From Candidatus Omnitrophota bacterium (GTDB lineage: Bacteria; Omnitrophota; Gorgyraeia; Tantalellales; Tantalellaceae), in the NCBI GenBank assembly GCA_016783605.1, contig JADHWG010000004.1:1-60061 (forward strand): a stretch of 60,061 bases of DNA. The letters run 5' to 3'. Both the position numbers and the translations under genes were made by a program. The first letter of the stretch is position 1. Every line of letters begins with the position of its first letter. This document shows positions 1 through 60,061 of this stretch, in pieces. The notes below the pieces were generated by a model that ran no database searches, was not told the origin of the DNA, and worked only from the letters and a program-made list of their open reading frames with translations.

Positions 1-29
1 TAACCCCGTAGGTTGCCCCCCCCCTTGAC

Positions 30-56
30 AACCTCGTAGGTTCAACCTACGAGGTT
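30..56. repeat. CCTCGTAGG hairpin repeat
   Basis: Two perfect 13-bp arms (AACCTCGTAGGTT and its complement) are separated by one base, just upstream of mtnA. The same CCTCGTAGG motif recurs at many intergenic sites in this window, so this is a member of a dispersed repeat family rather than a gene-specific signal. Confidence 0.9.
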
Positions 57-104
57 ACGGATCGAGGTCGCGGGCGGTTAAAGGTAAACAGATAGAGGAG
101 AATT

Positions 105-1145
105 ATGAAATATGAAACCGTAAGGTGGAGAAAAAATAATGTGGAGCTTATTGACCAAAGGATTCTTCCGGCGGAAATGAAGTATGTCAGATGCCGCCAC
201 GCGCGGGATGTTGAGTTGGCGATCAGGACGATGAAAGTTAGAGGTGCTCCGGCTATCGGGATAACGGGAGCGTATGGGGTGTATTTGGGGATAAGGAACA
301 GCCGCGCGAAAGATTTCAAAAGTTTTGAGAAAGATATAAAAAAAACAATAAAGTATTTGGGCGCTTCACGTCCGACGGCTCGGAATCTTTTTTGGGCTTT
401 GGAAAGAATGCATGAAGTGGCGAGAATTAACAAAGAAAGATCAGTTTTTAGCATAAAGAGGTTGATGCTGGCGGAAGCTCACGCCGTACTCGCCGAAGAC
501 AGGAAAATATGTAGAGCAATAGGCAAACATGGAAGCGCCCTCATTGAAAAGGGTTCTTCCATTTTAACGCATTGTAACGCGGGTGGGCTTGCCACGGCCG
601 ATTATGGAACGGCTTTAGGTGTTATTTTCGCCGCAAAGGCGAAGATACGGAAAGTTTATGTGGATGAGACGCGCCCGCGTCTACAGGGCGCGCGGCTTAC
701 CGCGTGGGAGCTTATAAAAGCCAAAGTGCCGGCCGTTTTAATTTGTGATAATATGGCGGCGTCATTAATGGCGAAAGGACAAGTTGGTGCTGTAATCGTC
801 GGAGCGGATCGGATCGCGTGTAACGGAGATACCGCCAACAAGATCGGGACATATTCTTTGGCGATAGCGGCAAAATATCACAATATACCTTTTTATGTCG
901 CGTCCCCTATATCAACTTTTGATATGTCTATTTCTTCCGGAGACCAGATCCCGATCGAGAAAAGATGCGAATCGGAAGTTAAAAAAGTTAATGGGAAATA
1001 TATTACCGTAAAAGACATAAAAGCGGAAAACCCGGCGTTTGATGTGACTCCCGGAAAACTTATTACGGGAATAATTACAGAAAAAGGCGTAGTTAAAAAC
1101 CCAAACAAAAGAAGAATAAAAAAAATATTAAATAAATGTTCGTAG
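105..1145 (+). CDS. mtnA: S-methyl-5-thioribose-1-phosphate isomerase
   Basis: The 346-residue protein converts methylthioribose-1-phosphate to methylthioribulose-1-phosphate in methionine salvage, and relatives also act on ribose-1-phosphate. RGAPAIG lies at residues 46-52. The two catalytic positions of the family are visible as Cys157 in THCNAG and Asp235 in GADRIA, followed by the NGDTANKIGTY signature. Length is typical. A GAGGAG ribosome binding site precedes the ATG. No other methionine-salvage gene is in view, so the enzyme may serve salvage of thio-sugars or nucleosides in general. thiL follows after about 40 nt, so co-transcription is likely. Confidence 0.95.
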   Translation: MKYETVRWRKNNVELIDQRILPAEMKYVRCRHARDVELAIRTMKVRGAPAIGITGAYGVYLGIRNSRAKDFKSFEKDIKKTIKYLGASRPTARNLFWALERMHEVARINKERSVFSIKRLMLAEAHAVLAEDRKICRAIGKHGSALIEKGSSILTHCNAGGLATADYGTALGVIFAAKAKIRKVYVDETRPRLQGARLTAWELIKAKVPAVLICDNMAASLMAKGQVGAVIVGADRIACNGDTANKIGTYSLAIAAKYHNIPFYVASPISTFDMSISSGDQIPIEKRCESEVKKVNGKYITVKDIKAENPAFDVTPGKLITGIITEKGVVKNPNKRRIKKILNKCS

Positions 1146-1187
1146 AAGCGGCCCTTGTGACCGCCCTTGAATAACAAATTAAAAACA

Positions 1188-2084
1188 ATGAAAGAAATTA
1201 AATTTATTGAAAATATACGAGCGCGCGCCGCCGCCGAGAAAGACGTGATTGCCGGTATCGGAGATGATGCGGCGGTGCTGAAGCATGACTCGAAACAGCA
1301 CTTGCTATGGGCGGCGGATATGCTTGTCGAGGACGTACATTTCAGCTTAAAGGACGCCTCTTTCAATAAGATCGGGCGAAAGGCTGTTGCGGTAAACATC
1401 AGCGATATCGCCGCTATGGGTGGCGTTCCGAAATATATTACGGTTAGTATCGGAGTTCCGCCCTATGTGAAAATAAGAAATTTAAACAATATTTATGACG
1501 GGATATTCAAAATTTGTAAAGCTTACGGTATATGTTTGGTCGGCGGAGATACCAATAGATCCGGCAAACTGGTAATAGATGTTTCGATCATCGGATCGGT
1601 TGAAAAAAAACGGTTGGTTTTACGCTCCGCCGCGAAAGAAGGCGATATCATTTTGGTTACCGGGCCGATCCCGGATGGAAGAAAAACTCATTTTGATTTT
1701 ACTCCGCGTCTTAAAGAGGCAAGGTTCCTCACCGGAAAATATAAGATCTCGTCAATGATAGATATTTCTGACGGTATCGCGCCCGACATTGGAAGAATCT
1801 GTTGCCAAAGTGGTGTCGGATGTGTGATATCTGAAGAAGCCGTACCGCTTTCTGAAGGTCTTTCGATAAAAGACGCCTTTTATTACGGAGAAAATTTCGA
1901 ACTTTTGTTTACCATGTCTCCGAAAGAGGCAAGGCGGCTGTTTCTCGACCTGTCGAAAAAAAACAGTTTTAAAAAAGTTTTTTTTGTTATTGGTGAAATT
2001 ACGAATAAAAATAAAGGAATGTATTCCCGCGGGAAAGAGGGAGTACTAAAGAAACTGAAAATGGAAGGATACAGGCATATTTAG
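1188..2084 (+). CDS. thiL: Thiamine-monophosphate kinase
   Basis: ThiL phosphorylates thiamine monophosphate to thiamine diphosphate, the cofactor needed by IlvB further downstream. Family motifs are GIGDDAAV near the N-terminus, the NISDIAAMGG block, GGDTNRS and SDGIAPDI. The C-terminal part is a little shorter than usual, and the whole protein is about 298 residues. The ORF track starts at TTG 1167. I prefer ATG 1188 because MKEIKFIENI aligns with the normal N-terminus, although neither start has a clear ribosome binding site. No riboswitch-like leader is apparent. A foldback repeat begins directly after the stop codon. Confidence 0.93.
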   Translation: MKEIKFIENIRARAAAEKDVIAGIGDDAAVLKHDSKQHLLWAADMLVEDVHFSLKDASFNKIGRKAVAVNISDIAAMGGVPKYITVSIGVPPYVKIRNLNNIYDGIFKICKAYGICLVGGDTNRSGKLVIDVSIIGSVEKKRLVLRSAAKEGDIILVTGPIPDGRKTHFDFTPRLKEARFLTGKYKISSMIDISDGIAPDIGRICCQSGVGCVISEEAVPLSEGLSIKDAFYYGENFELLFTMSPKEARRLFLDLSKKNSFKKVFFVIGEITNKNKGMYSRGKEGVLKKLKMEGYRHI

Positions 2085-2243
2085 GTTACACGGTACATGT
2101 TACAGGTTACACGGTACAGGTTACAGGTTGCACGTTACAGGTTACAGGTTTTCCGCCGGAGGCGGACCCGCCTCCGGCGGGAAAACGTGCAACCTGCAAC
2201 CTGCAACCTGCAACCTGCAACCTGTAACCTGTAACCTGTAACA
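2085..2243. repeat. GGTTACAGG foldback element, copy 1
   Basis: A long imperfect inverted repeat starts immediately after the thiL stop. Each arm is built from short tandem units (GTTACAG/GTTGCAG on the left, CTGCAAC/CTGTAAC on the right). The centre is a GC-rich hairpin, CCGCCGGAGGCGG with its complement. Two further copies lie at 6691-6787 and 11975-12078. The ORF called here on the minus strand is simply repeat sequence. Confidence 0.9.
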
Positions 2244-2265
2244 CGTTGCCACATTTGGTGGATTT

Positions 2266-2736
2266 ATGAATGCTAACAAAACTATTATAACCGCCTCTCC
2301 GGAGGAGACTATTCAATTGGGGGCGCGTTTTGCCGCAAAGTTAAACGCGGGGGATGTTGTCGCTCTTATCGGAGATCTGGGAAGCGGGAAAACGGTTTTT
2401 GTGAAGGGGATGGCTTTGGGGCTGGGCGTGAAAGATCCGCTTTACGTGAATAGCCCTTCGTTTGTGATCCTGAAAGAATATACGGGAAAGAAAAAATTGT
2501 ATCATTTTGACGTTTACAGGCTTGACCAAAAAGGGTTTTGTGAAACGTTGGATCATGAAAAATATTTTTATGGCGACGGTATTACCGTTATAGAATGGGC
2601 GGACAAAATTGATCTTATTTTACCGGAGGGGCATGTGAAAATAAAAATATCATATGAGGCAGGCGATAAAAGAAGTTTTCAATTTTCTCCTCCGGAAAAA
2701 TATAAAAAGATAATAGGCGATTTACGGAAGGCATAA
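2266..2736 (+). CDS. tsaE: tRNA t6A37 biosynthesis ATPase TsaE
   Basis: TsaE is the small P-loop ATPase that works with TsaB and TsaD to add threonylcarbamoyl to A37 of ANN-decoding tRNAs. The Walker A motif GDLGSGKT is at residues 36-43, followed by SPSFVILKEY, the HFDVYRLD block and EWADKI, all typical of the family. Length (156 residues) is normal. A GGTGG ribosome binding site lies just before the ATG. The tsaE stop and tsaB start abut (TAAATG), so the two are translationally coupled, matching their function in one complex. Confidence 0.95.
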   Translation: MNANKTIITASPEETIQLGARFAAKLNAGDVVALIGDLGSGKTVFVKGMALGLGVKDPLYVNSPSFVILKEYTGKKKLYHFDVYRLDQKGFCETLDHEKYFYGDGITVIEWADKIDLILPEGHVKIKISYEAGDKRSFQFSPPEKYKKIIGDLRKA

Positions 2737-3423
2737 ATGAAGATATTGGCTTTTGACACATCAACAAAGTTTTTAAGTATAGCTTGTATGGAAGATTCTT
2801 CTCCCCGAGCTGTTTATCACAAAGATGTTTGTGTTCGTCACAGTGAAATGCTGGTTGTCGAGATCAAGAACTTATTAAAGAAGTTGAATTGGAAATTGAC
2901 TGACATAGATCTAATTTGTGTAGGATCTGGCCCGGGATCTTTTACGGGGTTAAGGATCGCGTTTGCCACGCTTAAAGGGTTATGCTTGGCGGGCGGAACA
3001 AGAGTTTCCGCTATTCCGAGTATGGACGCGATGATTCGAACGCCTGCGGCGGGCGTTTACAAAAAAACCGGTAAAAAATTGATCGCGCCTTTTCTCGATG
3101 CAAGAAAAGGTAAAGTGTATACGTGTATTTATGAAATGTCGCGCGATAAAATACATAAACTTACGGATTATCTTCTTGTTCGAGCTGAAGACTTTTTAAA
3201 AGAACTGAAAGAGGAAGTTTTTTTCTTTGGAGATGCTGTTCCCAAATATGAAAAAGAATTGGTTTCTTGTAAATTTGCTCTTTTAGGCAATCATATGGAT
3301 TGGTATCCAAAAGCGGTGGAAATTGGACGCGCGGCTCTGAAGAGATCGGTAAAGAAAGCCGATGACGTTGAAACGCTTGAACCATTATATCTGTATGAAA
3401 AAGAATGCAATGTGTTAAAATAA
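2737..3423 (+). CDS. tsaB: tRNA t6A37 threonylcarbamoyltransferase complex dimerization subunit TsaB
   Basis: TsaB is the catalytically inactive ASKHA-fold partner that holds TsaD and TsaE together. Diagnostic features are the N-terminal ILAFDTSTKFLSIA strand pair, the HSEML motif and GSGPGSFTGLRI. Length (228 residues) is typical. It directly follows tsaE without a gap. In many bacteria rimI follows tsaB, but here a CCTCGTAGG hairpin and then alr come next, so rimI is absent from this cluster. Confidence 0.95.
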   Translation: MKILAFDTSTKFLSIACMEDSSPRAVYHKDVCVRHSEMLVVEIKNLLKKLNWKLTDIDLICVGSGPGSFTGLRIAFATLKGLCLAGGTRVSAIPSMDAMIRTPAAGVYKKTGKKLIAPFLDARKGKVYTCIYEMSRDKIHKLTDYLLVRAEDFLKELKEEVFFFGDAVPKYEKELVSCKFALLGNHMDWYPKAVEIGRAALKRSVKKADDVETLEPLYLYEKECNVLK

Positions 3424-3462
3424 TAAAAAACCATCGAGTGAAACACCTAATATGGTTTGCGC

Positions 3463-3515
3463 GCCCTTCGACAACCTCGTAGGTTGCTTTGCAACCTACG
3501 AGGTTGTCGAAGGGC
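3463..3515. repeat. CCTCGTAGG hairpin with 25-bp perfect arms
   Basis: Perfect 25-bp arms (starting GCCCTTCGACAACCTCG) flank a TTT loop between tsaB and alr. The core is the same CCTCGTAGG unit found elsewhere in the window, extended here by CCCTTCGACA. The alr ORF in the track begins inside this repeat because it is read through in frame. Confidence 0.9.
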
Positions 3516-3549
3516 GGGGCGGTTGATAAATAAAAAGAATAGGGATAAT

Positions 3550-4674
3550 ATGGCGGCTTATCGTCCTACTTGGGCGGAAATAAATTTGGGCGCGATAAAA
3601 CACAATTTAAATTGCATTCGTTCTTTGCTGGATCCGAAAGTGAATGTTTTGGCGGTTGTAAAGGCAAACGCTTATGGACATGGGATTTGCGAGGCGAGCC
3701 GTGTTCTTTGGGAAAACGGCGCGAATTATTTGGGAGTGGCAACCGTTGATGAGGCGCTCGGTTTAAGGAATGAGGGGATAAATGCTCCGATCTTGGTGTT
3801 GGGGGCGGTTCTTTGGGAAGAGGCAAATGCCGCAGTTAAAAACAATATCACTTTGACTTTATGTGATTCACCCCTTTTGGAAGCGCTTTTAGAAATAGCG
3901 AGACAGACGAATATTACACCGAAAGTGCATATTAAAGTGGACACGGGAATGGGAAGGATAGGAGTTTGGCACGAAGAAGCGTTTGAATTTATTCGTCAGG
4001 TGCATTCAAAGAATGAAATTGAAATGGAAGGCATATATACTCATTTTTCCGCCGCGGCGCGTGACAAATTGGTGACACAGCTTCAGATAGATTCTTTTGA
4101 GAAAATCTTGAAAAATGTCGAAAAAAGCGGTATTCGTTTAAAATACAAGCACGCCGCTAACAGTATTGCCGTGGTAGATTGGAAATTATCCCATTTAAAC
4201 ATGGTTAGGCCCGGTATTTTACTTTACGGGGTGTATCCCAAAGAAGATTTTCGCGAGAAGGTCAAACTGAAAAGCGTTATGAGTTTGAAGACTCGTATCG
4301 TACATTTGAAAGAAACTCCTCCGGGTCGGGCAATAAGTTACGGACGGACTTACATAACGCAAAAAAGGACAAAAATAGCGACGATCCCGATAGGATACGC
4401 CGACGGATATGGAAGAATATTGTCGAATAAAGCGGAAGCTTTGATCGGCGGAAAATATTCCAGAATTGTCGGGATGGTTACAATGGATCAGACTCTTATG
4501 GATGTGGGGCATATCAAGAACGTTAAGATCGGCGATGTTGTTGTTCTTATCGGGCGGCAAGGTTCTTCGTCCATCAACATTGAAAGGATCGCGAAGCTCG
4601 CCGGAACGATTCCTTATGAGATATTGTCGGCTATAACCGACAGAGTTCCGCGGATATATACCCCGTCGGTATGA
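3550..4674 (+). CDS. alr: Alanine racemase
   Basis: This PLP enzyme makes D-alanine for peptidoglycan. The PLP lysine is Lys38 in VKANAYGHG, the opposite-subunit catalytic tyrosine lies in SYGRTY, and IPIGYADGY and TMDQTLMDV match the C-terminal beta domain. The ORF track starts at 3457 inside a repeat. I place the start at ATG 3550, which follows an AGGG ribosome binding site and gives a 374-residue protein beginning MAAYRPTWAEIN, as in the family. It closes the thiL-tsaE-tsaB-alr cluster, an arrangement like that seen in other bacteria. Confidence 0.95.
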   Translation: MAAYRPTWAEINLGAIKHNLNCIRSLLDPKVNVLAVVKANAYGHGICEASRVLWENGANYLGVATVDEALGLRNEGINAPILVLGAVLWEEANAAVKNNITLTLCDSPLLEALLEIARQTNITPKVHIKVDTGMGRIGVWHEEAFEFIRQVHSKNEIEMEGIYTHFSAAARDKLVTQLQIDSFEKILKNVEKSGIRLKYKHAANSIAVVDWKLSHLNMVRPGILLYGVYPKEDFREKVKLKSVMSLKTRIVHLKETPPGRAISYGRTYITQKRTKIATIPIGYADGYGRILSNKAEALIGGKYSRIVGMVTMDQTLMDVGHIKNVKIGDVVVLIGRQGSSSINIERIAKLAGTIPYEILSAITDRVPRIYTPSV

Positions 4675-4846
4675 TGTGCTCTTGATGTGGACAAATAACC
4701 GTCAAGGATGGGATAGGGCGAAAAATTTTTCGCCCATATCTCGTAAAAGTAGGGGCACGGCATGCCGTGCCCCTACGTATTTGTTACCTGAATTGTGACA
4801 ATATACAAGGGGCGAATGATCATTCGCCCTTAAGATAACAACCTTA
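4675..4846. repeat. Intergenic palindromes between alr and ilvB
   Basis: No gene is seen between alr and the ilvB promoter. Three perfect palindromes are present. Positions 4716-4735 and 4810-4829 have the form GGGCGAA-N6-TTCGCCC. Position 4749-4776 has arms GTAGGGGCACGGCA. The first could double as a terminator for alr but lacks a clear U tract. They belong to dispersed repeat families of this genome. Confidence 0.8.
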
Positions 4847-4874
4847 TTGACAAAGTCCCGCCATGTGTTATACT
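4847..4874 (+). promoter_or_regulatory. Probable sigma70-type promoter for ilvB
   Basis: TTGACA is followed after 16 bp by TATACT, which is preceded by a TGn extended -10. It points toward ilvB and leaves a leader of about 120 nt. I see no T-box-like structure and no obvious leader peptide in that leader. This is the first gene of the amino-acid cluster, so the promoter probably drives ilvB and the genes beyond it. Confidence 0.65.
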
Positions 4875-4994
4875 TCTTACTTACGGAAATTGTGAGATTT
4901 TTGCGGCAATATTAAAGAAAATATTATTATTGTATAATAAGGTGCGAGTTTGATTGGTTTTTACATATGATTTATTAACATTGAAGGGGCGAAT

Positions 4995-6689
4995 ATGGGT
5001 AAAATCACCGGTGCTGAAATATTGATAGAAAGTCTTAAAGCAGAAGGGGTTAAGCATGTTTTTGGATATCCGGGCGGGTCAATTATTCCGCTTACGGATA
5101 AACTGTATGGAGAGAAAGAGATAAAGTTCTATCTGACGCGTCATGAGCAAGGCGCGGTACACGCCGCTGACGGATACGCGCGCGCGACCGGGAAAGTGGG
5201 TGTTTGCATCGCGACATCCGGTCCCGGAGCGACTAATCTTGTTACGGGGATCGCGACGGCCAATATGGATTCAATTCCCATTGTGGCGATTACCGGGCAG
5301 GTTAATTCTTCTCTCATCGGCAATGACGCGTTTCAAGAAGCTGATATGGTTGGGATAACGCGTCCGATCACCAAACACAACTATCTTGTGAAAGATATCA
5401 AGGATCTAGCCAGAGTGGTGAAAGAGGCGTTTCATATCGCGAGAACGGGCCGACCGGGTCCGGTTCTTATTGATCTGCCGGTGGATATTCAGTTTAAGGC
5501 GGCGGAATTTAAATATCCCAAAACAGTTGCTCTAAAGGGATATAACCCGACTTTTAAAGGACATATCGGTCAGATGAAACGGATCGTGAAAGCGATCGAG
5601 AAATCCAAGAAACCGATAATTTATGCCGGCGGGGGGATTATTCTTTCCGAAGCGAGTAAACAGCTTATTGCTTTCGCGAGAAAAACAAAAATTCCGGTAA
5701 CGACAACTTTGATGGGGTTAGGCGGATTTCCGGAAGACGATCCTTTAAGTCTCGGTATGCTCGGGATGCATGGTACCGCGTACGCGAATCATGCCGTACA
5801 GGAAGCGGATCTGATTATTGCCATCGGAGCCAGATTCGATGACCGGGTTACAGGCAGGCTTGATACTTTCGCGCCTCACGCGACGGTTGTGCATATTGAC
5901 ATAGATCCGGCAAGTGTCAGTAAAAATGTTCATGTGGATATTCCCGTTATCGGTGACGCGAAGCAAATTCTTAAAGAACTGCAGAATTTGATAAAAGAAG
6001 GAAAACATGCCGCGTGGCATAAAAAAATTGCCGAATGGCGAAAAGAAACACCGCTCGCGTATAAGCAGGACAATAAATTGAGACCTCAATATGTTATTGA
6101 AGAGATCTGTAAATTAACAAAAACCGAAGACGTTATTATTTCCACGGAAGTTGGACAAAACCAGATGTGGGCCGCGCAGTATTACACGTACACGAAGCCG
6201 AGAACTTGGATCTCGAGCGGTGGTTTGGGAACTATGGGGTACGGTTTTCCGGCCGCGCTCGGCGCGAAAGTCGGCAGACCGGAAGCGATGGTTTTTGATA
6301 TCGCCGGCGACGGGAGTATTCAGATGAATATTCAGGAATTGGCGACGGCGATGATAGAAAAAATTCCGGTAAAGATAATTATTTTGAATAACGGTTGTCT
6401 TGGGATGGTACGTCAGTGGCAGGAACTTTTTTATGATAAGCGATACGCGTTTACAACCTTAGCAAAAAAAAGTTGTACGAAGTGTCCTGATTTTGTGAAA
6501 CTGGCGGAAAGTTACGGCGCCAAAGGTGTGCGAATAACAAAAAAAGCGGATGTAAAAAAAGCTCTTGAGGTCGCGATCAAGGAAAAGGGTACGATCATTC
6601 TTGATTTTATAGTTGAAAGAGAAGAAAACGTGTTCCCGATGGTGCCGGCGGGAGAATCTATTGGTAATATGCTTCATGGATTGGCGTAA
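4995..6689 (+). CDS. ilvB: Acetolactate synthase, large catalytic subunit
   Basis: This ThDP enzyme makes 2-acetolactate or 2-aceto-2-hydroxybutyrate, the first common step of valine, leucine and isoleucine synthesis. The ThDP glutamate lies in [16 protein letters not shown], and the C-terminal ThDP/Mg motif runs from GDGSIQMN to ILNN. The FAD-binding middle domain is present. Length (564 residues) is standard. An AGGGG ribosome binding site precedes ATG 4995. The regulatory subunit ilvN follows after a foldback repeat, then ilvC and leuA, forming a BCAA pathway run. Confidence 0.96.
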
Positions 6690-6690
6690 G

Positions 6691-6787
6691 CAAGTTGCAA
6701 GTTACAGGTTGCAAGTCACAGGTTTCCCGCCGGAGGCGGGTCCGCCTTCGGCGGAAAAACGTGAAGCCTGCAACTTGTAACCTGTAG
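6691..6787. repeat. GGTTACAGG foldback element, copy 2
   Basis: Arms are made of GTTGCAAGTTACAGG-type units, and the centre is a GC-rich stem (CCGCCGGAGGCGG). It is the same architecture as 2085-2243, inserted between ilvB and ilvN. About 75 nt of unremarkable sequence separate it from the ilvN start. Confidence 0.88.
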
Positions 6788-6864
6788 CGTGAAATACCTA
6801 TGAGATTAAAACTACCATTCGATTTCAGCAATTAACGCTCGACGACTAAAAAAGGAGATTGAAT

Positions 6865-7347
6865 ATGCCGAAATTTGTAATAACTGTTTTAGTTGAAAAT
6901 AAATTTGGAGTGTTAGCCAGAATCGCGGGGCTTTTCAGCGCGCGTGGATTTAATATTGATTCTTTGGCTGTCGGAGAAACGGAAAGTCCCGACATCTCGC
7001 GCATGACAATTGTTGTCGAAGCGGATGAGAAAATATTGGAACAGGTGAAAAAACAGTTGAATAAGCTGATCGATGTGATCAAAGTGCAGGATCTTACCGG
7101 CGGAGAATATGTCGATAGAGAACTTCTCCTGGTTAAAGTTAAATCGGAGAACACCAAAACGCGTGAGAAGATCGTACAGATTGCGGGATCCACTGGTGCT
7201 GAGATAGTTGATATGGGTAAAAAGTATCTTACAATTGAAGAAACCGGTGATGAACATAAGATCAAAGCCCTGATAGAACTTCTGAGGCCTTACGGTATTC
7301 TTGAAAGCGTAAGAGGTGGAAAGATCGCGTTAACAGCGGATAAATGA
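6865..7347 (+). CDS. ilvN: Acetolactate synthase, small regulatory subunit
   Basis: IlvN activates IlvB and confers valine feedback inhibition. The first half is an ACT domain (NKFGVLARIAGLFSARGFNI) and the C-terminal half is the usual ALS_ss_C region. ATG 6865 is preferred over the track's TTG 6859 because AAAGGAGA sits at the right distance. The protein is 160 residues, normal for the family. ilvC follows, separated by a 54-bp tandem duplication. Confidence 0.95.
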   Translation: MPKFVITVLVENKFGVLARIAGLFSARGFNIDSLAVGETESPDISRMTIVVEADEKILEQVKKQLNKLIDVIKVQDLTGGEYVDRELLLVKVKSENTKTREKIVQIAGSTGAEIVDMGKKYLTIEETGDEHKIKALIELLRPYGILESVRGGKIALTADK

Positions 7348-7352
7348 TTGGT

Positions 7353-7469
7353 CGAAAGAATTTCGACCAATCATCCTGAGAAGCTCTTGCGACGAAGGAT
7401 CTCAATCGAAAGAATTTCGACCAATCATCCTGAGAAGCTCTTGCGACGAAGGATCTCAATCGAAAGAAT
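7353..7469. repeat. 54-bp tandem duplication, two copies plus a partial third
   Basis: A 54-bp unit starting CGAAAGAATTTCGACC is repeated exactly at 7353-7406 and 7407-7460, with 9 bases of a third copy. The unit contains ATCCTGAGAAGC...CGAAGGATCTC. A similar ATCC(C/T)GAG...CGAAGGATCTC core is found in the MITE that splits intI. The duplication lengthens the ilvN-ilvC spacer. It is not a CRISPR because there are no spacers. Confidence 0.92.
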
Positions 7470-7502
7470 GATTCAATACCAAACAAACGAAGGAGAAAAA
7501 CA

Positions 7503-8492
7503 ATGGCGAAGATGTATTATGACAAAGATGCTGATATGAACACTATCAGCGGCAAAAAAGTGGCGATAATCGGTTACGGGATACAGGGACGCGGACAGGC
7601 GCTTAATTTAAGAGACAGCGGAGTTACTGTTCTGGTAAGCGAACTTGAAGGTACGGTGAATTATGAGCAAGCGGTTAAAGACGGTTTCAGTGTTTTGTCC
7701 GCGGAGGAAGCGGCGAAACAAGCTGATATTATTCAAGTTTTAACACAAGACCATGTTCAGGGAGCGGTGTATAAAAACACGATAGAAAACAATCTTAAAG
7801 AAGGAGATTCTCTTGTTTTCTCTCACGGGTTTAACATACATTTTAAACAGATCGTGCCGCCGGAAAATGTGGATGTTTTTATGGTGGCGCCGAAAGGTCC
7901 GGGAGCGTTGGTGAGAGAGATGTACGAACAGGGTAAAGGCGTTCCTTGTCTTATCGCCGTGTTTCAGGATTTCTCCGGTAAAGCGAAAGATAAAGCGCTC
8001 GCTTACGCGAAAGCTTTGGGCGGAACCAGAGCCGGTGTTATTGAAACCACGTTTAAGGAAGAAACCGAAACGGATCTTTTCGGTGAACAGGCCGTTCTTT
8101 GCGGCGGCGCGTCGGAACTTATTAAAGCCGGATTCGACACTCTTGTCGATGCCGGATATCAGCCTGAAATAGCCTATTTTGAATGTCTGCATGAGCTGAA
8201 ACTTATTACGGATCTTGTCTATAAATACGGCATTTCCGGGATGCGCAGTAGAGTTTCGGATACGGCGGAATACGGAGACATTACAAGAGGAAAAAGGATT
8301 GTCGGACCCCAAACGCGCGAGGAAATGAAAAAGATCCTTGGTGAGATCCAGTCGGGAAGTTTTGCCGATGAATGGATAAAAGAAAACAAAGAAGGCCGGC
8401 CGAATTATAACAAGATAACCGAAGAAGAAAAACAGCACAGAATCGAAAAAGTCGGAAAAGAACTTCGCGGTATGATGCCGTGGATGGAGTAA
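7503..8492 (+). CDS. ilvC: Ketol-acid reductoisomerase
   Basis: Class I KARI (329 residues) isomerises and reduces acetolactate using NAD(P)H and Mg2+. The nucleotide motif GYGIQGRG is at residues 24-31, the catalytic histidine region is HGFNIHF, and metal ligands lie in ETDLFGEQ and FECLHELK. The loop after strand beta2 reads SELEGTVNY, where NADPH enzymes usually have an Arg and two Ser residues. Here Leu48 replaces Arg, Asn53 replaces one Ser, and an acidic Glu47 is present, which suggests NADH preference. That cofactor call is inference. AAGGAG precedes the ATG. Confidence 0.95.
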
Positions 8493-8497
8493 GAGCC

Positions 8498-8590
8498 GTA
8501 TGTCGTATATGGTATATCGTATATCGGAAGAACTTCCCCCGTTGAAGACGGAAGCTTTTCACGATATACGATATGCGACATACGACATAC
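8498..8590. repeat. CGTATATCG foldback element
   Basis: Left arm units GTATGTCGTATATGG and right arm units GATATACGATATGCG form a long imperfect hairpin around a short centre between ilvC and leuA. A related arm fragment occurs at 43546-43584 before the HldE-type kinase gene. An AACCCCAATAGGGTTGGGTT stretch follows before leuA. Confidence 0.85.
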
Positions 8591-8632
8591 TAACCTAACC
8601 CCAATAGGGTTGGGTTCAAGAACGGGGTTTTT

Positions 8633-10180
8633 ATGAAAAACGATAAGGTGATCATTTTTGACACGACTTTAAGGGACGGGGAACAGACTCCCGGGGCGAG
8701 TCTTTCGGCGAACGAAAAACTCAAAATAGCTTTTCAGTTGGAAAAGCTTGGGGTTGATGTTATTGAAGCGGGGTTTCCACGCACGAGTCCTGGAGATCTT
8801 GAGGCCGTCGGAATGGTTGCCGAACACGTGAAGAAACCCATAATATGCGGTTTGGCCAGAGCCACCAAAAAAGATATTGATGATGCCGCGCACGCGTTAA
8901 AAAAAGCGAAGCGCCGAAGGGTTCACATATTTTTGGCGACAAGCGCCATACATCGCAAATATAAACTGCGTAAAGCGAAAGACGAAATTCTAACCGCGGC
9001 TGTCAGCGCGATTAAATACGCAAAGCGAAAATTTTCCGACATAGAGTTTTCTCCGGAAGATGCCTCTCGTACGGAACTCGATTTTCTCGCGCGTGTTACT
9101 GAGACCGTTATTAAAGCCGGGGCGACAACGGTGAATATCCCCGACACGGTCGGGTATTCCGTGCCGGAAGAATTCGCGAATGTGATAACGTATCTTAAAG
9201 AAAAAGTTTCGAATATCGATAAGGCGGTTATAAGCGTTCATTGCCACAACGATTTAGGGTTGGCGGTAAGCAACTCTTTGGCGGCGGTTTCGCACGGCGC
9301 GCGTCAAGTGGAATGCACGATCAACGGTCTCGGAGAAAGAGCGGGAAACGCCTCTTTGGAAGAGATCGTTATGGGGCTAAAAACGCGTAAAGACATCTTT
9401 GGAACACTAAAAACAAATATCAAAACCAAACAGCTTTATAAGACCAGCCGATTGGTTTCGCGTCTTTCCGGGATTTTGGTTCAGCCGAATAAAGCGATCA
9501 TCGGCGAGAACGCGTTCAGTCACGAAGCCGGAATTCATCAGGACGGAATATTAAAAAGAAGAGACACTTACGAAATTATCCGGCCGGAAGACGTTGGGTT
9601 TAAAGGAACGAAACTTGTTCTCGGCAAACTTTCCGGGAGCCACGCGTTTTCGGAACGACTTAAAAAATTGGGGTATTTTCTTGAAAAAGAAGAACTTGAC
9701 CAAGCTTTCGGCAGGTTTAAGGCGTTGGCGGATAAAAAAAGTAAGATCTTTGACGAAGATCTGGCGGCGATCGTTGAAGATGAATTGGCGACGGTGCGTG
9801 AGGAATATAAGCTTATTGATTTCGAGGTGATAAGCGGCAACAAGATCAATCCTTTAGCAAGCGTGAAGCTCACCAAAGAGAAAAAAACTGTTACGGCGAC
9901 GGCGAACGGAGACGGACCGGTGGACGCGTGCTTTAAAACCATAGATAAAGCGATCGGGCTTAAGGGGAAACTGATTGATTATAAAGTGAGTGCCGTTACC
10001 AGCGGAAAAGATGCTCTCGGAGAGGCAAGTGTTAAGATCAAGTTCGGAAAAGACATCGCCATCGGAAGAGCTTCCAGCACGGACGTGATCGAAGCAAGCG
10101 TGCTCGCGTACGTTAATGCGGTTAATAGGCACGCTTTGAGAAAAAAATCAAAAATCAAAAGGCAAAAATCATATAAATAG
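8633..10180 (+). CDS. leuA: 2-isopropylmalate synthase
   Basis: LeuA condenses acetyl-CoA with 2-oxoisovalerate, the first committed step of leucine synthesis. DTTLRDGEQTPG marks the N-terminal TIM-barrel metal site, HCHNDLGLA and GLGERAGNASLEE are conserved, and the C-terminal third is the LeuA dimerisation and allosteric domain. Length (515 residues) fits. The last residues (KSKIKRQKSYK) and the stop codon come from low-complexity and repeat DNA: the stop lies inside the 102-bp inverted-repeat element at 10175-10276. leuB, leuC and leuD are not in the window. Confidence 0.95.
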   Translation: MKNDKVIIFDTTLRDGEQTPGASLSANEKLKIAFQLEKLGVDVIEAGFPRTSPGDLEAVGMVAEHVKKPIICGLARATKKDIDDAAHALKKAKRRRVHIFLATSAIHRKYKLRKAKDEILTAAVSAIKYAKRKFSDIEFSPEDASRTELDFLARVTETVIKAGATTVNIPDTVGYSVPEEFANVITYLKEKVSNIDKAVISVHCHNDLGLAVSNSLAAVSHGARQVECTINGLGERAGNASLEEIVMGLKTRKDIFGTLKTNIKTKQLYKTSRLVSRLSGILVQPNKAIIGENAFSHEAGIHQDGILKRRDTYEIIRPEDVGFKGTKLVLGKLSGSHAFSERLKKLGYFLEKEELDQAFGRFKALADKKSKIFDEDLAAIVEDELATVREEYKLIDFEVISGNKINPLASVKLTKEKKTVTATANGDGPVDACFKTIDKAIGLKGKLIDYKVSAVTSGKDALGEASVKIKFGKDIAIGRASSTDVIEASVLAYVNAVNRHALRKKSKIKRQKSYK

Positions 10181-10276
10181 GGACGTCACCCATTTAATTA
10201 GGTGAAAAAATACTTATAACGCAAGCGAATGACGTTCCTATTTGATCGGTTAATTAAATGGGTGACGTCCCTATTT
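10175..10276. repeat. 102-bp element with perfect 26-bp terminal inverted repeats
   Basis: The two ends (AAATAGGGACGTCACCCATT... and its exact complement) are 26 bp each and enclose about 50 bp. The element overlaps the leuA stop and ends just before aroE. A shorter piece resembling its AATAGGGAC end is found near 37460, where rhuM is truncated. It looks like a non-autonomous, transposase-mobilised REP or MITE. Confidence 0.88.
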
Positions 10277-10290
10277 AAAAGTTGTTTATT

Positions 10291-11199
10291 ATGACAGATC
10301 AAAATTCAAAAAAATTGTACGGGCTTTTGGGGCGGAACATAAGTTATTCTCTTTCGCCCGCCATGCATAACGCCGCGTTTAAGCATTTTGGGATTCCTGC
10401 GGAATACGTGATCTTTGACAAAAAACCTGAAGAGTTAAAAAGTTTTTTTGAAAACGAAGTTTTAACCGGGAAGATCAGCGGGTTGAATGTTACTGTGCCG
10501 TATAAGTTGGATGTTAAAAAAATATTGGATGAATATGGTGCGGAAGTAGAACCTTTGGCAAAATTGAGCGGCGCGGTTAATACCATAATGGTGGCTGATG
10601 GAAAGCTCAAAGGTTATAACACGGATGCTTCCGGTTTTTTGAAATCTTTAAATGAAGATGCGGGATATAGGTCTCAGCCTCATAACGGAAGCGTTTTTGT
10701 AATCGGTGCTGGTGGTGGAAGTCATGCGGTATGTTTTGTTTTAGCTTCTACGTATAGTGAACTTAAGAACATATACGTATATGATGAAAAAGAAACCCAA
10801 GCAGATATTTTGAAAGAGAATTTCCAGAATGCGCGAAAAGTATTTCCCCATATTCCAGATGTTTTGCGTATTGTTGAAGAGAATGAAAGAGAAGAAATAA
10901 TCAAAACCTGTAATTTGATCGCAAACACTACCCCTTGCGGTACAAACGTGGGAGATCCCATTCCGATTTCACCTGAATGGTTAAAACCGGGTATGACGGT
11001 ATATGATCTAGTTTACGCTCGGGAAACAGAACTTATTAAAGCGGCAAAAGAAAAAGGACTTAAGGCATCAGGTGGGCTTGGGATGTTGGTAATGCAGGGC
11101 GCGATGTCGTTTGGGCTTTGGACCGGGGAAAAAATTGAAGAAATAAAAAACATCATGAAACAAGCCGCGCTCGAGAAACTCGCAAACAAAAAGGCATAA
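10291..11199 (+). CDS. aroE: Shikimate dehydrogenase
   Basis: AroE reduces 3-dehydroshikimate to shikimate with NADPH in the aromatic pathway. The shikimate-binding motif SLSPAMHN, NVTVPYK with the catalytic lysine, GAVNTI and GYNTDASGF are present, as is the nucleotide-binding glycine loop GAGGGSHA. ATG 10291 is preferred over TTG 10282, though neither has a strong ribosome binding site. The protein is 302 residues. The stop codon abuts the pilD ATG, so aroE and pilD are coupled. Confidence 0.94.
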   Translation: MTDQNSKKLYGLLGRNISYSLSPAMHNAAFKHFGIPAEYVIFDKKPEELKSFFENEVLTGKISGLNVTVPYKLDVKKILDEYGAEVEPLAKLSGAVNTIMVADGKLKGYNTDASGFLKSLNEDAGYRSQPHNGSVFVIGAGGGSHAVCFVLASTYSELKNIYVYDEKETQADILKENFQNARKVFPHIPDVLRIVEENEREEIIKTCNLIANTTPCGTNVGDPIPISPEWLKPGMTVYDLVYARETELIKAAKEKGLKASGGLGMLVMQGAMSFGLWTGEKIEEIKNIMKQAALEKLANKKA

Positions 11200-11964
11200 A
11201 TGGAAAAACTTGTTATCTTCATTTTTGGCGCTATAATCGGCAGTTTTCTGAATGTTTGTATTTATAGGCTTCCCTTAGGTAAATCCGTTGTCCGTCCGAG
11301 ATCTTTCTGTCCTTTCTGCGAAAAACCCATTTCCTGGTTTGATAACGTGCCTCTGGTAAGTTTTATAATCCTTTTAGGCAAATGCCGTGCGTGCAGGCGG
11401 TCGATATCGATAAGATATTTTTTGGTGGAACTTGTTACGGCATTAAGCGGTATTTTGCTTTTATCGTATTTCCCGCTCGGCGTTAAATTTTTTGTATATT
11501 GGATCTTTACGTGGAGTTTGATCGTAATCACTTTCATTGACATTGAACACCAGGAAATCCCGGACATTATCAGTCTTCCGGGGATAGTTCTCGGGCTTAT
11601 TTGTATGACGGTTTTCAAATTGGACGGGTCCCTGACACATGTGTGGTCGTTACTAAATTCCGCCTTAGGTGTTTTAGTCGGCGGAGGGATGATGTTTCTT
11701 TTGGGAGTGGTGGGAGAATTTATTTTTAAAAAGGAAGCGCTTGGCGGCGGGGATGTTAAGCTGATGGCGATGATGGGTGCTTTTCTCGGATGGAAACTGA
11801 TTATTTTAACGTTTTTCTTAGCGCCTTTTATGGGAGCCGGAGTAGGTCTATTTATGAAGATCCGGTTTAAAAAAGAGGTTATCCCATATGGTCCGTATCT
11901 TTCCGCCGGCGCGATAATAAGCTTGTTGTACGGACACGAAATATTGCGATATTTGTTTGGATAA
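11200..11964 (+). CDS. pilD: Prepilin peptidase / N-methyltransferase
   Basis: This polytopic membrane aspartic protease cleaves and methylates type IV prepilins or type II secretion pseudopilins. GSFLNVCIYRLP is followed by two CxxC pairs (CPFC, CRAC) of the cytoplasmic zinc-binding loop. The two catalytic aspartate regions are DIEHQEIPD and GGGDVK. About seven hydrophobic segments are visible. The 254-residue length is normal. It starts immediately after the aroE stop. The pilin genes themselves are not in the window. Confidence 0.94.
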   Translation: MEKLVIFIFGAIIGSFLNVCIYRLPLGKSVVRPRSFCPFCEKPISWFDNVPLVSFIILLGKCRACRRSISIRYFLVELVTALSGILLLSYFPLGVKFFVYWIFTWSLIVITFIDIEHQEIPDIISLPGIVLGLICMTVFKLDGSLTHVWSLLNSALGVLVGGGMMFLLGVVGEFIFKKEALGGGDVKLMAMMGAFLGWKLIILTFFLAPFMGAGVGLFMKIRFKKEVIPYGPYLSAGAIISLLYGHEILRYLFG

Positions 11965-11974
11965 CGGTTGATCT

Positions 11975-12078
11975 GTTGCAGGTTACACGTTACACGTTTC
12001 ACGCCTTCCCGCCGAAGGCGGACCCGCCCTCGGCGGAAAAACCTGAAACCTGTAACCTGAAACCTGTAACCTGTAACC
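11975..12078. repeat. GGTTACAGG foldback element, copy 3
   Basis: Third copy, with GGTTACACG-type left units, a CCGCCGAAGGCGG centre and ACCTGTAACC right units, lying between pilD and aroC. The extra 39 residues at the start of the aroC ORF in the track are read-through of this repeat. Confidence 0.9.
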
Positions 12079-12092
12079 AAAAAGGAGTAGAT

Positions 12093-13238
12093 ATGCTCAG
12101 ATATATGACCGCGGGTGAATCTCATGGGGAAAGTTTGGTGGCGATTCTTGACGGTGTGCCGGCCGGTCTTAGGCTGGATTCGGGAGGAAAAGAAATTATC
12201 ACGCGTGAGCTTGCCAAAAGAATGCATGGATACGGAAGAGGCGGGCGTATGGAGATAGAAACTGCGGGTAATTTTAAGATCCTTTCAGGGATAAGGAATG
12301 AGGTCACCATAGGAAGCCCGATAGGGATAGAAATTCCCAATAAAGATTTTAAGATCGATTCACTGCCTGAGATCAAATCTCCTCGTCCCGGGCATGCGGA
12401 TCTGGCAGGTATGCAGAAATACGCCCTGAAAGAGGCAAGAAGTGTTCTGGAAAGGGCGAGCGCGCGTGAAACTGCCGCGAAAACCGCTTTGGGGGCGATT
12501 GCCAGAATTTTGCTTCTGGAGTTTGGAATAGAGGTCTTAAGTCACGTGACGATGATCGGATCCGTCAAGGCGAATACAAAACACCTTTCGTTCGATGAAA
12601 TATTGGAATTAAGCGACGTAAGCAAGTCGCCTGTACGGTGCGCGGATAAAAAAGCCGAGAAAAAGATGTGTAATGAAATAGACAAAGCAAAAAAACGAGG
12701 GGACACGCTCGGAGGTGTTTTTGAAGTTATCGCGCGCGCGGTGCCGCCGGGGCTCGGAAGTTATATTCAGTGGGACAGAAGGCTGGATGGAGAACTGGCG
12801 AGGCAGATCATGTCCATTCCCGCGGTGAAGGCGGTATCAATCGGCGAAGGGATCGAATGCGCGTCGCTTGCCGGTTCCAAAACACATGACCCGATCGGAT
12901 ATGACACGGAAAAGAAAAGTTTTAAAAGAGCCTTGAATAATGCCGGCGGTATCGAAGGCGGCATTTCAAACGGAGAACAAATAGTGGTGAAAGGATTTAT
13001 GAAACCTATCGCGACTCTTGCGAAGCCGTTGGCGTCGGTAAATGTTGATGATAAAAGTGAAAGTTTCGCGGTAACCGAACGAGCGGATGTATCGGCCGTT
13101 GCCGCTTGCGGAGTTATCGCGGAAGCGGCGATGAGTTTGACTCTCGCGTGGGCGTTTATGGATAAATTCGGTTCGGATTCTGTTCGAGAGATACGCCGGA
13201 ATTATGACGGATATACGGAACAACTCAAAAGTATGTGA
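12093..13238 (+). CDS. aroC: Chorismate synthase
   Basis: AroC makes chorismate from EPSP and needs reduced FMN. Family signatures visible are AGESHG at the start, RPGHADLAG, SARETA and GGIEGGISNG. The start is set at ATG 12093 because AAAGGAG lies upstream and the protein then begins MLRYMTAGESHG, as in the family. The track start at 11976 lies in a foldback repeat. Length is 381 residues. It overlaps or abuts aroK, so the two final shikimate-pathway genes in the run are coupled. Confidence 0.95.
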   Translation: MLRYMTAGESHGESLVAILDGVPAGLRLDSGGKEIITRELAKRMHGYGRGGRMEIETAGNFKILSGIRNEVTIGSPIGIEIPNKDFKIDSLPEIKSPRPGHADLAGMQKYALKEARSVLERASARETAAKTALGAIARILLLEFGIEVLSHVTMIGSVKANTKHLSFDEILELSDVSKSPVRCADKKAEKKMCNEIDKAKKRGDTLGGVFEVIARAVPPGLGSYIQWDRRLDGELARQIMSIPAVKAVSIGEGIECASLAGSKTHDPIGYDTEKKSFKRALNNAGGIEGGISNGEQIVVKGFMKPIATLAKPLASVNVDDKSESFAVTERADVSAVAACGVIAEAAMSLTLAWAFMDKFGSDSVREIRRNYDGYTEQLKSM

Positions 13239-13240
13239 TC

Positions 13241-13753
13241 ATGAAGAATATAATTGTTACGGGATTTATGGGAACGGGAAAAACGACTATCGCGAAAGTA
13301 CTCGCGAAAGAGCTTGGTAGAGTGTATGTGAGTATCGATGAGAGAATAGAAAAACGCGAGGGAGAGGCAATTACCGATATCTTTAAAAATAAAGGAGAAC
13401 CCTATTTCAGAAAGCTTGAAAAAGAGATCATAGAAATCATTTCGAAAAAGACCGGACAGGTGATAGATACCGGAGGCGGAGCTATTTTGAACGAGGAAAA
13501 CAGGATTAATTTAAAGAAAAACGGCATAATAATCTGTTTTTGGTCGGAGCCTCGCGTGATATTTGAGAGAACAAAAAAATATGTTCACCGACCGCTTTTA
13601 AACGTGGAAAATCCCGAAGAGAGAATCAAAGAACTTTTAGAAATGCGTCGAGCGCGTTACGAAAAAGCGGATTTTCATATAGATACAACCGATTTTGATA
13701 TGGACGGTATTATCAAAAAAATAAACGAGATAATGAAAAAGCAAAAAGATTAA
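13241..13753 (+). CDS. aroK: Shikimate kinase
   Basis: AroK phosphorylates shikimate. The Walker A motif is GFMGTGKTT, with shikimate-binding residues in SIDERIE, EPYFRKLE and GGGAI, and the lid arginine region RPLL. ATG 13241 gives MKNIIVTGFMGTGK, the usual N-terminus. The track's GTG 13235 would overlap the aroC stop by 4 nt and is also possible. The protein is about 170 residues. aroC-aroK form a short operon, and a CCTCGTAGG repeat separates them from the next gene. Confidence 0.94.
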   Translation: MKNIIVTGFMGTGKTTIAKVLAKELGRVYVSIDERIEKREGEAITDIFKNKGEPYFRKLEKEIIEIISKKTGQVIDTGGGAILNEENRINLKKNGIIICFWSEPRVIFERTKKYVHRPLLNVENPEERIKELLEMRRARYEKADFHIDTTDFDMDGIIKKINEIMKKQKD

Positions 13754-13764
13754 GCGTAAGCCGT

Positions 13765-13808
13765 AACAACCTCGTAGGTTCAACCTCGTAGGTTGAACCT
13801 ACGAGGTT
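13765..13808. repeat. CCTCGTAGG repeat, one and a half units
   Basis: Two direct AACCTCGTAGGTT units are followed by one inverted unit, between aroK and the HD-GYP gene. It is the same family as 30-56 and 24541-24581. Confidence 0.88.
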
Positions 13809-13870
13809 GAATGGAAGGTGAGCTCTGTGCCATGTACCGTGTAAGATAAATCAGGAAAGTGAGGGGGAAA

Positions 13871-14902
13871 ATGGGGCGAGCGGGGAAAAGGTCGGATAAA
13901 ATTAATGTCAATGACAAAAATACCGTGTTGTGGGCGCTGTTTTTTGAGAAGCTGCTGCAGAATGTTACGGCTTCCGTTATGGTTACCGATGACGCGGGAA
14001 AAGTTATATTTGTGAATGAAAATTATCTAAATTTTTTTCGTTTTGATGAGAAAGATATCGTAGGGAAAAGCTGGATCGATGTAATAATTCCTCAAGATCA
14101 ACGTCCGAAAGTTGAAAAGATATTTAATGACATAAAAAAAAGAAAAATGCTCGGCAAGTTCAACACTCCCGTGAACGGAAAGAAGAAAACTGACGATTAT
14201 TTGTGCTGGATCGCGATACCTTTGGAAAAAAAGAGAACCATGCTGTATACGTTTATCGGAAAAAAAGGAGACGGCGCGGACAAACGGATGGTTAAAGTTT
14301 TTGACAACACAAAAGTAATGCTTAATACGGCGTATGCTGAAGTTGTTGAAACGATCTTTTCGGCGGCGGAAAAAAGCGAACCGGGAACGGCGAAACACGC
14401 GGTTCGTGTAATGTTTTTCGCCGTAACTTTGGCAAAAAAACTGAAGATAAAAAAAGACGGGATAGAACGTCTTAAAGTGGCTTCTCTTCTTCATGATCTT
14501 GGTAAATTGGCGTTGGATGACAGGATTTTGTTAAAAAAAGGAAAATTGGATGAGGAGGAGTTTAGAGAGATAAAAAAACATCCGATTGTGGGATCGGAAA
14601 TAGTGAGTCTTGTTTATTTTTTAAAGGATATAATCCCGATCATGGCCAACCATCATGAAAATTATGACGGGTCAGGGTATCCTGAAGGTATAAAAGGGGC
14701 GGATATTCCGCTGGAAGCCAGAGTGCTCGGTATCGCGGATATCTATGAAGCGTTAACGGCGGATCGTCCTTATCGCAGAGGATTTTCTCGGGATGACGCG
14801 GTCGATATTATGAATGGCGAAAAGGGCAAAAAGCTCGATCCGAAGATTACGGATATTTTTCTTGAGATGGTACGAAACGGTGAGATCGAGGAGGTTGTGT
14901 GA
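13871..14902 (+). CDS. PAS domain-HD-GYP phosphodiesterase
   Basis: The N-terminal part (about residues 20-125) is a PAS domain (SVMVTDDAGKVIFVNENY). The C-terminal part is an HD-GYP domain with the metal motif LLHDLGK and HHENYDGSGYPEG, ending with the ADIYEALT helix. HD-GYP proteins hydrolyse cyclic di-GMP, and some cleave 3',3'-cGAMP. There are no transmembrane segments, so it acts in the cytoplasm. ATG 13871 follows AGGGGG. The track's GTG start is 12 nt upstream. It overlaps dprA by 4 nt (GTGA), so they are co-translated. Confidence 0.92.
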   Translation: MGRAGKRSDKINVNDKNTVLWALFFEKLLQNVTASVMVTDDAGKVIFVNENYLNFFRFDEKDIVGKSWIDVIIPQDQRPKVEKIFNDIKKRKMLGKFNTPVNGKKKTDDYLCWIAIPLEKKRTMLYTFIGKKGDGADKRMVKVFDNTKVMLNTAYAEVVETIFSAAEKSEPGTAKHAVRVMFFAVTLAKKLKIKKDGIERLKVASLLHDLGKLALDDRILLKKGKLDEEEFREIKKHPIVGSEIVSLVYFLKDIIPIMANHHENYDGSGYPEGIKGADIPLEARVLGIADIYEALTADRPYRRGFSRDDAVDIMNGEKGKKLDPKITDIFLEMVRNGEIEEVV

Positions 14903-16017
14903 CGAGTGTTCCCGCGCGCGATATGATAGCGCTTAACCTTATACCGGGACTTTCTCCGCGGGTGATCAAGCGTCTTCTCGAAAGTGTCGCGAAGCCCGAT
15001 GAAATATTTCGGATGACGGAAAGTGAAATAAGAAAAATTGTTCTAAAACCCGCAGGTCTTGCGGCGAAAATACGCGGCGCGAAATTGACATCCGAATATA
15101 AAGAAGAACTCGCGTATATGCGCGAGAACAATATAGAAGCAATTTGCGTTAAAGATGAGTCTTATCCGGAAAATTTAAAGAATATATACGATCCGCCGGC
15201 TGTTCTTTATTCGCGAGGCGCGTTAACCGGAGTCGGCGAGAACGCTGTCGCGATGGTGGGAGCCAGAAGATGTTCGGCTTATGGACTTCAGATGGCTGAA
15301 CGCATCGCGTTCGATCTGGCAAAAGAAGGAATAACGGTTGCCAGCGGTATGGCCAGAGGAATAGATACGGCCGCGCATAAAGGCGTGGTTAAAGCCGGAG
15401 GGAAAACTATCGCGGTAATGGGCAGTGGTTTCAAGCACATATATCCTCCGGAAGCGAAATCTTTAATTCCCGCCATCGCGGAAAAAGGTGCCGTTATTAC
15501 CGAATATGCGTCCGGGACGATCCCGTTTAAAGGGAATTTTCCGCGGCGAAACAGGATCATAAGCGGAATGGTTAGGGCGGTTATAGTTGTTGAAGCGGCG
15601 GTTAGGAGCGGCGCGATGATAACCGCGAATTTCGCGCTTTCCGAAGGCCGGGACGTGTTTGCCGTTCCGGGGCGAGCTGATTTTTATTCGTCAAAGGGAT
15701 CAAATATGCTGATACAGAAGGGCGCCGCTTTGGTGATGAGCGCGGACGATGTGCTTAAAGAGTTGAATGTTGAAAACGGTAAAACTAAAAATGATGTCGT
15801 CTCAAATGTTTCTCCGCGCTTGGGTTCGAGGAAAGAATATGGCGGAATGATAGAACTTCTTAAAACGGAGTCCCCGGTGCATATTGACCGAATTTCCGAA
15901 GAAACCGGGATAGAACTAAAAAATTTATCGGCGGTACTTCTGTCTTTACAGATCAGAGGCACAATAAAGGAACTGCCGGGGAAGAATTATATATTGGCAA
16001 ACCAAAAAGGAAAGTGA
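14899..16017 (+). CDS. dprA: DNA-processing protein DprA
   Basis: DprA loads RecA on incoming single-stranded DNA during natural transformation. An N-terminal helix-hairpin-helix region precedes the Rossmann-like core (MVGARRCSAYG, SGMARGIDTAAH, MGSGFKHIYPPE, NRIISGM), and a C-terminal winged helix (DprA_WH) is present at the end. The GTG start at 14899 has a GAGGAGG site at good spacing and overlaps the HD-GYP stop. With pilD nearby this is compatible with competence, though no Com pore genes are in view. Confidence 0.94.
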   Translation: MTSVPARDMIALNLIPGLSPRVIKRLLESVAKPDEIFRMTESEIRKIVLKPAGLAAKIRGAKLTSEYKEELAYMRENNIEAICVKDESYPENLKNIYDPPAVLYSRGALTGVGENAVAMVGARRCSAYGLQMAERIAFDLAKEGITVASGMARGIDTAAHKGVVKAGGKTIAVMGSGFKHIYPPEAKSLIPAIAEKGAVITEYASGTIPFKGNFPRRNRIISGMVRAVIVVEAAVRSGAMITANFALSEGRDVFAVPGRADFYSSKGSNMLIQKGAALVMSADDVLKELNVENGKTKNDVVSNVSPRLGSRKEYGGMIELLKTESPVHIDRISEETGIELKNLSAVLLSLQIRGTIKELPGKNYILANQKGK

Positions 16018-16024
16018 AACTTTT

Positions 16025-18109
16025 ATGGCTGAGAAAAAGAAATCAAAAAAATCACCCGTTAGAAAAACGGGCGCCTCGCAGGCGAAATATTTGGTGATAG
16101 TTGAGTCTCCGGCGAAATCTAAAACCATAAACAAAATATTGGGCAAGGATTATAACGTGCTTGCGAGTATGGGGCATATTATCGATCTGCCGGTAGATAA
16201 AATGGGGATAGATTTCGACAATGATTTTAAACCCGAATATCGCGTCTTGAAGGGCAGGAAAAAATATCTGACGAGTCTTAAAAAAGAAGCAAAAACGTCT
16301 ACCGCGATATATCTCGCGGCGGACCCTGACCGTGAAGGTGAAGCGATCTGCTGGCATCTTAAGAATCAGCTTGAGAACAAAAAGATAAAAGTGTTCAGAG
16401 TGAGTTTTGAAGAGATAACCGCTAAAGCCGTTAAAGCCGCGTTCGATCATCCCGGCGAGCTTGATATGAACAAAATATACGCTCAGCAGGCGCGTAGAGT
16501 TTTGGACCGGATAGTCGGATATTCTTTAAGTCCGCTTTTATGGAAAAAGATCACAAGGGGCTTAAGTGCCGGAAGAGTACAATCGGTAGCGGTTATGCTT
16601 ATAGTAAGAAGAGAAGAAGAGATCAAGAAGTTTAATGCCCAAGAATATTGGAGTCTTGACGCGCTTCTTCGAAAACAGAAAGCTTTGCCGCCGGAAGAGG
16701 CGGCATCGAATGAATTTAAAGCGCGTCTGATGAAACATAAAGGCGAAAAAGTAGACGTTAAAAGTGAAGATGAAGCGAAAAAAATGATTTCTGAGATCGA
16801 GCGGGAAAAGTTTATTGTTCGTTCCATAAAACGGCGTGACAAAAAAAGTTATCCCCGCGCGCCGTACACAACTTCGTCTCTCCAGCAGGACGCGTTCAAC
16901 CGATTGAATTTTTCGGTAAACAAAACCATGCGGATAGCCCAGAGTCTTTATGAAGGTGTGGAACTGGGCGGGGAAGGAAGTGAGGGGCTCATAACGTATA
17001 TGCGTACGGATTCGGTTAACGTATCGAATGACGCGATCGAATCGGCGCAGAAATACATATTGAAAACATTCGGCGAAAAATATTGTCCGAAGAAACCGCC
17101 GCAGTATAGATCCAAGAAGAGAGCGCAGGAAGCGCATGAAGCGATCCGGCCTACATTGCCGCTTCGCCCGCCGGAGGAAATTAGTTCTTATCTCCCGCCG
17201 GACGAATTTAAGTTGTATAGGCTCATATGGAAAAAGTTTATTGCCAGCCGTATGGAAAATGCTCTTTTTTCGGTTTTGACGGTAATGATAGATGCCGGGG
17301 ATTATGTGTTCCGCGCCGGCGGAAGCCGGGTTATTTTTGACGGGTTCTTAAAGGTGTATAGAGACACCAAGGGCGATGAAAATACCGATACCAACATTCC
17401 TCCGCTTGAAGAAGGGGAACCTTTGGACCTTAAGGAAATGTTTCCTGAACAACATTTTACGAAACCGCCTCCGAGGTATTCGGACGCGTCTTTAGTTAAA
17501 GCTTTGGAAGAAAAAGGGATCGGCCGGCCTTCAACGTACGCACCGACAATAAGAACCGTAATAACTCGCAACTACATAAAACGTATGGGTAAAACTCTGC
17601 GGCCGACGGAACTTGGCGAATTGGTTAACGGTCTTCTAATGGAAAATTTTCCGGATATCGTTGATGAAGAGTTTACCGCGAAAATGGAAGAGGAATTGGA
17701 TAATATCGAGGATGGGAAAACGGAGTGGGTTTCAGTTCTCAAAAAGTTCTATAAGCCTTTCGAGAAAAAACTTGAAGAGGCTAAAGAAAAAATGAAAAGC
17801 GTTAAACGCCAAGCTGTTAAAACTGACGAAGTGTGTGAAGATTGCGGCAAACCCATGGTTATAAAATGGGGTCGAAGAGGACGATTTTTAAGCTGTTCGG
17901 ATTTTCCAACCTGCCGAAACGCCAAATCCATAACGACCGGCGTCAAGTGTCCGGAAGAAAATTGTGACGGAGAACTTGTTGAACGCAAGTCTTCCAGAGG
18001 CATGTTCTACGGATGTACGAAATATCCCAAATGTACGCATACCACAAGAAAGCTTCCGCCTCAAGAAAACGCGTCCGGGGAAAAAGAAGAATCCGTCGAA
18101 GAGGAGTGA
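16025..18109 (+). CDS. topA: DNA topoisomerase I
   Basis: Type IA topoisomerase that relaxes negative supercoils. The N-terminal Toprim domain has VIVESPAKSKTI and ADPDREGE, and the active-site tyrosine lies in TYMRTDSVNVS. The C-terminus carries two four-cysteine zinc ribbons (CEDCGKP...C...C and CPEENCDG...C...C). At 694 residues it is of normal size with a short zinc tail. dprA-topA-xerC is a conserved type of neighbourhood, and xerC begins a few bases after the stop. Confidence 0.96.
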   Translation: MAEKKKSKKSPVRKTGASQAKYLVIVESPAKSKTINKILGKDYNVLASMGHIIDLPVDKMGIDFDNDFKPEYRVLKGRKKYLTSLKKEAKTSTAIYLAADPDREGEAICWHLKNQLENKKIKVFRVSFEEITAKAVKAAFDHPGELDMNKIYAQQARRVLDRIVGYSLSPLLWKKITRGLSAGRVQSVAVMLIVRREEEIKKFNAQEYWSLDALLRKQKALPPEEAASNEFKARLMKHKGEKVDVKSEDEAKKMISEIEREKFIVRSIKRRDKKSYPRAPYTTSSLQQDAFNRLNFSVNKTMRIAQSLYEGVELGGEGSEGLITYMRTDSVNVSNDAIESAQKYILKTFGEKYCPKKPPQYRSKKRAQEAHEAIRPTLPLRPPEEISSYLPPDEFKLYRLIWKKFIASRMENALFSVLTVMIDAGDYVFRAGGSRVIFDGFLKVYRDTKGDENTDTNIPPLEEGEPLDLKEMFPEQHFTKPPPRYSDASLVKALEEKGIGRPSTYAPTIRTVITRNYIKRMGKTLRPTELGELVNGLLMENFPDIVDEEFTAKMEEELDNIEDGKTEWVSVLKKFYKPFEKKLEEAKEKMKSVKRQAVKTDEVCEDCGKPMVIKWGRRGRFLSCSDFPTCRNAKSITTGVKCPEENCDGELVERKSSRGMFYGCTKYPKCTHTTRKLPPQENASGEKEESVEEE

Positions 18110-18116
18110 TCCCCGG

Positions 18117-18989
18117 ATGAAGCGTTTTATGGAAAAGTTTGAAAGGTATCTTGACGTAGAGAAGAACTATTCGGTGCATACCTTGAGAAGTTATAAAGCT
18201 GATCTTTTAGCCTTCGCGGAGTTTGTCAAAGACAGACCTCCAAAAGATATTACGCGCGGCGACGTAAGACGATTTGTGGCGGAACTGAAATCCGGAGGTG
18301 TTTCAAAACGTACGGTTGTAAGAAAAATTGCCGCTATTCGATCTTTTTTTAAGTTTCTTTTTAGAGAGGGTCATATTGAGAGCAATCCGGCGGGAAGCAT
18401 ATTCACTCCGAAATTGGAAAAAAGACTTCCGGAATTTTTAGATTGCGAACAAACGCTTAAATTGATCACCTCTCCCGTAACCGATAGTTTTTGGGGACTT
18501 CGAGACAGGGCGATCTTGGAAGTTTTGTATTCTACGGGGATGAGGGTGAGTGAAGTGGCTTCGCTCGAGATGGAAAATATCGATCTTATTGCCGGAGTGG
18601 TTAAAGCCAGAGGTAAGGGTAAAAAAGAAAGAATGGCTTTACTGGGAGTTGAAGCTCAAAAAAACCTCAGAAAATATTTGACCGAAGCGAAAGAAATACG
18701 AAAAAACGATACAAGAGCAGTATTTCTTAATAAGTTCGGATCAAGACTTTCGGATAGAGGCATTAGGCGTCTTGTAGAAAAATATGTCAAAAAATGCAGT
18801 ATTAAACAAAATATTTCACCGCATTCTATTCGGCATTCTTTCGCCACGCATTTAATAAATAATGGCGCGGATCTTAGAAGCGTGCAGGAACTTTTGGGAC
18901 ATAAAAATCTCTCAACAACGCAAATATATACGCATCTCGGATCCGAACGAATAAGAAAAATGTATTCCAAGGCGCATCCGAGAGCATAG
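18117..18989 (+). CDS. xerC: Tyrosine recombinase XerC
   Basis: A Xer recombinase resolves chromosome dimers at dif. An N-terminal SAM-like domain is followed by the catalytic domain with Arg in GMRVSEVA, HSIRHSFATHL, LLGHKNLSTTQIYTH and the C-terminal HPRA typical of XerC. The track ORF begins inside topA. ATG 18117, with GAGGAG upstream, gives 291 residues, the standard Xer size. The topA neighbourhood favours XerC over XerD. It is distinct from the integron integrase at 36-37 kb, which has an additional insert. Confidence 0.92.
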   Translation: MKRFMEKFERYLDVEKNYSVHTLRSYKADLLAFAEFVKDRPPKDITRGDVRRFVAELKSGGVSKRTVVRKIAAIRSFFKFLFREGHIESNPAGSIFTPKLEKRLPEFLDCEQTLKLITSPVTDSFWGLRDRAILEVLYSTGMRVSEVASLEMENIDLIAGVVKARGKGKKERMALLGVEAQKNLRKYLTEAKEIRKNDTRAVFLNKFGSRLSDRGIRRLVEKYVKKCSIKQNISPHSIRHSFATHLINNGADLRSVQELLGHKNLSTTQIYTHLGSERIRKMYSKAHPRA

Positions 18990-19002
18990 AACGCGCCAAT
19001 CC

Positions 19003-19091
19003 GTAGGGGCACATTGCATGTGCCCCATATTCCTACACAATTGTCATCCTCGCGCTTGTCCGGCTTTGCCGGGAACGCGGGGATCTATAGC
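19003..19091. repeat. GTAGGG palindrome and CCCGCG-type REP
   Basis: A GTAGGGGCACATTGCATG palindrome half and its mirror (19003-19026) are followed by a REP with GTCATCCTCGCG...CGCGGGGATCTA and an inner TCCGGC/GCCGGA hairpin. They lie between xerC and waaA. Both are members of families dispersed in the window. Confidence 0.85.
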
Positions 19092-19111
19092 ATGAATGTG
19101 GAAGAACTAGA

Positions 19112-20386
19112 ATGAGAATTTTATACGACATAGCTTTTATTGTTTTCGGGATCATTTATTTTCCGTATTTGGTGGTTAAGGGAAAGATGCATAAAAATTT
19201 TATGCAGAAATTCGCTTTTCTTCCGAAAAAGATAATAAATTTGGAAAAACCGGTTTGGATACACGGAGTAAGTGTGGGGGAAGCGGTTTTGGCGGTTAAA
19301 CTTGCCAGCGCCGTGAAAGAGAAATTTCCCGACCGGCGAATAGTTGTTTCAACCACTACCGAAACCGGGATGGATATAATTTCTCGGCAAGGGAAAGGTG
19401 TTATAGACGGAGTGTTTTATTATCCGTTCGATTTGAGCGTGGTTGTGAACCGCGCCGTGCGTCTTATAGACCCCGAGGCATATATCATGGTCGAAACGGA
19501 GATATGGCCTAATCTTTTGGGGGCTCTGGCGAAAAGAAACATTCCGGCCATTATCGTTAACGGAAGAATATCGGACAATTCGTTTAAAAATTACCGGAAA
19601 ATAAAGTTCGTTACGCGCCGCATTTTCAGGAACATAACTTGTTTCTGTATGCAGTCGGAGCGTGACGTTCGGAGAATTAAAGAACTCGGCGCGGACGCGG
19701 ACGCGACGTGTGTAAACGGAAATATGAAATTTGACGGCAAGGCGCCGCGTCTTGAAGAAAAAGAACTTTCCCGGGGTAAGCTTGGATTTAACGACGAAAG
19801 GCGCGTTTTGGTCGCCGGAAGCACTCATTTTCCTGAGGAACAAATGATCGTTGACATATATAAAGATCTAAAGCGAAATAATCGAAATTTACGGGTTGTT
19901 TTGGTTCCCAGGCACGTTAAGAGGTGCTCTTCCGTAAGCGCGATGATAGAAAAAAACGGTTTAAAGACGCGCAAATTTTCCGATTGTCTTAGTGAAAACG
20001 CGCCTTTTTCGGAAGACATGGACGTGCTTTTGGTGGATACGATAGGGCATCTTAAGGATATCTACGCTGTCGCGGATGTTGTTTTTATTGGCGGAAGCTT
20101 GGCCTCAAAAGGCGGACAAAATCCGATAGAGCCCGCCATGTGGGGCAAACCCGTTATTTTCGGACCGGAAATGTTCAATTTCAGAAAAGTCGCGGATATC
20201 TTTATTGAAAATTCAGCGGCAATTTGTGTGAAGAACTCCGGTGAACTGAAAAATACGATAGAGACATTACTAAAAGATCCCGATAAAAGGACAAAAATAG
20301 CAAAAAACGCGCTCAAGGTTATTAGCGACAATTCAGGAGCGGTGGAAAGAACGGTCGAAGAATTGAGCAAATACATAATCGGTTGA
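19112..20386 (+). CDS. waaA: Kdo transferase (3-deoxy-D-manno-octulosonic acid transferase)
   Basis: WaaA (GT30) transfers Kdo from CMP-Kdo to lipid A precursor at the inner membrane. An N-terminal membrane anchor is followed by HGVSVGEA, with the catalytic glutamate, and VETEIWPN; the C-terminal GT-B half includes GGSLASKGGQNPIEPA. Length is 424 residues. It is the first LPS gene of the window and links functionally to lpxK and to kdsA-D downstream, which make the Kdo donor. Whether it adds one or two Kdo units cannot be read from sequence. Confidence 0.95.
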   Translation: MRILYDIAFIVFGIIYFPYLVVKGKMHKNFMQKFAFLPKKIINLEKPVWIHGVSVGEAVLAVKLASAVKEKFPDRRIVVSTTTETGMDIISRQGKGVIDGVFYYPFDLSVVVNRAVRLIDPEAYIMVETEIWPNLLGALAKRNIPAIIVNGRISDNSFKNYRKIKFVTRRIFRNITCFCMQSERDVRRIKELGADADATCVNGNMKFDGKAPRLEEKELSRGKLGFNDERRVLVAGSTHFPEEQMIVDIYKDLKRNNRNLRVVLVPRHVKRCSSVSAMIEKNGLKTRKFSDCLSENAPFSEDMDVLLVDTIGHLKDIYAVADVVFIGGSLASKGGQNPIEPAMWGKPVIFGPEMFNFRKVADIFIENSAAICVKNSGELKNTIETLLKDPDKRTKIAKNALKVISDNSGAVERTVEELSKYIIG

Positions 20387-20440
20387 TCGGTGTGTAGAGT
20401 GCTCAAGCCAAGCCTGTAAGGGGAAAAATAAGAGTGGAAC

Positions 20441-20476
20441 TTGACATTGTATCCAAAATTGACTACAATTGTAGTC
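20441..20476 (+). promoter_or_regulatory. Promoter with overlapping palindromic operator
   Basis: TTGACA (20441-20446) is followed by a 17-bp spacer and TACAAT (20464-20469). The -10 lies inside a perfect 16-bp palindrome, GACTACAATTGTAGTC (20461-20476). This arrangement fits repression by a dimeric winged-helix protein, and the next gene encodes one, so autoregulation is likely. The regulation is inference; the sequence signals are direct. Confidence 0.75.
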
Positions 20477-20491
20477 AGGAAGGATAACAAT

Positions 20492-21088
20492 ATGGATATT
20501 TTTAAAATTGCCAAATCAAAAACACGGGCGAAGATATTAAAGCATTTTTTCTTGAATAAAAAGGACAAATACTATTTGAGACAATTGGAAAGAATACTTC
20601 GAATCCCCGTGGGCAATATTCGCCGAGAACTTCTTTCTTTAGAAAAGATAGGACTTTTTCGAAAAGAAAAAAAGGGGAAAGAAATTTACTATTTCTTGAA
20701 TACGAACTTACCGATTTTTCGAGAAATTGAAAAGATCATATCCAGTACAATAGGGATCGAGGCTATTCTCAAACAGGGTTTTCAAAGCATAAAGGGAATT
20801 CGGTTTTGTTTTATATATGGCTCGGTTGCAAAAGGAAAAGAAGATTTTTTTAGTGATGTGGATTTGTTTATTGTGGGTGGAGAGAATGAAGAAGATGTAA
20901 TACTTGAAACTGTCAAAAAAATGGAAAAAGAAATTTCACGCGAGATAAATTATACGATTTTTACGGAAGAGGACATAGCGCAAGGACTTAAAAAGGGCAA
21001 AGTGTTTTTAAAGGATGTGTTGAAGGGGCACAAGATATTTTTAATAGGTGATGAAAATGGTATGGAAAAAGTTATTGGAAAGCGGTAA
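20492..21088 (+). CDS. Winged-helix-nucleotidyltransferase (MNT) fusion protein
   Basis: Residues about 1-80 form a winged helix-turn-helix (YYLRQLERILRIPVGNIRRE). The rest is a minimal nucleotidyltransferase with GSVAKGKEDFFSDVDL, the GSx-SDxD signature. The ORF track starts in the promoter. ATG 20492, preceded by AGGAAGG, gives 198 residues. The next gene, overlapping by 38 nt, encodes a HEPN protein, so the pair resembles MntA/HepT toxin-antitoxin modules in which the nucleotidyltransferase modifies and silences the HEPN RNase. The palindromic operator just upstream suggests autoregulation. Confidence 0.85.
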   Translation: MDIFKIAKSKTRAKILKHFFLNKKDKYYLRQLERILRIPVGNIRRELLSLEKIGLFRKEKKGKEIYYFLNTNLPIFREIEKIISSTIGIEAILKQGFQSIKGIRFCFIYGSVAKGKEDFFSDVDLFIVGGENEEDVILETVKKMEKEISREINYTIFTEEDIAQGLKKGKVFLKDVLKGHKIFLIGDENGMEKVIGKR

Positions 21089-21485
21089 GGTTCAGAAAAA
21101 AAGTATATCGGCGGAGGAAGTAAAAATAGTTCTTGGCAAGGCGCAAAGAACATTGCGTAGTGCCGCACTTTTGTTGGAAGAAGATGAAGAATCAGCGTAT
21201 CAACTGGCATATGAGGCTATGCTGATCGGTGGAAGAGCTTTGATGTTTTCTTACGGCGTTAAACCGCGAAGTGTCGGCGCGCACAAAATTACCGTTGAAT
21301 TCTGTGAGTTGTCTTTGGGAAAAGAGTATCAACTGTTTATTGGAAAGCTTGATCGGGCGCGGAAGAAAAGACATTATTTGATGTACGGTATAGGGCAAAT
21401 CATTTCTTCAACCGAAGCCGCCAATTTGATACAAACAGCGGAAAAATTTTTATCAATAATTGAAAAAGAAGTTAAATGGCACTAA
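21051..21485 (+). CDS. HEPN domain protein, partner of the nucleotidyltransferase
   Basis: This alpha-helical protein of about 144 residues shows the HEPN layout: a first long helix (AQRTLRSAALLLEEDEESA), AYEAMLIGGRALMFSYG and a C-terminal block RARKKRHYLMYG that provides an R-x5-H motif followed by tyrosines. Such proteins act as RNases or, without catalysis, as substrate-binding partners. Its start lies within the end of the nucleotidyltransferase gene, so the two are translationally coupled. It could be a HepT-like toxin or a non-toxic HEPN/MNT accessory pair. The genes are inserted between waaA and lpxK. Confidence 0.8.
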   Translation: MKMVWKKLLESGKVQKKSISAEEVKIVLGKAQRTLRSAALLLEEDEESAYQLAYEAMLIGGRALMFSYGVKPRSVGAHKITVEFCELSLGKEYQLFIGKLDRARKKRHYLMYGIGQIISSTEAANLIQTAEKFLSIIEKEVKWH

Positions 21486-21559
21486 TTTGCTAAGGCTTAA
21501 TGTCGTTTGGGATAATAACGTATATATAAACCGGAAAGATATATCGCGCGGACATAAAT

Positions 21560-22600
21560 ATGACACGATTCAAAAAATACATACTGATGTTGATGAAAGA
21601 CGAGCACGGTGGAGTATGCGGCGCAATTGTTAAAGGAGTTTTACGAATAGTTTCATGGGGATATCTCGCGGTGGTAAAAATTATTGATAAGGCGTATAAA
21701 AACGGGATCAAGCGTAAATATAAAGCGCGCGTGCCGGTGGTGAGTGTCGGAAATCTTACGTTGGGGGGAACAGGGAAAACGCCTTTTGCCGTATTTTTAG
21801 CCGATTTTTTTCTTTCGCGGGGGAAAAAACCGGCCGTTCTAACAAGAGGATATGGGCGAGATGAAAGCGTGATGTTAAAAAATGAAATGCCGCTTGTTTC
21901 GGTTTATGTCGGAGGTGACAGGGTTTTGAGCGCGCGGCGCGCGGTAGAGGACGGGCGCGATTTGCTTATTCTTGACGACGGATTTAGTCACAGGCGAATA
22001 GAAAGAGACTTAAATATCCTTATGATAGACGGCGTGAATTTTTTTGGCAATAGAGCGGTATTCCCGCGAGGAGTTTTGAGAGAGCCTGTTTCCGCCATTG
22101 AACGGGCGGATATGTTCGTTCTGACGAAAGTTGATAGCGCCTCTCGCGCGCGGATAGAGGAGATCCGCTCATTTTTAGAAAAAAACGCGCTCGGGAAACC
22201 GGTTGTCCGCGCGCGGCATAAGCCCTCTTGCTTAACTGATGTTACCGGTGCCGCTTATAGCCTGAGTTCTCTTAAGGGAAAAAGGATATCGGTCGTAAGC
22301 GGAATAGGTGATCCGGATTATTTCGCTTTTTTATTGAGAGAAGAGGGAGCAAAAATAGTCTCGCGCCATGATTATATTGACCATCATGAGTATACGCAGA
22401 GAGATGTCGATGAGATATATCTCGCGAGTGTTTCAAAAAAAACGGAAAACGTAATTATGACAGCAAAGGATTATGTAAAAATTAAAAAATTGGATCTATC
22501 TCGAATGGAAGAGAAAATTTTCATTTTAAACATCACGATTGACGTCACCTCGGGAAAGGAGATTTTAGTTGATAGACTTAATCGCATCATTACTGGTTAG
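21560..22600 (+). CDS. lpxK: Tetraacyldisaccharide 4'-kinase
   Basis: LpxK phosphorylates the lipid A disaccharide at the 4' position on the inner membrane. An N-terminal hydrophobic/amphipathic segment precedes the P-loop GNLTLGGTGKTP, then TRGYG, DDGFSHRRIERDL and PRGVLREP, all diagnostic. Length is 346 residues. Its 3' end overlaps the next gene by 32 nt, which is an acyltransferase acting later in the same pathway, so they are coupled. Confidence 0.95.
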   Translation: MTRFKKYILMLMKDEHGGVCGAIVKGVLRIVSWGYLAVVKIIDKAYKNGIKRKYKARVPVVSVGNLTLGGTGKTPFAVFLADFFLSRGKKPAVLTRGYGRDESVMLKNEMPLVSVYVGGDRVLSARRAVEDGRDLLILDDGFSHRRIERDLNILMIDGVNFFGNRAVFPRGVLREPVSAIERADMFVLTKVDSASRARIEEIRSFLEKNALGKPVVRARHKPSCLTDVTGAAYSLSSLKGKRISVVSGIGDPDYFAFLLREEGAKIVSRHDYIDHHEYTQRDVDEIYLASVSKKTENVIMTAKDYVKIKKLDLSRMEEKIFILNITIDVTSGKEILVDRLNRIITG

Positions 22601-24524
22601 AGGACTGAACAAAATACTGCACGTTATGCCGATGAGTTTTAATTTATGGCTTGGCAGAAGAGTCGGATCGCTTTTATATATGTTTAGCGGCAAACGCGCC
22701 GACGTCGCGTACGCGAACATTAAAGCCGCGTATTGTCTCGGGCATGATCCTTCCATGAAAAAGAAAACCCCGCTTGAAATGAGACGTCTCGTAAAAAGGA
22801 CTTATGAAAATATGGGCGAAACTTTTGTGGAAATACTTTCAATGACAAAGGCAAATAAAGCGTATATTGAAAAATATGTTACCGTTCGGAATATGGAAAG
22901 AATAGAACAGGCGTCAAAAAATCCGAACGGGATGATATTAGTGTCAGCGCATTTCGGCAATTGGGAACTTAGCACCGCGACAAGCGCCGCCAAAGGGTTC
23001 CAACTGCATGTTCTGACCCGAGACCAAAAGATGAAACGGCTGTATGAACTTTTGAACGTGATCAGGGAAATGATGGGAAATGTAGTGATACGTAAGGGAG
23101 CTGACATAAAAACGTTGTTTAGAGCGCTTAGAGCCGGTAAGGGTATCGGGCTTCTCGCGGATCAAAACGGAGGAGCGCACGGCATTTTGTCCGAATTTTT
23201 CTCCCGCGAAGCGTCAAGCGTTATCGGACCATATCGGCTCGCGCAAAATAGCGGCGCGTGTATACTTCCGGCCTTTATTCATAGGACGGGAGGAAGTCCG
23301 CGTCAGGAACTTGTGCTTGAAGAACCGATGTTTATCGGAAGAGGAGAAGACATTACTCCGTATGTTGATAAATTTAACCGGCTTTTGGAAAAGAACATAA
23401 GACGGTCTCCCCACAGATGGCTTTGGATGCATAAAAGATGGAAAATGACGCCGGAAAAATATGTTGTGGTTTTAGACGACGGCAAAAAGGGACACTTGAA
23501 ACAGAGTTTGCAGGTGGTGAGACAGATAAAAAGCTATAGAAAAGGCGAAGGTTATGCCGATGAACATTTGAAAGTGGAAATTCTGCCGGTCAAGTTTAAA
23601 AATAAAACCGCTAAAACGATATTTAATTTGTCAAATTTGTTTTTTACGCGTTCGCGCCGCGCGGGTTTAAAAAGTTTAAAAAGAGCGCTTGAGGAAGAAA
23701 GCTATAAGCGCCTTTCCGGCGCGTATGCCGACGTTATCGTAAGCTGTGGATCGACCTCGGCGACAGTTAACGTGGTGCTGAAAAAAGAGAATTATTGCCG
23801 AAATCTTACGATATTGGATCCCGGGTTTTTCCTGCGAAAAAAATTCGATCTTGTGGTAGTGCCAAAGCATGATCATGATCGAAAGAGATTTGATGACGAA
23901 AAGACCGTGGTGACATTGCTCGCGCCGAATCTTATAATGCCTTGCGTTTCACGCGGGGCGAATGAAGGGCCCAGATTCGCGTGTATCGGGCTTTTGTTCG
24001 GAGGGGACAATTATTATTTCAGTTTCGATAAGGATCTGACAAAATGTGTCGCGGAAGAACTCGGGAAAATAAACGCGGCGGAAGGCGCGGAAATCCGGGT
24101 TACGACCTCACGCAGGACTTCCGCCGAGGCCGAAAAAACGCTTAAAGAAACTTTGGAGAGAACTTGCGGGAAACTTAAATTCATCTCAGGAAAAGAAGAT
24201 AAAGACGAACATACCGTGGAGAAGATTCTTTCGGCAAGTGACGTGGTTATTGTTTCGGGAGAAAGCATTTCAATGGTTTCAGAAGCGGTGAGTTCCGGAA
24301 AAGCCGTTTTGGTGTTTATGCCGAAAAAACGCCTCCCGGAAGTTACCAAATACGAGAAATTCGTACGCGGGCTCGAGGGAAAAGGATATCTTGAGCGGGT
24401 GTGCCCCGAAGACATATCAAGCAAAGTAACGGACATAATGCCTGAAGTCTTAAGCGGCAGAAAAAAAATCCGCATACCGGACGATAATAAACGAATACAA
24501 GAGAAGATGTACAAACTCTTCTAA
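22569..24524 (+). CDS. LpxL-type lipid A acyltransferase fused to an ELM1-family domain
   Basis: Residues about 1-295 are a lysophospholipid acyltransferase of the LpxL/HtrB type, with the catalytic HFGNWE motif and RWLWMHKRW near its end. From about residue 300 a second domain begins with VVLDDGKKGHLKQS and contains VSCGSTSATVNV, ILDPGFF and VSGESISMVSEA. This matches the Mito_fiss_Elm1 (PF06258) family of putative glycosyltransferases. The TTG start at 22569 is supported by AAAGGAG at good spacing and lies inside lpxK. At 651 residues it is twice the size of LpxL. The second domain may add a sugar to lipid A or core, which is inference. Confidence 0.88.
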   Translation: MIDLIASLLVRGLNKILHVMPMSFNLWLGRRVGSLLYMFSGKRADVAYANIKAAYCLGHDPSMKKKTPLEMRRLVKRTYENMGETFVEILSMTKANKAYIEKYVTVRNMERIEQASKNPNGMILVSAHFGNWELSTATSAAKGFQLHVLTRDQKMKRLYELLNVIREMMGNVVIRKGADIKTLFRALRAGKGIGLLADQNGGAHGILSEFFSREASSVIGPYRLAQNSGACILPAFIHRTGGSPRQELVLEEPMFIGRGEDITPYVDKFNRLLEKNIRRSPHRWLWMHKRWKMTPEKYVVVLDDGKKGHLKQSLQVVRQIKSYRKGEGYADEHLKVEILPVKFKNKTAKTIFNLSNLFFTRSRRAGLKSLKRALEEESYKRLSGAYADVIVSCGSTSATVNVVLKKENYCRNLTILDPGFFLRKKFDLVVVPKHDHDRKRFDDEKTVVTLLAPNLIMPCVSRGANEGPRFACIGLLFGGDNYYFSFDKDLTKCVAEELGKINAAEGAEIRVTTSRRTSAEAEKTLKETLERTCGKLKFISGKEDKDEHTVEKILSASDVVIVSGESISMVSEAVSSGKAVLVFMPKKRLPEVTKYEKFVRGLEGKGYLERVCPEDISSKVTDIMPEVLSGRKKIRIPDDNKRIQEKMYKLF

Positions 24525-24540
24525 TTACCGCCCGGGAAAC

Positions 24541-24627
24541 AACCTCGTAGGTTGAACCTCGTAGGTTGAACCTACGAGGTTCAATTGCACCAACTTTCGC
24601 ATGGGGGCACATGCAATGTGCCCCTAC
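24541..24627. repeat. CCTCGTAGG repeat plus GTAGGGGCACATTGCATG palindrome
   Basis: Two direct and one inverted CCTCGTAGG units (24541-24581) are followed by a palindrome of the GGGGCACATGCAATG type (24603-24627). The ORF track extends the next gene into the palindrome, because ATGGGGGCACATG supplies an in-frame ATG, but that start is not credible. Confidence 0.88.
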
Positions 24628-24672
24628 GGATTACGAGGTTGTTGGTTGGGTTTGACGATTAAAGACGGAATT

Positions 24673-26766
24673 ATGAATATATTACAACTTGTTCCAAAAT
24701 TGAATATCGGCGGTGTTGAAAAGGGCACGGTTGAGGTGGCGCGTCATTTGGTGCTTACCGGTCATAAAGCGGTTGTTGTCTCGGGCGGGGGGGAGCTGGA
24801 AAAGAATCTTGCGGCTATCGGGGCGAGGCATTATAAAATACCGATCGGCAGGAAAAATCCTTTTATAATGCTTTATTGCTATTTCAAGCTGAAGCATGTC
24901 GTCAGGAAAGAAAATATCAATATTGTGCACGCGAGGAGTCGTATTCCGGCGCTTATCGGTTATTTCGCGGCAAGACGAAGCGGGAGAATCTTTATCACCA
25001 CGGCGCATGGACAATACAGAAAGCATTTTATAAGCAGAGTGATGGGGTGGGGAAAGATAGTTATTGTCGCGAATGAAACCATGGCCAGGTACATGAGAGA
25101 TAATTTTGACGTACCCCTGAGAAAGATCGTTATTGTGCCCAGAGGTGTTGACTTAAAAAAGTTTTCGTTCGAACTGCCGTCAAGACACGTGGGAAAAACT
25201 GTTCGAATAGGGATGATATCGCGATTTACGCCTTTAAAAGGCCATCTCGATTTTTTGAAAGCCGTCTCATATGTTTCAAGAAAAATGCCGAATATAGAAG
25301 TCATTATGATGGGGGACAAACTTTCCGCGAAAGAAGAATATATAAAGAAGATAGAGCTGACTATACGGCGCCTTACTTTGGGAAGCGTTGTAAAATTTGT
25401 GAGTAGTCGAGAAGATGTCGCGAAGGTTATGAGCTCTCTGGACGTTCTTGTATCCGCGAACCGGGAGCAGGAAGCTTTCGGCCGATCCGTTATCGAAGCG
25501 CAGGCGAGAGGACTGCCCGTAGTCGCGACCAGAGTGGGCGGCGTGATCGAGAATGTTATAGACGAGAAAACAGGACTGCTGTCGGAACCCGGAAACCCTC
25601 GGGAGATGGCGGAGAAGATATTGAGATATATAAACGACTTGTCTCTCTCTCAGAAAATAGCTCGCGCGGCAAGAAAACACGTGGAAGAAAACTATTCGAT
25701 CCAAAAGACGATGGCTTTGACAATGGCGGCGTACGCGCGCGCTAGAGAAGAAAAAAAGATACTTGTTTTTAAGATAAGTTCTTTAGGGGACATTATTCTG
25801 GCTACACCGTCACTTAAAGCTATAAGAGAAAGGTATTCCGGCACTCCTTGTGTAAAAGTTCTTGTGGATGTCAGATTTAGGAACGTTTTAACCAACTGCC
25901 CGTATGTAGATGAAGTGATCACATGCGATTTTGCCGAGAGAGACAAGGGCCTCGGTTTTTTAAAACTGGCTGCGAAACTGAGAGCCGAAGACTTTGATAT
26001 GTCGATAGATCTTCAGAACAGCAAGAAAAGCCATCTTTTAGCTTTTTTAGCCGCTATCCCGGAAAGATACGGATACGATAATAAAAAAATGAGCTTTTTG
26101 ATCAACAGAAAAATAGGTCTTCCGGAGAAACCTCTTCAGCCGGTTGAACATCAGTCGTGTGTCCTGGGGCTGATGGGAATCACGCGCATAGAAAACAAGC
26201 TTGAGCTTTGGCCGGATAAGTCTGACGAAGAATGGGTGGAGCAATTTTTTAAGGACAGCTGGCTTAAAGACGGCCAAAAACTTATCGCTTTCAGCATTTC
26301 CGCCAGCCGAAAATGGCAGTCAAAAAATTGGGGAGTTTCACATATGGCGGAAATTGCCGGAATGCTCGCGAAACAAAAAGGAGTGAGGGTTGTTCTTATC
26401 GGCGCTAAAGAAGATAAAGAACTGGGCGAGAAATTTATGAAAAAAACAAAAGCGAAACCGATCAATGCCATAGGCAAAACAAATATCCCGCGAGTTATCG
26501 CCCTTATTAAAAGATGCGATGTGCTTCTCACCGGAGACAGCGCTCCCATGCATATAGCCGCGGCTGTCGCAACTCCGTTCGTCTCTATTTTCGGCCCTAC
26601 GGATCCGGCAAGACACGTGCCGCCCGCTTCAAAGCAAAAGATCTTATATAAAAAACAAAAATGTTCGCCATGTTACGAATCGGTATGTTTAAAAAAAATG
26701 AAATGCATGACAGCCATTAAACCCGCCGAAGTTTACGACGCGCTGGTTGATATGGCGAATGGTTAA
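24673..26766 (+). CDS. GT4-GT9 fusion glycosyltransferase
   Basis: The first 380 or so residues are a GT-B glycosyltransferase of family GT4 (NIGGVEKGTVEVARHL, HAQARGLPVVATRVGG-like C-terminal donor site). The remainder is a complete GT9 heptosyltransferase (KISSLGDIILATPSLKAI, FGPTDPARH, then a cysteine-rich tail CSPCYESVC). ATG 24673 is chosen over the track start at 24601, which sits in a repeat. The 697-residue product could add two consecutive core sugars. No signal peptide is seen, so it acts at the cytoplasmic face of the inner membrane. Confidence 0.9.
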   Translation: MNILQLVPKLNIGGVEKGTVEVARHLVLTGHKAVVVSGGGELEKNLAAIGARHYKIPIGRKNPFIMLYCYFKLKHVVRKENINIVHARSRIPALIGYFAARRSGRIFITTAHGQYRKHFISRVMGWGKIVIVANETMARYMRDNFDVPLRKIVIVPRGVDLKKFSFELPSRHVGKTVRIGMISRFTPLKGHLDFLKAVSYVSRKMPNIEVIMMGDKLSAKEEYIKKIELTIRRLTLGSVVKFVSSREDVAKVMSSLDVLVSANREQEAFGRSVIEAQARGLPVVATRVGGVIENVIDEKTGLLSEPGNPREMAEKILRYINDLSLSQKIARAARKHVEENYSIQKTMALTMAAYARAREEKKILVFKISSLGDIILATPSLKAIRERYSGTPCVKVLVDVRFRNVLTNCPYVDEVITCDFAERDKGLGFLKLAAKLRAEDFDMSIDLQNSKKSHLLAFLAAIPERYGYDNKKMSFLINRKIGLPEKPLQPVEHQSCVLGLMGITRIENKLELWPDKSDEEWVEQFFKDSWLKDGQKLIAFSISASRKWQSKNWGVSHMAEIAGMLAKQKGVRVVLIGAKEDKELGEKFMKKTKAKPINAIGKTNIPRVIALIKRCDVLLTGDSAPMHIAAAVATPFVSIFGPTDPARHVPPASKQKILYKKQKCSPCYESVCLKKMKCMTAIKPAEVYDALVDMANG

Positions 26767-26822
26767 CGAATAATAAAGAATCTGATAGGATATAAGGGGC
26801 TGTCGCAAAATACCCCCAAAAT

Positions 26823-26853
26823 GTCATCCTCGCGAACGCGGGGATCTATGATA
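26823..26853. repeat. CCCGCG-type REP, short form
   Basis: GTCATCCTCGCGAACGCGGGGATCTA forms a short hairpin between two glycosyltransferase genes. It is the same family as 19039-19091 and 40040-40075. Confidence 0.8.
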
Positions 26854-26910
26854 TAAAGTGGGCAGAATGGAACTCTTCATTTGAAGATTGACGAGGTACT
26901 AGTATCACGA

Positions 26911-28014
26911 ATGATGAAAATATTACTTTTAACTACACACATTAATATCGGCGGTGTCGGATTCTATACCGTGAACCTCGCGAAATATCTCCGAAAAATG
27001 GGGCACGAACCGGTTGTGGTCTCCTCCGGAGGCGATCTTGAAGAACTCCTACAAAAAGCCGACGCCAGGCATATTAAGATGGACCTAAAAACAAAAGCGG
27101 AATTCGGCTTTAAAGTCGCCAAAGCGATACTCCCTTTGACCCGTTTGGTCCAAAAAGAAGGTTTTGATGTTATCCACGCCCAGACACGCGTCGCGCAAGT
27201 CGCCGGAGGCATAGTTTCAAAAATTACGCGCGTGCCGATAGTTTCAACAGGTCACGGTTTTTTTAAACACGAAAGACTCTTTCGAAAACTTTTTCCTTTC
27301 TGGGGAGATAAAATCATCGCGATAAGCGAAAGCGTACGCGGACATCTTATAAACGATTTTCATATAGACGAAAAAAAGATAACCGTAGTTTATAACGGAA
27401 TAGAACTTGACCGATTCTTAAGAAAAAACGGTAAAATAGACCAAAATATGAGAGATAAAATGTCTTTAGATCGAGATCTAACGATCGTGGGCGCCATCGG
27501 AAGACTTTCTTCGGTCAAAGGCTACATTTATCTAATCAAAGCATTTAAAAAAGTCGCCGAAAAAAACAAAAACGCGCGGCTCTTACTCGTAGGCGAAGGC
27601 GATGAAAAACCAAAACTGGAAAAAGAAGTGAAAGAGGCAGGATTAACGAATAAAGTCATATTCGAATCAAAAAAAATGGCAACTGAAGACTATCTATCAG
27701 TTATGGATATTTTCTGCCAGCCGTCGATAAAAGAAGGCTTAGGCTTAGCGCTCATCGAAGCAATGGCATCCGGAAGAGCGTGTATAGGAAGCAACGTAGG
27801 CGGCATCCCCGAAATAATAGACGACGAGATAGACGGTATCCTGGTTCCTCCGGAAAATCCGGAAGCTCTGGCAGAAGCAATAACCCGCCTATTGAGCGAC
27901 GCCGAACTAAAACAAACATTCTCCACCCGCGCCCCCCAAAAAGCCCAAACCAAATTTTCCATAGAAGAAAATGCAAGAAAAACGGCGGAAGTATACGAAG
28001 AAGCGAGAAGTTAG
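26911..28014 (+). CDS. GT4 family glycosyltransferase
   Basis: This is a GT-B fold glycosyltransferase of about 367 residues. THINIGGVGFYTVNLAKYL opens the acceptor domain, HGFFKHERLFRKLFPFWGDK lies midway, and the donor-binding half has SSVKGYIYLIKAF, CQPSIKEGLGLALIEAMASG and a final Rossmann segment. The N-terminus resembles that of the GT4 half of the preceding gene, so the two may be paralogues. The track start is TTG 26881; ATG 26911 or 26914 fits the family start. Likely involved in LPS core or O-chain sugars. It is the last chromosomal gene before the toxin-antitoxin remnant and the integron. Confidence 0.9.
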   Translation: MMKILLLTTHINIGGVGFYTVNLAKYLRKMGHEPVVVSSGGDLEELLQKADARHIKMDLKTKAEFGFKVAKAILPLTRLVQKEGFDVIHAQTRVAQVAGGIVSKITRVPIVSTGHGFFKHERLFRKLFPFWGDKIIAISESVRGHLINDFHIDEKKITVVYNGIELDRFLRKNGKIDQNMRDKMSLDRDLTIVGAIGRLSSVKGYIYLIKAFKKVAEKNKNARLLLVGEGDEKPKLEKEVKEAGLTNKVIFESKKMATEDYLSVMDIFCQPSIKEGLGLALIEAMASGRACIGSNVGGIPEIIDDEIDGILVPPENPEALAEAITRLLSDAELKQTFSTRAPQKAQTKFSIEENARKTAEVYEEARS

Positions 28015-28024
28015 GAAAAAAATA

Positions 28025-28252
28025 GTGTCTGCCCCTATTTATGCTAATGTTTTTCCGGAAGAACACAAACAGATCAAAATATTCGCGGCTATTCACGGAG
28101 AGATCATACGGGAATATGTGATGGAGAGTGTACGCGAACGTTTAGAAGGAGAAAAAGAACAGGCGCAGTTAACAGCAATGACTATGAAAATCGATCAGCC
28201 GTTGAAGGAAGTCTGGGAAAACGAAAAGGACGCGGAATATGACAAAATATAA
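28025..28252 (+). CDS. Ribbon-helix-helix antitoxin (partner toxin truncated)
   Basis: SAPIYANVFPEEHKQIKIFAA followed by EYVMESVRERLE is a short RHH DNA-binding fold, and the C-terminal EVWENEKDAEYDKI is a typical toxin-wrapping tail ending in an acidic/aromatic peptide. The track extends the ORF into the preceding glycosyltransferase gene (start 27971). GTG 28025, with AGGA upstream, gives about 75 residues and the expected N-terminal strand. The next frame, overlapping by 14 nt, encodes the start of a PemK/MazF toxin, supporting the antitoxin assignment. The toxin is broken, so the antitoxin may now be an orphan. Confidence 0.75.
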   Translation: MSAPIYANVFPEEHKQIKIFAAIHGEIIREYVMESVRERLEGEKEQAQLTAMTMKIDQPLKEVWENEKDAEYDKI

Positions 28253-28406
28253 ATGTCGAGATGTTGTTCTTGTCGATGTGATGTTTTCGGATGGATCCGG
28301 GATAAAAAAAAGACCCGCACTTATTCTTCCTTCTTTGGTTACGGGAATTTTTCAAACGATAAATGGGAAACTGATCAATCGAAAGTTAGCTGTATTGGTT
28401 CGTTAG
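28239..28406 (+). pseudogene. Truncated PemK/MazF-family toxin
   Basis: Absent from the ORF track because it is short. ATG 28239 overlaps the antitoxin 3' end. The first 30 codons read DVVLVDVMFSDGSG and KKRPALIL, the N-terminal barrel of a PemK/MazF endoribonuclease. After about codon 31-33 similarity stops and the frame runs into integron sequence to a TAG at 28404. A complete toxin has about 110 residues, so at least two thirds are missing. The break lies at or near GGTTACG (about 28338-28344), close to the left limit of the integron. Confidence 0.78.
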
Positions 28407-28749
28407 TTTTGATGTAAAGCGATTTATAAGAGTCAATCATATCTTTTATATGTTCAAAGGTATCGGGGTTAATTTCTTCTTTTTTTATAATGTTTTTCGC
28501 TACTGCCATAGATATTAATACATCTTCACAGGGAAGATTATATTTTTTCCAAAGTTCTCTGAAAATACCATTATGAAATTTATGAATTATTTCTTTAAGT
28601 TGGAAACAATCTATTTTTTTTGTTCGCCATCTGTCAAAATATTTAGCTAAATGTTCAGTGTAGTTATCAAGTTCCCGTTTATATGCTACGCTAACCAATT
28701 CCTTTAAATTTTTTTTTATTGGTTTGGGATATTTTTTCATTTTATTCAT
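28375..28749 (-). CDS. Hypothetical protein, integron cassette
   Basis: The 124-residue protein is rich in lysine and aromatic residues, with no signal peptide or membrane segment, and is probably all-helical (KELVSVAYKRELDNYTEHLAKY, EHIKDMIDSYKSLYIK). I do not recognise its family. It follows an attC site on the minus strand, as expected of a cassette gene. Its stop lies next to the truncated toxin gene, so its own downstream attC has been lost and the cassette can no longer be excised by normal attC x attC recombination. Confidence 0.65.
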   Translation of the reverse strand: MNKMKKYPKPIKKNLKELVSVAYKRELDNYTEHLAKYFDRWRTKKIDCFQLKEIIHKFHNGIFRELWKKYNLPCEDVLISMAVAKNIIKKEEINPDTFEHIKDMIDSYKSLYIKTNEPIQLTFD

Positions 28750-28756
28750 TATTTTA

Positions 28757-28826
28757 TGCTAACGCAAAAGTTCACCTGCCGCCGAATGAAGTGAGGGAAC
28801 CAAATAGCGCAGTGATTTGTTATGTG
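28757..28826 (-). repeat. attC recombination site, minus orientation
   Basis: Read on the minus strand it begins CATAACAAATCACTG and ends GAACTTTTGCGTTAG, with complementary inner arms. It closely matches attC7 at 35081-35170 on the plus strand (shared TCACTTC.TTCGGCGGCAGG), except that attC7 is longer in its loop. It separates brnA from the 124-residue cassette gene. Confidence 0.82.
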
Positions 28827-28834
28827 TTTTTATT

Positions 28835-29053
28835 TTATGAAACCCATCGCAGTGAAGGTTTACGATGAGAATGAACGCAATCAATTAAGTACAGATCTAT
28901 CAAATTCTGGTATGGAATACCTATTTTCTCCGATAGATTCTTAAAATAATCAATTACTTCTACTCCTATCCTCATGGTAACCTGTCGTTTCAACCGTTTA
29001 GCATAAGGATTTTTTCTTTTTTTCATTTTAGCCAGATCGTATTCTTTCTTCAT
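28835..29053 (-). CDS. brnA: BrnA-type antitoxin
   Basis: The 72-residue protein carries a ribbon-helix-helix motif: the N-terminal KKEYDLAKMKKRKNPYAKRL tail and QVTMRIGVEVIDYFKNLSEK followed by GIPYQNLIDLYL, typical of BrnA. It binds and neutralises BrnT and represses its own operon. It overlaps brnT by 4 nt on the minus strand. The toxin precedes the antitoxin in the operon, as is usual for brnTA. TA cassettes commonly stabilise integron arrays. An attC follows it. Confidence 0.88.
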   Translation of the reverse strand: MKKEYDLAKMKKRKNPYAKRLKRQVTMRIGVEVIDYFKNLSEKIGIPYQNLIDLYLIDCVHSHRKPSLRWVS

Positions 29054-29343
29054 GATAAACCTCCAATATATTCTTTTTCTTCTCTTTTAGTTGCTTTGCG
29101 AGCGGATATTATTCTTATCATCGATGCGCTTTTTCTATAACAGTGACAAACCAACAAAGCACGTAATTTATAACTCAACCCTAAAAGGAGCAATCTATTT
29201 TCTTTAGAAGAATGCGTGTTATCGTAGAATTCAATAGCATTATCGTCATAAAAAACTGTTTGAGCTTCTTCAAAAGAGACGCCATGCTTCGCCTGATTTA
29301 TCTTATCTTTTCGTTCATCCCATTCAAAACGAAGCTTGCTCAT
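29050..29343 (-). CDS. brnT: BrnT-type ribonuclease toxin
   Basis: BrnT is a RelE-like RNase toxin. FEWDERKDKINQAKHGVSFEEA at the N-terminus and the C-terminal IRIISARKATKREEKEY are the diagnostic blocks, and the protein has the normal length of 97 residues. It is expressed from a strong promoter with an internal palindromic operator (29350-29378). In the proposed ancestral arrangement this cassette followed the 35-kb cassette of the array. Confidence 0.92.
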   Translation of the reverse strand: MSKLRFEWDERKDKINQAKHGVSFEEAQTVFYDDNAIEFYDNTHSSKENRLLLLGLSYKLRALLVCHCYRKSASMIRIISARKATKREEKEYIGGLS

Positions 29344-29349
29344 AATTAT

Positions 29350-29378
29350 ATTATACCTATGTCATAATGACATGTCAA
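29350..29378 (-). promoter_or_regulatory. brnTA promoter with operator palindrome in the spacer
   Basis: On the minus strand TTGACA is followed by a 17-bp spacer and TATAAT, a near-consensus promoter. The spacer is filled by a perfect palindrome, ATGTCAT-A-ATGACAT (29359-29373). BrnA is known to repress its own operon with BrnT, so this is the likely operator. The -10 lies only a few bases upstream of the brnT ATG, so the transcript would have a very short leader or be leaderless. Confidence 0.85.
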
Positions 29379-29397
29379 GACTGCTCTCTCTTTTTTT

Positions 29398-29427
29398 AAC
29401 CATTATATGTCGAATCCGCTTTTAATG
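29398..29427 (-). other. Probable 3' half of an attC site upstream of brnT
   Basis: Read on the minus strand the sequence AAAAGCGGATTCGACATATA ends in ATGGTTAAA and resembles the right half of attC1 (AAAAGCCGGTTATTTCAAGC then GTTATA). No left half is adjacent on that strand. The missing half may be the attC fragment at 35560-35580, as expected if an inversion split one attC site. Similarity was judged by eye. Confidence 0.5.
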
Positions 29428-29429
29428 GT

Positions 29430-29457
29430 ATTATAGAAGAAAAGCAGAAATAGTCGA
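29430..29457 (-). promoter_or_regulatory. Orphan promoter-like sequence, possible ancestral intI promoter
   Basis: On the minus strand TCGACT and TATAAT are separated by 16 bp. The -10 lies at the proposed left inversion breakpoint. It now points at brnT, which has its own better promoter. If the 29.43-35.58 kb segment is flipped back, this promoter falls about 20 nt upstream of the intI ribosome binding site and start. The -35 is weak (4 of 6 consensus bases). Confidence 0.45.
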
Positions 29458-29475
29458 GGCTATCCTAACAAAATC

Positions 29476-29505
29476 TTGACAAATCTTCCAAAATTATGCG
29501 ATACT
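29476..29505 (+). promoter_or_regulatory. Probable cassette promoter (Pc)
   Basis: TTGACA is followed by an 18-bp spacer and GATACT with a TG extension (TGCGATACT). It reads into the first plus-strand cassette gene at 29587, about 80 nt downstream. Position just before the possible attI matches the Pc of known integrons. Confidence 0.65.
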
Positions 29506-29514
29506 GAGCTTGAA

Positions 29515-29565
29515 AATTAGTGACGTTATCAAAAAAAAGTGGATGCTACATATTAACTGTTATAT
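29515..29565 (+). other. Possible attI site
   Basis: TATTAAC-T-GTTATAT ends the non-cassette DNA and begins the first cassette, giving an inverted left core and a GTT right core. There is no folded attC-like arm structure, which fits a simple attI. A further GTTATC lies at about 29526. attI sites are poorly conserved, so this call rests on position and the GTT junction only. Confidence 0.4.
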
Positions 29566-29586
29566 AAAAAATAAAGGAGAATACTA

Positions 29587-30042
29587 ATGGAAGAAAAAAT
29601 AATAATACCTGATGGAAATTTTGAAGTAGTTCGCGAACAAGGAGAATATTTTAAGGCAGGAATTCAGAGTATGGTTTCTTTAAATAAAAAACTTATTGAA
29701 ACAAATAATCAATTAAATGAGCTGGGAAGACAAATTAAGGATTCAGCTATATTATTGCAAAAATCAAGTGAAAAAACTGCTGAAACAAATAACAAATACA
29801 CAAAATCATTAGTTAAGCTTACATTTGCGTTAGTATTTGTCGGATTAGTTCAAGGTCTTATAATGTATTGGAATTCAAGCATAATGGGAAAACAAACAAT
29901 AGCTATGGAAAAGCAAGTTTCAGCTATCAATAACCAATCTCAATCAATACAAGCCCAAACATATATTATGGAAAAACAGGCTAAGATAATGGCTGCGCAA
30001 TACAACAAAAGTCTTCCGTTAGGAAGTGCTGAACAAATGTAA
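29587..30042 (+). CDS. Small membrane protein with coiled coil, integron cassette 1
   Basis: This 151-residue cassette protein has a soluble N-terminal helix-rich part (SLNKKLIETNNQLNELGRQI) that looks like a coiled coil. One strong transmembrane segment follows (LTFALVFVGLVQGLIMYW, about residues 76-95), then a glutamine-rich heptad region with repeated MEKQ motifs. The topology resembles small abortive-infection or stress membrane effectors, but I do not recognise the family. AAGGAGA precedes the ATG, unlike most other cassettes here. It is the first gene after Pc. Confidence 0.7.
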   Translation: MEEKIIIPDGNFEVVREQGEYFKAGIQSMVSLNKKLIETNNQLNELGRQIKDSAILLQKSSEKTAETNNKYTKSLVKLTFALVFVGLVQGLIMYWNSSIMGKQTIAMEKQVSAINNQSQSIQAQTYIMEKQAKIMAAQYNKSLPLGSAEQM

Positions 30043-30049
30043 AAAAAAT

Positions 30050-30123
30050 ATATAACAATTCAATCAACCGGACTTTTTCCGCGGCTTCGCCGCTCCAAAA
30101 GCCGGTTATTTCAAGCGTTATAG
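30050..30123 (+). repeat. attC1
   Basis: Begins ATATAACAATTCAATCAACC and ends AAGCGTTATAG, with inner arms CCGGACTTTTTCCGCGGC and GCCGCTCCAAAAGCCGG around a short TTC loop. The R'' (TAAC) and R' (GTT) cores and the complementary L arms are those of an integron attC. The cassette boundary falls in GTT at 30117. Confidence 0.88.
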
Positions 30124-30137
30124 GAAAATAATTAAAA

Positions 30138-30791
30138 ATGGAAAAATTAAATAAAGAAATCGTTGTGCAAACCTGGTTTTTTCGTGGACTTGAGGATATA
30201 TTTTTTGCTTTTCAAATTGAATCGCCTTTTCGCTACGAACCATTTTTTCATACGATGGGTTTTGAAATGATATGCAAATCATATTTATTGGCTAAAGAAT
30301 CAGCTAAATATGAAAACATGGAAAGGGATCAGGCAATCCAAAAAATTAATACATTAGCAATACAATGGGGTCATAACATAAAGAAAATGGTTGATGAGAT
30401 AAAAAACGACATAAATAATCCTGTTTTTTCTGCCGCATTAAGTGCGAGCTACGATTCTTTTACGGGGGACCAATTCATCAAAGTAATGGAAGCTGCTTAT
30501 TTAGAATGTCGCTACCCTGTGCCTAAACACATTCATGAGGAATTCCCAATAGATGGACAAACAGATCTTCATTGGGAGCCTCTTGCTTCATCTGGTCTCG
30601 AGAAATTTTGTTTTGCATTCATGAAGAAAATCATAATTTATTTAAAGAAAAGATTTAATATACCCATACCCAAAAAAGAATTTGATAAAATCATAACAGA
30701 CGAGGCAGGGGTAAGATTCTGTAATTTATTTTTAAAAGATATTCCAAATGATTTTTTAGAAAATGAACCTATAACAAGTCATTTCACCTGA
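30138..30791 (+). CDS. HEPN-like hypothetical protein, integron cassette 2
   Basis: This 217-residue soluble protein is probably mostly helical. The combination FEMICKSYLLAKESAKY and then WGHNIKKMVDEIKND resembles HEPN-type helical proteins, where a lysine-rich helix is followed by a GHdlkkL motif. No R-x4-6-H motif is clear, so a catalytic role is not shown. The stop codon lies inside attC2, a common compact cassette design. There is no ribosome binding site, only an A-rich stretch after the GTTATAG junction. Confidence 0.6.
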   Translation: MEKLNKEIVVQTWFFRGLEDIFFAFQIESPFRYEPFFHTMGFEMICKSYLLAKESAKYENMERDQAIQKINTLAIQWGHNIKKMVDEIKNDINNPVFSAALSASYDSFTGDQFIKVMEAAYLECRYPVPKHIHEEFPIDGQTDLHWEPLASSGLEKFCFAFMKKIIIYLKKRFNIPIPKKEFDKIITDEAGVRFCNLFLKDIPNDFLENEPITSHFT

Positions 30792-30843
30792 CCTTTTCTG
30801 CGGCTTCGCCGCTCCAAAGGCAGGTGAATTCCGATGTTATGGT
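30768..30843 (+). repeat. attC2
   Basis: Runs from CCTATAACAAGTCATTTCAC to GATGTTATGG. Arms CACCTGACC...TGCGGC and GCCGCTCCAAAGGCAGGTG are complementary around a short loop. It contains the stop codon of cassette gene 2. Confidence 0.85.
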
Positions 30844-30849
30844 AAAAAT

Positions 30850-31479
30850 ATGACTTACGAAGAAAAAATATTTCTTGTTTGCGGTTCTGGGGTAACGGTA
30901 TCATTCGCATATGAAAGACTACTCTCAACTATCGACGCTGCGAGGATGCAAATGAAACGAATATGGGATCAAATATCCTTGTTACCAAAACAGCCCGAAT
31001 TATCTCCTACTGATCCAGAATTTCAAAATAAAGCAAAGGAATATAAAATAACAGTTCAAGGAAACTATCGTCCAATTTTCAACGATATACATTTTTATTT
31101 TATTACTTGGGGCGGAATTAGATCAATGATGGGCGTTATTGCAAATCAACCAGAATTCAAAGAAGCAAATATAATTTTCAATTCACACCGTAAAACCATC
31201 GAACATTATATAAATGCGAGAAACACCTTCGAACACTTTGACGAGAGGCTTCCAGGATGTAAAAACCACGAACGGGTTAAAGAAGTTCAGGCACAAGGAG
31301 CTAGCCCGAGAAAAATTTTGAAAGGTATTTCAAAGAAAGGGTATTATCTACATTCCGATAAAAAATGGGACATAAAACCTTCCAGTTTAAAATTATTAGA
31401 AGAAATAACTCAGGAATTTATAGGCGCTGTTAATAGCAAGATAGATCTATTGTTGAAAGAAAAAAATATAAAACCATAA
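30850..31479 (+). CDS. Hypothetical protein with an R-x4-H motif, integron cassette 3
   Basis: The 209-residue protein is predicted soluble and helical. The central HYINARNTFEHFDERLPG contains an R-x4-H pattern within a helix, as in HEPN nucleases, but the family is not recognised with certainty. The cassette begins at GTTATGG, only about 10 nt before the ATG, and has no ribosome binding site. The stop codon overlaps the start of attC3. Next to cassette 2, it may be a second HEPN-type effector. Confidence 0.6.
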   Translation: MTYEEKIFLVCGSGVTVSFAYERLLSTIDAARMQMKRIWDQISLLPKQPELSPTDPEFQNKAKEYKITVQGNYRPIFNDIHFYFITWGGIRSMMGVIANQPEFKEANIIFNSHRKTIEHYINARNTFEHFDERLPGCKNHERVKEVQAQGASPRKILKGISKKGYYLHSDKKWDIKPSSLKLLEEITQEFIGAVNSKIDLLLKEKNIKP

Positions 31480-31541
31480 CAATGCGCTTCAGCGAATTTG
31501 TACCGCTGCGCGGTCCAAATCGCTGAGCTTAGACGTTATGA
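31474..31541 (+). repeat. attC3
   Basis: Runs from CCATAACAATGCGCTTCAGC to TTAGACGTTATGA. Arms TCAGCGAATTTG..ACCGC and GCGGTCCAAATCGCTGA pair around a short centre. It overlaps the stop codon of cassette gene 3. Confidence 0.85.
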
Positions 31542-31551
31542 GAAAAAAATA

Positions 31552-32376
31552 ATGAAGAAAAAACTAATAAATCAGATACGAAGCCTTCTTGATGAAGGAG
31601 AAAAATTTACGTTTAGCAATTTTTGCTATCCTCATAATCAACCTGACAGATGGGGCGGCGAGGATAAACCTGAATGGCTTGCATGGAAAACTAGAAGCTA
31701 TAACTTTATTTCTCAAATTGCAGCTCCTAATTCTTCCGCTCAGACATTAGCAGAAACCGCTATAGGAATTAGTACAAGTGGGAATTATCCAAAAGAATTT
31801 GAACGCCTAAAAGAAACCATGATTAAGGCTTTAAAATTAGCTGAGCAAAGCATAAGAAAAGACTCCTTTGGAGAGCTTAAAAAACAATCAATAAAAACCA
31901 CTTCCACTAAGTTTTCAAATAAAATTTTTGTTGTCCATGGTCATGATCATACATTAAAGGCGGAAGTCGAAAGCTTCCTAAATGATATTGGGCTGGAACC
32001 AATTATACTGCATAAAAAACCTGATGAAGGCCAAACTATCATTGAAAAATTTGAGAAGCATAGTGACGTTGGGTATGCATTTGTTTTACTTACACCAGAT
32101 GAAATAGCCTACACTATCGATCAAGACAGTATTTCTGATCAAAAACGTAAAAAAGAGAAAAGAACTCGTCCAAATGTAATCTTTGAATTTGGATATTTTG
32201 CAGGAAGATTAGGACGAAATCGTGTGTGTTGTGTATACAAAGAAAGCGTAGCTGTTCCAAGTGATTTAAAAGGATTTCTGTATAAAGAAATTAAAATATC
32301 ATTTAAGGAAAAAGCATATGAAATAATGCAAGAACTTAGCGCAGCAGGATATAAAATAAAATTTAAAAACTCATAA
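31552..32376 (+). CDS. TIR-domain nucleotide-binding protein (CAP12/Pycsar type), integron cassette 4
   Basis: The C-terminal half (about residues 120-274) is a TIR-like domain of the PF10137 type: KIFVVHGHDHTLKAEVESFL, GYAFVLLTPDE and RPNVIFEFGYFAGRLGR, the last carrying the glutamate expected for NADase activity. The N-terminal 115 residues are a separate domain I do not recognise, perhaps the ligand or phage sensor. Related TIRs are abortive-infection effectors in CBASS and Pycsar, but no cyclase gene is adjacent, so it must sense something else or work with distant genes. ATG 31552 (274 residues) replaces the track start 31498, which lies in attC3. There is no ribosome binding site; the leader is A-rich. 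Confidence 0.85.
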   Translation: MKKKLINQIRSLLDEGEKFTFSNFCYPHNQPDRWGGEDKPEWLAWKTRSYNFISQIAAPNSSAQTLAETAIGISTSGNYPKEFERLKETMIKALKLAEQSIRKDSFGELKKQSIKTTSTKFSNKIFVVHGHDHTLKAEVESFLNDIGLEPIILHKKPDEGQTIIEKFEKHSDVGYAFVLLTPDEIAYTIDQDSISDQKRKKEKRTRPNVIFEFGYFAGRLGRNRVCCVYKESVAVPSDLKGFLYKEIKISFKEKAYEIMQELSAAGYKIKFKNS

Positions 32377-32444
32377 CAACTCAATCGAGCGGATTTTTCC
32401 GCCGCTAAAACGACTCCAAAAACCGCTCATTTCAAGCGTTATGA
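32371..32444 (+). repeat. attC4
   Basis: Runs from TCATAACAACTCAATCGAGC to AAGCGTTATGAG. Arms GAGCGGATTTTTCCG and CCAAAAACCGCTC pair, with a slightly larger centre than attC1. It contains the stop of the TIR gene. Confidence 0.86.
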
Positions 32445-32459
32445 GAAAAAAATAATAAA

Positions 32460-33086
32460 ATGAAAAATATGTGTCCACCGTGTATGGATAGAACAATATT
32501 AAATTTATTGACATTGCTAATCACAGGAGCAGGTATATTTGCTATATTGATTAAGTATGATGTTCCTCAGTTAAGCTACGCTTTCTTTGACGAAAATCCC
32601 TATGCGATAAAGCGAGACGTTATCAGTAAAATTTTAACTAGCACTTTTATCGGGTTAGCTTCCCTTGGTTTATTTCTACAGGCATATGGCATGATTATTG
32701 GGAACAAACTAAATGAAAGAGTTTATGACTATTCTTTTTATACAAAATTTTTTCTAGTTGGAATCGTTGGAATGTTCGTTTTTGTTGTTACTCTAGGTGC
32801 TATAGGTAGATGTATAGCTAAAAAAACATGGTGGCCTAAAATTATTCAAAGCCAATCCGAAGCTTTCAAAATGGCGGGAGATATCATAAGAAATAAAGGA
32901 TTCTATAACAAGGAATTGGATAAAATTGAAAAATTTTCTGATGAACAAAAAGAAGAATTGCCAATCCAGCGCTATCAACAATGTGATAAATATTTAACCC
33001 AAATAGAAGATTTATTGGAAATACGAAATATCCCGAAAATTAGAGAAGAAAGATATAGGAAATTAGAAAAATATTTTAAAGAATAA
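32460..33086 (+). CDS. Multi-spanning membrane protein, integron cassette 5
   Basis: The 208-residue protein has three hydrophobic segments: ILNLLTLLITGAGIFAILI near the N-terminus, LTSTFIGLASLGLFLQAYG in the middle and FFLVGIVGMFVFVVTLGAIG. A charged cytoplasmic tail of about 80 residues follows, likely helical (ERYRKLEKYFKE). A CPPC motif is at the very N-terminus. The family is not recognised. Small membrane proteins with a soluble helical tail are common in phage-defence and stress cassettes, but that role is only inference. Confidence 0.65.
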   Translation: MKNMCPPCMDRTILNLLTLLITGAGIFAILIKYDVPQLSYAFFDENPYAIKRDVISKILTSTFIGLASLGLFLQAYGMIIGNKLNERVYDYSFYTKFFLVGIVGMFVFVVTLGAIGRCIAKKTWWPKIIQSQSEAFKMAGDIIRNKGFYNKELDKIEKFSDEQKEELPIQRYQQCDKYLTQIEDLLEIRNIPKIREERYRKLEKYFKE

Positions 33087-33090
33087 AAAC

Positions 33091-33161
33091 TCATAACAAA
33101 GCAATCCAGCTGACCAATTCCGCACTTCGCGCGGTCTTGGCAGCTGATTTTTTCGTTATAT
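33091..33161 (+). repeat. attC5
   Basis: Runs from TCATAACAAAGCAATCCAGC to TTTCGTTATATG. Arms CAGCTGACCAATTCCGC and GCGGTCTTGGCAGCTG pair around ACTTCGC. The GTTATATG junction supplies the ATG of cassette gene 6. Confidence 0.86.
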
Positions 33162-33873
33162 GAAAAAATATAAAAAATGGTATTACAACCATGCACCATT
33201 CTTTTTTAGAATATATATATTGTCGATGTTTTTTTTACTACACTCAACAAATATGTATGCACAGAATTTACAATCAATAGAGTTTGCGGAACATGAAAAT
33301 AATTACATCGCGACAACCCTTAAGCTAATGACTGAGTTAGGATTTGTGGTGCGGGATACATTTAAAAACAACATGAATCTAGATGACTTTTATTCAAATG
33401 GGAATAAGTACAATGGGGCAAGGCTTTTTCGTATTAAGTGGATAGATACTACAGATAGTGGTTATGCAGAGGTACAAGCAAAAAGGGCTTATAAAATTAA
33501 GAATTATTCATCTCAAGCCTACGATGACTATACAATCTTAATGCTTCAAAAATATAAAGCCCAATACAGAGAAGATCCAATTATTCACGAGTGTGTTCAT
33601 TTCCTTCAGCATGCTACTCATAAGGATGAAAGTAATTATATTGATTTTACCGGCAAAAATTATCGTGAATATGTTATGCAACGCACAGAATTAGAAGCTC
33701 ATTTGGTGCAGATTCTTTATATTGTTAAAAATAATCACGAAAGATTAAAAAAGCATCTGTCAAGAGAACAACAGCTAAAGCTTGAAAAGATAATTTCTGA
33801 ATATAAAAAATCTCGAAATATTCTTGCTGGGGTTGAGGCCATAATAATGTGCAAGCAAGGAGGCTTGATCTAA
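33160..33873 (+). CDS. Putative secreted zinc metallopeptidase-like protein, integron cassette 6
   Basis: A short basic N-terminus, a hydrophobic segment (FFFRIYILSMFFLLHS) and a plausible cleavage region near YAQN indicate a signal peptide. DPIIHECVHFLQH carries the zincin HExxH motif, with possible third ligands in QRTELEAHL. The 237-residue protein is not assigned to a named peptidase family. The ATG is formed by the attC5 junction (GTTATATG), so the reading frame depends on where the cassette is joined. The downstream attC is degenerate. Confidence 0.68.
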   Translation: MKKYKKWYYNHAPFFFRIYILSMFFLLHSTNMYAQNLQSIEFAEHENNYIATTLKLMTELGFVVRDTFKNNMNLDDFYSNGNKYNGARLFRIKWIDTTDSGYAEVQAKRAYKIKNYSSQAYDDYTILMLQKYKAQYREDPIIHECVHFLQHATHKDESNYIDFTGKNYREYVMQRTELEAHLVQILYIVKNNHERLKKHLSREQQLKLEKIISEYKKSRNILAGVEAIIMCKQGGLI

Positions 33874-34072
33874 AGTTAATACTTAGCGGTTTTATGACAT
33901 GTAAGGCTACCTTGATTTCGGTACTTAAACCTTTGATTTTTACTTCTTTCGAAATATTTGGGAACTTTAGACAATATGATAATATGAAAACACATAACAA
34001 TTCAATCAACCGGGCTTTTTTCGCTCGCCTCTGGCGGGCTCCAAAAGCCGGTTATAAACGATTTGGAAAACA
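33874..34072. repeat. Non-coding stretch with degenerate attC6
   Basis: About 115 nt without a recognisable gene are followed by an attC-like sequence (33991-34060). It begins ATAACAATTCAATCAACCGG like attC1, and inner arms GGGCTTTTTTCGC and GCGGGCTCCAAAAGCC are present. The right end reads GCCGGTTATAAACG instead of ...TTTCAAGCGTTATAGG, so the last 15 or so bases and the normal GTT core are lost. Cassettes 6 and 7 may now move only as a unit. Confidence 0.78.
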
Positions 34073-35086
34073 ATGAAATCAAACAGTGAAATGATAATCT
34101 ATCAGTCTCCTACCGGCAATATAAAAATAGACGTCCATTTGGAAAATGAAACCGTCTGGCTAACCCAAAAACTGATGGCAGAGCTTTTTCAGACCGCTGT
34201 ACCCAATATAAACATGCATCTTAAAAGCATTTATGAAGAAGAGGAATTAACAGAAGAGGCAACTATTAAGGATTTCTTAATAGTTCAAAAAGAAGGTAAC
34301 CGAGAAGTAAACCGTAAACAGAAATTCTATAATCTGGATGTTATTATATCTGTGGGATATAGAATAAAATCACAAACTGCAACACAATTCCGTATCTGGG
34401 CAACCAAGAGGCTAAAGGAATACATTGTTAAAGGTTTTGTCCTCAATGACGAAAGGTTTAAAACCGGCAATTCCATGAATTATTTCAATGAGTTGCAGGC
34501 GCGTCTACGAGAAATACGCCTTTCTGAAAGGTTTTTTTATCAAAAAATAAAAGACATTTATGCAACCAGCATAGATTATGATCCCAAAGATGAAGAAACG
34601 ATCGAATTCTTTAAGATAATACAAAACAAACTACTCTGGGCAATCAGTAGCCAAACAGCCGCGGAACTTATTTACAGGAGAATAGACGCTTCTTTGCCTT
34701 TATTAGGTATGCAGTCTTATGACAAGGATAACGTTGGAAAAATCAGGAAAAGTGATGTCAGCATTGCCAAAAACTATTTAAATGAAGAAGAAATAAAGCT
34801 TCTTGGTTTATTGGTTGAACAGTACCTTGCTTTTGCGGAAACAATGGCACAGCAACATACACCAATGTACATGAAAGACTGGATGAGCAAACTGGATAAT
34901 ATTTTACAGATGAATGGCAGGGAACTACTTACCCATGCCGGAAAAATAAGTCATCAAATGGCTATTGAAAAATCAAATCAGGAATTAGAAAAATATAACG
35001 AAGAACAAAAAAAAATAACCCATGAACAAAGTTTAAAAGAAATTGAAGAGGATATAAAGAGATTAAAAAAAGATAAAGATACATAA
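34073..35086 (+). CDS. RhuM family protein, integron cassette 7
   Basis: The 337-residue protein matches the RhuM family (virulence protein RhuM, PF13310): an N-terminal YQSPTGNIKIDVHLENETVW, VWLTQKLMAELFQTAV, and the long helical part ATQFRIWATKRLKEYIVKG. The N-terminal half probably binds DNA. A C-terminal coiled coil ends the protein (KEIEEDIKRLKKDK). RhuM genes often lie beside restriction-modification or YhcG nuclease genes, as the truncated paralogue at 37197 does here. The exact function is unknown. The stop overlaps attC7. Confidence 0.85.
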   Translation: MKSNSEMIIYQSPTGNIKIDVHLENETVWLTQKLMAELFQTAVPNINMHLKSIYEEEELTEEATIKDFLIVQKEGNREVNRKQKFYNLDVIISVGYRIKSQTATQFRIWATKRLKEYIVKGFVLNDERFKTGNSMNYFNELQARLREIRLSERFFYQKIKDIYATSIDYDPKDEETIEFFKIIQNKLLWAISSQTAAELIYRRIDASLPLLGMQSYDKDNVGKIRKSDVSIAKNYLNEEEIKLLGLLVEQYLAFAETMAQQHTPMYMKDWMSKLDNILQMNGRELLTHAGKISHQMAIEKSNQELEKYNEEQKKITHEQSLKEIEEDIKRLKKDKDT

Positions 35087-35170
35087 CAAATCGCTGTACC
35101 TGACCGCCAAATTGCTACGCGATTTGGTTTCCTCACTTCGTTCGGCGGCAGGTGAGCTTTTGCGTTAGGA
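35081..35170 (+). repeat. attC7
   Basis: Runs from ACATAACAAATCGCTGTACC to CTTTTGCGTTAGGA. Arms CACTTCGTTCGGCGGCAGGT on the right and ACCTGACCGCCAAATTG on the left pair around a longer imperfect stem. It is the closest relative of the minus-strand attC at 28757-28826. Confidence 0.87.
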
Positions 35171-35179
35171 GAAGAAAAA

Positions 35180-35413
35180 ATGAATAATAATTCGGGATAC
35201 TATAGCGATGATGGGGAAAAATTAAATCCAAATCTTATCTCTAAACCATCATTATGTACAATGTGTAAAAAAGATGATAATCCAGAAGAAGAAATATTGT
35301 GTAATCTAAATAGGTTGGACCAAACAGATTCTGAAGAATTTAAATGTTATTCATATGAACAAAAATATAATCCGAATTCAGACGAAGAGTCAAAATATCA
35401 TGCATCACTGTAG
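35180..35413 (+). CDS. Small cysteine-containing protein, integron cassette 8
   Basis: The 77-residue protein is acidic and asparagine-rich, with CTMCKKDD and later CNLN and FKCYSYE, so four cysteines could bind a metal. The family is not recognised. It starts after GTTAGGAG, which gives an AGGAG ribosome binding site right at the cassette junction, the only plus-strand cassette besides cassette 1 with a clear one. The stop TAG lies in a GTAGGGG palindrome, so the 3' end may have been altered by a repeat insertion. Its attC is cut short at 35580. Confidence 0.55.
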   Translation: MNNNSGYYSDDGEKLNPNLISKPSLCTMCKKDDNPEEEILCNLNRLDQTDSEEFKCYSYEQKYNPNSDEESKYHASL

Positions 35414-35526
35414 GGGCCGGGCCTGCCCGGCCCTCCAATTAATAATAACAAGGCGTGGTATAAACAATAAATTATCGAAGAATAATAAATCATAAATTAA
35501 AGGACAAGGCATGCCTTGTCCCTACA
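35412..35526. repeat. Two GTAGGG-type palindromes after cassette 8
   Basis: A TGTAGGGGCCGGGCCTGCCC palindrome (35412-35437) and an AAAGGACAAGGCATGCCTTG palindrome (35499-35526) belong to the chromosomal repeat family. They are the only such repeats within the array and lie in its last segment, next to the proposed inversion breakpoint. Confidence 0.82.
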
Positions 35527-35559
35527 GGATATTTGTGATAAAACGAAAATAAACAAAAT

Positions 35560-35580
35560 TATAACAATTCAATCAACCGG
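35560..35580 (+). other. Truncated attC (left half only) abutting the intI start
   Basis: TATAACAATTCAATCAACCG is identical to the first part of attC1 and attC6 but is followed directly by TATTTTGGGGGATGAAG, the ribosome binding site and start of the intI frame. No right half is present here. The missing half may be the one at 29398-29427. Confidence 0.82.
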
Positions 35581-35600
35581 TATTTTGGGGGATGAAGAGT

Positions 35601-35930
35601 ATGCGGGAAGAGATTTTACCGGAATTTCAGAGGTTTTTAATTGCGAAGGGGCTTGGCAGTTCCAGGACTGCGCCTTATCACGCGTATTGGGTGGGCAGGT
35701 TTCTATCGTTTTCCAACGATCACCGGGACTTGTCTTTTGAGGCAAGGATGAGTGAGTTTTTTAGTTATCTGAGGGGTCGGGGAGTTTTTCTCCGAACCCT
35801 CATCCCGAGCAAAGCGAAGGATCTCTGGTTAATTTTTCAAAAGGGTCTAATAGAGATCCTTCAGCCCTTTGGGCTTCAGGATGAGGAGTCGGGAAACTCC
35901 CCGACCCCTCAGTTATCTTCATCATCATAA
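35601..35930 (+). pseudogene. N-terminal fragment of the integron integrase, disrupted by a MITE
   Basis: The frame begins MREEILPEFQRFLIAKGLG after a GGGGG site and encodes a SAM-like DNA-binding helix bundle (about 57 codons, to FFSYL at 35770). A 140-bp element with its target duplication then shifts the frame, and translation ends within 50 codons. Removing the element and one copy of AGTTATCT restores a single frame with the 35869-37065 ORF, reading FFSYLHHHNTADW. So this was the N-terminus of a longer IntI. Confidence 0.85.
35771..35910. mobile_element. 140-bp foldback MITE inserted in intI
   Basis: Perfect 17-bp terminal inverted repeats (GAGGGGTCGGGGAGTTT and complement) enclose a second inverted pair (CATCCCGAGC...AGGATCTCT and AGAGATCCTTC...GGATGAGG). 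The element is flanked on both sides by the identical 8-bp target duplication AGTTATCT (35763-35770 and 35911-35918), direct proof of a transposition event. It has no coding capacity, so it was mobilised in trans. An 8-bp duplication is seen with IS256- and IS1595-like transposases, among others. Confidence 0.93.
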
Positions 35931-37065
35931 CACTGCGGATTGGCAAATGGAGCAAGCATGGGAGGCGGTTAAAATTTATTTCGAACATTTTCAGGCAATT
36001 GATACGAAGCAAGTATCTGATGTGTCTTATTTTGGGCATAATTTTGCCGAGTCGGACATTATTGACAGGGCGCGTCAGGCACTACGTCTTAAGCATTATT
36101 CATATGCTACAGAGCGGGCATATCTTGATTGGGTCAGGCGGTTTTTTGTTTATGTTCAGAATGAAAAAAAGAAGGATGACGCGAAGTGGCCCGTAGGTTC
36201 TGATGACGTAAAAGAATATCTGAGTTATCTAACGACGAAGCAAAAGGTTTCTTCATCAACTCAGAATCAGGCTTTCAACGCGCTTTTATTTCTGTTTAGA
36301 GATGTGCTTGGGATTGAGCTAAGCGGGTTAAGCAAGGTTGTACGGGCTAAAAGGGGGCCTAAATTGCCCGTGGTGCTGACGGTAGAAGAAGTTCGCGGTT
36401 TGTTTCAATTTGTAAAAGAAAGAAATCTGCTTATTATTCAGTTGTTGTATGGTGCGGGTATGCGTTTAATGGAAGTGGTGCGTTTACGGGTAAAAGATAT
36501 TGATTTTGATTCGGGGTTAATATTTGTACGAAGTGGTAAGGGGGATAAAGACCGTTCGACTATCTTGCCGCGGGTTACAAAAGAACAATTATGCGGCCAT
36601 TTAGAAAAGATAGAGATTTTACATAAAAAGGATATTGATCAAGGACATGGCGAAGTGTATTTACCGAATGGGCTTGGGCGTAAATATCCTAATTCTGCAA
36701 AAGAGTGGGGATGGCAGTATGTGTTCCCCGCGTCAAACCTTTCAGTCGATCCGCGCAGTGGGAAAGTGCGGCGTCATCATATCAGTCCCAGTACGATACA
36801 AAAAACGGTTAAAGAGGCGGTTAAAAAAGCGGGGATCGTTAAGCCCGCGACCGTTCATACTTTAAGGCACAGTTTTGCCACGCATCTTTTAATGAATGGG
36901 GTTAACATAAGGGCTATTCAGGAACTTCTGGGGCATAAGAATGTTGAAACAACAATGATTTATACGCATGTCTTAAGAGAAATGGCGAACATGCCCAAGA
37001 GTCCGTTAGATAATCTTTATGGGGAAGATCTAACGCGGGAGAAGGTTACCGGATTATTGAAATAG
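35869..37065 (+). CDS. intI: Integron integrase IntI, catalytic part
   Basis: This tyrosine recombinase begins its canonical IntI part at ARQALRLKHYSYATERAYLD. Catalytic residues are present: Arg in GAGMRLMEV, Lys in SGKGDKDR, HTLRHSFATHLL, LLGHKNVETTMIYTHV. The IntI-specific insert before patch III (GRKYPNSAKEWGWQYVFPAS, then DPRSGKVRRHH) separates it from Xer. The normal N-terminal extension is broken by the MITE. The track start TTG 35869 and ATG 35881 lie inside the MITE, ATG 35947 lies after it, and none has a good ribosome binding site. The enzyme may still be made at a low level. Confidence 0.9.
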   Translation: MGFRMRSRETPRPLSYLHHHNTADWQMEQAWEAVKIYFEHFQAIDTKQVSDVSYFGHNFAESDIIDRARQALRLKHYSYATERAYLDWVRRFFVYVQNEKKKDDAKWPVGSDDVKEYLSYLTTKQKVSSSTQNQAFNALLFLFRDVLGIELSGLSKVVRAKRGPKLPVVLTVEEVRGLFQFVKERNLLIIQLLYGAGMRLMEVVRLRVKDIDFDSGLIFVRSGKGDKDRSTILPRVTKEQLCGHLEKIEILHKKDIDQGHGEVYLPNGLGRKYPNSAKEWGWQYVFPASNLSVDPRSGKVRRHHISPSTIQKTVKEAVKKAGIVKPATVHTLRHSFATHLLMNGVNIRAIQELLGHKNVETTMIYTHVLREMANMPKSPLDNLYGEDLTREKVTGLLK

Positions 37066-37196
37066 TGCAACGGTTCTATTTCTTGACCTATTGGGCAGAA
37101 GACAATCGGAGAAGGCTGAAAAAATAGAATCCTTTTTTTGATTGGATGGAGAAATTAAATTAGTACGCAAATTCAATTCATGGAAGGAAAATTTAG

Positions 37197-37490
37197 ATGA
37201 AAAAATCAATTATTCCATTGGAGCAGAATGATTTCTTTCTTTATACGGGTGTTGACGGTAAGGTGAATGTTGAAGTGTTCCTGAAAGATGAAACGGTTTG
37301 GCTTACACAAAAAGCGATGGGGCAACTTTTTGGGGTTGAAAGCAACACCATTACTTATCATCTGAAAGAAATATATAAGTCGGGAGAACTTGAAGCGGAT
37401 GTAACTGCTCGAAAACTTCGAGCAGTTCAAGCCGAAGGGGAAAGAGAGGTAACAAGGACAAAAATAGGGACAGACACACACTTTAGGTAA
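37197..37490 (+). pseudogene. Truncated RhuM family gene
   Basis: MKKSIIPLEQNDFFLYTGVD and VWLTQKAMGQLFGVES match the N-terminus of the RhuM gene in cassette 7, but after REVTRTKI the sequence changes to GTDTHFR and stops. The break coincides with AATAGGGACAGACACAC, a repeat end similar to the 26-bp arm at leuA-aroE. About 97 of an expected 330 residues remain. AGGA precedes the ATG. It lies between intI and the YhcG nuclease gene and suggests a decayed defence locus. Confidence 0.8.
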
Positions 37491-37572
37491 TTAGGGACGG
37501 TTTTTTTTGATTGAACAGATCCCGAAATATCGGGATAGCAAGGGTGTGAGTGAGGTGTTTCTGATTATTGGA

Positions 37573-37674
37573 GATTCCCGCCTTCGCGGGAATGACAAAG
37601 GGCGCGAGGATGACAGTGAAGGGAAGGTGCTATAATTACTGTTATCGATTTGAAGTCACAATCTGTGACTTCAA
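37573..37674. promoter_or_regulatory. REP and possible operator region before the YhcG-type gene
   Basis: A GATTCCCGCCTTCGCGGGAA repeat (about 37573-37597) is followed by a TATAAT (37631-37636) and, 13 nt later, an inverted repeat with 11-bp arms, TTGAAGTCACA-atc-TGTGACTTCAA (37650-37674). The palindrome fits an operator just downstream of a promoter, but no convincing -35 is seen. The gene starts 80 nt later. Confidence 0.5.
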
Positions 37675-37755
37675 GTTGGGGTAGAAGGCGTTATTTTTCG
37701 CATATTTTTACTGGGCAAGGAGTGGCGATGCTCTTAAAATTAAATGGAGAGCGAT

Positions 37756-38814
37756 ATGAGTATCTTGGTGAATAATAAAGAGTATAGACAGTGGCTTTTA
37801 AAGCTGAAGAGTAAAATCCAAAAGGCTCAAATCAAAGCCGCTGTTAAAGTGAATACAGAACTTTTATTGCTTTATTGGGAAATAGGTGCGGATATAGCTC
37901 AAAAGCAAAAAAATGCCAAATGGGGAACAGGATTTGTTGATCAATTGAGCAAAGATTTAGTGCGAGAATTCCCAGATATGAAGGGATTTTCCCGAACGAA
38001 TCTTTTGTACATACGTAAATGGTATTTGTTTTATTCAAAAGGGATTGAAAAAGTCCCACAAGTTGTGGGACAAATAGAACGTTCTCAAATTAAAGATATT
38101 TTTTACATTCCATGGGGGCAAAATAGGGAAATTATTACCAAGTGTAAAACTACAGACGAGGCTCTTTTTTATGTACAAAAAACCATTCAACATAATTGGA
38201 GCCGTAATGTCCTTGTACATCAGATAGAAAGCGGTCTTTTTGAGAGAGAAGGAACATCTGTCAATAATTTCACCTTAACTCTCCCCAAACCGCAGTCTGA
38301 CCTTGCGAAACAAACTCTTAAAGATCCTTATGTGTTTGATTTTTTAAGTATGACCGAAGATTATCATGAAAAAGAACTGGAAAATGTTCTTGTTGAGCAC
38401 ATAACGAAATTTTTATTAGAGTTGGGTGCGGGGTTTGCTTATGTTGGGCGGCAGATTCGATTAGAAGTTGGCGAAGGTGAGTTTTTTGTTGATCTGTTGT
38501 TTTATCACGTAAAACTACATTGTTATGTTGTGGTGGAATTAAAGACCGGTAAGTTTGAGCCGGAACATGCGGGGAAATTAAATTTTTATGTAACAGCCGT
38601 AGATCGTCAATTAAGGTCAGTATCAGATCAGCCGACTATTGGCATTCTTATTTGTAAAACAAAAGATAAAATCGTGGCAGAATATGCGTTAAGCGACATT
38701 AAAAAACCGATAGGAGTTTCACAGTATCAATTAACAAAAGCATTACCCAAAAAGTTTAAATCCAGTTTGCCGTCAATTAAAGAAATTGAGGCGGAATTGA
38801 GTGATAAGAAATAA
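37756..38814 (+). CDS. PDDEXK nuclease family protein (YhcG / DUF1016)
   Basis: The protein (about 352 residues) has the N-terminal DUF1016 helical domain (LLLLYWEIGADIAQKQ, GFSRTNLLYIRKWYLFY) and a C-terminal PDDEXK nuclease domain. Asp lies in EFFVDLLFYH, followed by VVVELKTGKFEPEHAGKLNF with the E-x-K motif. YhcG proteins are found next to type I restriction systems and RhuM and may help nucleolysis of foreign or replication-blocked DNA. ATG 37756 follows GGAGAG; the track starts 12 nt earlier. With the broken rhuM upstream this is a defence remnant beside the integron. Confidence 0.88.
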   Translation: MSILVNNKEYRQWLLKLKSKIQKAQIKAAVKVNTELLLLYWEIGADIAQKQKNAKWGTGFVDQLSKDLVREFPDMKGFSRTNLLYIRKWYLFYSKGIEKVPQVVGQIERSQIKDIFYIPWGQNREIITKCKTTDEALFYVQKTIQHNWSRNVLVHQIESGLFEREGTSVNNFTLTLPKPQSDLAKQTLKDPYVFDFLSMTEDYHEKELENVLVEHITKFLLELGAGFAYVGRQIRLEVGEGEFFVDLLFYHVKLHCYVVVELKTGKFEPEHAGKLNFYVTAVDRQLRSVSDQPTIGILICKTKDKIVAEYALSDIKKPIGVSQYQLTKALPKKFKSSLPSIKEIEAELSDKK

Positions 38815-38864
38815 CCTTGTTTGTCTTTTGAAGAGAGGAAAATTGTTTTAAAATTGGGCGATCT

Positions 38865-38924
38865 ACCGGCAACCTCGTAGGATAGTGGTGTGGGGACGCG
38901 CTCCTAACCTGCGAGGATGCCGGT
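38865..38924. repeat. CCACCAACCTCGTAGGATAGTGG-type hairpin
   Basis: CCGGCAACCTCGTAGGATAG and CTAACCTGCGAGGATGCCGG are imperfect complements around a short centre upstream of the first of three GT9 genes. Related copies occur at 40165-40237, 41911-41980 and 43463-43520, each just upstream of a gene. Confidence 0.82.
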
Positions 38925-38950
38925 GGGGAGTCGATGAAAGTGGATAACAG

Positions 38951-39994
38951 ATGAAACGAATACTTATTTTTGAATTGAATTGGCTGGGGGATATACTTTT
39001 TTCTTTTCCGTTTATTCGGGAGGTGAGGAGGGCGTTTCCTTCGGCGCGTATCGCGGTGGCGGTTGTGTCTCGGTATCGGGGGCTTTTTGCGGGGAATGCG
39101 TGTGTTGATAAGGTGCATGTGCTTTCGGACTCGCGCGGCGCGGGGGCTTTTTTGGAGAAGGTGAGATTTGCGCGGGAAATTGCCGGGGAGAAATATGATG
39201 CTTGTTTTTTTCTGAAACCTTCTGTTTCTAAGGGGGTTATGGCGTTTTGCGCGGGGGTTCGTTCGCGTATTGGGTTTGGCGGGAAGCGGATGTTTTTGAC
39301 CGAATATGTGAAGGCGCCTTCGGAAAACGTGCATAGGGCTCGGCGGTTGTTGGCGTTGGCTGGGGGGTTTGGCGGCGCGGTTGGGGATGATACGTATGAA
39401 TATGTTGTGCCGGCGGAAGATCCGGGAAAAGTTGATAAGTTGGTTCATTCTGCGGCGGAAGGCGGCTGGCGAGTTATTGCGTTTAATCCGGGAGGAAATT
39501 GGGGGGCTAAAAGGTGGCCGGTGGAGAATTTTATTTGTTTGGCGAAGGGTGTTCTCGAAAAATTCAGCGGTGTTGAAATTGTTGTTACCGGCGCGAAAAA
39601 GGATGTGGGACTTGCGGAAAAAATAGTTTCGGGGGTTGGAAGTGAGAGGTGTTATTCTGTCGCGGAAAAAACGGATTTGAGGGTTCTGGCGGCGTTGTAT
39701 AAAAGGTGCGCGCTTTTGGTTAGCGCGGATTCGGGACCGATTCATTTGGCTTCGGCGGTGGGGACGACTACGATCGGTATTTTTGGGCCTACGGATCCGG
39801 AGGTTACCGGGCCGAGAGGGGTGGGGAAAAGTGTTATTGTGCGAGAGAGAGTTGATTGTAAAATTCCTTGTTATGAAGAGGTGTGCGGGGAAGATTATGT
39901 GTGTATGAGAGATGTGACTGTCGGGAAAGTTTTTAAAGCGGTTTGTGCAGAATTGGGTGGTGGGAATAGAGATCCCGGGTCAAGCCCGGGATGA
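38951..39994 (+). CDS. GT9 heptosyltransferase-like protein 1
   Basis: The protein opens with IFELNWLGDILFSFPFIREV and has AFNPGGNWGAKRWPVENF, VSADSGPIHLASAVG and FGPTDPEVTGP, the hallmarks of GT9 (WaaC/WaaF family) enzymes that add ADP-heptose or related sugars to LPS core. The C-terminal cysteines (IPCYEEVCGEDYVC) are a frequent GT9 feature. The last ten residues (GNRDPGSSPG) are translated from a dispersed repeat. Three GT9 genes in a row plus the fusion at 25 kb point to a heptose-rich core. Confidence 0.9.
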   Translation: MKRILIFELNWLGDILFSFPFIREVRRAFPSARIAVAVVSRYRGLFAGNACVDKVHVLSDSRGAGAFLEKVRFAREIAGEKYDACFFLKPSVSKGVMAFCAGVRSRIGFGGKRMFLTEYVKAPSENVHRARRLLALAGGFGGAVGDDTYEYVVPAEDPGKVDKLVHSAAEGGWRVIAFNPGGNWGAKRWPVENFICLAKGVLEKFSGVEIVVTGAKKDVGLAEKIVSGVGSERCYSVAEKTDLRVLAALYKRCALLVSADSGPIHLASAVGTTTIGIFGPTDPEVTGPRGVGKSVIVRERVDCKIPCYEEVCGEDYVCMRDVTVGKVFKAVCAELGGGNRDPGSSPG

Positions 39995-40237
39995 CAAATG
40001 TGTGGCGGGGATGACAGAGTTGGGAAGCGGGAAAGACGCTCCCTTTTGTCATCCTCGCGGATGCGGGGATCTCTTGGGATGTATAATGTGTTAGGTTTTT
40101 TTATTTTTATATTATGGATTCCCGCGTTCGCGGGAATGACGGGGTTTGGATTCCCGCGTTCGTAGGATGGTAGCAAAGAGCGCTACCAACCTACGAGGAT
40201 GATGGTAAAGAGCGCTACCGACCTACGTGGATGGTGG
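39961..40237. repeat. Dense REP and CCTCGTAGG repeat block
   Basis: Several repeats fill the spacer between GT9 genes: GATCCCGGGTCAAGCCCGGG at the end of GT9-1, a CTCGCGGATGCGGGGATCTC hairpin near 40050, two ATTCCCGCGTTCGCGGGAAT-type elements near 40118-40165, and a TAGGATGGTAGC...GCTACCAACCTACGAGGATG hairpin at 40165-40237. No gene is seen. Confidence 0.82.
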
Positions 40238-40258
40238 TGAGGTGCGGGGTGTGATATT

Positions 40259-41272
40259 ATGAAAATAGATGAGAAAAAAGTTAAGTCTATATTGTTTGTA
40301 ACTTTGAATAATCTGGGGGATATTATTTTGACTACTCCGGTGTTTTTGGAGCTTTGTCGGAATTTTCCGGGGGCGGTTATTGATGTTATGACAGGAAGTG
40401 CGGGAGAGGAGATATTTGTTTCGCATCGGGCTGTTCGGCGGGTTGATAAACACAGGAGGCGTCTTTCGGTTCTTCAAAGGATTCCTGTGGTGCGGGCTCT
40501 TAGAAAAAAGCGGTATGATCTTGTTATTGATCTAAAGAATTCTCTTTTGCCGAATTTGATCGGGGCGCGGTATCATAGGAGTTTGATGAGTTTAATTTTG
40601 GAGCCGGTTAAGCGGAAAATTCGGCGTCATAAAAAAGAAGAACATTTAGCGCGGTTGGCGGATTTGGGGATAGAGGCGTCCGTTCCTTCCGATTTTTATA
40701 TTCCGGAGGCGGAAGAAAATAAAAAATATATTTGCGAAGTTATGGGTTCACGCGGGAAAGCCGTTATTTTGAACCCGGGGTCGAAAAGTCATCTTAAGAG
40801 GTGGCCGGCGGAAAAATTTGCTGAGCTTGGGGATAGATTAAGTTCGGAGTTGGGTTGTGGGATATTTCTTATTGGGAACGAAGCGGATAAAGAAGTTGTT
40901 GAAAGGGTAAAGCGCGGGATGAAGTCTCCTTTTGTGGATCTATGTTGTCGGACGTCGGTGTCTTGTCTTTATTCGGTTATGAAGAGGAGTGTTCTTGTTG
41001 TTACGGGGGACAGTGCGCCGCTTCATGTCGCGAGTGCCGTCGGTGTCCCGGCGGTCGCGATCTTTGCTTCGACGGATGAAGTTAGGTATGGGCCGTTATC
41101 GGCGGGGAGTGAGGTTGTGGTTCCGGCGGTTGAGTGCAGGCCTTGTAATTTAGCGAATTGCGCTTTGGGGCGTGAAAATGGGTGTATTACGGATATAGGA
41201 ACGGAAGAAGTTTATAGCGTGGCGAAGGAAATTTTGGAGTTTATCGCACCACCAACCAGCGTAGGTTATTAG
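40259..41272 (+). CDS. GT9 heptosyltransferase-like protein 2
   Basis: This GT9 protein (337 residues) has LFVTLNNLGDIILTTPVFLE at the N-terminus, ILNPGSKSHLKRWPAEKFAE, TGDSAPLHVASAVGVPAVAIF and a C-terminal cysteine pair (CRPCNLANC). Substrate is not readable, but an inner or outer core heptose or related sugar is likely. The tail APPTSVGY and the stop come from the GTAGG repeat that follows. It is flanked by the other two GT9 genes and a macro-domain gene. Confidence 0.9.
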   Translation: MKIDEKKVKSILFVTLNNLGDIILTTPVFLELCRNFPGAVIDVMTGSAGEEIFVSHRAVRRVDKHRRRLSVLQRIPVVRALRKKRYDLVIDLKNSLLPNLIGARYHRSLMSLILEPVKRKIRRHKKEEHLARLADLGIEASVPSDFYIPEAEENKKYICEVMGSRGKAVILNPGSKSHLKRWPAEKFAELGDRLSSELGCGIFLIGNEADKEVVERVKRGMKSPFVDLCCRTSVSCLYSVMKRSVLVVTGDSAPLHVASAVGVPAVAIFASTDEVRYGPLSAGSEVVVPAVECRPCNLANCALGRENGCITDIGTEEVYSVAKEILEFIAPPTSVGY

Positions 41273-41297
41273 GGCACGGCATGCCGTGCCCCTACGG
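41271..41297. repeat. GTAGGG-type palindrome, GGCACGGCATGCC core
   Basis: TTAGGGCACGGCATGCCGTG continues to CCCCTACGG. The palindrome begins in the stop codon of the preceding GT9 gene. Confidence 0.85.
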
Positions 41298-41341
41298 TAC
41301 GCGAAGTTGCCGGTGGGGGAAGAAAGAATGGGAGTGGTATT

Positions 41342-41872
41342 TTGGGCAGGATTATTATTAAGCTGGGGGATATTACCGATGAGGACGTGGAAGTGGTTGT
41401 GAACGCGGCGAATGTGGGGCTTCGCGGGGGCGGTGGTGTGGATGGGGCTATTCATCGCGCGGGAGGTGTTTCCATTATGGAGGAATGCGGGCAGATTGGC
41501 GGGTGTAAAACAGGTGAAGCTGTGATTACGAACGCGGGGCGATTAAAAGCTAAAAAGGTGATCCATACTCCGGGACCGGTTTGGAAAGGCGGGGGAAAAG
41601 GGGAAGCGGAGTTTTTGAGAAGTTGTTATCGGAATTCTTTTCGTCTTGCGAAAGAAAACGCGTTGAGAACAATAGCGTTTCCGGCGATAAGCGCGGGGGT
41701 ATATGGGTATCCGATCTTTGAGGCCGCGAAGATCGCTTTGGAAGAAGGGATTCGTTGTAAGGGTGATTTTGATGAGGTGAGATTCGTATGTTTTTCGGAA
41801 GAAGGTTATCGGGTTTATTTGGGAGTGTATGAAAGAATGACAAATGACAAAGCACAAATGACAAGAGAATGA
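41342..41872 (+). CDS. Macro-domain protein (ADP-ribose/O-acetyl-ADP-ribose hydrolase type)
   Basis: The 176-residue protein is a single macro domain of the MacroD/YmdB type: DEDVEVVVNAANVGLRGGGG, VDGAIHRAGG, CKTGEAVITNAG, KVIHTPGPVWKGG and SAGVYGYP, the last part of the phosphate-binding loop. It likely hydrolyses O-acetyl-ADP-ribose or removes ADP-ribose from proteins or nucleic acids. The TTG start has GGGAG upstream. The C-terminal tail (NDKAQMTRE) is encoded by an AATGACAAATGAC repeat. Its place between LPS glycosyltransferases is unexplained. Confidence 0.9.
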   Translation: MGRIIIKLGDITDEDVEVVVNAANVGLRGGGGVDGAIHRAGGVSIMEECGQIGGCKTGEAVITNAGRLKAKKVIHTPGPVWKGGGKGEAEFLRSCYRNSFRLAKENALRTIAFPAISAGVYGYPIFEAAKIALEEGIRCKGDFDEVRFVCFSEEGYRVYLGVYERMTNDKAQMTRE

Positions 41873-41910
41873 CAAATGACAAAATTCAAAATAACGAGGG
41901 ACAAGCTGAT

Positions 41911-41980
41911 GCCCCGCCACCAACCTCGTAGGATAGTGGTGTGAGGGGCCACCACTAACCTACGAGGATGGTGGCGGGGC
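41911..41980. repeat. GCCCCGCCACCAACCTCGTAGG hairpin
   Basis: Complementary ends (GCCCCGCCACC and GGTGGCGGGGC) with inner CCTCGTAGG-type arms, in the spacer before GT9-3. AATGACAAATGACA repeats precede it. Confidence 0.85.
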
Positions 41981-42002
41981 AGGTTGTAAATGGAGTTAAG
42001 AT

Positions 42003-43076
42003 ATGGAATATAAACGAATATTGATAACTCGGACGGATCGGTTGGGGGATGTGGTGCTTTCCACTCCGATTATTCGGTTTATGCGGAAGATGTATCCTTC
42101 GGCTTATATCGCTTTTATGGTGAGGCCGGAAAATCGTGATGTTGTGGAGAATAATCCGCATTTGGATGAAGTTATAGTTTATGACAAATACGGGTTGGAA
42201 AAAAGTTTTTGGAAAACTTTTTTGTTTGCTTTAAAACTTCGGAAAAAGAAGTTTGATGTGGGAATCGCTTTACATCCGACGAATCGAACGCATATTATTT
42301 TGTTTCTGGTCGGGATTCCCTCGAGAATCGGGTATGACAGGAAGATGCCGCGGCTTCTCACGCGGGCGATAGCGCATGAAAAAGAGAAGGGCGAAAAGCA
42401 TGAGATCGATTATAATTTTGATCTTTTGACACAGGCCGGGTTTAATACTGAGCGTGCCGATAGGCGTCCGTATATTGTAACTTCCGATGATGATAAAAAA
42501 TTGGTGCGGGTGATAAAGAAAGAGTTTGGTATTGGCGAGAATGTAATTGCTTTTCATATTGGCGCGAGTTGTCCGTCAAAGAGGTGGGCTCCGGAGAAGT
42601 TTGCTTATGTCGCGGATAAATTGGCGGAAAAATATCGAGCGGATATTGTTTTGATTGGCGCGGAAGAGACCGGTAAGTTCGCGGATGAGATGATAGCGAA
42701 AATGAAAACAAGACCTATCAGTTTGATAGGCGCTTTGCTTATAGGGGAACTCGCGGAGTTTCTCGCCGGGTGTCGGGTGTTTATTTCGAATGATTCCGGG
42801 CCTGTGCATGTCGCGGTGGCGGTAAAAACGTCCACTATAGTTATTTTTGGGCGTAGTGACCCGGGACTTTCTCCCAAAAGGTGGGCTCCGGCGGGGGAGA
42901 AGGATATTGTGCTTCATCGAGACGCGGGGTGCGGGAGGTGTTTGGCGCATAATTGTGAGAAGGATTTCGCGTGTTTGAAGGCGGTTACGGCGGAGGAAGT
43001 GTTGGAAGGGGTTGAGAGGGTGTTGGGGGGATTTTATTCTAGAAGAAAGGGCAGACATGGAAATTGTTTTGGATGA
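42003..43076 (+). CDS. GT9 heptosyltransferase-like protein 3
   Basis: The protein opens with RTDRLGDVVLSTPIIRFMRK and contains AFHIGASCPSKRWAPEKFAY, ISNDSGPVHVAVAVKT and FGRSDPGLSPKRW, with cysteines CGRCLAHNC near the end. Of the three it is the most WaaF-like by eye (GD-VVLSTP motif and RWAPEKFA block). The 3' end overlaps the thioredoxin start, so the genes are coupled. A dispersed hairpin precedes it. Confidence 0.9.
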   Translation: MEYKRILITRTDRLGDVVLSTPIIRFMRKMYPSAYIAFMVRPENRDVVENNPHLDEVIVYDKYGLEKSFWKTFLFALKLRKKKFDVGIALHPTNRTHIILFLVGIPSRIGYDRKMPRLLTRAIAHEKEKGEKHEIDYNFDLLTQAGFNTERADRRPYIVTSDDDKKLVRVIKKEFGIGENVIAFHIGASCPSKRWAPEKFAYVADKLAEKYRADIVLIGAEETGKFADEMIAKMKTRPISLIGALLIGELAEFLAGCRVFISNDSGPVHVAVAVKTSTIVIFGRSDPGLSPKRWAPAGEKDIVLHRDAGCGRCLAHNCEKDFACLKAVTAEEVLEGVERVLGGFYSRRKGRHGNCFG

Positions 43077-43374
43077 TGGGAATTTTGGTTCTATAGTGTT
43101 GGAATCTTCCGGGGCGGTTATGGTGGATTTTTGGGCCGAATGGTGCGGGCCGTGCAAAATGTTGGCTCCGGTCATAGGGGAAATAGCTAAGGAATATGAG
43201 GGGAAAGTGAAGGTTTGTAAGCTGGATGTTGAAAAAGGGCCGGAAACGGCTAAGAAATATGGAGTTATGAATATTCCGACGGTAATATTCTTTAAGGATG
43301 GAGAAGTTGTGGACAAAATCGTGGGTCTCGCGGCCAAAAACGATATTATATCAAAGATAAACAGGTACATTTGA
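43057..43374 (+). CDS. trx: Thioredoxin
   Basis: This classical 105-residue thioredoxin has the WCGPCK redox motif at residues 29-34 (Cys30 and Cys33) and the cis-proline region NIPTVIFFKDGE. It reduces protein disulphides in the cytoplasm. The start is ATG 43057 inside the preceding GT9 gene, not the track start at 43012. The next promoter overlaps its stop codon. No thioredoxin reductase gene is in view. Confidence 0.93.
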   Translation: MEIVLDDGNFGSIVLESSGAVMVDFWAEWCGPCKMLAPVIGEIAKEYEGKVKVCKLDVEKGPETAKKYGVMNIPTVIFFKDGEVVDKIVGLAAKNDIISKINRYI

Positions 43375-43400
43375 CATTCTTTGGAAGAACGTGCTAAAAT
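43371..43400 (+). promoter_or_regulatory. Promoter upstream of the HldE-type kinase/kds genes
   Basis: TTGACA, of which the TGA is the thioredoxin stop, is followed by an 18-bp spacer and TGCTAAAAT (TAAAAT with TG extension). It lies 217 nt before the kinase start. The intervening repeats may separate it from the gene. It likely drives the kinase-kdsB-kdsA-kdsD unit. Confidence 0.6.
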
Positions 43401-43462
43401 ACCTGCTCACAATAGGTTATGAATTTAAAGCGGGTGCGGTAAGTTGGTGTTGGAGGTAGTAT

Positions 43463-43584
43463 ACCACCAACCTCGTAGGATAGTGGTGTCGGAGCCACCA
43501 CTAACCTACGAGGATGGTGGTCTCGAGAGTGGTGTGGGGAGTTTTGCGATATACGACATGCGACATACGACATACGATATATGT
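43463..43584. repeat. CCTCGTAGG hairpin and CGTATGTCG foldback arm
   Basis: A CCACCAACCTCGTAGGATAG...CTAACCTACGAGGATGGTGG hairpin (43463-43520) is followed by a GCGATATACGACATGCGACA unit (43546-43584) related to the foldback before leuA. They fill the leader of the kinase gene. Confidence 0.83.
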
Positions 43585-43616
43585 GTTTTTATTAACTAAA
43601 ACCGGAGGGTTTGGGA

Positions 43617-44615
43617 GTGAAAAGATATAGATTTTCGGCTATAAAGAACACGGTTAAGAAGTTTCGGGGGAAAAGGGTTCTGGTGATAGGGGATCTTTTG
43701 CTCGATCAGTTTCTTTGGGGGGATGTTTCCAGGATCTCTCCTGAGGCGCCTGTTCCGGTGGTGTGGGTTAAGCGTGACGGGTTTATGCCGGGCGGGGCGT
43801 GTAATGTCGCGAATAATCTCGCGGATCTGGGAGCGCGAGTTTCTATTGTTGGAATTGTTGGGGGAGATGAAAAGGGCGGTATTTTAAAATCTTTACTTGA
43901 AGAACGGGGAGTTTGTACCCGAGGAATTATTTCGGATGAGAGTCGTCCCACTATTTTAAAGACTCGCGTTATCGCGCATCACCAGCAGGTTGTTCGCATC
44001 GACAGGGAAGACACCTCTCACGTCACGGGTAAGCAGTTGCAAAAAATAAAAAAATATGTTTCCGAGAACATTGAAGATTTTGACGCGGTTATAATTGAGG
44101 ATTATGGTAAGGGAGTTATTACGCCGAGCCTTTTAAAAATAGTTGTTCCGCTGGCGAAGCGTTATAAGAAAATAGTCGCGGTCGATCCGAAAGAAAATCA
44201 TTTTTCGTACTATAAGGGAGCTACGGTTTTAACCCCTAATCATCATGAGGCCGCCAAGGCAGTGGGGTTTAAGCTTGACGATGAAACAGCTTTTGAAAAA
44301 GCCGGCGTGAAGTTAATAAAAAAACTGAACGCGGAAGTCATACTTATAACGCTCGGAGAGAAAGGCATGATGGTTTGCCAACGAGGGAAGAAGCCTTGCA
44401 GAATTCCCACTCTCGCTCAGGAAGTGTTTGATGTTTCCGGTGCGGGTGACACTGTGATATCGACATATGTGCTCTCGGTCATTAGTGGAGCCTCTCCCGT
44501 TTTGGCGGCTCATATGTCAAATTGCGCGGCGGGAATCGTTGTTGGAAAGGTTGGGGTTGCCGCAGTAAGTACCGCGGAATTACTTGATAAATTAAAAAAA
44601 GAAACAAGTGTTTAA
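43617..44615 (+). CDS. rfaE1: ADP-heptose synthesis kinase (HldE kinase domain / RfaE1)
   Basis: This PfkB-family kinase phosphorylates D-glycero-D-manno-heptose-7-phosphate. VIGDLLLDQFLWGDVSRISP, RPTILKTRVIAHHQQVVRID and FDVSGAGDTVISTY are the recognition, substrate and ATP motifs. GTG 43617 follows CGGAGGG at a good distance; the track's TTG is too close to it. Length is 333 residues, the size of domain I alone. The adenylyltransferase domain of HldE is not here and must be encoded elsewhere. It supports synthesis of the heptose donor used by the GT9 enzymes. Confidence 0.92.
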   Translation: MKRYRFSAIKNTVKKFRGKRVLVIGDLLLDQFLWGDVSRISPEAPVPVVWVKRDGFMPGGACNVANNLADLGARVSIVGIVGGDEKGGILKSLLEERGVCTRGIISDESRPTILKTRVIAHHQQVVRIDREDTSHVTGKQLQKIKKYVSENIEDFDAVIIEDYGKGVITPSLLKIVVPLAKRYKKIVAVDPKENHFSYYKGATVLTPNHHEAAKAVGFKLDDETAFEKAGVKLIKKLNAEVILITLGEKGMMVCQRGKKPCRIPTLAQEVFDVSGAGDTVISTYVLSVISGASPVLAAHMSNCAAGIVVGKVGVAAVSTAELLDKLKKETSV

Positions 44616-44661
44616 TCCCGAACGGTAAAATTTTGGGCATAACGGAAGGGAGGGGGTCATA

Positions 44662-45474
44662 ATGAGAACTGTAGCTGTAATACCCGCAAGGTGGCAATCT
44701 ACCAGGTTGAAGGGGAAAGTTCTTGCCGATATAGCCGGAAAGCCGATGGTTCAGCATGTTTGGGAAAGGGTTAATGAGGCGCGAGGAATAGATGAAGTGA
44801 TAGTCGCGGTGGACAAAGGAAAGGTGCTTAGAGCGGTTAACGCTTTCGGAGGGAAAGCGGTTATGACGGACCCGAAGCATTCTTCCGGTACGGATAGGAT
44901 CGCGGAAGTCGCGCGTTCCGTTCCGGCGGATATTTTTGTTAATGTTCAAGCGGATGAACCGTTGATAGATCCTATCATGATAGATGAGCTGGTAAGCGTG
45001 TTTGAATATGAGCGCAATATCAATATGGGAACGTTGATCAAGCGAATTGACTCTGAAGAAGAAATTAATGATCCCAATGTGGTAAAAGTTGTGGTGGACA
45101 GAAAAGGGTTCGCGATATACTTTTCTCGAGCTCCGATACCCCATATGGATCGGTTTGAGGAGCGAATGGATGGCTGGGAAATTCATAAAACGGAAAACGA
45201 AGACGGGGGATATTTTAAACATATCGGATTATATGCCTATACTAAGGATTTTTTGTTTACATATACGAACCTTCCGAAATCCGCGTTGGAAATGGAAGAA
45301 AAATTGGAACAGCTGAGAGTTCTTGAACACGGATACAAAATAAAAACTGTAGAAACAAGATATGATTCTATCGGAGTTGATTCAGAGAAAGATCTTGATG
45401 AAGTGAGGAATATTTTAAACAAACAAAAACCGCCTTGCGGAGCGGAATGTAACGCCGGAGACGGACACATATGA
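44662..45474 (+). CDS. kdsB: 3-deoxy-manno-octulosonate cytidylyltransferase (CMP-Kdo synthetase)
   Basis: KdsB activates Kdo with CTP to give the CMP-Kdo used by WaaA. VIPARWQSTRLKGKVLADIA, GTDRIAEVARSV, FVNVQADEPLI and YFSRAPIP are conserved. A GGGAGGG ribosome binding site precedes ATG 44662. The last residues (CGAECNAGDGHI) look unusual. The stop overlaps the kdsA ATG (ATGA), so the two are translationally coupled. Confidence 0.95.
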   Translation: MRTVAVIPARWQSTRLKGKVLADIAGKPMVQHVWERVNEARGIDEVIVAVDKGKVLRAVNAFGGKAVMTDPKHSSGTDRIAEVARSVPADIFVNVQADEPLIDPIMIDELVSVFEYERNINMGTLIKRIDSEEEINDPNVVKVVVDRKGFAIYFSRAPIPHMDRFEERMDGWEIHKTENEDGGYFKHIGLYAYTKDFLFTYTNLPKSALEMEEKLEQLRVLEHGYKIKTVETRYDSIGVDSEKDLDEVRNILNKQKPPCGAECNAGDGHI

Positions 45475-46289
45475 ATAAAATAACTGTCAAAACGGGCACC
45501 GTTTGCATCGGGAATGAAAGTCCTCTGGTTCTTATCGCGGGACCGTGTGTGATCGAATCTGCCCAAAGCGCCGAATGTCACGCGGAGGAAATAAAAAAGA
45601 TCACGGAAAAATTGAACGTGCCGTTTATCTTTAAATCAAGCTATGACAAGGCTAACAGAAGTTCGGTAAATTCTTTTCGAGGGCCGGGAATTAAAAGAGG
45701 TCTAAAAATTTTGGGAACCGTTAGGGATAAATTCAATATTCCGGTATTAAGCGATGTTCATTGTGTCTCGGAAGTTGAGCCGGCGGCGGAAGTGTTGGAT
45801 ATTATTCAAATCCCGGCTTTTTTGTGCCGTCAGACGGATTTGATAGTGAAAGCCGCCAAAACCGGTAAAACGGTCAATGTGAAAAAGGGACAGTTCATGT
45901 CGCCGTATGAGATGAAAAATGTTGTTGAAAAAATAGAGTCCGCGGGAAACAAAAATATTCTTCTTACGGAGCGAGGAACTTCGTTCGGGTATAACACGCT
46001 TGTGAATGATTTTCGTTCGCTTGTTATGCTGGAGGAAATGGGGTATCCGGTGGTGTATGACGCGACGCATTCGGTTCAAGCCCCCGGCGGAAACGGCACT
46101 TCATCAGGCGGCGATTCGAAATATGTTTTGCCGCTTTCACGCGCCGCGGTGGCTGTGGGGTGTGACGCGTTATTTGTTGAAGTGCATATGGATCCGGTGT
46201 CAGCTATGAGTGACGGCGCGAATATGCTTAAACTCGAAGATCTTGAAGGATTTTTGATACAAATTAAAAAAGTACGAGAGGCGATATAA
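45471..46289 (+). CDS. kdsA: 2-dehydro-3-deoxyphosphooctonate aldolase (Kdo-8-phosphate synthase)
   Basis: KdsA condenses arabinose-5-phosphate with PEP. LIAGPCVIES contains Cys26, the ligand that marks the metal-dependent class, as opposed to the Asn of the metal-independent class. FKSSYDKANRSS and DATHSVQAPGG are also diagnostic. Length is 272 residues. It lies between kdsB and kdsD and overlaps kdsB by 4 nt, so the Kdo genes are made from one unit. Confidence 0.96.
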   Translation: MNKITVKTGTVCIGNESPLVLIAGPCVIESAQSAECHAEEIKKITEKLNVPFIFKSSYDKANRSSVNSFRGPGIKRGLKILGTVRDKFNIPVLSDVHCVSEVEPAAEVLDIIQIPAFLCRQTDLIVKAAKTGKTVNVKKGQFMSPYEMKNVVEKIESAGNKNILLTERGTSFGYNTLVNDFRSLVMLEEMGYPVVYDATHSVQAPGGNGTSSGGDSKYVLPLSRAAVAVGCDALFVEVHMDPVSAMSDGANMLKLEDLEGFLIQIKKVREAI

Positions 46290-46293
46290 AAAA

Positions 46294-47253
46294 ATGAGTA
46301 TGACAAGAGCAAAAAAAGTGTTGATGAATGAAAGTAAAGCGATCGCGCGGTTGGCCGAAAGATTGGATAACGAGTTTGAAAAAATAATCAAGTTTTTGGT
46401 TAAAACAAAAGGGCGAATTATCGTCACGGGTATGGGAAAGCCCGGGTTTATCGCTCAAAAAGTTTCCGCGACACTTTCTTCGACCGGGACTCCGTCACTT
46501 TATCTTCATCCGGCCGAAGCTTTACATGGAGATCTTGGACGGGTTATCTCCGGAGACGTGGTTATCGCGTTTTCGAATAGCGGCGAGACTGAAGAAATTG
46601 TAAGGCTTATTCCCATTTTAAAAAAGATCGGCGCGGTGCTTATTTCCGTGACGGGTAATAAAAAATCAACACTCGCCGCGAACAGTGATTATGTTATTGA
46701 CAGTTCCGTACAAAAAGAAGCTTGCCCTATGGGGTTGGCTCCGACGACCTCAACGACCGCAATGCTGGCTTTGGGGGACGCTTTGGCGATAGCGCTTCTT
46801 GAGAAAAAAAATATTCAGCCGAAAGATTTTGCTCTGTATCATCCGGGAGGGCTTTTGGGGAAAAGACTGCTTCTTAAGGTAGGGGATATTATGAGGGGCA
46901 AATCAAAAACGCCGATAGTGACCAAAAACACGAAAGTGCGGGATGTGCTTTTAAAGATCACGAAAATGCGTGCGGGATCTGCCAGTGTCGTTAATGATGA
47001 GGGTAAATTGATAGGGATTTTCACCGATGGTGATCTGCGCCGCCATTTTGAAGACGGGCAGGATCTATTGAATTCCAAAGTCGGGAATATTATGACGAAA
47101 TCTCCCGTTACGATCACGCAGGATCAGTTAGCCGCCGAAGCTTTTAAAATTCTTACCGCGAAAAAAATTGATGAAATTCCCGTAGTTGACGGTCAAAAAA
47201 GACCTGTTGGTATTTTGGATGTTCAAGACGTTTTGGAATCGGGATTGGTTTAG
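46294..47253 (+). CDS. kdsD: Arabinose-5-phosphate isomerase
   Basis: KdsD supplies arabinose-5-phosphate for KdsA. The SIS domain (TGMGKPGFIAQKVSATLSST, FSNSGETEEI) occupies the first 200 residues and two CBS domains follow (VGDIMRGKSKTPIV and VGNIMTKSPVTITQD). 319 residues is the family size. It starts 4 nt after kdsA. A REP cluster separates it from kdsC. Confidence 0.95.
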   Translation: MSMTRAKKVLMNESKAIARLAERLDNEFEKIIKFLVKTKGRIIVTGMGKPGFIAQKVSATLSSTGTPSLYLHPAEALHGDLGRVISGDVVIAFSNSGETEEIVRLIPILKKIGAVLISVTGNKKSTLAANSDYVIDSSVQKEACPMGLAPTTSTTAMLALGDALAIALLEKKNIQPKDFALYHPGGLLGKRLLLKVGDIMRGKSKTPIVTKNTKVRDVLLKITKMRAGSASVVNDEGKLIGIFTDGDLRRHFEDGQDLLNSKVGNIMTKSPVTITQDQLAAEAFKILTAKKIDEIPVVDGQKRPVGILDVQDVLESGLV

Positions 47254-47277
47254 TGTACGCGGACTCGCCTTTCTAAT

Positions 47278-47404
47278 TGTCATCCCCGCCTTTCTAATTG
47301 TCATTCCCGCGAAAGCGGGAATCTATTAGGATTGAGATTCCCGCTTTCGCGGGAATGACAAGGGGAAGGCGGGAATGACAACTGGAGAAGCGGGAATGAC
47401 AGAT
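47278..47404. repeat. REP cluster of the CCCGCGAAAGCGGGAAT type
   Basis: Several copies of GTCATTCCCGCGAAAGCGGG and its inverted form GATTCCCGCTTTCGCGGGAA are arranged in tandem and inverted, with partial GCGGGAATGACA units after them. No gene is present. Confidence 0.85.
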
Positions 47405-47447
47405 CGCGCGTTTTACGTTTTGAATTTTAACAGTGGGAGTAATGCTT

Positions 47448-47987
47448 ATGCTGAATAAATATTCGCCGGATGTAGTAGAGAAGGCAAAAAAAATAAAATT
47501 GGTCATATTTGATGTTGACGGCGTTCTGACCGACGGCAGGATCATTTGCGATAATTATGGTAATGAGATAAAAAATTTTGACGTGAATGACGGATTCGGC
47601 ATAACTCTTCTTAAGCGTGCCGGGATGAAGTGTGTGATCCTTACGGCGGCCGGCTCGCCGCTTGTTATCAGGCGCGCGAAAGTTCTTAACATTGATAAAG
47701 TTTATCAGAAGTGTCACTATAAGATAGAGGCGTATAAAAAACTGAAGAAAAAATTTAAAGTAAATGACGAAGAAATTTGTTTTATCGGTGATGATCTGAT
47801 TGATATACCGCTATTAAAGAGAGTGGGACTGGCCATATGCCCGCGAAACGCGATGCATGAGGTGAAAGATTTTGCTCATTATGTGTCTGAAAAAAACGGC
47901 GGACGCGGCGCGGTTAGAGAAATTTGCGATCTTATATTGAAAGCCGGAGGAGTCTGGGAAAAGGTAACGTCTCGTTATTTTGAGTGA
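47448..47987 (+). CDS. kdsC: 3-deoxy-D-manno-octulosonate-8-phosphate phosphatase
   Basis: KdsC is a HAD phosphatase that releases Kdo. The catalytic aspartates lie in LVIFDVDGVLTDGR, the second motif in VILTAAGS, and the metal motif is CFIGDDLIDIPLLK. It lacks a large cap, as expected of the C0 subclass. ATG 47448 (179 residues) follows GGAG; the track's GTG 47433 is less likely. With kdsD, kdsA and kdsB it completes the Kdo donor pathway. Confidence 0.93.
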   Translation: MLNKYSPDVVEKAKKIKLVIFDVDGVLTDGRIICDNYGNEIKNFDVNDGFGITLLKRAGMKCVILTAAGSPLVIRRAKVLNIDKVYQKCHYKIEAYKKLKKKFKVNDEEICFIGDDLIDIPLLKRVGLAICPRNAMHEVKDFAHYVSEKNGGRGAVREICDLILKAGGVWEKVTSRYFE

Positions 47988-48034
47988 TCGTTACAGGAAA
48001 TAGCCGCTACAGGTCGCACCCTTCTGAGAACCTC

Positions 48035-48111
48035 GTAGGGGCACGGCATGCCGTGCCCTCATGGGATTGGTGATTTGTGTGACTAAAGGGCACGGCATGC
48101 CGTGCCCCTAC
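48035..48111. repeat. Two GTAGGGGCACGGCATGCC palindromes
   Basis: A GTAGGGGCACGGCATGCC palindrome (48035-48059) is followed by a second, AGGGCACGGCATGCCGTG (48087-48111), in the spacer upstream of queD. Adjacent CCTCG and CGAGG bases extend them. Confidence 0.88.
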
Positions 48112-48152
48112 GAGGTTGTTTTGGGTTGAGGGAGGGAATAACGGGGGAAGTT

Positions 48153-48527
48153 ATGTACGAAGTTAAAGTTAAATCAAAATTCAGCAGTGCTCATTATTTG
48201 CGGGGGTATAAGGGCAAGTGTGAAGAATTGCATGGGCATAATTGGCATGTTGAGGTGGTCTCTTGCGCCGGAGAACTCAATGATATCGGTATGGTTGTTG
48301 ATTTCGGTGAGTTGAAGAAAGAACTTAACGAAATTTTGCGGTGTCTTGACCATAAACATTTGAATGAGTTGGAATATTTTAAAACAGTGAATCCGACGTC
48401 GGAAAATATTGCGAAGTATTTGTATGACAACTTGACGGGAAAGATCCCCGAAATAAAAATCAGTACGGTTACGGTCTGGGAAACGGATTCTTCCGCGGCA
48501 ATATATGTACCCGGTCCGTATTCGTAA
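48153..48527 (+). CDS. queD: 6-carboxy-5,6,7,8-tetrahydropterin synthase
   Basis: QueD converts dihydroneopterin triphosphate to carboxytetrahydropterin, a step of queuosine synthesis. The zinc histidines are in FSSAHYL and HGHNWHVE, the catalytic region is CLDHKHLNE, and PTSENIAKYLYDNL and VWETDSSAA are conserved. ATG 48153 is preceded by GGGGGAAG; the track start is 51 nt upstream in a repeat. Length is 124 residues. queC, queE and queF follow, so preQ1 synthesis from carboxytetrahydropterin is complete here apart from folE. Confidence 0.94.
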   Translation: MYEVKVKSKFSSAHYLRGYKGKCEELHGHNWHVEVVSCAGELNDIGMVVDFGELKKELNEILRCLDHKHLNELEYFKTVNPTSENIAKYLYDNLTGKIPEIKISTVTVWETDSSAAIYVPGPYS

Positions 48528-48538
48528 AATATCAACGC

Positions 48539-48610
48539 GGGCACATGCAATGTGCCCCTACGGGGAATTTTATTTGGGCGCCAATCGTAGGGCACATTGC
48601 ATGTGCCCGG
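48539..48610. repeat. GGGCACATTGCATGTGCCC palindromes
   Basis: Two palindromes with GCACATGCAATGTGC and GCACATTGCATGTGC cores lie between queD and queC. The track's queC ORF begins inside them. Confidence 0.86.
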
Positions 48611-48640
48611 ATGTTCGTCGGCGGGATTTCGAGAGGCATT

Positions 48641-49312
48641 ATGAAAAAGGCTGTGGTTTTATTGTCGGGGGGAGTGGATTCGGCGGTTACTCTTTTTATG
48701 GCGATGAGAGAGTATGAGTGTACGGCGCTCGTCTTTGATTACGGACAGAAGGCGCGAGGAGAGTTGATCTCCGCTCAGGAGCTGGCTCGGGCGGCGGGAG
48801 TTCGGATAAGTTTGATCAAGATAGATCTTCCGCGTTGGGGATGCGCTCTTTTGGATAGCGAAGTGGAAATTCCGAAGGGCGAGGATGTGAGCGCGGATGG
48901 AAAAGTGCCGGAGACGTACGTTCCGGCGAGAAACATGATCTTTTTAAGTTTTGCCGTTTCGTTGGCGGAAACCGAAGGCGCTCGGGCTGTTTTTATCGGC
49001 GCGCATCAGCTTGATTATTCAAATTATCCGGATTGCAGGACTGAGTTTTTTGAAAGTTTCAATAATATGATAAAAGTCGGGACAAAGGCGGCCGCCGGCT
49101 CCCAGCCGATTCGGATAATAACACCTGTTATTGATATGACCAAAAAGGAGATCGTCGAACAAGGCGCGCGTCTCGGTGTTCCATTCGAATATACCTGGTC
49201 TTGTTATGACGGAGAGAAAACCCCTTGCGGAGAATGCGAATCATGTTTGTTTCGAGTGGCCGCGTTCAAAGAAGCCGGAGTGAAAGATCCGGCATTAAAG
49301 AATAGAGACTGA
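48641..49312 (+). CDS. queC: 7-cyano-7-deazaguanine synthase
   Basis: QueC converts 7-carboxy-7-deazaguanine to preQ0 with ATP and ammonia. The PP-loop LLSGGVDSAVTL is at residues about 7-18, with VPARNMIFLSFA and a four-cysteine zinc site near the C-terminus (CYDGEKTPCGECESCLF). ATG 48641 (223 residues) replaces the track start in a repeat. The queE start lies 2 nt after its stop, so the two are coupled. Confidence 0.95.
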   Translation: MKKAVVLLSGGVDSAVTLFMAMREYECTALVFDYGQKARGELISAQELARAAGVRISLIKIDLPRWGCALLDSEVEIPKGEDVSADGKVPETYVPARNMIFLSFAVSLAETEGARAVFIGAHQLDYSNYPDCRTEFFESFNNMIKVGTKAAAGSQPIRIITPVIDMTKKEIVEQGARLGVPFEYTWSCYDGEKTPCGECESCLFRVAAFKEAGVKDPALKNRD

Positions 49313-49314
49313 TC

Positions 49315-50001
49315 ATGCAGGCGAAAATTTCAGAGATGTTTTTATCTTATCAGGGAGAAGGGCCGTTTTTGGGAAGTAGGCAATTGTTTATTCGTTTTTA
49401 TGGGTGTAACTTAAATTGCACGTATTGCGATACGATCCTGGAAAGTTATAAATCTTTTTCAAAAGAGGCGCTTTTGGGAAAGATACTGGATTTTGAAGAC
49501 AATTACAACGAACTTACGCTTACCGGCGGAGAGCCTCTTTTGTCCGGAACTTTTTTGTCAGAGTTTTTACCGTTATACGTGAAGCATCAAAAAAAACCTG
49601 TTTATTTGGAAACCAACGGTATTTTGGCAAAGGAAATGAAAAAGATCGTTAAGTATGTCGACATTATCGCCATGGATATTAAACTGCCGTCATCTACCGG
49701 CATGGCGGATGAGGTATGGAAAGGGCATAAAGAATTTATTGATATAGCGAAGGAGAAAGAGCTTATTGTGAAGACGGTTATTACGGACTCAACAACAATT
49801 GATGATGTAAAAAAAATGAGTTCGATAGTAAACGATGCGGATAAAGAATTTATTGTGGTTTTGCAGCCGGTGACCCCGTATAACAACGCGAAAGTTCCTG
49901 ACGAAGAAATGCTCTCTTTGTTCAAGAGGTTTATCATTAAGGAAACGGGTAAGGAAACGATCATTTTGGGGCAAAGCCATAAGTGTTTGGGGATCAGGTA
50001 G
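49315..50001 (+). CDS. queE: 7-carboxy-7-deazaguanine synthase
   Basis: QueE is a radical SAM enzyme of queuosine synthesis. The [4Fe-4S] motif is CNLNCTYC (Cys31, Cys35, Cys38), the SAM-binding TGGEPLL lies further on, and YQGEGPFLG is conserved near the start. Length (228 residues) is typical. It follows queC directly. A GCACGGCATGCC palindrome follows. Confidence 0.95.
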   Translation: MQAKISEMFLSYQGEGPFLGSRQLFIRFYGCNLNCTYCDTILESYKSFSKEALLGKILDFEDNYNELTLTGGEPLLSGTFLSEFLPLYVKHQKKPVYLETNGILAKEMKKIVKYVDIIAMDIKLPSSTGMADEVWKGHKEFIDIAKEKELIVKTVITDSTTIDDVKKMSSIVNDADKEFIVVLQPVTPYNNAKVPDEEMLSLFKRFIIKETGKETIILGQSHKCLGIR

Positions 50002-50010
50002 CGCAAGGTA

Positions 50011-50056
50011 AACAGCTTCGTAAGGGCACGGCATGCCGTGCCCCTACGAAGCTGTT
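50011..50056. repeat. Extended GGCACGGCATGCC palindrome between queE and queF
   Basis: AACAGCTTCGTAAGGGCACG pairs with the complementary CGTGCCCCTACGAAGCTGTT, giving an imperfect palindrome of 46 bp around the usual CACGGCATGCCGTG core, longer than any other copy. It lies between queE and queF and the track takes an ATG in it as the queF start. Confidence 0.85.
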
Positions 50057-50077
50057 AGCGGGGAGTTGCGGAGGAAC

Positions 50078-50470
50078 ATGAGAAAAACTTATAAAAAATT
50101 GCAGGAAAATGTTCGCAAGATTAAGTTTCCCAAGATAGATGTCTGGGAAAACAAATATCAGGATAAAAAGTATCTCGTAAAGTTCAGTACGTCCGAGTTT
50201 ACGTGCATTTGTCCAAAGACATCTCTTCCGGATTTCGCGACGATCTTTGTGGAATATGTCCCGAGAAAAAATTGTATAGAGCTTAAGTCTTTTAAAGAAT
50301 ATTTGGTCGCGTATCGTGGATATGGAATATTTCACGAACATGTGACTAATCGTATTTTGGAAGACATAACGAAAAGTTGTAAACCTTATTATGCGAAAGT
50401 TCGCGGTGAGTTCAATATTCGTGGCGGAATAGCCACAACGGTTGAAGCGGAATATAAAGATGAAAATTAA
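50078..50470 (+). CDS. queF: NADPH-dependent 7-cyano-7-deazaguanine reductase
   Basis: QueF (type I, about 130 residues) reduces preQ0 to preQ1. The catalytic cysteine is Cys45 in CICPKTSLPDFATI, and ELKSFKEYLVAYR is the substrate/NADPH region. ATG 50078 follows GGAGG. The 3' end overlaps lpxL by 11 nt, linking the queuosine and lipid A genes in one transcription unit. Confidence 0.94.
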   Translation: MRKTYKKLQENVRKIKFPKIDVWENKYQDKKYLVKFSTSEFTCICPKTSLPDFATIFVEYVPRKNCIELKSFKEYLVAYRGYGIFHEHVTNRILEDITKSCKPYYAKVRGEFNIRGGIATTVEAEYKDEN

Positions 50471-51359
50471 AACTCGAAGATATCATATTTATTATTGGGC
50501 AAAGTTTTTATTGAGGATCGGGAGTTTAATTCCTTTAAGAGTGAGTCTTCCGATCGCTTCTTTTATAGGCAAAGTGGCTTTTCGAATCTTGCCGAAATAT
50601 CGACAAATCGCCATAGACAATTTGAATATGGTTTATAGCGATGACCGTGCCGGAAACGTAAAAATAGCTGAAAATGTTTTTTCCAATCTTGCAAAGAACG
50701 GCGCGGAGTGGGTTAAACTTTCGGTTATGGATCCTAAGGAATTTGATAAAGTTGTCACTGCTACCGAGGGGCTTGAACGGCTTGATAAGGTTCTTGCCGC
50801 CGGGCGCGGGGCGGTTGTGCTCGGGTTTCATTTCGGGAATTGGGAAATGCTGGGTTTCGCGCTTAGAAGCCGCGGATATCCGGGGGTTTTGGTTGCCCGC
50901 AGGATATATTTTCATAAATATGATAAATTCGTTAATCGTCTTCGAAAGAAGTTTGACGCAAAAGTGATCTATAGAGAAGAGTCGCCGAAAAGAATGCTGC
51001 GTGAATTAAAATCGGGAGGAATATTGGGGATTCTTGCCGATCAGGATATCGATAGTGTTGGCGGCACTTTTGTTGATTTTTTCTCGAAGAAAGCGTATAC
51101 ACCGCAGGCGCCGGTAAAGATAGCGATGGCCGCGAAAACACAGATCGTTCCGATCTTTATTGTTCGAAAGAAAGATAATACGCATAAATTGGTGGTCGAA
51201 GACGTGATCGATGTCGCCGGATGCGAGAATACGGAAGAAAATGTGACTCGTTTTACGCAAAGTTGGACAAGTCTTTTGGAAAAATATGTCAGGAAATATC
51301 CGGAACAATGGGTGTGGATGCATCGGCGCTGGAAAACCGTTTCTTCCGAAAAAAAGTAA
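50460..51359 (+). CDS. lpxL: LpxL-type lipid A acyltransferase
   Basis: The protein (299 residues) is an LPLAT acyltransferase with the catalytic HFGNWE motif, a following GVLVARRIYFH segment, ILADQDIDSVGG and WVWMHRRWK at the end. It transfers a secondary acyl chain to lipid A at the inner membrane. ATG 50460 is chosen over the track's TTG. It is a single-domain paralogue of the first half of the 22569-24524 fusion, so two secondary acyltransferases may act on different positions. lptC-like and lptB genes follow. Confidence 0.92.
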   Translation: MKIKTRRYHIYYWAKFLLRIGSLIPLRVSLPIASFIGKVAFRILPKYRQIAIDNLNMVYSDDRAGNVKIAENVFSNLAKNGAEWVKLSVMDPKEFDKVVTATEGLERLDKVLAAGRGAVVLGFHFGNWEMLGFALRSRGYPGVLVARRIYFHKYDKFVNRLRKKFDAKVIYREESPKRMLRELKSGGILGILADQDIDSVGGTFVDFFSKKAYTPQAPVKIAMAAKTQIVPIFIVRKKDNTHKLVVEDVIDVAGCENTEENVTRFTQSWTSLLEKYVRKYPEQWVWMHRRWKTVSSEKK

Positions 51360-51390
51360 AAAAAAACCGGTTTACGGAAAGAGGGGATCT

Positions 51391-52287
51391 GTGGTAAGAG
51401 GTATTATAAGATGGTTGATATTCGCGATCATTATTGCGGTTATTACGGGAGTGGTTTTAAAACGGTGGAATGAGAAGCCCGAGGGGCATTCTAAAACGGC
51501 AAGTTTGAATAAACCGTCCGCCGGTGAGGAAATAGAACAGACGGTTAGGGCTTTTTCGATAGACGGTCGAAGTTCCGGAGGAGCGGATAAATGGAACCTT
51601 ACGGGAGAATCCGCGGAAATAAAAGAAGACGAAATACATCTCTATAATCTCATAGCGAATGTGTATGGAGAAAAAGCGGCGGGGGAGATCACTTCCGATA
51701 AAGGAATATATCGAAAATCGGACGGAGAAGTGGAGTTGTTGGGAAACGTAGAGGTGGTTTCGGACGATGGGACTACGCTTGAAACCGACCGTGCCGTTTG
51801 GTCACAGTTGAAAAAGGAAGTGGAGACTGACAGTCTTGTTCGTATTACCCGAGAGGGGATGACCGCTGTCGGAACGGGAGGAATCGCCAATTCCGACAAA
51901 AAAATTGCCATACTTAAAAAGGACGTAACCGTCACTATGGAACCGGCAACAGTGGTTGATTGCGACGGGATCTTAGAGGTTGACTATGATAACAATACCG
52001 CTGTCTTTTTCGATAACGTGCGGATAAAGGATAAAGAGGGGATGCTTTTCGCGGATAAGCTTACGATATTTTTTGATCCGGAAACACAAGAAGTTGTTAG
52101 AGGAGAAGCGGAAGGGAATGTGAAAATAAAAAAAGGAAAAAGCTATACAATGAGCGAGAAAGCCGTTTTTACCGAAAGCACGAAACACGCGGAACTTTTG
52201 GGCCGTCCGAGAGTTGTTATCGATCCTGAAGAGTTGGCGGAGCTTGAAAAACAGGAAAACAGTGAGTTTGATACGGAAAAGTTTTAA
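51391..52287 (+). CDS. lptC: LptC-like LPS transport protein with two OstA-like segments
   Basis: One N-terminal transmembrane helix (IIRWLIFAIIIAVITGVVLK) anchors a periplasmic beta-jellyroll. The first segment (WNLTGESAEI, ITSDKGIYRKSDGEVELLGN) is LptC-like, and a second segment (MTAVGTGGIANSDKKIAILK, FFDNVRIKDKEGM) looks like a second OstA/LptA unit. At 298 residues it is longer than LptC (about 190). GTG 51391, after GAGGGG, replaces the track start, which lies in lpxL. It likely bridges LptB2FG to the outer membrane. lptB follows. Confidence 0.85.
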   Translation: MVRGIIRWLIFAIIIAVITGVVLKRWNEKPEGHSKTASLNKPSAGEEIEQTVRAFSIDGRSSGGADKWNLTGESAEIKEDEIHLYNLIANVYGEKAAGEITSDKGIYRKSDGEVELLGNVEVVSDDGTTLETDRAVWSQLKKEVETDSLVRITREGMTAVGTGGIANSDKKIAILKKDVTVTMEPATVVDCDGILEVDYDNNTAVFFDNVRIKDKEGMLFADKLTIFFDPETQEVVRGEAEGNVKIKKGKSYTMSEKAVFTESTKHAELLGRPRVVIDPEELAELEKQENSEFDTEKF

Positions 52288-52313
52288 TACCGGATTAAAA
52301 GATAGGGGAGAAG

Positions 52314-53036
52314 ATGCATCTATTGGAAACCAGGGATCTGGTCAAAAGATATGGCGGAAGAGATGTTGTCAAAGGTATGAGCATTAATGTTCATAGAGGT
52401 GAAGTTGTCGGATTGTTGGGTCCGAACGGCGCCGGGAAGACGACGACGTTCTATATGGTTACCGGTATTATCGCTCCGGATTCCGGACGCATTATTTTTG
52501 ATAAGAAAGACATTACGAAACTGCCGATATGTCAGAGGGCGCGTTCAGGTATAGGGTATCTTTCGCAGGAACCGTCTATTTTTCGAAAACTTACGGTCGA
52601 AGAAAACATTATGGCGATCATGGAAACTCTTGGGTTCCCGAGAAGGGAAAGAGTGAGACAGTTAGATAATTTGCTGAATCAGCTGAAAATCGCGCATTTG
52701 CGCAAAAGTAAGGCCTATACATTGTCAGGTGGAGAAAGACGCCGGCTTGAAATAACACGAACATTGGTTACCAACCCAATGTTCATATTGCTGGATGAAC
52801 CTTTTAGCGGAATAGACCCTATCGCGGTTTTTGATTGTCAGGAGGTTATAAGAGAGCTAAAAGAGATGGGACTGGGAATTCTGCTCACGGATCATAATGT
52901 TAGAGAAACGCTTACCATTACCGACAGGTCCTATATAATGTATGAAGGTCAAATACTGATCTCCGGATCGCAGGAAAAACTAATAAACGATCCGAAAGCG
53001 AGAGAGATATACCTGGGAGAGAGGTTTAGCATGTGA
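52314..53036 (+). CDS. lptB: LPS export ABC transporter ATP-binding protein LptB
   Basis: LptB powers extraction of LPS from the inner membrane. Walker A is GPNGAGKTTT, the signature LSGGERRRLEI, Walker B ILLDEPF, the switch histidine lies in LLTDHNVRETL and the Q-loop is SQEPSIF. The protein (240 residues) matches the LptB size. lptF and lptG are not in the window. A strong hairpin just after it may terminate transcription. Confidence 0.95.
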   Translation: MHLLETRDLVKRYGGRDVVKGMSINVHRGEVVGLLGPNGAGKTTTFYMVTGIIAPDSGRIIFDKKDITKLPICQRARSGIGYLSQEPSIFRKLTVEENIMAIMETLGFPRRERVRQLDNLLNQLKIAHLRKSKAYTLSGGERRRLEITRTLVTNPMFILLDEPFSGIDPIAVFDCQEVIRELKEMGLGILLTDHNVRETLTITDRSYIMYEGQILISGSQEKLINDPKAREIYLGERFSM

Positions 53037-53474
53037 ATGAGACTTGCCTTTCCCGCTTCGCAAAGCGAAGCGGGAAAGGCATAGCCGAATTCATCCCCGC
53101 AAGCTCTAAGCGGGGATCTAGTGCCGAGTGCCCTTGCAGTTTGAGTTCAAAACACCCTACGAGGTTGCAATGACAGCGTCACGCTTATGTTTATTGGTTT
53201 TTGTTATTTTTGTATTGTAGATTCCCGCGTTCCAGACTGTGTCAAAAGTGGAATTTTGCAGTTTCTTTTTAAAATTTACTCCACTTTATGCTATAGATCC
53301 CCGCGTTCCCGGCAAAGCCGGACAAGCGCGAGGATGACAATTTTTTTCAGTCGTTTTTGTGGAAGTGACTCTCCACTTTAGAAAGTGCCGCCGACTTTTG
53401 ACGCAGTCTGTTCGCGGGAATGACAAAAAGGGCGCGGGAATGGCAAGGAGGGGTGTCGCTAACTTTAATATCTA
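53037..53474. repeat. Intergenic region with nested repeats and a MITE
   Basis: No gene is present. A perfect hairpin with 16-bp arms (GCCTTTCCCGCTTCGC) lies at 53046-53080. A REP (GATTCCCGCGTTC...TTCGCGGGAATGAC) is split by a 178-bp element (53233-53410) with 16-bp near-perfect terminal repeats CAGACTGTGTCAAAAG and a 3-bp duplication TTC. That element itself contains another REP (GATCCCCGCGTT...CGCGAGGATGACA). So the repeats are nested in layers. Confidence 0.82.
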
Positions 53475-53503
53475 TTGAAAATGGCAACGCTTAGTGGTAT
53501 ATT
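53475..53503 (+). promoter_or_regulatory. Probable hpf promoter
   Basis: TTGAAA is followed by a 17-bp spacer and TATATT with a TG extended -10 (TGGTATATT). It lies about 70 nt upstream of the hpf start and points to it. hpf is often under stress or stationary-phase control, and this could be a sigma70-like promoter for the hpf-tig-clpP unit. Confidence 0.55.
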
Positions 53504-53571
53504 ATTGTTTTTTTGGACGAGGCGGGATGTAGAGGGAAGTTCTTTTTGAGTATATGGAAAAGGGGTTCGAT

Positions 53572-54114
53572 ATGGATATTATTCTTACCGGTAGAAATTT
53601 TGGTCTGGATGAAAGTTTGAAAGAATATCTCATCAAGAAAATAAACAGACTGGGCAAGACTTATGAAGGGATTTATCGATGTGAAGTCATTCTGGAAGAA
53701 GAAAAGCTAAGAAAAAACGCGGAAATCATCCTGCATCTCAAACGAAACAAGCTGGTGGTGAAAGAAAGTTCCGATGATATTTATGGGTCGATCGATGCCG
53801 CGGTTCACAAATTAAAAACACAACTTAGGAAACTTCACGGAAAAATGTCTTCTAAAAGGCGTTCTGTTGGTGTTTTGGATAAGATGGTTTCAGGTTTTAC
53901 TGATCCTGAAAATAACGTCTCCGAAGATGAAAAAGGGCAAATTATTCAAATGAACGTTTTTGCGGATAAACCGATGCTTCCGGAAGAAGCGAAACTTGAA
54001 TTGAAACTTATGGATAAAAGTTTCATTATGTTCAAGAATGCCTCCACGGGTGAAGCGAATGTGTTATACAAGAGAAGTGACGGAAATCACGGGTTGATAG
54101 AACCTGATTTCTAA
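53572..54114 (+). CDS. hpf: Ribosome hibernation promoting factor, long form
   Basis: The N-terminal S30AE domain (DIILTGRNFGLDESLKEYLI) binds the 30S decoding site, and the C-terminal domain (QMNVFADKPMLPEEAKLELK, SFIMFKNASTGEANVLYKR) dimerises ribosomes to 100S. The presence of both makes it the long form. ATG 53572, after GGGG, gives 181 residues; the track starts 18 nt upstream. It precedes tig and clpP, a protein quality-control set. Confidence 0.93.
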   Translation: MDIILTGRNFGLDESLKEYLIKKINRLGKTYEGIYRCEVILEEEKLRKNAEIILHLKRNKLVVKESSDDIYGSIDAAVHKLKTQLRKLHGKMSSKRRSVGVLDKMVSGFTDPENNVSEDEKGQIIQMNVFADKPMLPEEAKLELKLMDKSFIMFKNASTGEANVLYKRSDGNHGLIEPDF

Positions 54115-54169
54115 AAATGATGAGTTTAAAACAGAAAAATCCAAACGGATAGGGAAAAGGCGAAATAAA

Positions 54170-55441
54170 ATGAAAAGTAAAGTGAAAAAATTAGAAGGAA
54201 CAGCTAAGCAGTTTGATGTTGAAATGCCGAAAAACGCGGTGGATGAAACATTTAAAGAAGTGCTTGCGGATATACAGAAAAGCGCAACCCTTCCCGGGTT
54301 TAGAAAAGGTAAAGTTCCATTGGATATGGTACAAAAAAAATATGCCGACGACGCTGATAGCGAATTAAAACGTAGATTAATTCCCCGGGCGTATCAAGCG
54401 GCTTTAAAGACGCACGATGTGACCCCGGTCGGTTATCCGGAAGTTTGGGATGTGAATGTTTCTGAAAAGGGTCTCGCGTTCAAAGCGAAAGTGGACGCGT
54501 ATCCCAAGATTGATCTGGGTAGATACACGGCGCTCGCAGTCAATATTTCAAAGATCAGCGTTACGGATAAAGAGGTTGATGAAGTGATGGAGCGTTTCCG
54601 GAACCTGCAGGCGGATTTTACGGATACTGAAGGACCTCTCAAGAAGGGTGACTTCGCGATAGCGAATGTTGAAACTTTTGCCGATGGAAAAGCGATATCC
54701 AAGGAACGTGAAAATATGTGGATAGAAGTTTCCAAAGAAGCGTCTCTTCTCGGAATGGGCGAAAAACTGGAAGGCGCGAAAAAAGGTGATAAAAAGGAAA
54801 TAAAGGTGACGCTTCCGGAGAAATATCCGGACGAGAAATATGCCGGAAAAGAGGCATTGTTTAAGGTTGAGATCAAAGAAACCAAACAGAAAAAATTGCC
54901 TGAACTTAATGACGAGTTCGCGGTTAGAATAGGTTCGGCTACGATGCCAGACGCGCGGGAAGAAGTTAAAAAGCAATTGTTGGAGAGAAAAGAGGCGGAT
55001 CTCAAGGTCTCCATGAAAAATCAGATAATGGAGCAGTTATTAAAAAAACACAAATTCGATCTGCCGGTTTCGATGGTGCATCGGCAGTTAAAAGTTTTAT
55101 TGGAACGGGCGGAAGAAGAGCTTAAGTCGAAAGGTGTGGACGAAAAAGTGATAGAGGAGCATAAGGAAAAGCTCAAAAAAAGTCTAACAGTGGAAGCTGA
55201 GAATAAGGTAAAACTGTATTTCATTTTGGATAAAATAGCCGGGATCGAAAAGATCAGCGTGTCCGTCGAAGACGTTGATAACTGGATCAAGGTTCTGGCA
55301 GGGTCGTATCAAAAACCGTTCGAAGAAGTGAAAAAATATTACCAGGAACATGATCTCCTCGGCGGTCTGCAGGAACAGCTCAGAGAAGAAAAAACTTTGG
55401 ATTTTATTTTGGAAAAAGCGGAAACTATTTCAAAGAAGTAG
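54170..55441 (+). CDS. tig: Trigger factor
   Basis: Trigger factor is the ribosome-bound chaperone and peptidyl-prolyl isomerase. The ribosome-binding signature LPGFRKGKVP is near residue 45, the PPIase-like domain occupies the middle (KKGDFAIANVETFADG, AGKEALFKVEIKE) and the C-terminal helical arms follow. 423 residues is standard. clpP follows after about 60 nt, the usual neighbour of tig. Confidence 0.95.
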   Translation: MKSKVKKLEGTAKQFDVEMPKNAVDETFKEVLADIQKSATLPGFRKGKVPLDMVQKKYADDADSELKRRLIPRAYQAALKTHDVTPVGYPEVWDVNVSEKGLAFKAKVDAYPKIDLGRYTALAVNISKISVTDKEVDEVMERFRNLQADFTDTEGPLKKGDFAIANVETFADGKAISKERENMWIEVSKEASLLGMGEKLEGAKKGDKKEIKVTLPEKYPDEKYAGKEALFKVEIKETKQKKLPELNDEFAVRIGSATMPDAREEVKKQLLERKEADLKVSMKNQIMEQLLKKHKFDLPVSMVHRQLKVLLERAEEELKSKGVDEKVIEEHKEKLKKSLTVEAENKVKLYFILDKIAGIEKISVSVEDVDNWIKVLAGSYQKPFEEVKKYYQEHDLLGGLQEQLREEKTLDFILEKAETISKK

Positions 55442-55504
55442 AGGCGAGGCTTGCCTGTTCCTATATGGGCGTCTATCCCCTACAACTAAAAGGAGGGAAC
55501 ACTT

Positions 55505-56098
55505 ATGAGCATAATACCTATGGTGATCGAAAAAGAAGGAAGACTGGAGAGGGCGTATGATATTTATTCGCGTCTTTTGAAAGATCGTATTATTTTCATA
55601 GGTTCTCCCATAGACGATAATGTGGCGAATATTGTTGTGGCGGAACTTTTATATTTGCAGATGGAAGATCCCGATAAGGATATCAATGTCTATATCAATA
55701 CTCCCGGAGGAAGTGTTACGAGCGGATTATCCATTTATGATACAATGCAGTTTGTTAAACCGGACGTCAATACATATTGTTTGGGCCAGGCTTCCAGTAT
55801 GGGCGCGGTTCTTCTTGCCGCCGGGACAAAAGGAAAACGTCACGCGCTTCCGTATTCGAGAATAATGGTTCACCAGCCTTGGGGTGGAGTTCAAGGCGCG
55901 GCGGCCGATATACACATTCAGGCGAAAGAAATACTCAGGTTAAGAGATATGTTGGAAGGGATCCTTGTAAAACATACCGGTCAAACTTCCGAACGTATAA
56001 AAGCGGATACGGACAGAGACTTTTTTATGAGCGCGGAAGAGGCGCAAGAATACGGTATTGTGGATAATGTCGTTACAAAAATTTCTCGGAAGAAATAA
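55505..56098 (+). CDS. clpP: ATP-dependent Clp protease proteolytic subunit
   Basis: ClpP is the serine protease core of ClpXP/ClpAP. The catalytic triad is visible as Ser98 (GQASSMGA), His123 (MVHQPWGG) and Asp in [15 protein letters not shown]. The AGGAGG ribosome binding site is strong. Length (197 residues) is usual. clpX is not downstream; a CCCCCC hairpin and palindromes follow, so clpX lies elsewhere. Confidence 0.96.
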
Positions 56099-56421
56099 AA
56101 TTATAGAAATCCCCCCTAACCCCCCTTTAAAAAAAGGGGGGGGAATGGTCATTTAATATAGCGTAGGGGCGGGCCTTGCGTCCGCGGGGATGACAATGTT
56201 TTTAATTCTACCTACTCTGGTGGAATTGATGGTCAAACGTAGGGTGTGCATTGTCACAATTTAGGTAACCGTCTATAATTGGACCAACATATAATGGTTA
56301 TCAATGATGATGGGGATAAAAGGGCCGGGCAGGCCCGGCCCCTACGATTTGTTGGGCATGTTTTATATTATTCGTAGGGACAAGGCCTGCCTTGTCCGAT
56401 TAAGTGAAGAGGAGACAAACA
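56099..56421. repeat. Intergenic region with palindromes before the aminotransferase gene
   Basis: A CCCCCCTTTAAAAAAAGGGG hairpin (about 56120-56143), which could end clpP transcription, is followed by partial and complete palindromes: GTAGGGGCGGGCCTTGCG (56163-56185), GGGCCGGGCAGGCCCGGCCC (56325-56347) and GTAGGGACAAGGCCTGCC (56372-56399). No gene or clear promoter is seen. Confidence 0.75.
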
Positions 56422-57552
56422 ATGAGAAAGTACAGATTAATGGCTCCGGGTCCGACACCGGTTCCGGAAAAGGTGCTTTTAAGGATGGCGGATACGTTAA
56501 TTCATCACAGAACTCCGCAATTTCAAGCCGTATTAAAAGATGTGAACAAAAAACTGAAAAAAGTTTTTAAAACAGAGAACCCAGTGTTCATCTTCGCCTC
56601 AAGCGGTACGGGAGCTATGGAAACTTCCGTTATTAATCTTCTTTCAAAAGGGGATACGGCTCTTGTGATTAGTGGCGGCAAGTTCGGCGAACGGTTCGGA
56701 GAAATTTGTGAGGCGTATGGAGTTCGGACGGTAAATTATGACGTTGTTTGGGGTGAGGCGGCCAGCGCGGATGTCGTAAGAGACCTGTTAAAGAAGAATC
56801 CTGAGATAAAAGCGGTGTTCGGCACTTTATGCGAGACCTCAACCGGGGTTGTAAACGATATTGAAAAAATAGCGAAAGTTGTTGCCGAAACGCCGGCCGT
56901 ATTTGTTGTGGACGCGATAAGCGGATTGCTCGCGGACGAACTTAAAACGGATGTGTGGGGAGTGGATGTCGCGATCGGCGGTTCTCAAAAAGGGTTTATG
57001 CTTCCGCCGGGACTTTCGTTTTTAACTCTTAGCGCCAAAGCGCGAAAACTTATTGAAAGTTCGGACCTGCCGAAATATTATTTCGACTTGAAGGCGGCTC
57101 TAAAATCTCATGCTAAAGACGATACGCCGTGGACGCCGGCGGTCTCGCTCATTATGGGACTGGATACGATTTTGGATATGATATTGGAAAAAGGATTGGA
57201 TAATGCTCTTTCGTATCACGCTCGTTTGGCCGCGGCAACGCGCGCGGGAGTGGAAAATATGGGATTGGAACTTTTCGCGAAGGCTCCATCAAACGCGGTT
57301 ACGGCGGTAAAGGTTCCCGAAGGAATTGACGGCGCGGCGTTTGTCAAAAAAATGAGGGATGAACAAAAAATTACAGTTGCCGGAGGTCAGGCAGAGCTTA
57401 AAGGCAAGATCTTCAGGTTAGCTCATTTGGGCTATACCGATGAGTTTGATACGATATCCGCTTTGAGCGCCGCGAGTATTGTGCTTAAACAGTTGGGATG
57501 TGACGTCGAATTCGGTAAAGGCGCCGCAAAAGCGGAAGAAATGTTTATGTAG
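56422..57552 (+). CDS. Class V aminotransferase (alanine-glyoxylate/serine-pyruvate type, probable phosphoserine route)
   Basis: This PLP enzyme of 376 residues begins APGPTPVPEKVLLRM, with the HHRTPQF motif and SSGTGAMETSV. The PLP lysine is in GGSQKGFMLPPG. It belongs to the serine-pyruvate/alanine-glyoxylate family rather than classical SerC. Its partner serA follows, and in several anaerobes such an enzyme serves as the phosphoserine or serine aminotransferase, which is the likely role here. ATG 56422 follows GAGGAG. A GTAGGGGCACATTG palindrome begins in its stop codon. Confidence 0.88.
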   Translation: MRKYRLMAPGPTPVPEKVLLRMADTLIHHRTPQFQAVLKDVNKKLKKVFKTENPVFIFASSGTGAMETSVINLLSKGDTALVISGGKFGERFGEICEAYGVRTVNYDVVWGEAASADVVRDLLKKNPEIKAVFGTLCETSTGVVNDIEKIAKVVAETPAVFVVDAISGLLADELKTDVWGVDVAIGGSQKGFMLPPGLSFLTLSAKARKLIESSDLPKYYFDLKAALKSHAKDDTPWTPAVSLIMGLDTILDMILEKGLDNALSYHARLAAATRAGVENMGLELFAKAPSNAVTAVKVPEGIDGAAFVKKMRDEQKITVAGGQAELKGKIFRLAHLGYTDEFDTISALSAASIVLKQLGCDVEFGKGAAKAEEMFM

Positions 57553-57711
57553 GGGCACATTGCATGTGCCCGCTTATGAATCGCCGCCAGATTCTATTGT
57601 GAGGGCACGGCATGCCGTGCCCCTACGATAGAGTGAAGCCCGTTGGTGGGGTGAATGGTTTTTGGAGAATGGTCGTTGGTTGTTCGTAGGGGCACATTGC
57701 ATGTGCCCGAT
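57549..57711. repeat. Three GTAGGG-type palindromes
   Basis: GTAGGGGCACATTGCATG (57549-57575), AGGGCACGGCATGCCGTG (57600-57627) and GTAGGGGCACATTGCATG (57685-57711) lie in the aminotransferase-serA spacer, followed by a short AACGAGCCAACGAACTAACG repeat. Two of the three share the CACATTGCATGTG core. Confidence 0.86.
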
Positions 57712-57784
57712 GGTTGCTTGAACGGGGCGAATAACAATCAACGAGCCAACGAACTAACGAGCCAACGAAAAAAGGGAGAATGAC

Positions 57785-59383
57785 ATGGATTCCATAAGAG
57801 TATTAATAAGTGATCCTCTCGCGGTGGAAGGTGTGGATGTCCTCAAAGATAATAATTTCAAAGTTGACGAAGTTTCCAAACTTTCGGAAGAGGAACTTGT
57901 AAAAAAGATAAAAGGTTATGACGCGCTTATTGTGAGAAGCGGAACGACCGTGACAAAAAAAATAATTAATGCGTCCGATAAACTGAAAATCATCGGTAGA
58001 GCCGGTGTCGGGCTTGATAATGTTGATGTCGGCGCGGCTTCGAAAAAAGGAATCATTGTTATGAACGCGCCGGCGGGGAATACCATTTCGACTGCCGAGC
58101 ACGCTTTCAGTCTTATGCTTTCGCTTTCCAGAAATATTCCTCAGGCGGATCATTCAATGAAAGAAGGCCGGTGGGATAGGAAAAAGTTTATGGGGGTGGA
58201 ACTTTACCGCAAGTGTTTAGGGATAATAGGTATGGGGAGGATCGGCACGGAATTTGCCAAAAGAGCGCTTAGTTTCGGGATGAAAGTTATGGCTTTCGAT
58301 CCGTTCCTTTCGGAAGAAAGGGCCAAAGCTCTTCACATAGAACCGGCTGATCTTGATAAGATCCTCAAAAACGCGGATTTTATTACAATACACACTCCTC
58401 TTACGGATGAGACGCGCCACCTTATAGACGAGAAGGCGTTTAAGAAAATGAAAAAAGGTGTGCGGATCATTAACGCCGCCAGAGGCGGTATCGTTGATGA
58501 AAAAGCGTTAGCGAGAAATTTGGAATCAGGTAAAGTTTCAGGCGCGGCGTTTGACGTGTATGAATCTGAGAAAAAACCGCCCGTGGCAAGCCCGATAGTG
58601 AATATGGAACAGGTGATCACGACGCCTCACTTGGGCGCGTCGACGGAAGAGGCGCAAGTTAATGTCGCCATTGATATCGCGCGTTCTGTCTCGGACGCTC
58701 TTTTGGGCAAAGGGTTTCGTAATGCCGCGAATGTACCCGCGATGGAAGGGGAGGCTTTGGAAGCGCTTGAACCGTATGTAAATTTAGCTGAAAGACTGGG
58801 GTCCATACAGGCACAGCTTATCGATAAACCCATAAAAAGCATTACGGTCAAATATATCGGAGAAATCGCGGAAATGGATGTGTCGGTTGTCACGCGCGCT
58901 TTGGTAAAGGGGATATTCAATCCGATCCTTGATGAGGAAGTAAATTATGTGAATTCCATGATGATCGCGAAAGAAAGAAGCATCAGGATCATTGAAAAGA
59001 AAACTTCAAAAATAATGGATTTCGCTAACCTAATAAGTGTTGAATTTGATACGGGTAAGAAAAAACATTTTATTATGGGTACGCTTTTTTCCAACAAAGA
59101 GCCGCGTGTCATAAAAATGGATAAGTATTATGTCGAGGCGATCCCCGACGGATATATGCTGATCGTAACCAATAAAGATGTTCCCGGAGTTGTCGGGAGA
59201 ATAGGAACATTGCTGGGTAAATACGATATTAACATTGCCGGGATGAGTTTTGGACGAGATAAAAAGACCGGTGAGGCTATCAGTCTTCTTAACATCGATA
59301 GCGAAGTGCCGAAGGATATATTAAAAAAGATGAAACAGTCGAAGGATGTTGAAGATATAAAGCAAGTTCGTGTAGTTGTGTAG
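57785..59383 (+). CDS. serA: D-3-phosphoglycerate dehydrogenase
   Basis: SerA oxidises 3-phosphoglycerate to phosphohydroxypyruvate, the first step of serine synthesis. GRAGVGLDNVDVGAA and the NAD motif GMGRIGTEFA, catalytic Arg/Glu regions AARGGIVDE, and the His in TTPHLGAST are visible. The C-terminus has an allosteric substrate-binding domain and an ACT domain (NKDVPGVVGRIGTLL), giving 532 residues. The preceding class V aminotransferase performs the next step. A GTAGGGGTACATTGCATG palindrome follows. Confidence 0.96.
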   Translation: MDSIRVLISDPLAVEGVDVLKDNNFKVDEVSKLSEEELVKKIKGYDALIVRSGTTVTKKIINASDKLKIIGRAGVGLDNVDVGAASKKGIIVMNAPAGNTISTAEHAFSLMLSLSRNIPQADHSMKEGRWDRKKFMGVELYRKCLGIIGMGRIGTEFAKRALSFGMKVMAFDPFLSEERAKALHIEPADLDKILKNADFITIHTPLTDETRHLIDEKAFKKMKKGVRIINAARGGIVDEKALARNLESGKVSGAAFDVYESEKKPPVASPIVNMEQVITTPHLGASTEEAQVNVAIDIARSVSDALLGKGFRNAANVPAMEGEALEALEPYVNLAERLGSIQAQLIDKPIKSITVKYIGEIAEMDVSVVTRALVKGIFNPILDEEVNYVNSMMIAKERSIRIIEKKTSKIMDFANLISVEFDTGKKKHFIMGTLFSNKEPRVIKMDKYYVEAIPDGYMLIVTNKDVPGVVGRIGTLLGKYDINIAGMSFGRDKKTGEAISLLNIDSEVPKDILKKMKQSKDVEDIKQVRVVV

Positions 59384-59403
59384 GGGTACATTGCATGTGC
59401 CCG
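59382..59403. repeat. GTAGGGGTACATTGCATG palindrome
   Basis: The palindrome begins within the serA stop codon. One base of the usual core is changed (GGTACATTG instead of GGCACATTG). Confidence 0.8.
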
Positions 59404-59460
59404 ATGTTGGCGCCTGATTTGGTGCCCGTGTGATTTTTTATAAAACAAAAAGGGGTAATT

Positions 59461-60061
59461 ATGTCGCAAATAGAAAAAAAGAAGAAAAATACCATTAAAA
59501 TTATTGATGTTACCAACCGTGACGGTGTGCAAACTTCGCGGCTTGGGTTGGCAAAACTTCAGAAAACGATAGTGAATTTATATCTGAACAAAATGGGCGT
59601 TTTTCAGTCTGAGTTCGGATTTCCGTTCACAAAACACGAACTGAATTATTTAAACGCCAACCTTGAACTGGCTCGCCGCCAAATTTTGTATCCGATGCGG
59701 CTTTCCGGATGGATCAGAGCCGTTGAATCCGATGTTCGAAGCGCCGTCAAAAATACGAATGTAGAATATCTCAACATGTCCATTTCGACCTCGGATCAGA
59801 TGATAAAACATAAATTTGCCGGAAAAATTGATAAAAAAGGAGTTATTCAATCAGTTGTTCGCGCGGTGAAACTTGCCAAAAAAGAGGGAATTAAATCAAT
59901 AGGTGTGAACGCGGAAGACGCATCGAGAACGGATATGAAATATCTTATGGAATTCTGCCGGGCGGCGAAAGATGCCGGCGCGGATCGTCTCAGATATTGC
60001 GATACGCTCGGGTTTGATGATCCGTTTACGATCTATGACCGCATTTCTGAGCTTGTCAACG
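59461..60061 (+). CDS. Re-citrate/homocitrate synthase-like DRE-TIM metallolyase, partial
   Basis: The frame runs to the window end and so is missing from the ORF track. It begins MSQIEKKKKNTIKIIDVTNR after an AAGGGG site. DVTNRDGVQTSRLGLAKLQK is the DRE-TIM metal/substrate motif and QSEFGFPFTKHE, NAEDASRTD and RYCDTLGFDDP are further conserved blocks. The DVTNRDGVQT variant and the QSEFGFP block are what I recall for Clostridium-type Re-citrate synthases, which differ from LeuA. The identification is from memory of family patterns and the alternative is a homocitrate synthase. Confidence 0.72.
   Translation, partial: MSQIEKKKKNTIKIIDVTNRDGVQTSRLGLAKLQKTIVNLYLNKMGVFQSEFGFPFTKHELNYLNANLELARRQILYPMRLSGWIRAVESDVRSAVKNTNVEYLNMSISTSDQMIKHKFAGKIDKKGVIQSVVRAVKLAKKEGIKSIGVNAEDASRTDMKYLMEFCRAAKDAGADRLRYCDTLGFDDPFTIYDRISELVN

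Follow-up and report, generated by a model that had tools for sequence, protein, structure and literature searches.

In ordinary sedentary integrons, such as those of Omnitrophota, Nitrospirota and deltaproteobacterial relatives, a TIGR02249 integrase occurs with a leader carrying attI, Pc and PintI and with an array of attC sites. In the Treponema type of integron, transcription of intI runs towards attI, and the cassettes come after attI (PMC3607928). The superintegron of V. cholerae has been inverted by experiment; the inverted array selects for integrase loss, and a plasmid-supplied integrase was inactivated within generations (PMC11023631). Clusters of attC sites without a nearby intI are known as CALIN.

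The locus described here shares integrase, leader and attC array with the ordinary sedentary integrons and differs from them in that the leader and the first eight cassettes appear inverted relative to intI, which is itself split by a repeat element. As in Treponema denticola (PMC3607928), intI and cassettes are transcribed in the same direction; there, however, attI lies beyond the 3' end of intI, whereas here it lies at the far end of an array 5' of intI. With the inverted V. cholerae superintegron the locus has in common toxin-antitoxin cassettes and an array inversion that goes with the loss of a working integrase gene, as far as the sequence suggests; here, a small rearrangement of natural origin carried the leader along with the array and deprived intI of its promoter. 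Its cassettes are probably immobile, like those of CALIN, but the locus has kept attI, Pc and the intI core gene. The literature searched, which did not take in subscription papers, yielded no published integrons in Omnitrophota and no published natural inversion of comparable kind, the latter being no proof of novelty.

The window, i.e., the whole stretch of 60,061 nucleotides analyzed, is one complete contig of the metagenome-assembled draft genome (72 contigs, 1.65 Mb) of a Candidatus Omnitrophota bacterium. Its integron is flanked on the left by a glycosyltransferase gene (26881-28014) and on the right, from 38951, by genes of glycosyltransferase family 9. The left border (27971-28407) holds a ParD-like antitoxin remnant followed by what by eye is an internally deleted MazF-like ORF, and the right border (37197-37490) a RhuM-like fragment, recognized by eye and without a Pfam match. 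An attC covariance model trained on seven plus-strand sites, with the minus-strand site outside the training set, detected at E < 0.01 seven sites on the plus strand (30051-35170) and one on the minus strand, which form cassettes as follows.

28375-28749, minus strand: ORF124, the cassette beyond brnTA, in presumed original orientation; starts directly after the minus-strand attC
28757-28824, minus strand: attC of the brnTA cassette, in presumed original orientation; 23.2 bits
28850-29053, minus strand: brnA-like antitoxin gene, after brnT; PF12441, E 1.9e-6
29050-29343, minus strand: brnT toxin gene; PF04365, E 1.4e-28
29350-29378, minus strand: predicted promoter of brnTA's own, TTGACA-17-TATAAT; 12/12 consensus positions
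29587-30042, plus strand: ORF151, first cassette, followed by attC 1
30051-30123, plus strand: attC 1; 86.2 bits
30770-30842, plus strand: attC 2; 80.6 bits
31475-31541, plus strand: attC 3; 66.7 bits
32372-32444, plus strand: attC 4, of the cassette with a TIR-domain gene; 77.1 bits
33092-33161, plus strand: attC 5; 71.5 bits
33993-34066, plus strand: attC 6, with a degenerate R' (GATTTGG); 51.9 bits
35082-35170, plus strand: attC 7, of the cassette with a RhuM-family gene; 56.0 bits
35592-35930, plus strand: 5' part of intI, up to the repeat element; in relatives it corresponds to an extra SAM-like domain at the N-terminus
35771-35910, no strand: 140-bp inverted-repeat (MITE-like) element interrupting intI, flanked by the 8-bp duplication AGTTATCT (35763 and 35911)
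35869-37065, plus strand: core ORF of intI, spanning the TIGR02249 integron integrase domain in full (profile 2-315 of 315); E 9.8e-126

Homologues of ORF151, sought in the phylum to fix the 5' boundary of its cassette, were not found. The cassettes with the TIR-domain gene (31498-32376; PADLOC PDC-S35) and the RhuM-family gene (34073-35086; PDC-S05) carry candidate defence families, and a second palindromic repeat (TGTAGGGG...CCCTACA) occupies 35410-35535, where it separates the ORF of the eighth cassette from the halved attC. A lone attC outside the integron (1074-1139, 43 bits) was seen directly after an ORF (407-1063) at locus L129 (G000:C62), a small contig with ORFs that by eye are HU-like, BrnT-like and recombinase-like.

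The first-pass annotation had described the region 29398-29565 as an orphaned control region, with a pair of outward promoters and a possible attI six kilobases from intI, and comparison with relatives supports this description. The two promoters and the junction that it quoted are all present.

29405-29423, plus strand: inverted copy of the attI box, ATATGTCGAATCCGCTTTT, at the PintI start
29430-29457, minus strand: putative PintI, the former integrase promoter, TCGACT-16-TATAAT, now directed at brnTA; in relatives the TATAAT is conserved at the same site before intI
29476-29505, plus strand: putative Pc, the cassette promoter, TTGACA-18-GATACT plus a TG extension; the leaders of relatives share its -10 region as a conserved block
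29535-29553, minus strand: attI box ATATGTAGCATCCACTTTT, one of two matches in the genome; aligned box in relatives
29551-29565, plus strand: putative attI core, TATTAACTG^TTATAT; aligns with AACAATTAATA upstream of relatives' intI, with invariant AACA..TAATA columns

Read on the minus strand, 29400-29565 corresponds to the leader with attI, Pc and PintI that lies directly upstream of intI in related integrons, which is where the annotation had proposed to look for the same sequence. A DNA profile of 297 positions, built from seven Omnitrophota intI leaders with the window excluded, matched 29600-29384 (minus strand) with 51.5 bits (E 1.8e-15), while 60 dinucleotide shuffles gave at most 8.6 bits and other DNA of the same genome 4.5 bits. 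The same profile recognized leaders from outside Omnitrophota with up to 63 bits. The common leader of the relatives runs in the order attI core AACAATTAATA, box, Pc -10 (on the other strand), PintI -10 TATAAT, second box, and intI, and the conserved columns of the alignment are the PintI -10, the Pc -10, the attI core and the box. By this homology, the region is the control region of an Omnitrophota chromosomal integron. Its attI, a putative recombination site whose core was located in 28 relatives, lies beside the first cassette, with the crossover, and thus the start of that cassette, predicted between G29559 and T29560. The putative Pc reads into the first cassette and should drive ORF151 and the cassettes that follow. 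In this AT-rich DNA, 45 promoter-like sites were found by bare consensus, against 39.8 +/- 6.6 in shuffles; since this is near the shuffle expectation, bare promoter matches carry no weight, and it is the homology that lifts Pc and PintI above chance.

The profile was needed because the leaders diverge too far for BLAST, which returned only chance-level matches of 19-30 bp for the centre of the region within the family and the phylum; a comparison of the region with Rfam gave no match. Toxin-antitoxin cassettes are known to bring promoters, and brnTA has a perfect one (29378-29350, with the palindrome TGTCATAATGACA at 29360-29372 in its spacer), so one might take the 170 bp for the 5' part of a cassette with a promoter of its own, beside a divergent brnTA promoter. 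The brnTA promoter is a different site, however, and the minus-strand promoter of the annotation is not needed for brnTA because brnTA has its own; the 170 bp, moreover, match intI leaders with the E value given above. The annotation had named the finding of the same 170 bp in an ordinary cassette as its refutation, and no such case was found: in 384 genomes of the phylum BLAST gave only two chance-level matches of 28-30 bp, and in 72,556 plasmid records none, a negative that would not settle the question alone, given how weak BLAST is at such divergence. Taken together, this makes a cassette promoter a most improbable origin of the region.

What distinguishes the control region is its position, since attI and PintI do not adjoin intI and the leader lies about 6 kb away from it. 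In 17 related loci with attC sites, compared with intI placed on the plus strand, 43 of the 45 sites were located 5' of intI and all 45 were on the minus strand. Both exceptions belong to a single locus (L038); in the other 16, every attC site is on the 5' side of intI and directed away from it. The L038 sites (3404-4125, minus strand) are 3' of intI on a 5-kb contig without terminal overlap. The window, by contrast, has seven attC sites 5' of intI that share its (plus) strand and point towards it, while the brnTA and ORF124 cassettes keep the strand that is usual in relatives, a pattern that is explained by one inversion between intI and brnTA. That intI and most cassettes share a direction would also suit a Treponema-type integron, in which attI would lie past the 3' end of intI and the region at 29398-29565 would be unrelated. 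The cassettes here, however, are 5' of intI and point at it, the window holds no significant attC 3' of intI, and the nearest relatives have the ordinary layout, which leaves very little room for this interpretation. We consider it highly probable, from attC strands, the relatives' layout, the leader profile and the join test described below, that a single inversion parted the control region from intI.

29400-35580 (about 6181 bp), no strand: proposed inverted segment of about 6.18 kb, with the leader at its far end from intI and eight cassettes
29399-29400, no strand: proposed left breakpoint; homology to relatives' leaders ends here, and the best join was obtained here
35580-35581, no strand: proposed right breakpoint, in a halved attC (35560-35580; attC model weak, 12.4 bits) just before the intI start

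The remaining end of the leader profile falls on the intI start (35589-35630, plus strand), where this right-hand piece alone scored 8.0 bits, i.e., chance level. When the minus-strand DNA down to 29400 was joined with the plus-strand DNA from 35581, a single match of 75.3 bits was obtained, covering positions 43-297 of the 297 in the profile. Twelve joins shifted by 10-30 bp scored 41.7-73.0 bits, all below that value. Joins shifted outwards by 10-30 bp lost only 2-6 bits, so the score places the breakpoints within a few tens of bases, and finer placement is by eye only. This is the strongest single test of the proposed inversion: the leader is cut in two, and both ends fit. The reciprocal junction, at the attC before brnTA, does not restore a whole attC, and a small loss must therefore be added to the inversion model. 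The uninverted arrangement itself was deduced from relatives outside the genus of the source.

In a draft genome of 72 contigs in which inverted repeats and palindromic elements are common, the inversion could be an artefact of assembly, with the leader still adjoining intI in the cell. Against this, there is no long repeat at either breakpoint, the longest inverted word common to their 100-bp surroundings being 8 bp; neither of the uninverted junctions was found in any contig of the bin; and homology to the relatives' leaders breaks at both points, with broken ends that fit each other. Misassembly is thus unlikely. For a genuine inversion, the preferred molecular cause is illegitimate recombination at the GG(T), 2-3 bp, which is all that the breakpoints share. 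Two other routes were rejected. An inversion catalysed by IntI does not agree with a breakpoint at the L'' arm of the attC instead of the G^TT cut. The brnTA attC resembles attC 7, without about 22 bp of the L'' arm, and forms with it an inverted repeat (71 nt, 85% complementary); homologous recombination between the two would have left the leader by intI, and the breakpoints do not fit.

Under the inversion model, the original order would have been attI - ORF151 - ... - ORF77 - brnTA - ORF124, running away from intI, with the control region directly 5' of intI. One break in the intI leader and another in the attC before brnTA would then have turned round the leader together with the first eight cassettes. 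Pc and attI would still head the same cassettes, so that transcription of ORF151 and its followers would continue and attI, given a supplied integrase, could go on accepting cassettes. PintI would now fire into brnTA. The intI gene, promoterless and placed after the last inverted cassette, would be reached by read-through only.

The integrase is recognized by TIGR02249 with 419 bits, against a cut-off of 265; no intI match was obtained in other genomes of the family at the threshold used. Its frame is interrupted: the 140-bp element, whose end sequence occurs 59 times in the genome, shifts it together with the 8-bp duplication, while the TIGR02249 core stays open and contains possible internal starts. 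Integrases of the clade (L030, L034, L044) have a second SAM-like domain N-terminal to the TIGR02249 region, and this part is cut off here. The integrase may accordingly have lost its function, or may be produced in a shorter form. By analogy with the inverted array of V. cholerae, the element in intI, which may have entered before or after the inversion, could reflect pressure against the integrase; without PintI, however, selection on intI would be relaxed in any case. With an intI that lacks a promoter, follows the last inverted cassette and is broken close to its 5' end, the array has probably become frozen. We class the locus as a rearranged integron, not an intact one. The first-pass annotation had mentioned neither an inversion of about 6.18 kb as the cause, nor the split of intI, nor brnTA's own promoter.

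One element of that annotation did not hold: the supposed attC half at about 29398-29424 gave no match to the attC covariance model, even in an unfiltered search that allowed E values of up to 10, and is instead the inverted copy of the attI box. At two or fewer mismatches, the 19-bp box has only two matches in the 1.65-Mb genome, both in the leader. Relatives carry a box pair at the same two places (e.g., L034, L038, L039, L057, L069, and L080), and the two boxes are more alike within a locus (mean, 11.5/16) than between loci (10.5/16); the permutation P value over 29 loci, 2e-5, is optimistic, as related loci are not independent. The simplest reading of the sequences is that one protein reads both boxes, the integrase being the first candidate and a host repressor, e.g., LexA, the second. 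In other bacteria, intI promoters with LexA boxes have been described (PMC3108266, PMC8876359). That the PintI box has no third copy in the genome (two mismatches allowed) would speak against a shared SOS operator, depending on the LexA motif of the host. The recurrence of the pair across relatives suggests integrase autoregulation. We tentatively propose that, in Omnitrophota and relatives, the inverted attI-box copy at PintI may coevolve with the attI box in each lineage, so that the integrase would bind its own promoter and control itself through the recognition used in cassette capture; the inversion described here would have cut this loop.

The locus thus appears to be a natural version of a rearrangement that has been made in the laboratory. 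Here attI, Pc and PintI would have left the integrase gene as one unit, so that the locus would show the fate of an integron whose integrase loses its promoter while the array keeps its own. It thereby complements the work on V. cholerae, in which an array inverted in the laboratory soon led to selection of inactivated integrase (PMC11023631). The comparison with relatives, moreover, gives a definition of the attI-Pc-PintI leader in integrons of an uncultured phylum, and the paired box makes self-regulation of their integrases testable.

Follow-up and report, generated by a model that had tools for sequence, protein, structure and literature searches.

A stand-alone PF10137 TIR protein encoded by an integron gene cassette in Omnitrophota

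Introduction

TIR domains of the PF10137 family occur in two effectors of known bacterial defence systems, CBASS Cap12 (TIR-STING, represented by SfSTING and ElSTING), which has a linked CD-NTase, and PycTIR of Pycsar, in which a C-terminal PF10137-type TIR domain stands behind an N-terminal region. In the TIR-STING of Epilithonimonas lactis (ElSTING), E86 is the catalytic residue, the E86A mutant having lost NAD+ cleavage, and activity requires head-to-tail assembly of the TIR domains (PMC12421889). The isolated TIR domain of TirC, an amoebal relative of TIR-STING, is a spontaneous toxic NADase (PMC13142454). The ThsB proteins of Thoeris, defined by a different TIR domain (PF08937), bind the phage capsid directly (PMC11312562). 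Closest in layout to the protein described here is the PADLOC candidate family PDC-S35, in which a single gene encodes an N-terminal domain followed by a PF10137 TIR domain. The literature searched yielded no experimental study of PDC-S35 or other stand-alone PF10137 proteins, nor any trigger or test for this form.

Integrons are a further point of comparison. Small one-gene defence candidates lying between attC sites, as here, have been reported from Vibrio or clinical mobile integrons, no TIR type being named among them in the accessible text (Darracq 2025; Kieffer 2025, as reported in PMC12409362). In the Vibrio cholerae integron, about one in ten cassettes gave phage defence when expressed (Darracq et al., as reported in PMC12409362). 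Here we describe a further PDC-S35 member in an informative genomic setting, an integron of an Omnitrophota bacterium; the family itself is known, and nothing fundamental distinguishes this member from it beyond a divergent N-domain variant and carriage as a cassette.

The TIR gene is an integron gene cassette

The window, i.e., the whole stretch of DNA analysed, comprises 60,061 nucleotides of contig JADHWG010000004.1 (assembly GCA_016783605.1). The TIR gene runs on the plus strand from ATG 31552 to a TAA stop ending at 32376 and encodes 274 aa; this ATG is the preferred start because the in-frame alternative, TTG at 31498, falls within the upstream attC. It is the sole ORF of a plus-strand cassette that by direct reading measures 903 bp (31536 to 32438) from the G^TT point of one R' box to that of the next. 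The attC of the preceding cassette (31474 to 31544, 73.6 bits) and that of the TIR cassette itself (32371 to 32447, 84.3 bits), scored with a covariance model trained on the sites of the array, these two included, both fold better as bottom-strand DNA than dinucleotide shuffles (z = -4.5 and -3.2, respectively). They belong to a series of seven tandem plus-strand attC sites spanning 30050 to 35173, the others being those of array cassettes 1 (30050 to 30126), 2 (30769 to 30845) and 5 (33091 to 33164), the degenerate site of cassette 6 (33992 to 34069, 55.5 bits), and that of a RhuM-family cassette (35081 to 35173, 41.6 bits), all found with the same model. The array-built model also matches attC sites from other genomes, i.e., those of relatives L002 (38 to 54 bits), L009 and L014. 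Real sites escaped a strict detector that demanded full complementarity of the R boxes, R' being derived in part from the following cassette, and a 12-site attC model was dropped as it found no consensus pairs.

An integron integrase with a complete core domain is encoded in cis on the plus strand (35869 to 37065; TIGR02249, E=1e-125, residues 65 to 383). The TIR gene is thus a stand-alone integron cassette, as the preliminary description had proposed; it is attC-bounded, has a single ORF and lies in cis to an integron integrase. The N-terminal extension of the integrase is broken upstream of the intact core by a roughly 130-bp palindromic element (window positions 35592 to 35930 / 35763 to 35918) with 25-nt arms that are 92% complementary and a short direct repeat on both sides. 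The array may be frozen in its Omnitrophota host, or the integrase may start internally. Position four in the array, together with the interrupted integrase frame, may also mean that the TIR cassette is barely expressed and has become fixed. A weak promoter-like site, possibly the array promoter, lies upstream of the first cassette on the plus strand (29476 to 29505; 10/12 matches with an extended -10), the number of such sites in the region being not above chance.

A PF10137 TIR domain with an invariant putative catalytic glutamate

The C-terminal half of the protein matches PF10137 over residues 124 to 247 (31921 to 32292, plus strand; E=1.1e-35, 122.6 bits against a curated cut-off of 24.7), and both motifs on which the domain had initially been recognised are present. 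The PADLOC PDC-S35 model matches as a single gene over the full length (residues 8 to 272 of 274; E=3.7e-73), which identifies the protein as a member of this candidate single-gene family. Glu212, the catalytic-site candidate within NVIFEFG (codon 32185 to 32187, plus strand, in the NVIFE motif), aligns with E86 of ElSTING and is Glu in all 109 homologues that cover the column, out of 110 aligned. Loss of this residue in homologues, which the preliminary description had set as a refutation, was therefore not seen. Read by eye, LHKKPDEGQTIIEKF offers no obvious equivalent of W34 and F39, two BB-loop residues of ElSTING. Outside the TIR domain, the one Pfam score was a chance-level colicin match; STING and cyclic-nucleotide-binding domains gave no Pfam match, and PF08937 (ThsB_TIR), the domain that defines ThsB, gave none at E<=0.1.

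An AlphaFold2 model from 52 sequences has a confident two-domain fold (pLDDT 89); an earlier model, built on 13 sequences, was of low quality (pTM 0.42). In the PDB fold search, all nine matches with E<=0.001 were TIR-STING chains, the best being the TIR domains of SfSTING and ElSTING. Residues 1 to about 109 (31552 to 31878, plus strand), proposed as a sensor or regulator, are predicted as a confidently folded, mainly helical domain with pLDDT mostly 85 to 97, a confidence that rests mainly on the close relatives since the N-domains in some of the 52 input rows turned out to be unrelated. Neither the PDB nor the viral fold search returned a match specific to this domain.

Comparison with Cap12 and PycTIR bears on the earlier designation of the protein as a "CAP12/Pycsar type" effector. 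At the level of the Pfam domain the label holds: the TIR fold and the position of the catalytic Glu are common to Cap12, and the profile match to PycTIR, though weak (E=1.5e-7), comes with the same C-terminal placement of the TIR domain. At the system level it does not, there being no STING domain and no linked cyclase, and sequence similarity to solved Cap12 and PycTIR (8jsj) extending over no more than the latter half of the TIR domain. The domain order is reversed relative to Cap12, and the NCBIfam Cap12 models score 35 to 40 on the protein against a cut-off of 450; PycTIR differs in its pyrimidine cyclase, neither linked nor found in the present genome, and no cyclic-nucleotide-binding domain is recognised here. 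Because no cyclase partner was found in the array or, with SMODS and PF00211, in the genome, the protein is neither a Cap12 nor a PycTIR in the strict sense.

The N-terminal domain diverges and varies

The N-domain, described at the outset as unrecognised, indeed lacks a Pfam entry, but it is not unique. It is common to the close relatives L002, L004 to L011 and L017, and to A1, and profile-profile comparison ties it distantly to those of stand-alone PF10137 proteins in two other groups (A, 72% probability; C, 93%), whereas six further groups showed no relation. An iterative HMM search that had joined more than half of stand-alone TIR N-domains was rejected as drift, since profile-profile comparison kept these two groups and dropped the six. 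Identity to the nearest relative is 57% in the N-domain versus 76% in the TIR domain, and to the Pseudoalteromonas relative 30% versus 59%, pointing to faster divergence in the N-domain. A conserved TIR engine is thus joined to a set of N-domains, some mutually related and others not. Such variety is the pattern expected of a sensor or regulator, and direct sensing by the N-domain is plausible.

No cyclase partner was found

Neither a cyclase nor a STING gene turned up in Pfam and PADLOC scans of the array, in agreement with the initial reading. The host genome (1.65 Mb, 95% complete) had no match to SMODS (PF18144) or to PF00211 (class III pyrimidine cyclase-like), two profiles that together span some but not all cyclases. 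SMODS was likewise unmatched in 12 genomes carrying close relatives, while a control set including E. coli matched as expected. PF00211 did match in relatives' genomes, on other contigs and never on the TIR contig where that contig is known. Scans of the neighbours of relatives (112 plus 45 proteins) showed, among the first 25 families listed for each, neither a cyclase nor a conserved partner gene recurring beside the TIR gene. Plasmid homologues are also stand-alone; with matches in 1137 plasmid records, cyclase-free PF10137 TIR proteins are common. An always-linked cyclase or sensor gene, the other refutation originally proposed, was thus seen neither in the host genome nor in relatives whose contigs are known.

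Several relatives are cassettes, and some lie near defence genes

The same two-domain protein was found in other genomes, as the preliminary description had suggested looking for, in several cases as a cassette or near defence genes. Of 12 close relatives, 5 have an attC that begins about 10 nt or less from the stop codon of the TIR gene, versus 10 of 1579 background ORFs (Fisher p=3e-8), a statistic that counts genomes as independent, the hosts being spread across phyla and homologues L004 to L006 being mutually close. The five are from Omnitrophota (L002), Neomarinimicrobiota (L007), Pseudomonadales (L008), Pseudoalteromonas (L009) and Desulfobulbus (L014). In Ectothiorhodospira (L004), a clear attC lies just 5' of the TIR gene and a probable one 3'; in L005 the cassette ends are cut short. 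In all, a minimum of five other genomes, scattered in origin, hold a close relative as a cassette. Beyond the subfamily, the attC excess at TIR genes is weaker (4 of 116, p=0.01). No further full-length members beyond the known centres were found in 59 genomes of the host's class and 369 Gammaproteobacteria. Since relatives sit in integrons of unrelated bacteria, the gene looks like a self-contained defence module moving as single-gene cargo. Its recurrence in integrons of Omnitrophota, Pseudomonadota, Desulfobulbus and Neomarinimicrobiota widens the idea of the integron as a defence store; the literature searched makes hardly any mention of integrons in the newly covered lineages.

In the other Omnitrophota genome (L002), the TIR cassette (67% identical) is the first of its integron and adjoins IntI, which is 57% identical to the integrase of the window. 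The cassettes that follow encode AbiP2 (E=2e-203), UzuA (1e-65) and a PDC-S45/LmuA-like protein, and this may be a defence integron. Defence candidates make up most of the cassettes between 4545 and 12108 of that sequence (TIR, AbiP2 reverse transcriptase, UzuA, PDC-S45/LmuA-like). Elsewhere, a relative has an AbiU2-HEPN neighbour in L003 and a ThsB-type TIR immediately 3' in L017, while a second PF10137 protein lies nearby in L011 and a Fic protein in L006. Prophage-like contigs (IMG/VR, L081 to L160) and plasmids frequently carry single-gene PF10137 TIR proteins, whose N-domains vary.

Proposed mode of action and alternatives

Our best reading, to which we assign a probability of about 0.6, is that the protein is a self-contained antiphage effector, a one-protein, phage-triggered NADase. 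In the resting cell, the N-terminal helical domain would keep the TIR domain off. An infection cue would be met by the N-domain, or by an oligomer under its control, and would lead to head-to-tail TIR assembly, in which Glu212 would cleave NAD+; the infected cell would then stop growing or die ahead of phage release. The cyclic-nucleotide step would be dispensable, the protein itself sensing the cue. In favour of this reading stand the identity of the domain, the conserved Glu, the confident fold in two domains, the attC-bounded cassette, the lack of cyclase matches, and the recurrence of relatives in integrons and beside defence genes; from these we infer NADase activity, autoinhibition, direct sensing, a trigger, protection and abortive infection for this protein. 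Integron transport suits it because it is a one-gene unit with no partner. Counting against the NADase part, some TIR domains signal or are inactive, as illustrated by TirB and TirD of Dictyostelium, which showed no NAD+ cleavage (PMC13142454), and the sequence similarity to solved NADases is limited to the second half of the TIR domain.

Alternatively, the TIR domain could make a signal, e.g., a ThsB-like cyclic ADP-ribose isomer, for an unlinked effector, the cassette then being the sensor and signal half rather than the killer. Thoeris TIR proteins that sense capsid and make gcADPR for ThsA offer a precedent (PMC11312562), and L017 has its ThsB-type TIR adjacent; we nevertheless think this unlikely, given that no partner gene recurs beside relatives, that PF08937 is unmatched and the nearest solved relatives are Cap12 NADases, and that transfer between phyla as a lone cassette would usually shed a partner. 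It is slightly less likely still that the N-domain binds a ubiquitous nucleotide or the messenger of an unlinked, unrecognised cyclase, so that a host or phage nucleotide signal acts as in Cap12 or PycTIR, but in trans. The TIR family shared with these two effectors and the NCBI annotation of relatives as "nucleotide-binding protein" are in keeping with such a role, but the protein matches no STING or cyclic-nucleotide-binding domain, and the profiles used for cyclases are unmatched in the host genome and never linked elsewhere where contigs are known.

Finally, the cassette might be a passenger that this host does not express or that has no function in it, or else a toxin-like stabiliser of the array rather than a defence gene. 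Its fourth place in the array, the interrupted integrase frame and the BrnT toxin and RhuM-family cassettes nearby fit this account. We judge it improbable, however, because the ORF is intact, the cassette has no antitoxin-like second ORF, and Glu212 is invariant over wide divergence, so that selection acts on the enzyme in the family.

Being small, bounded as a cassette and confidently modelled in two domains, this member lends itself to the question whether a TIR effector can be activated without a second messenger. More tentatively, and against our own odds, the N-domain and its distant relatives might make up one large family in which direct phage sensors are fused to NADase TIR domains. 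Such a protein would be a bacterial pattern-recognition receptor in a single chain, able to swap its sensor and, in this branch, to cross phyla as an integron cassette.

Other features of the array

The plus-strand cassettes are bounded by a 71-nt inverted repeat (85%) consisting of oppositely oriented attC-like sequences at 28749 to 28830 and 35108 to 35178, and they read toward the integrase rather than in the opposite direction, giving the block the look of an inversion. The BrnT toxin (28860 to 29343; PF04365, E=1e-28) is the product of a minus-strand cassette with an attC-like site at its end, apparently together with a BrnA-like antitoxin by eye. The cassette 5' of the TIR gene (30850 to 31479) encodes a 209-aa protein with no match in Pfam or PADLOC and an RNTFEH motif resembling those of HEPN RNases. 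The RhuM-family cassette (34073 to 35086; PF13310, E=7e-103; PADLOC PDC-S05) is echoed by a shorter RhuM-like fragment, seen by eye 3' of the integrase at 37197 to 37490.
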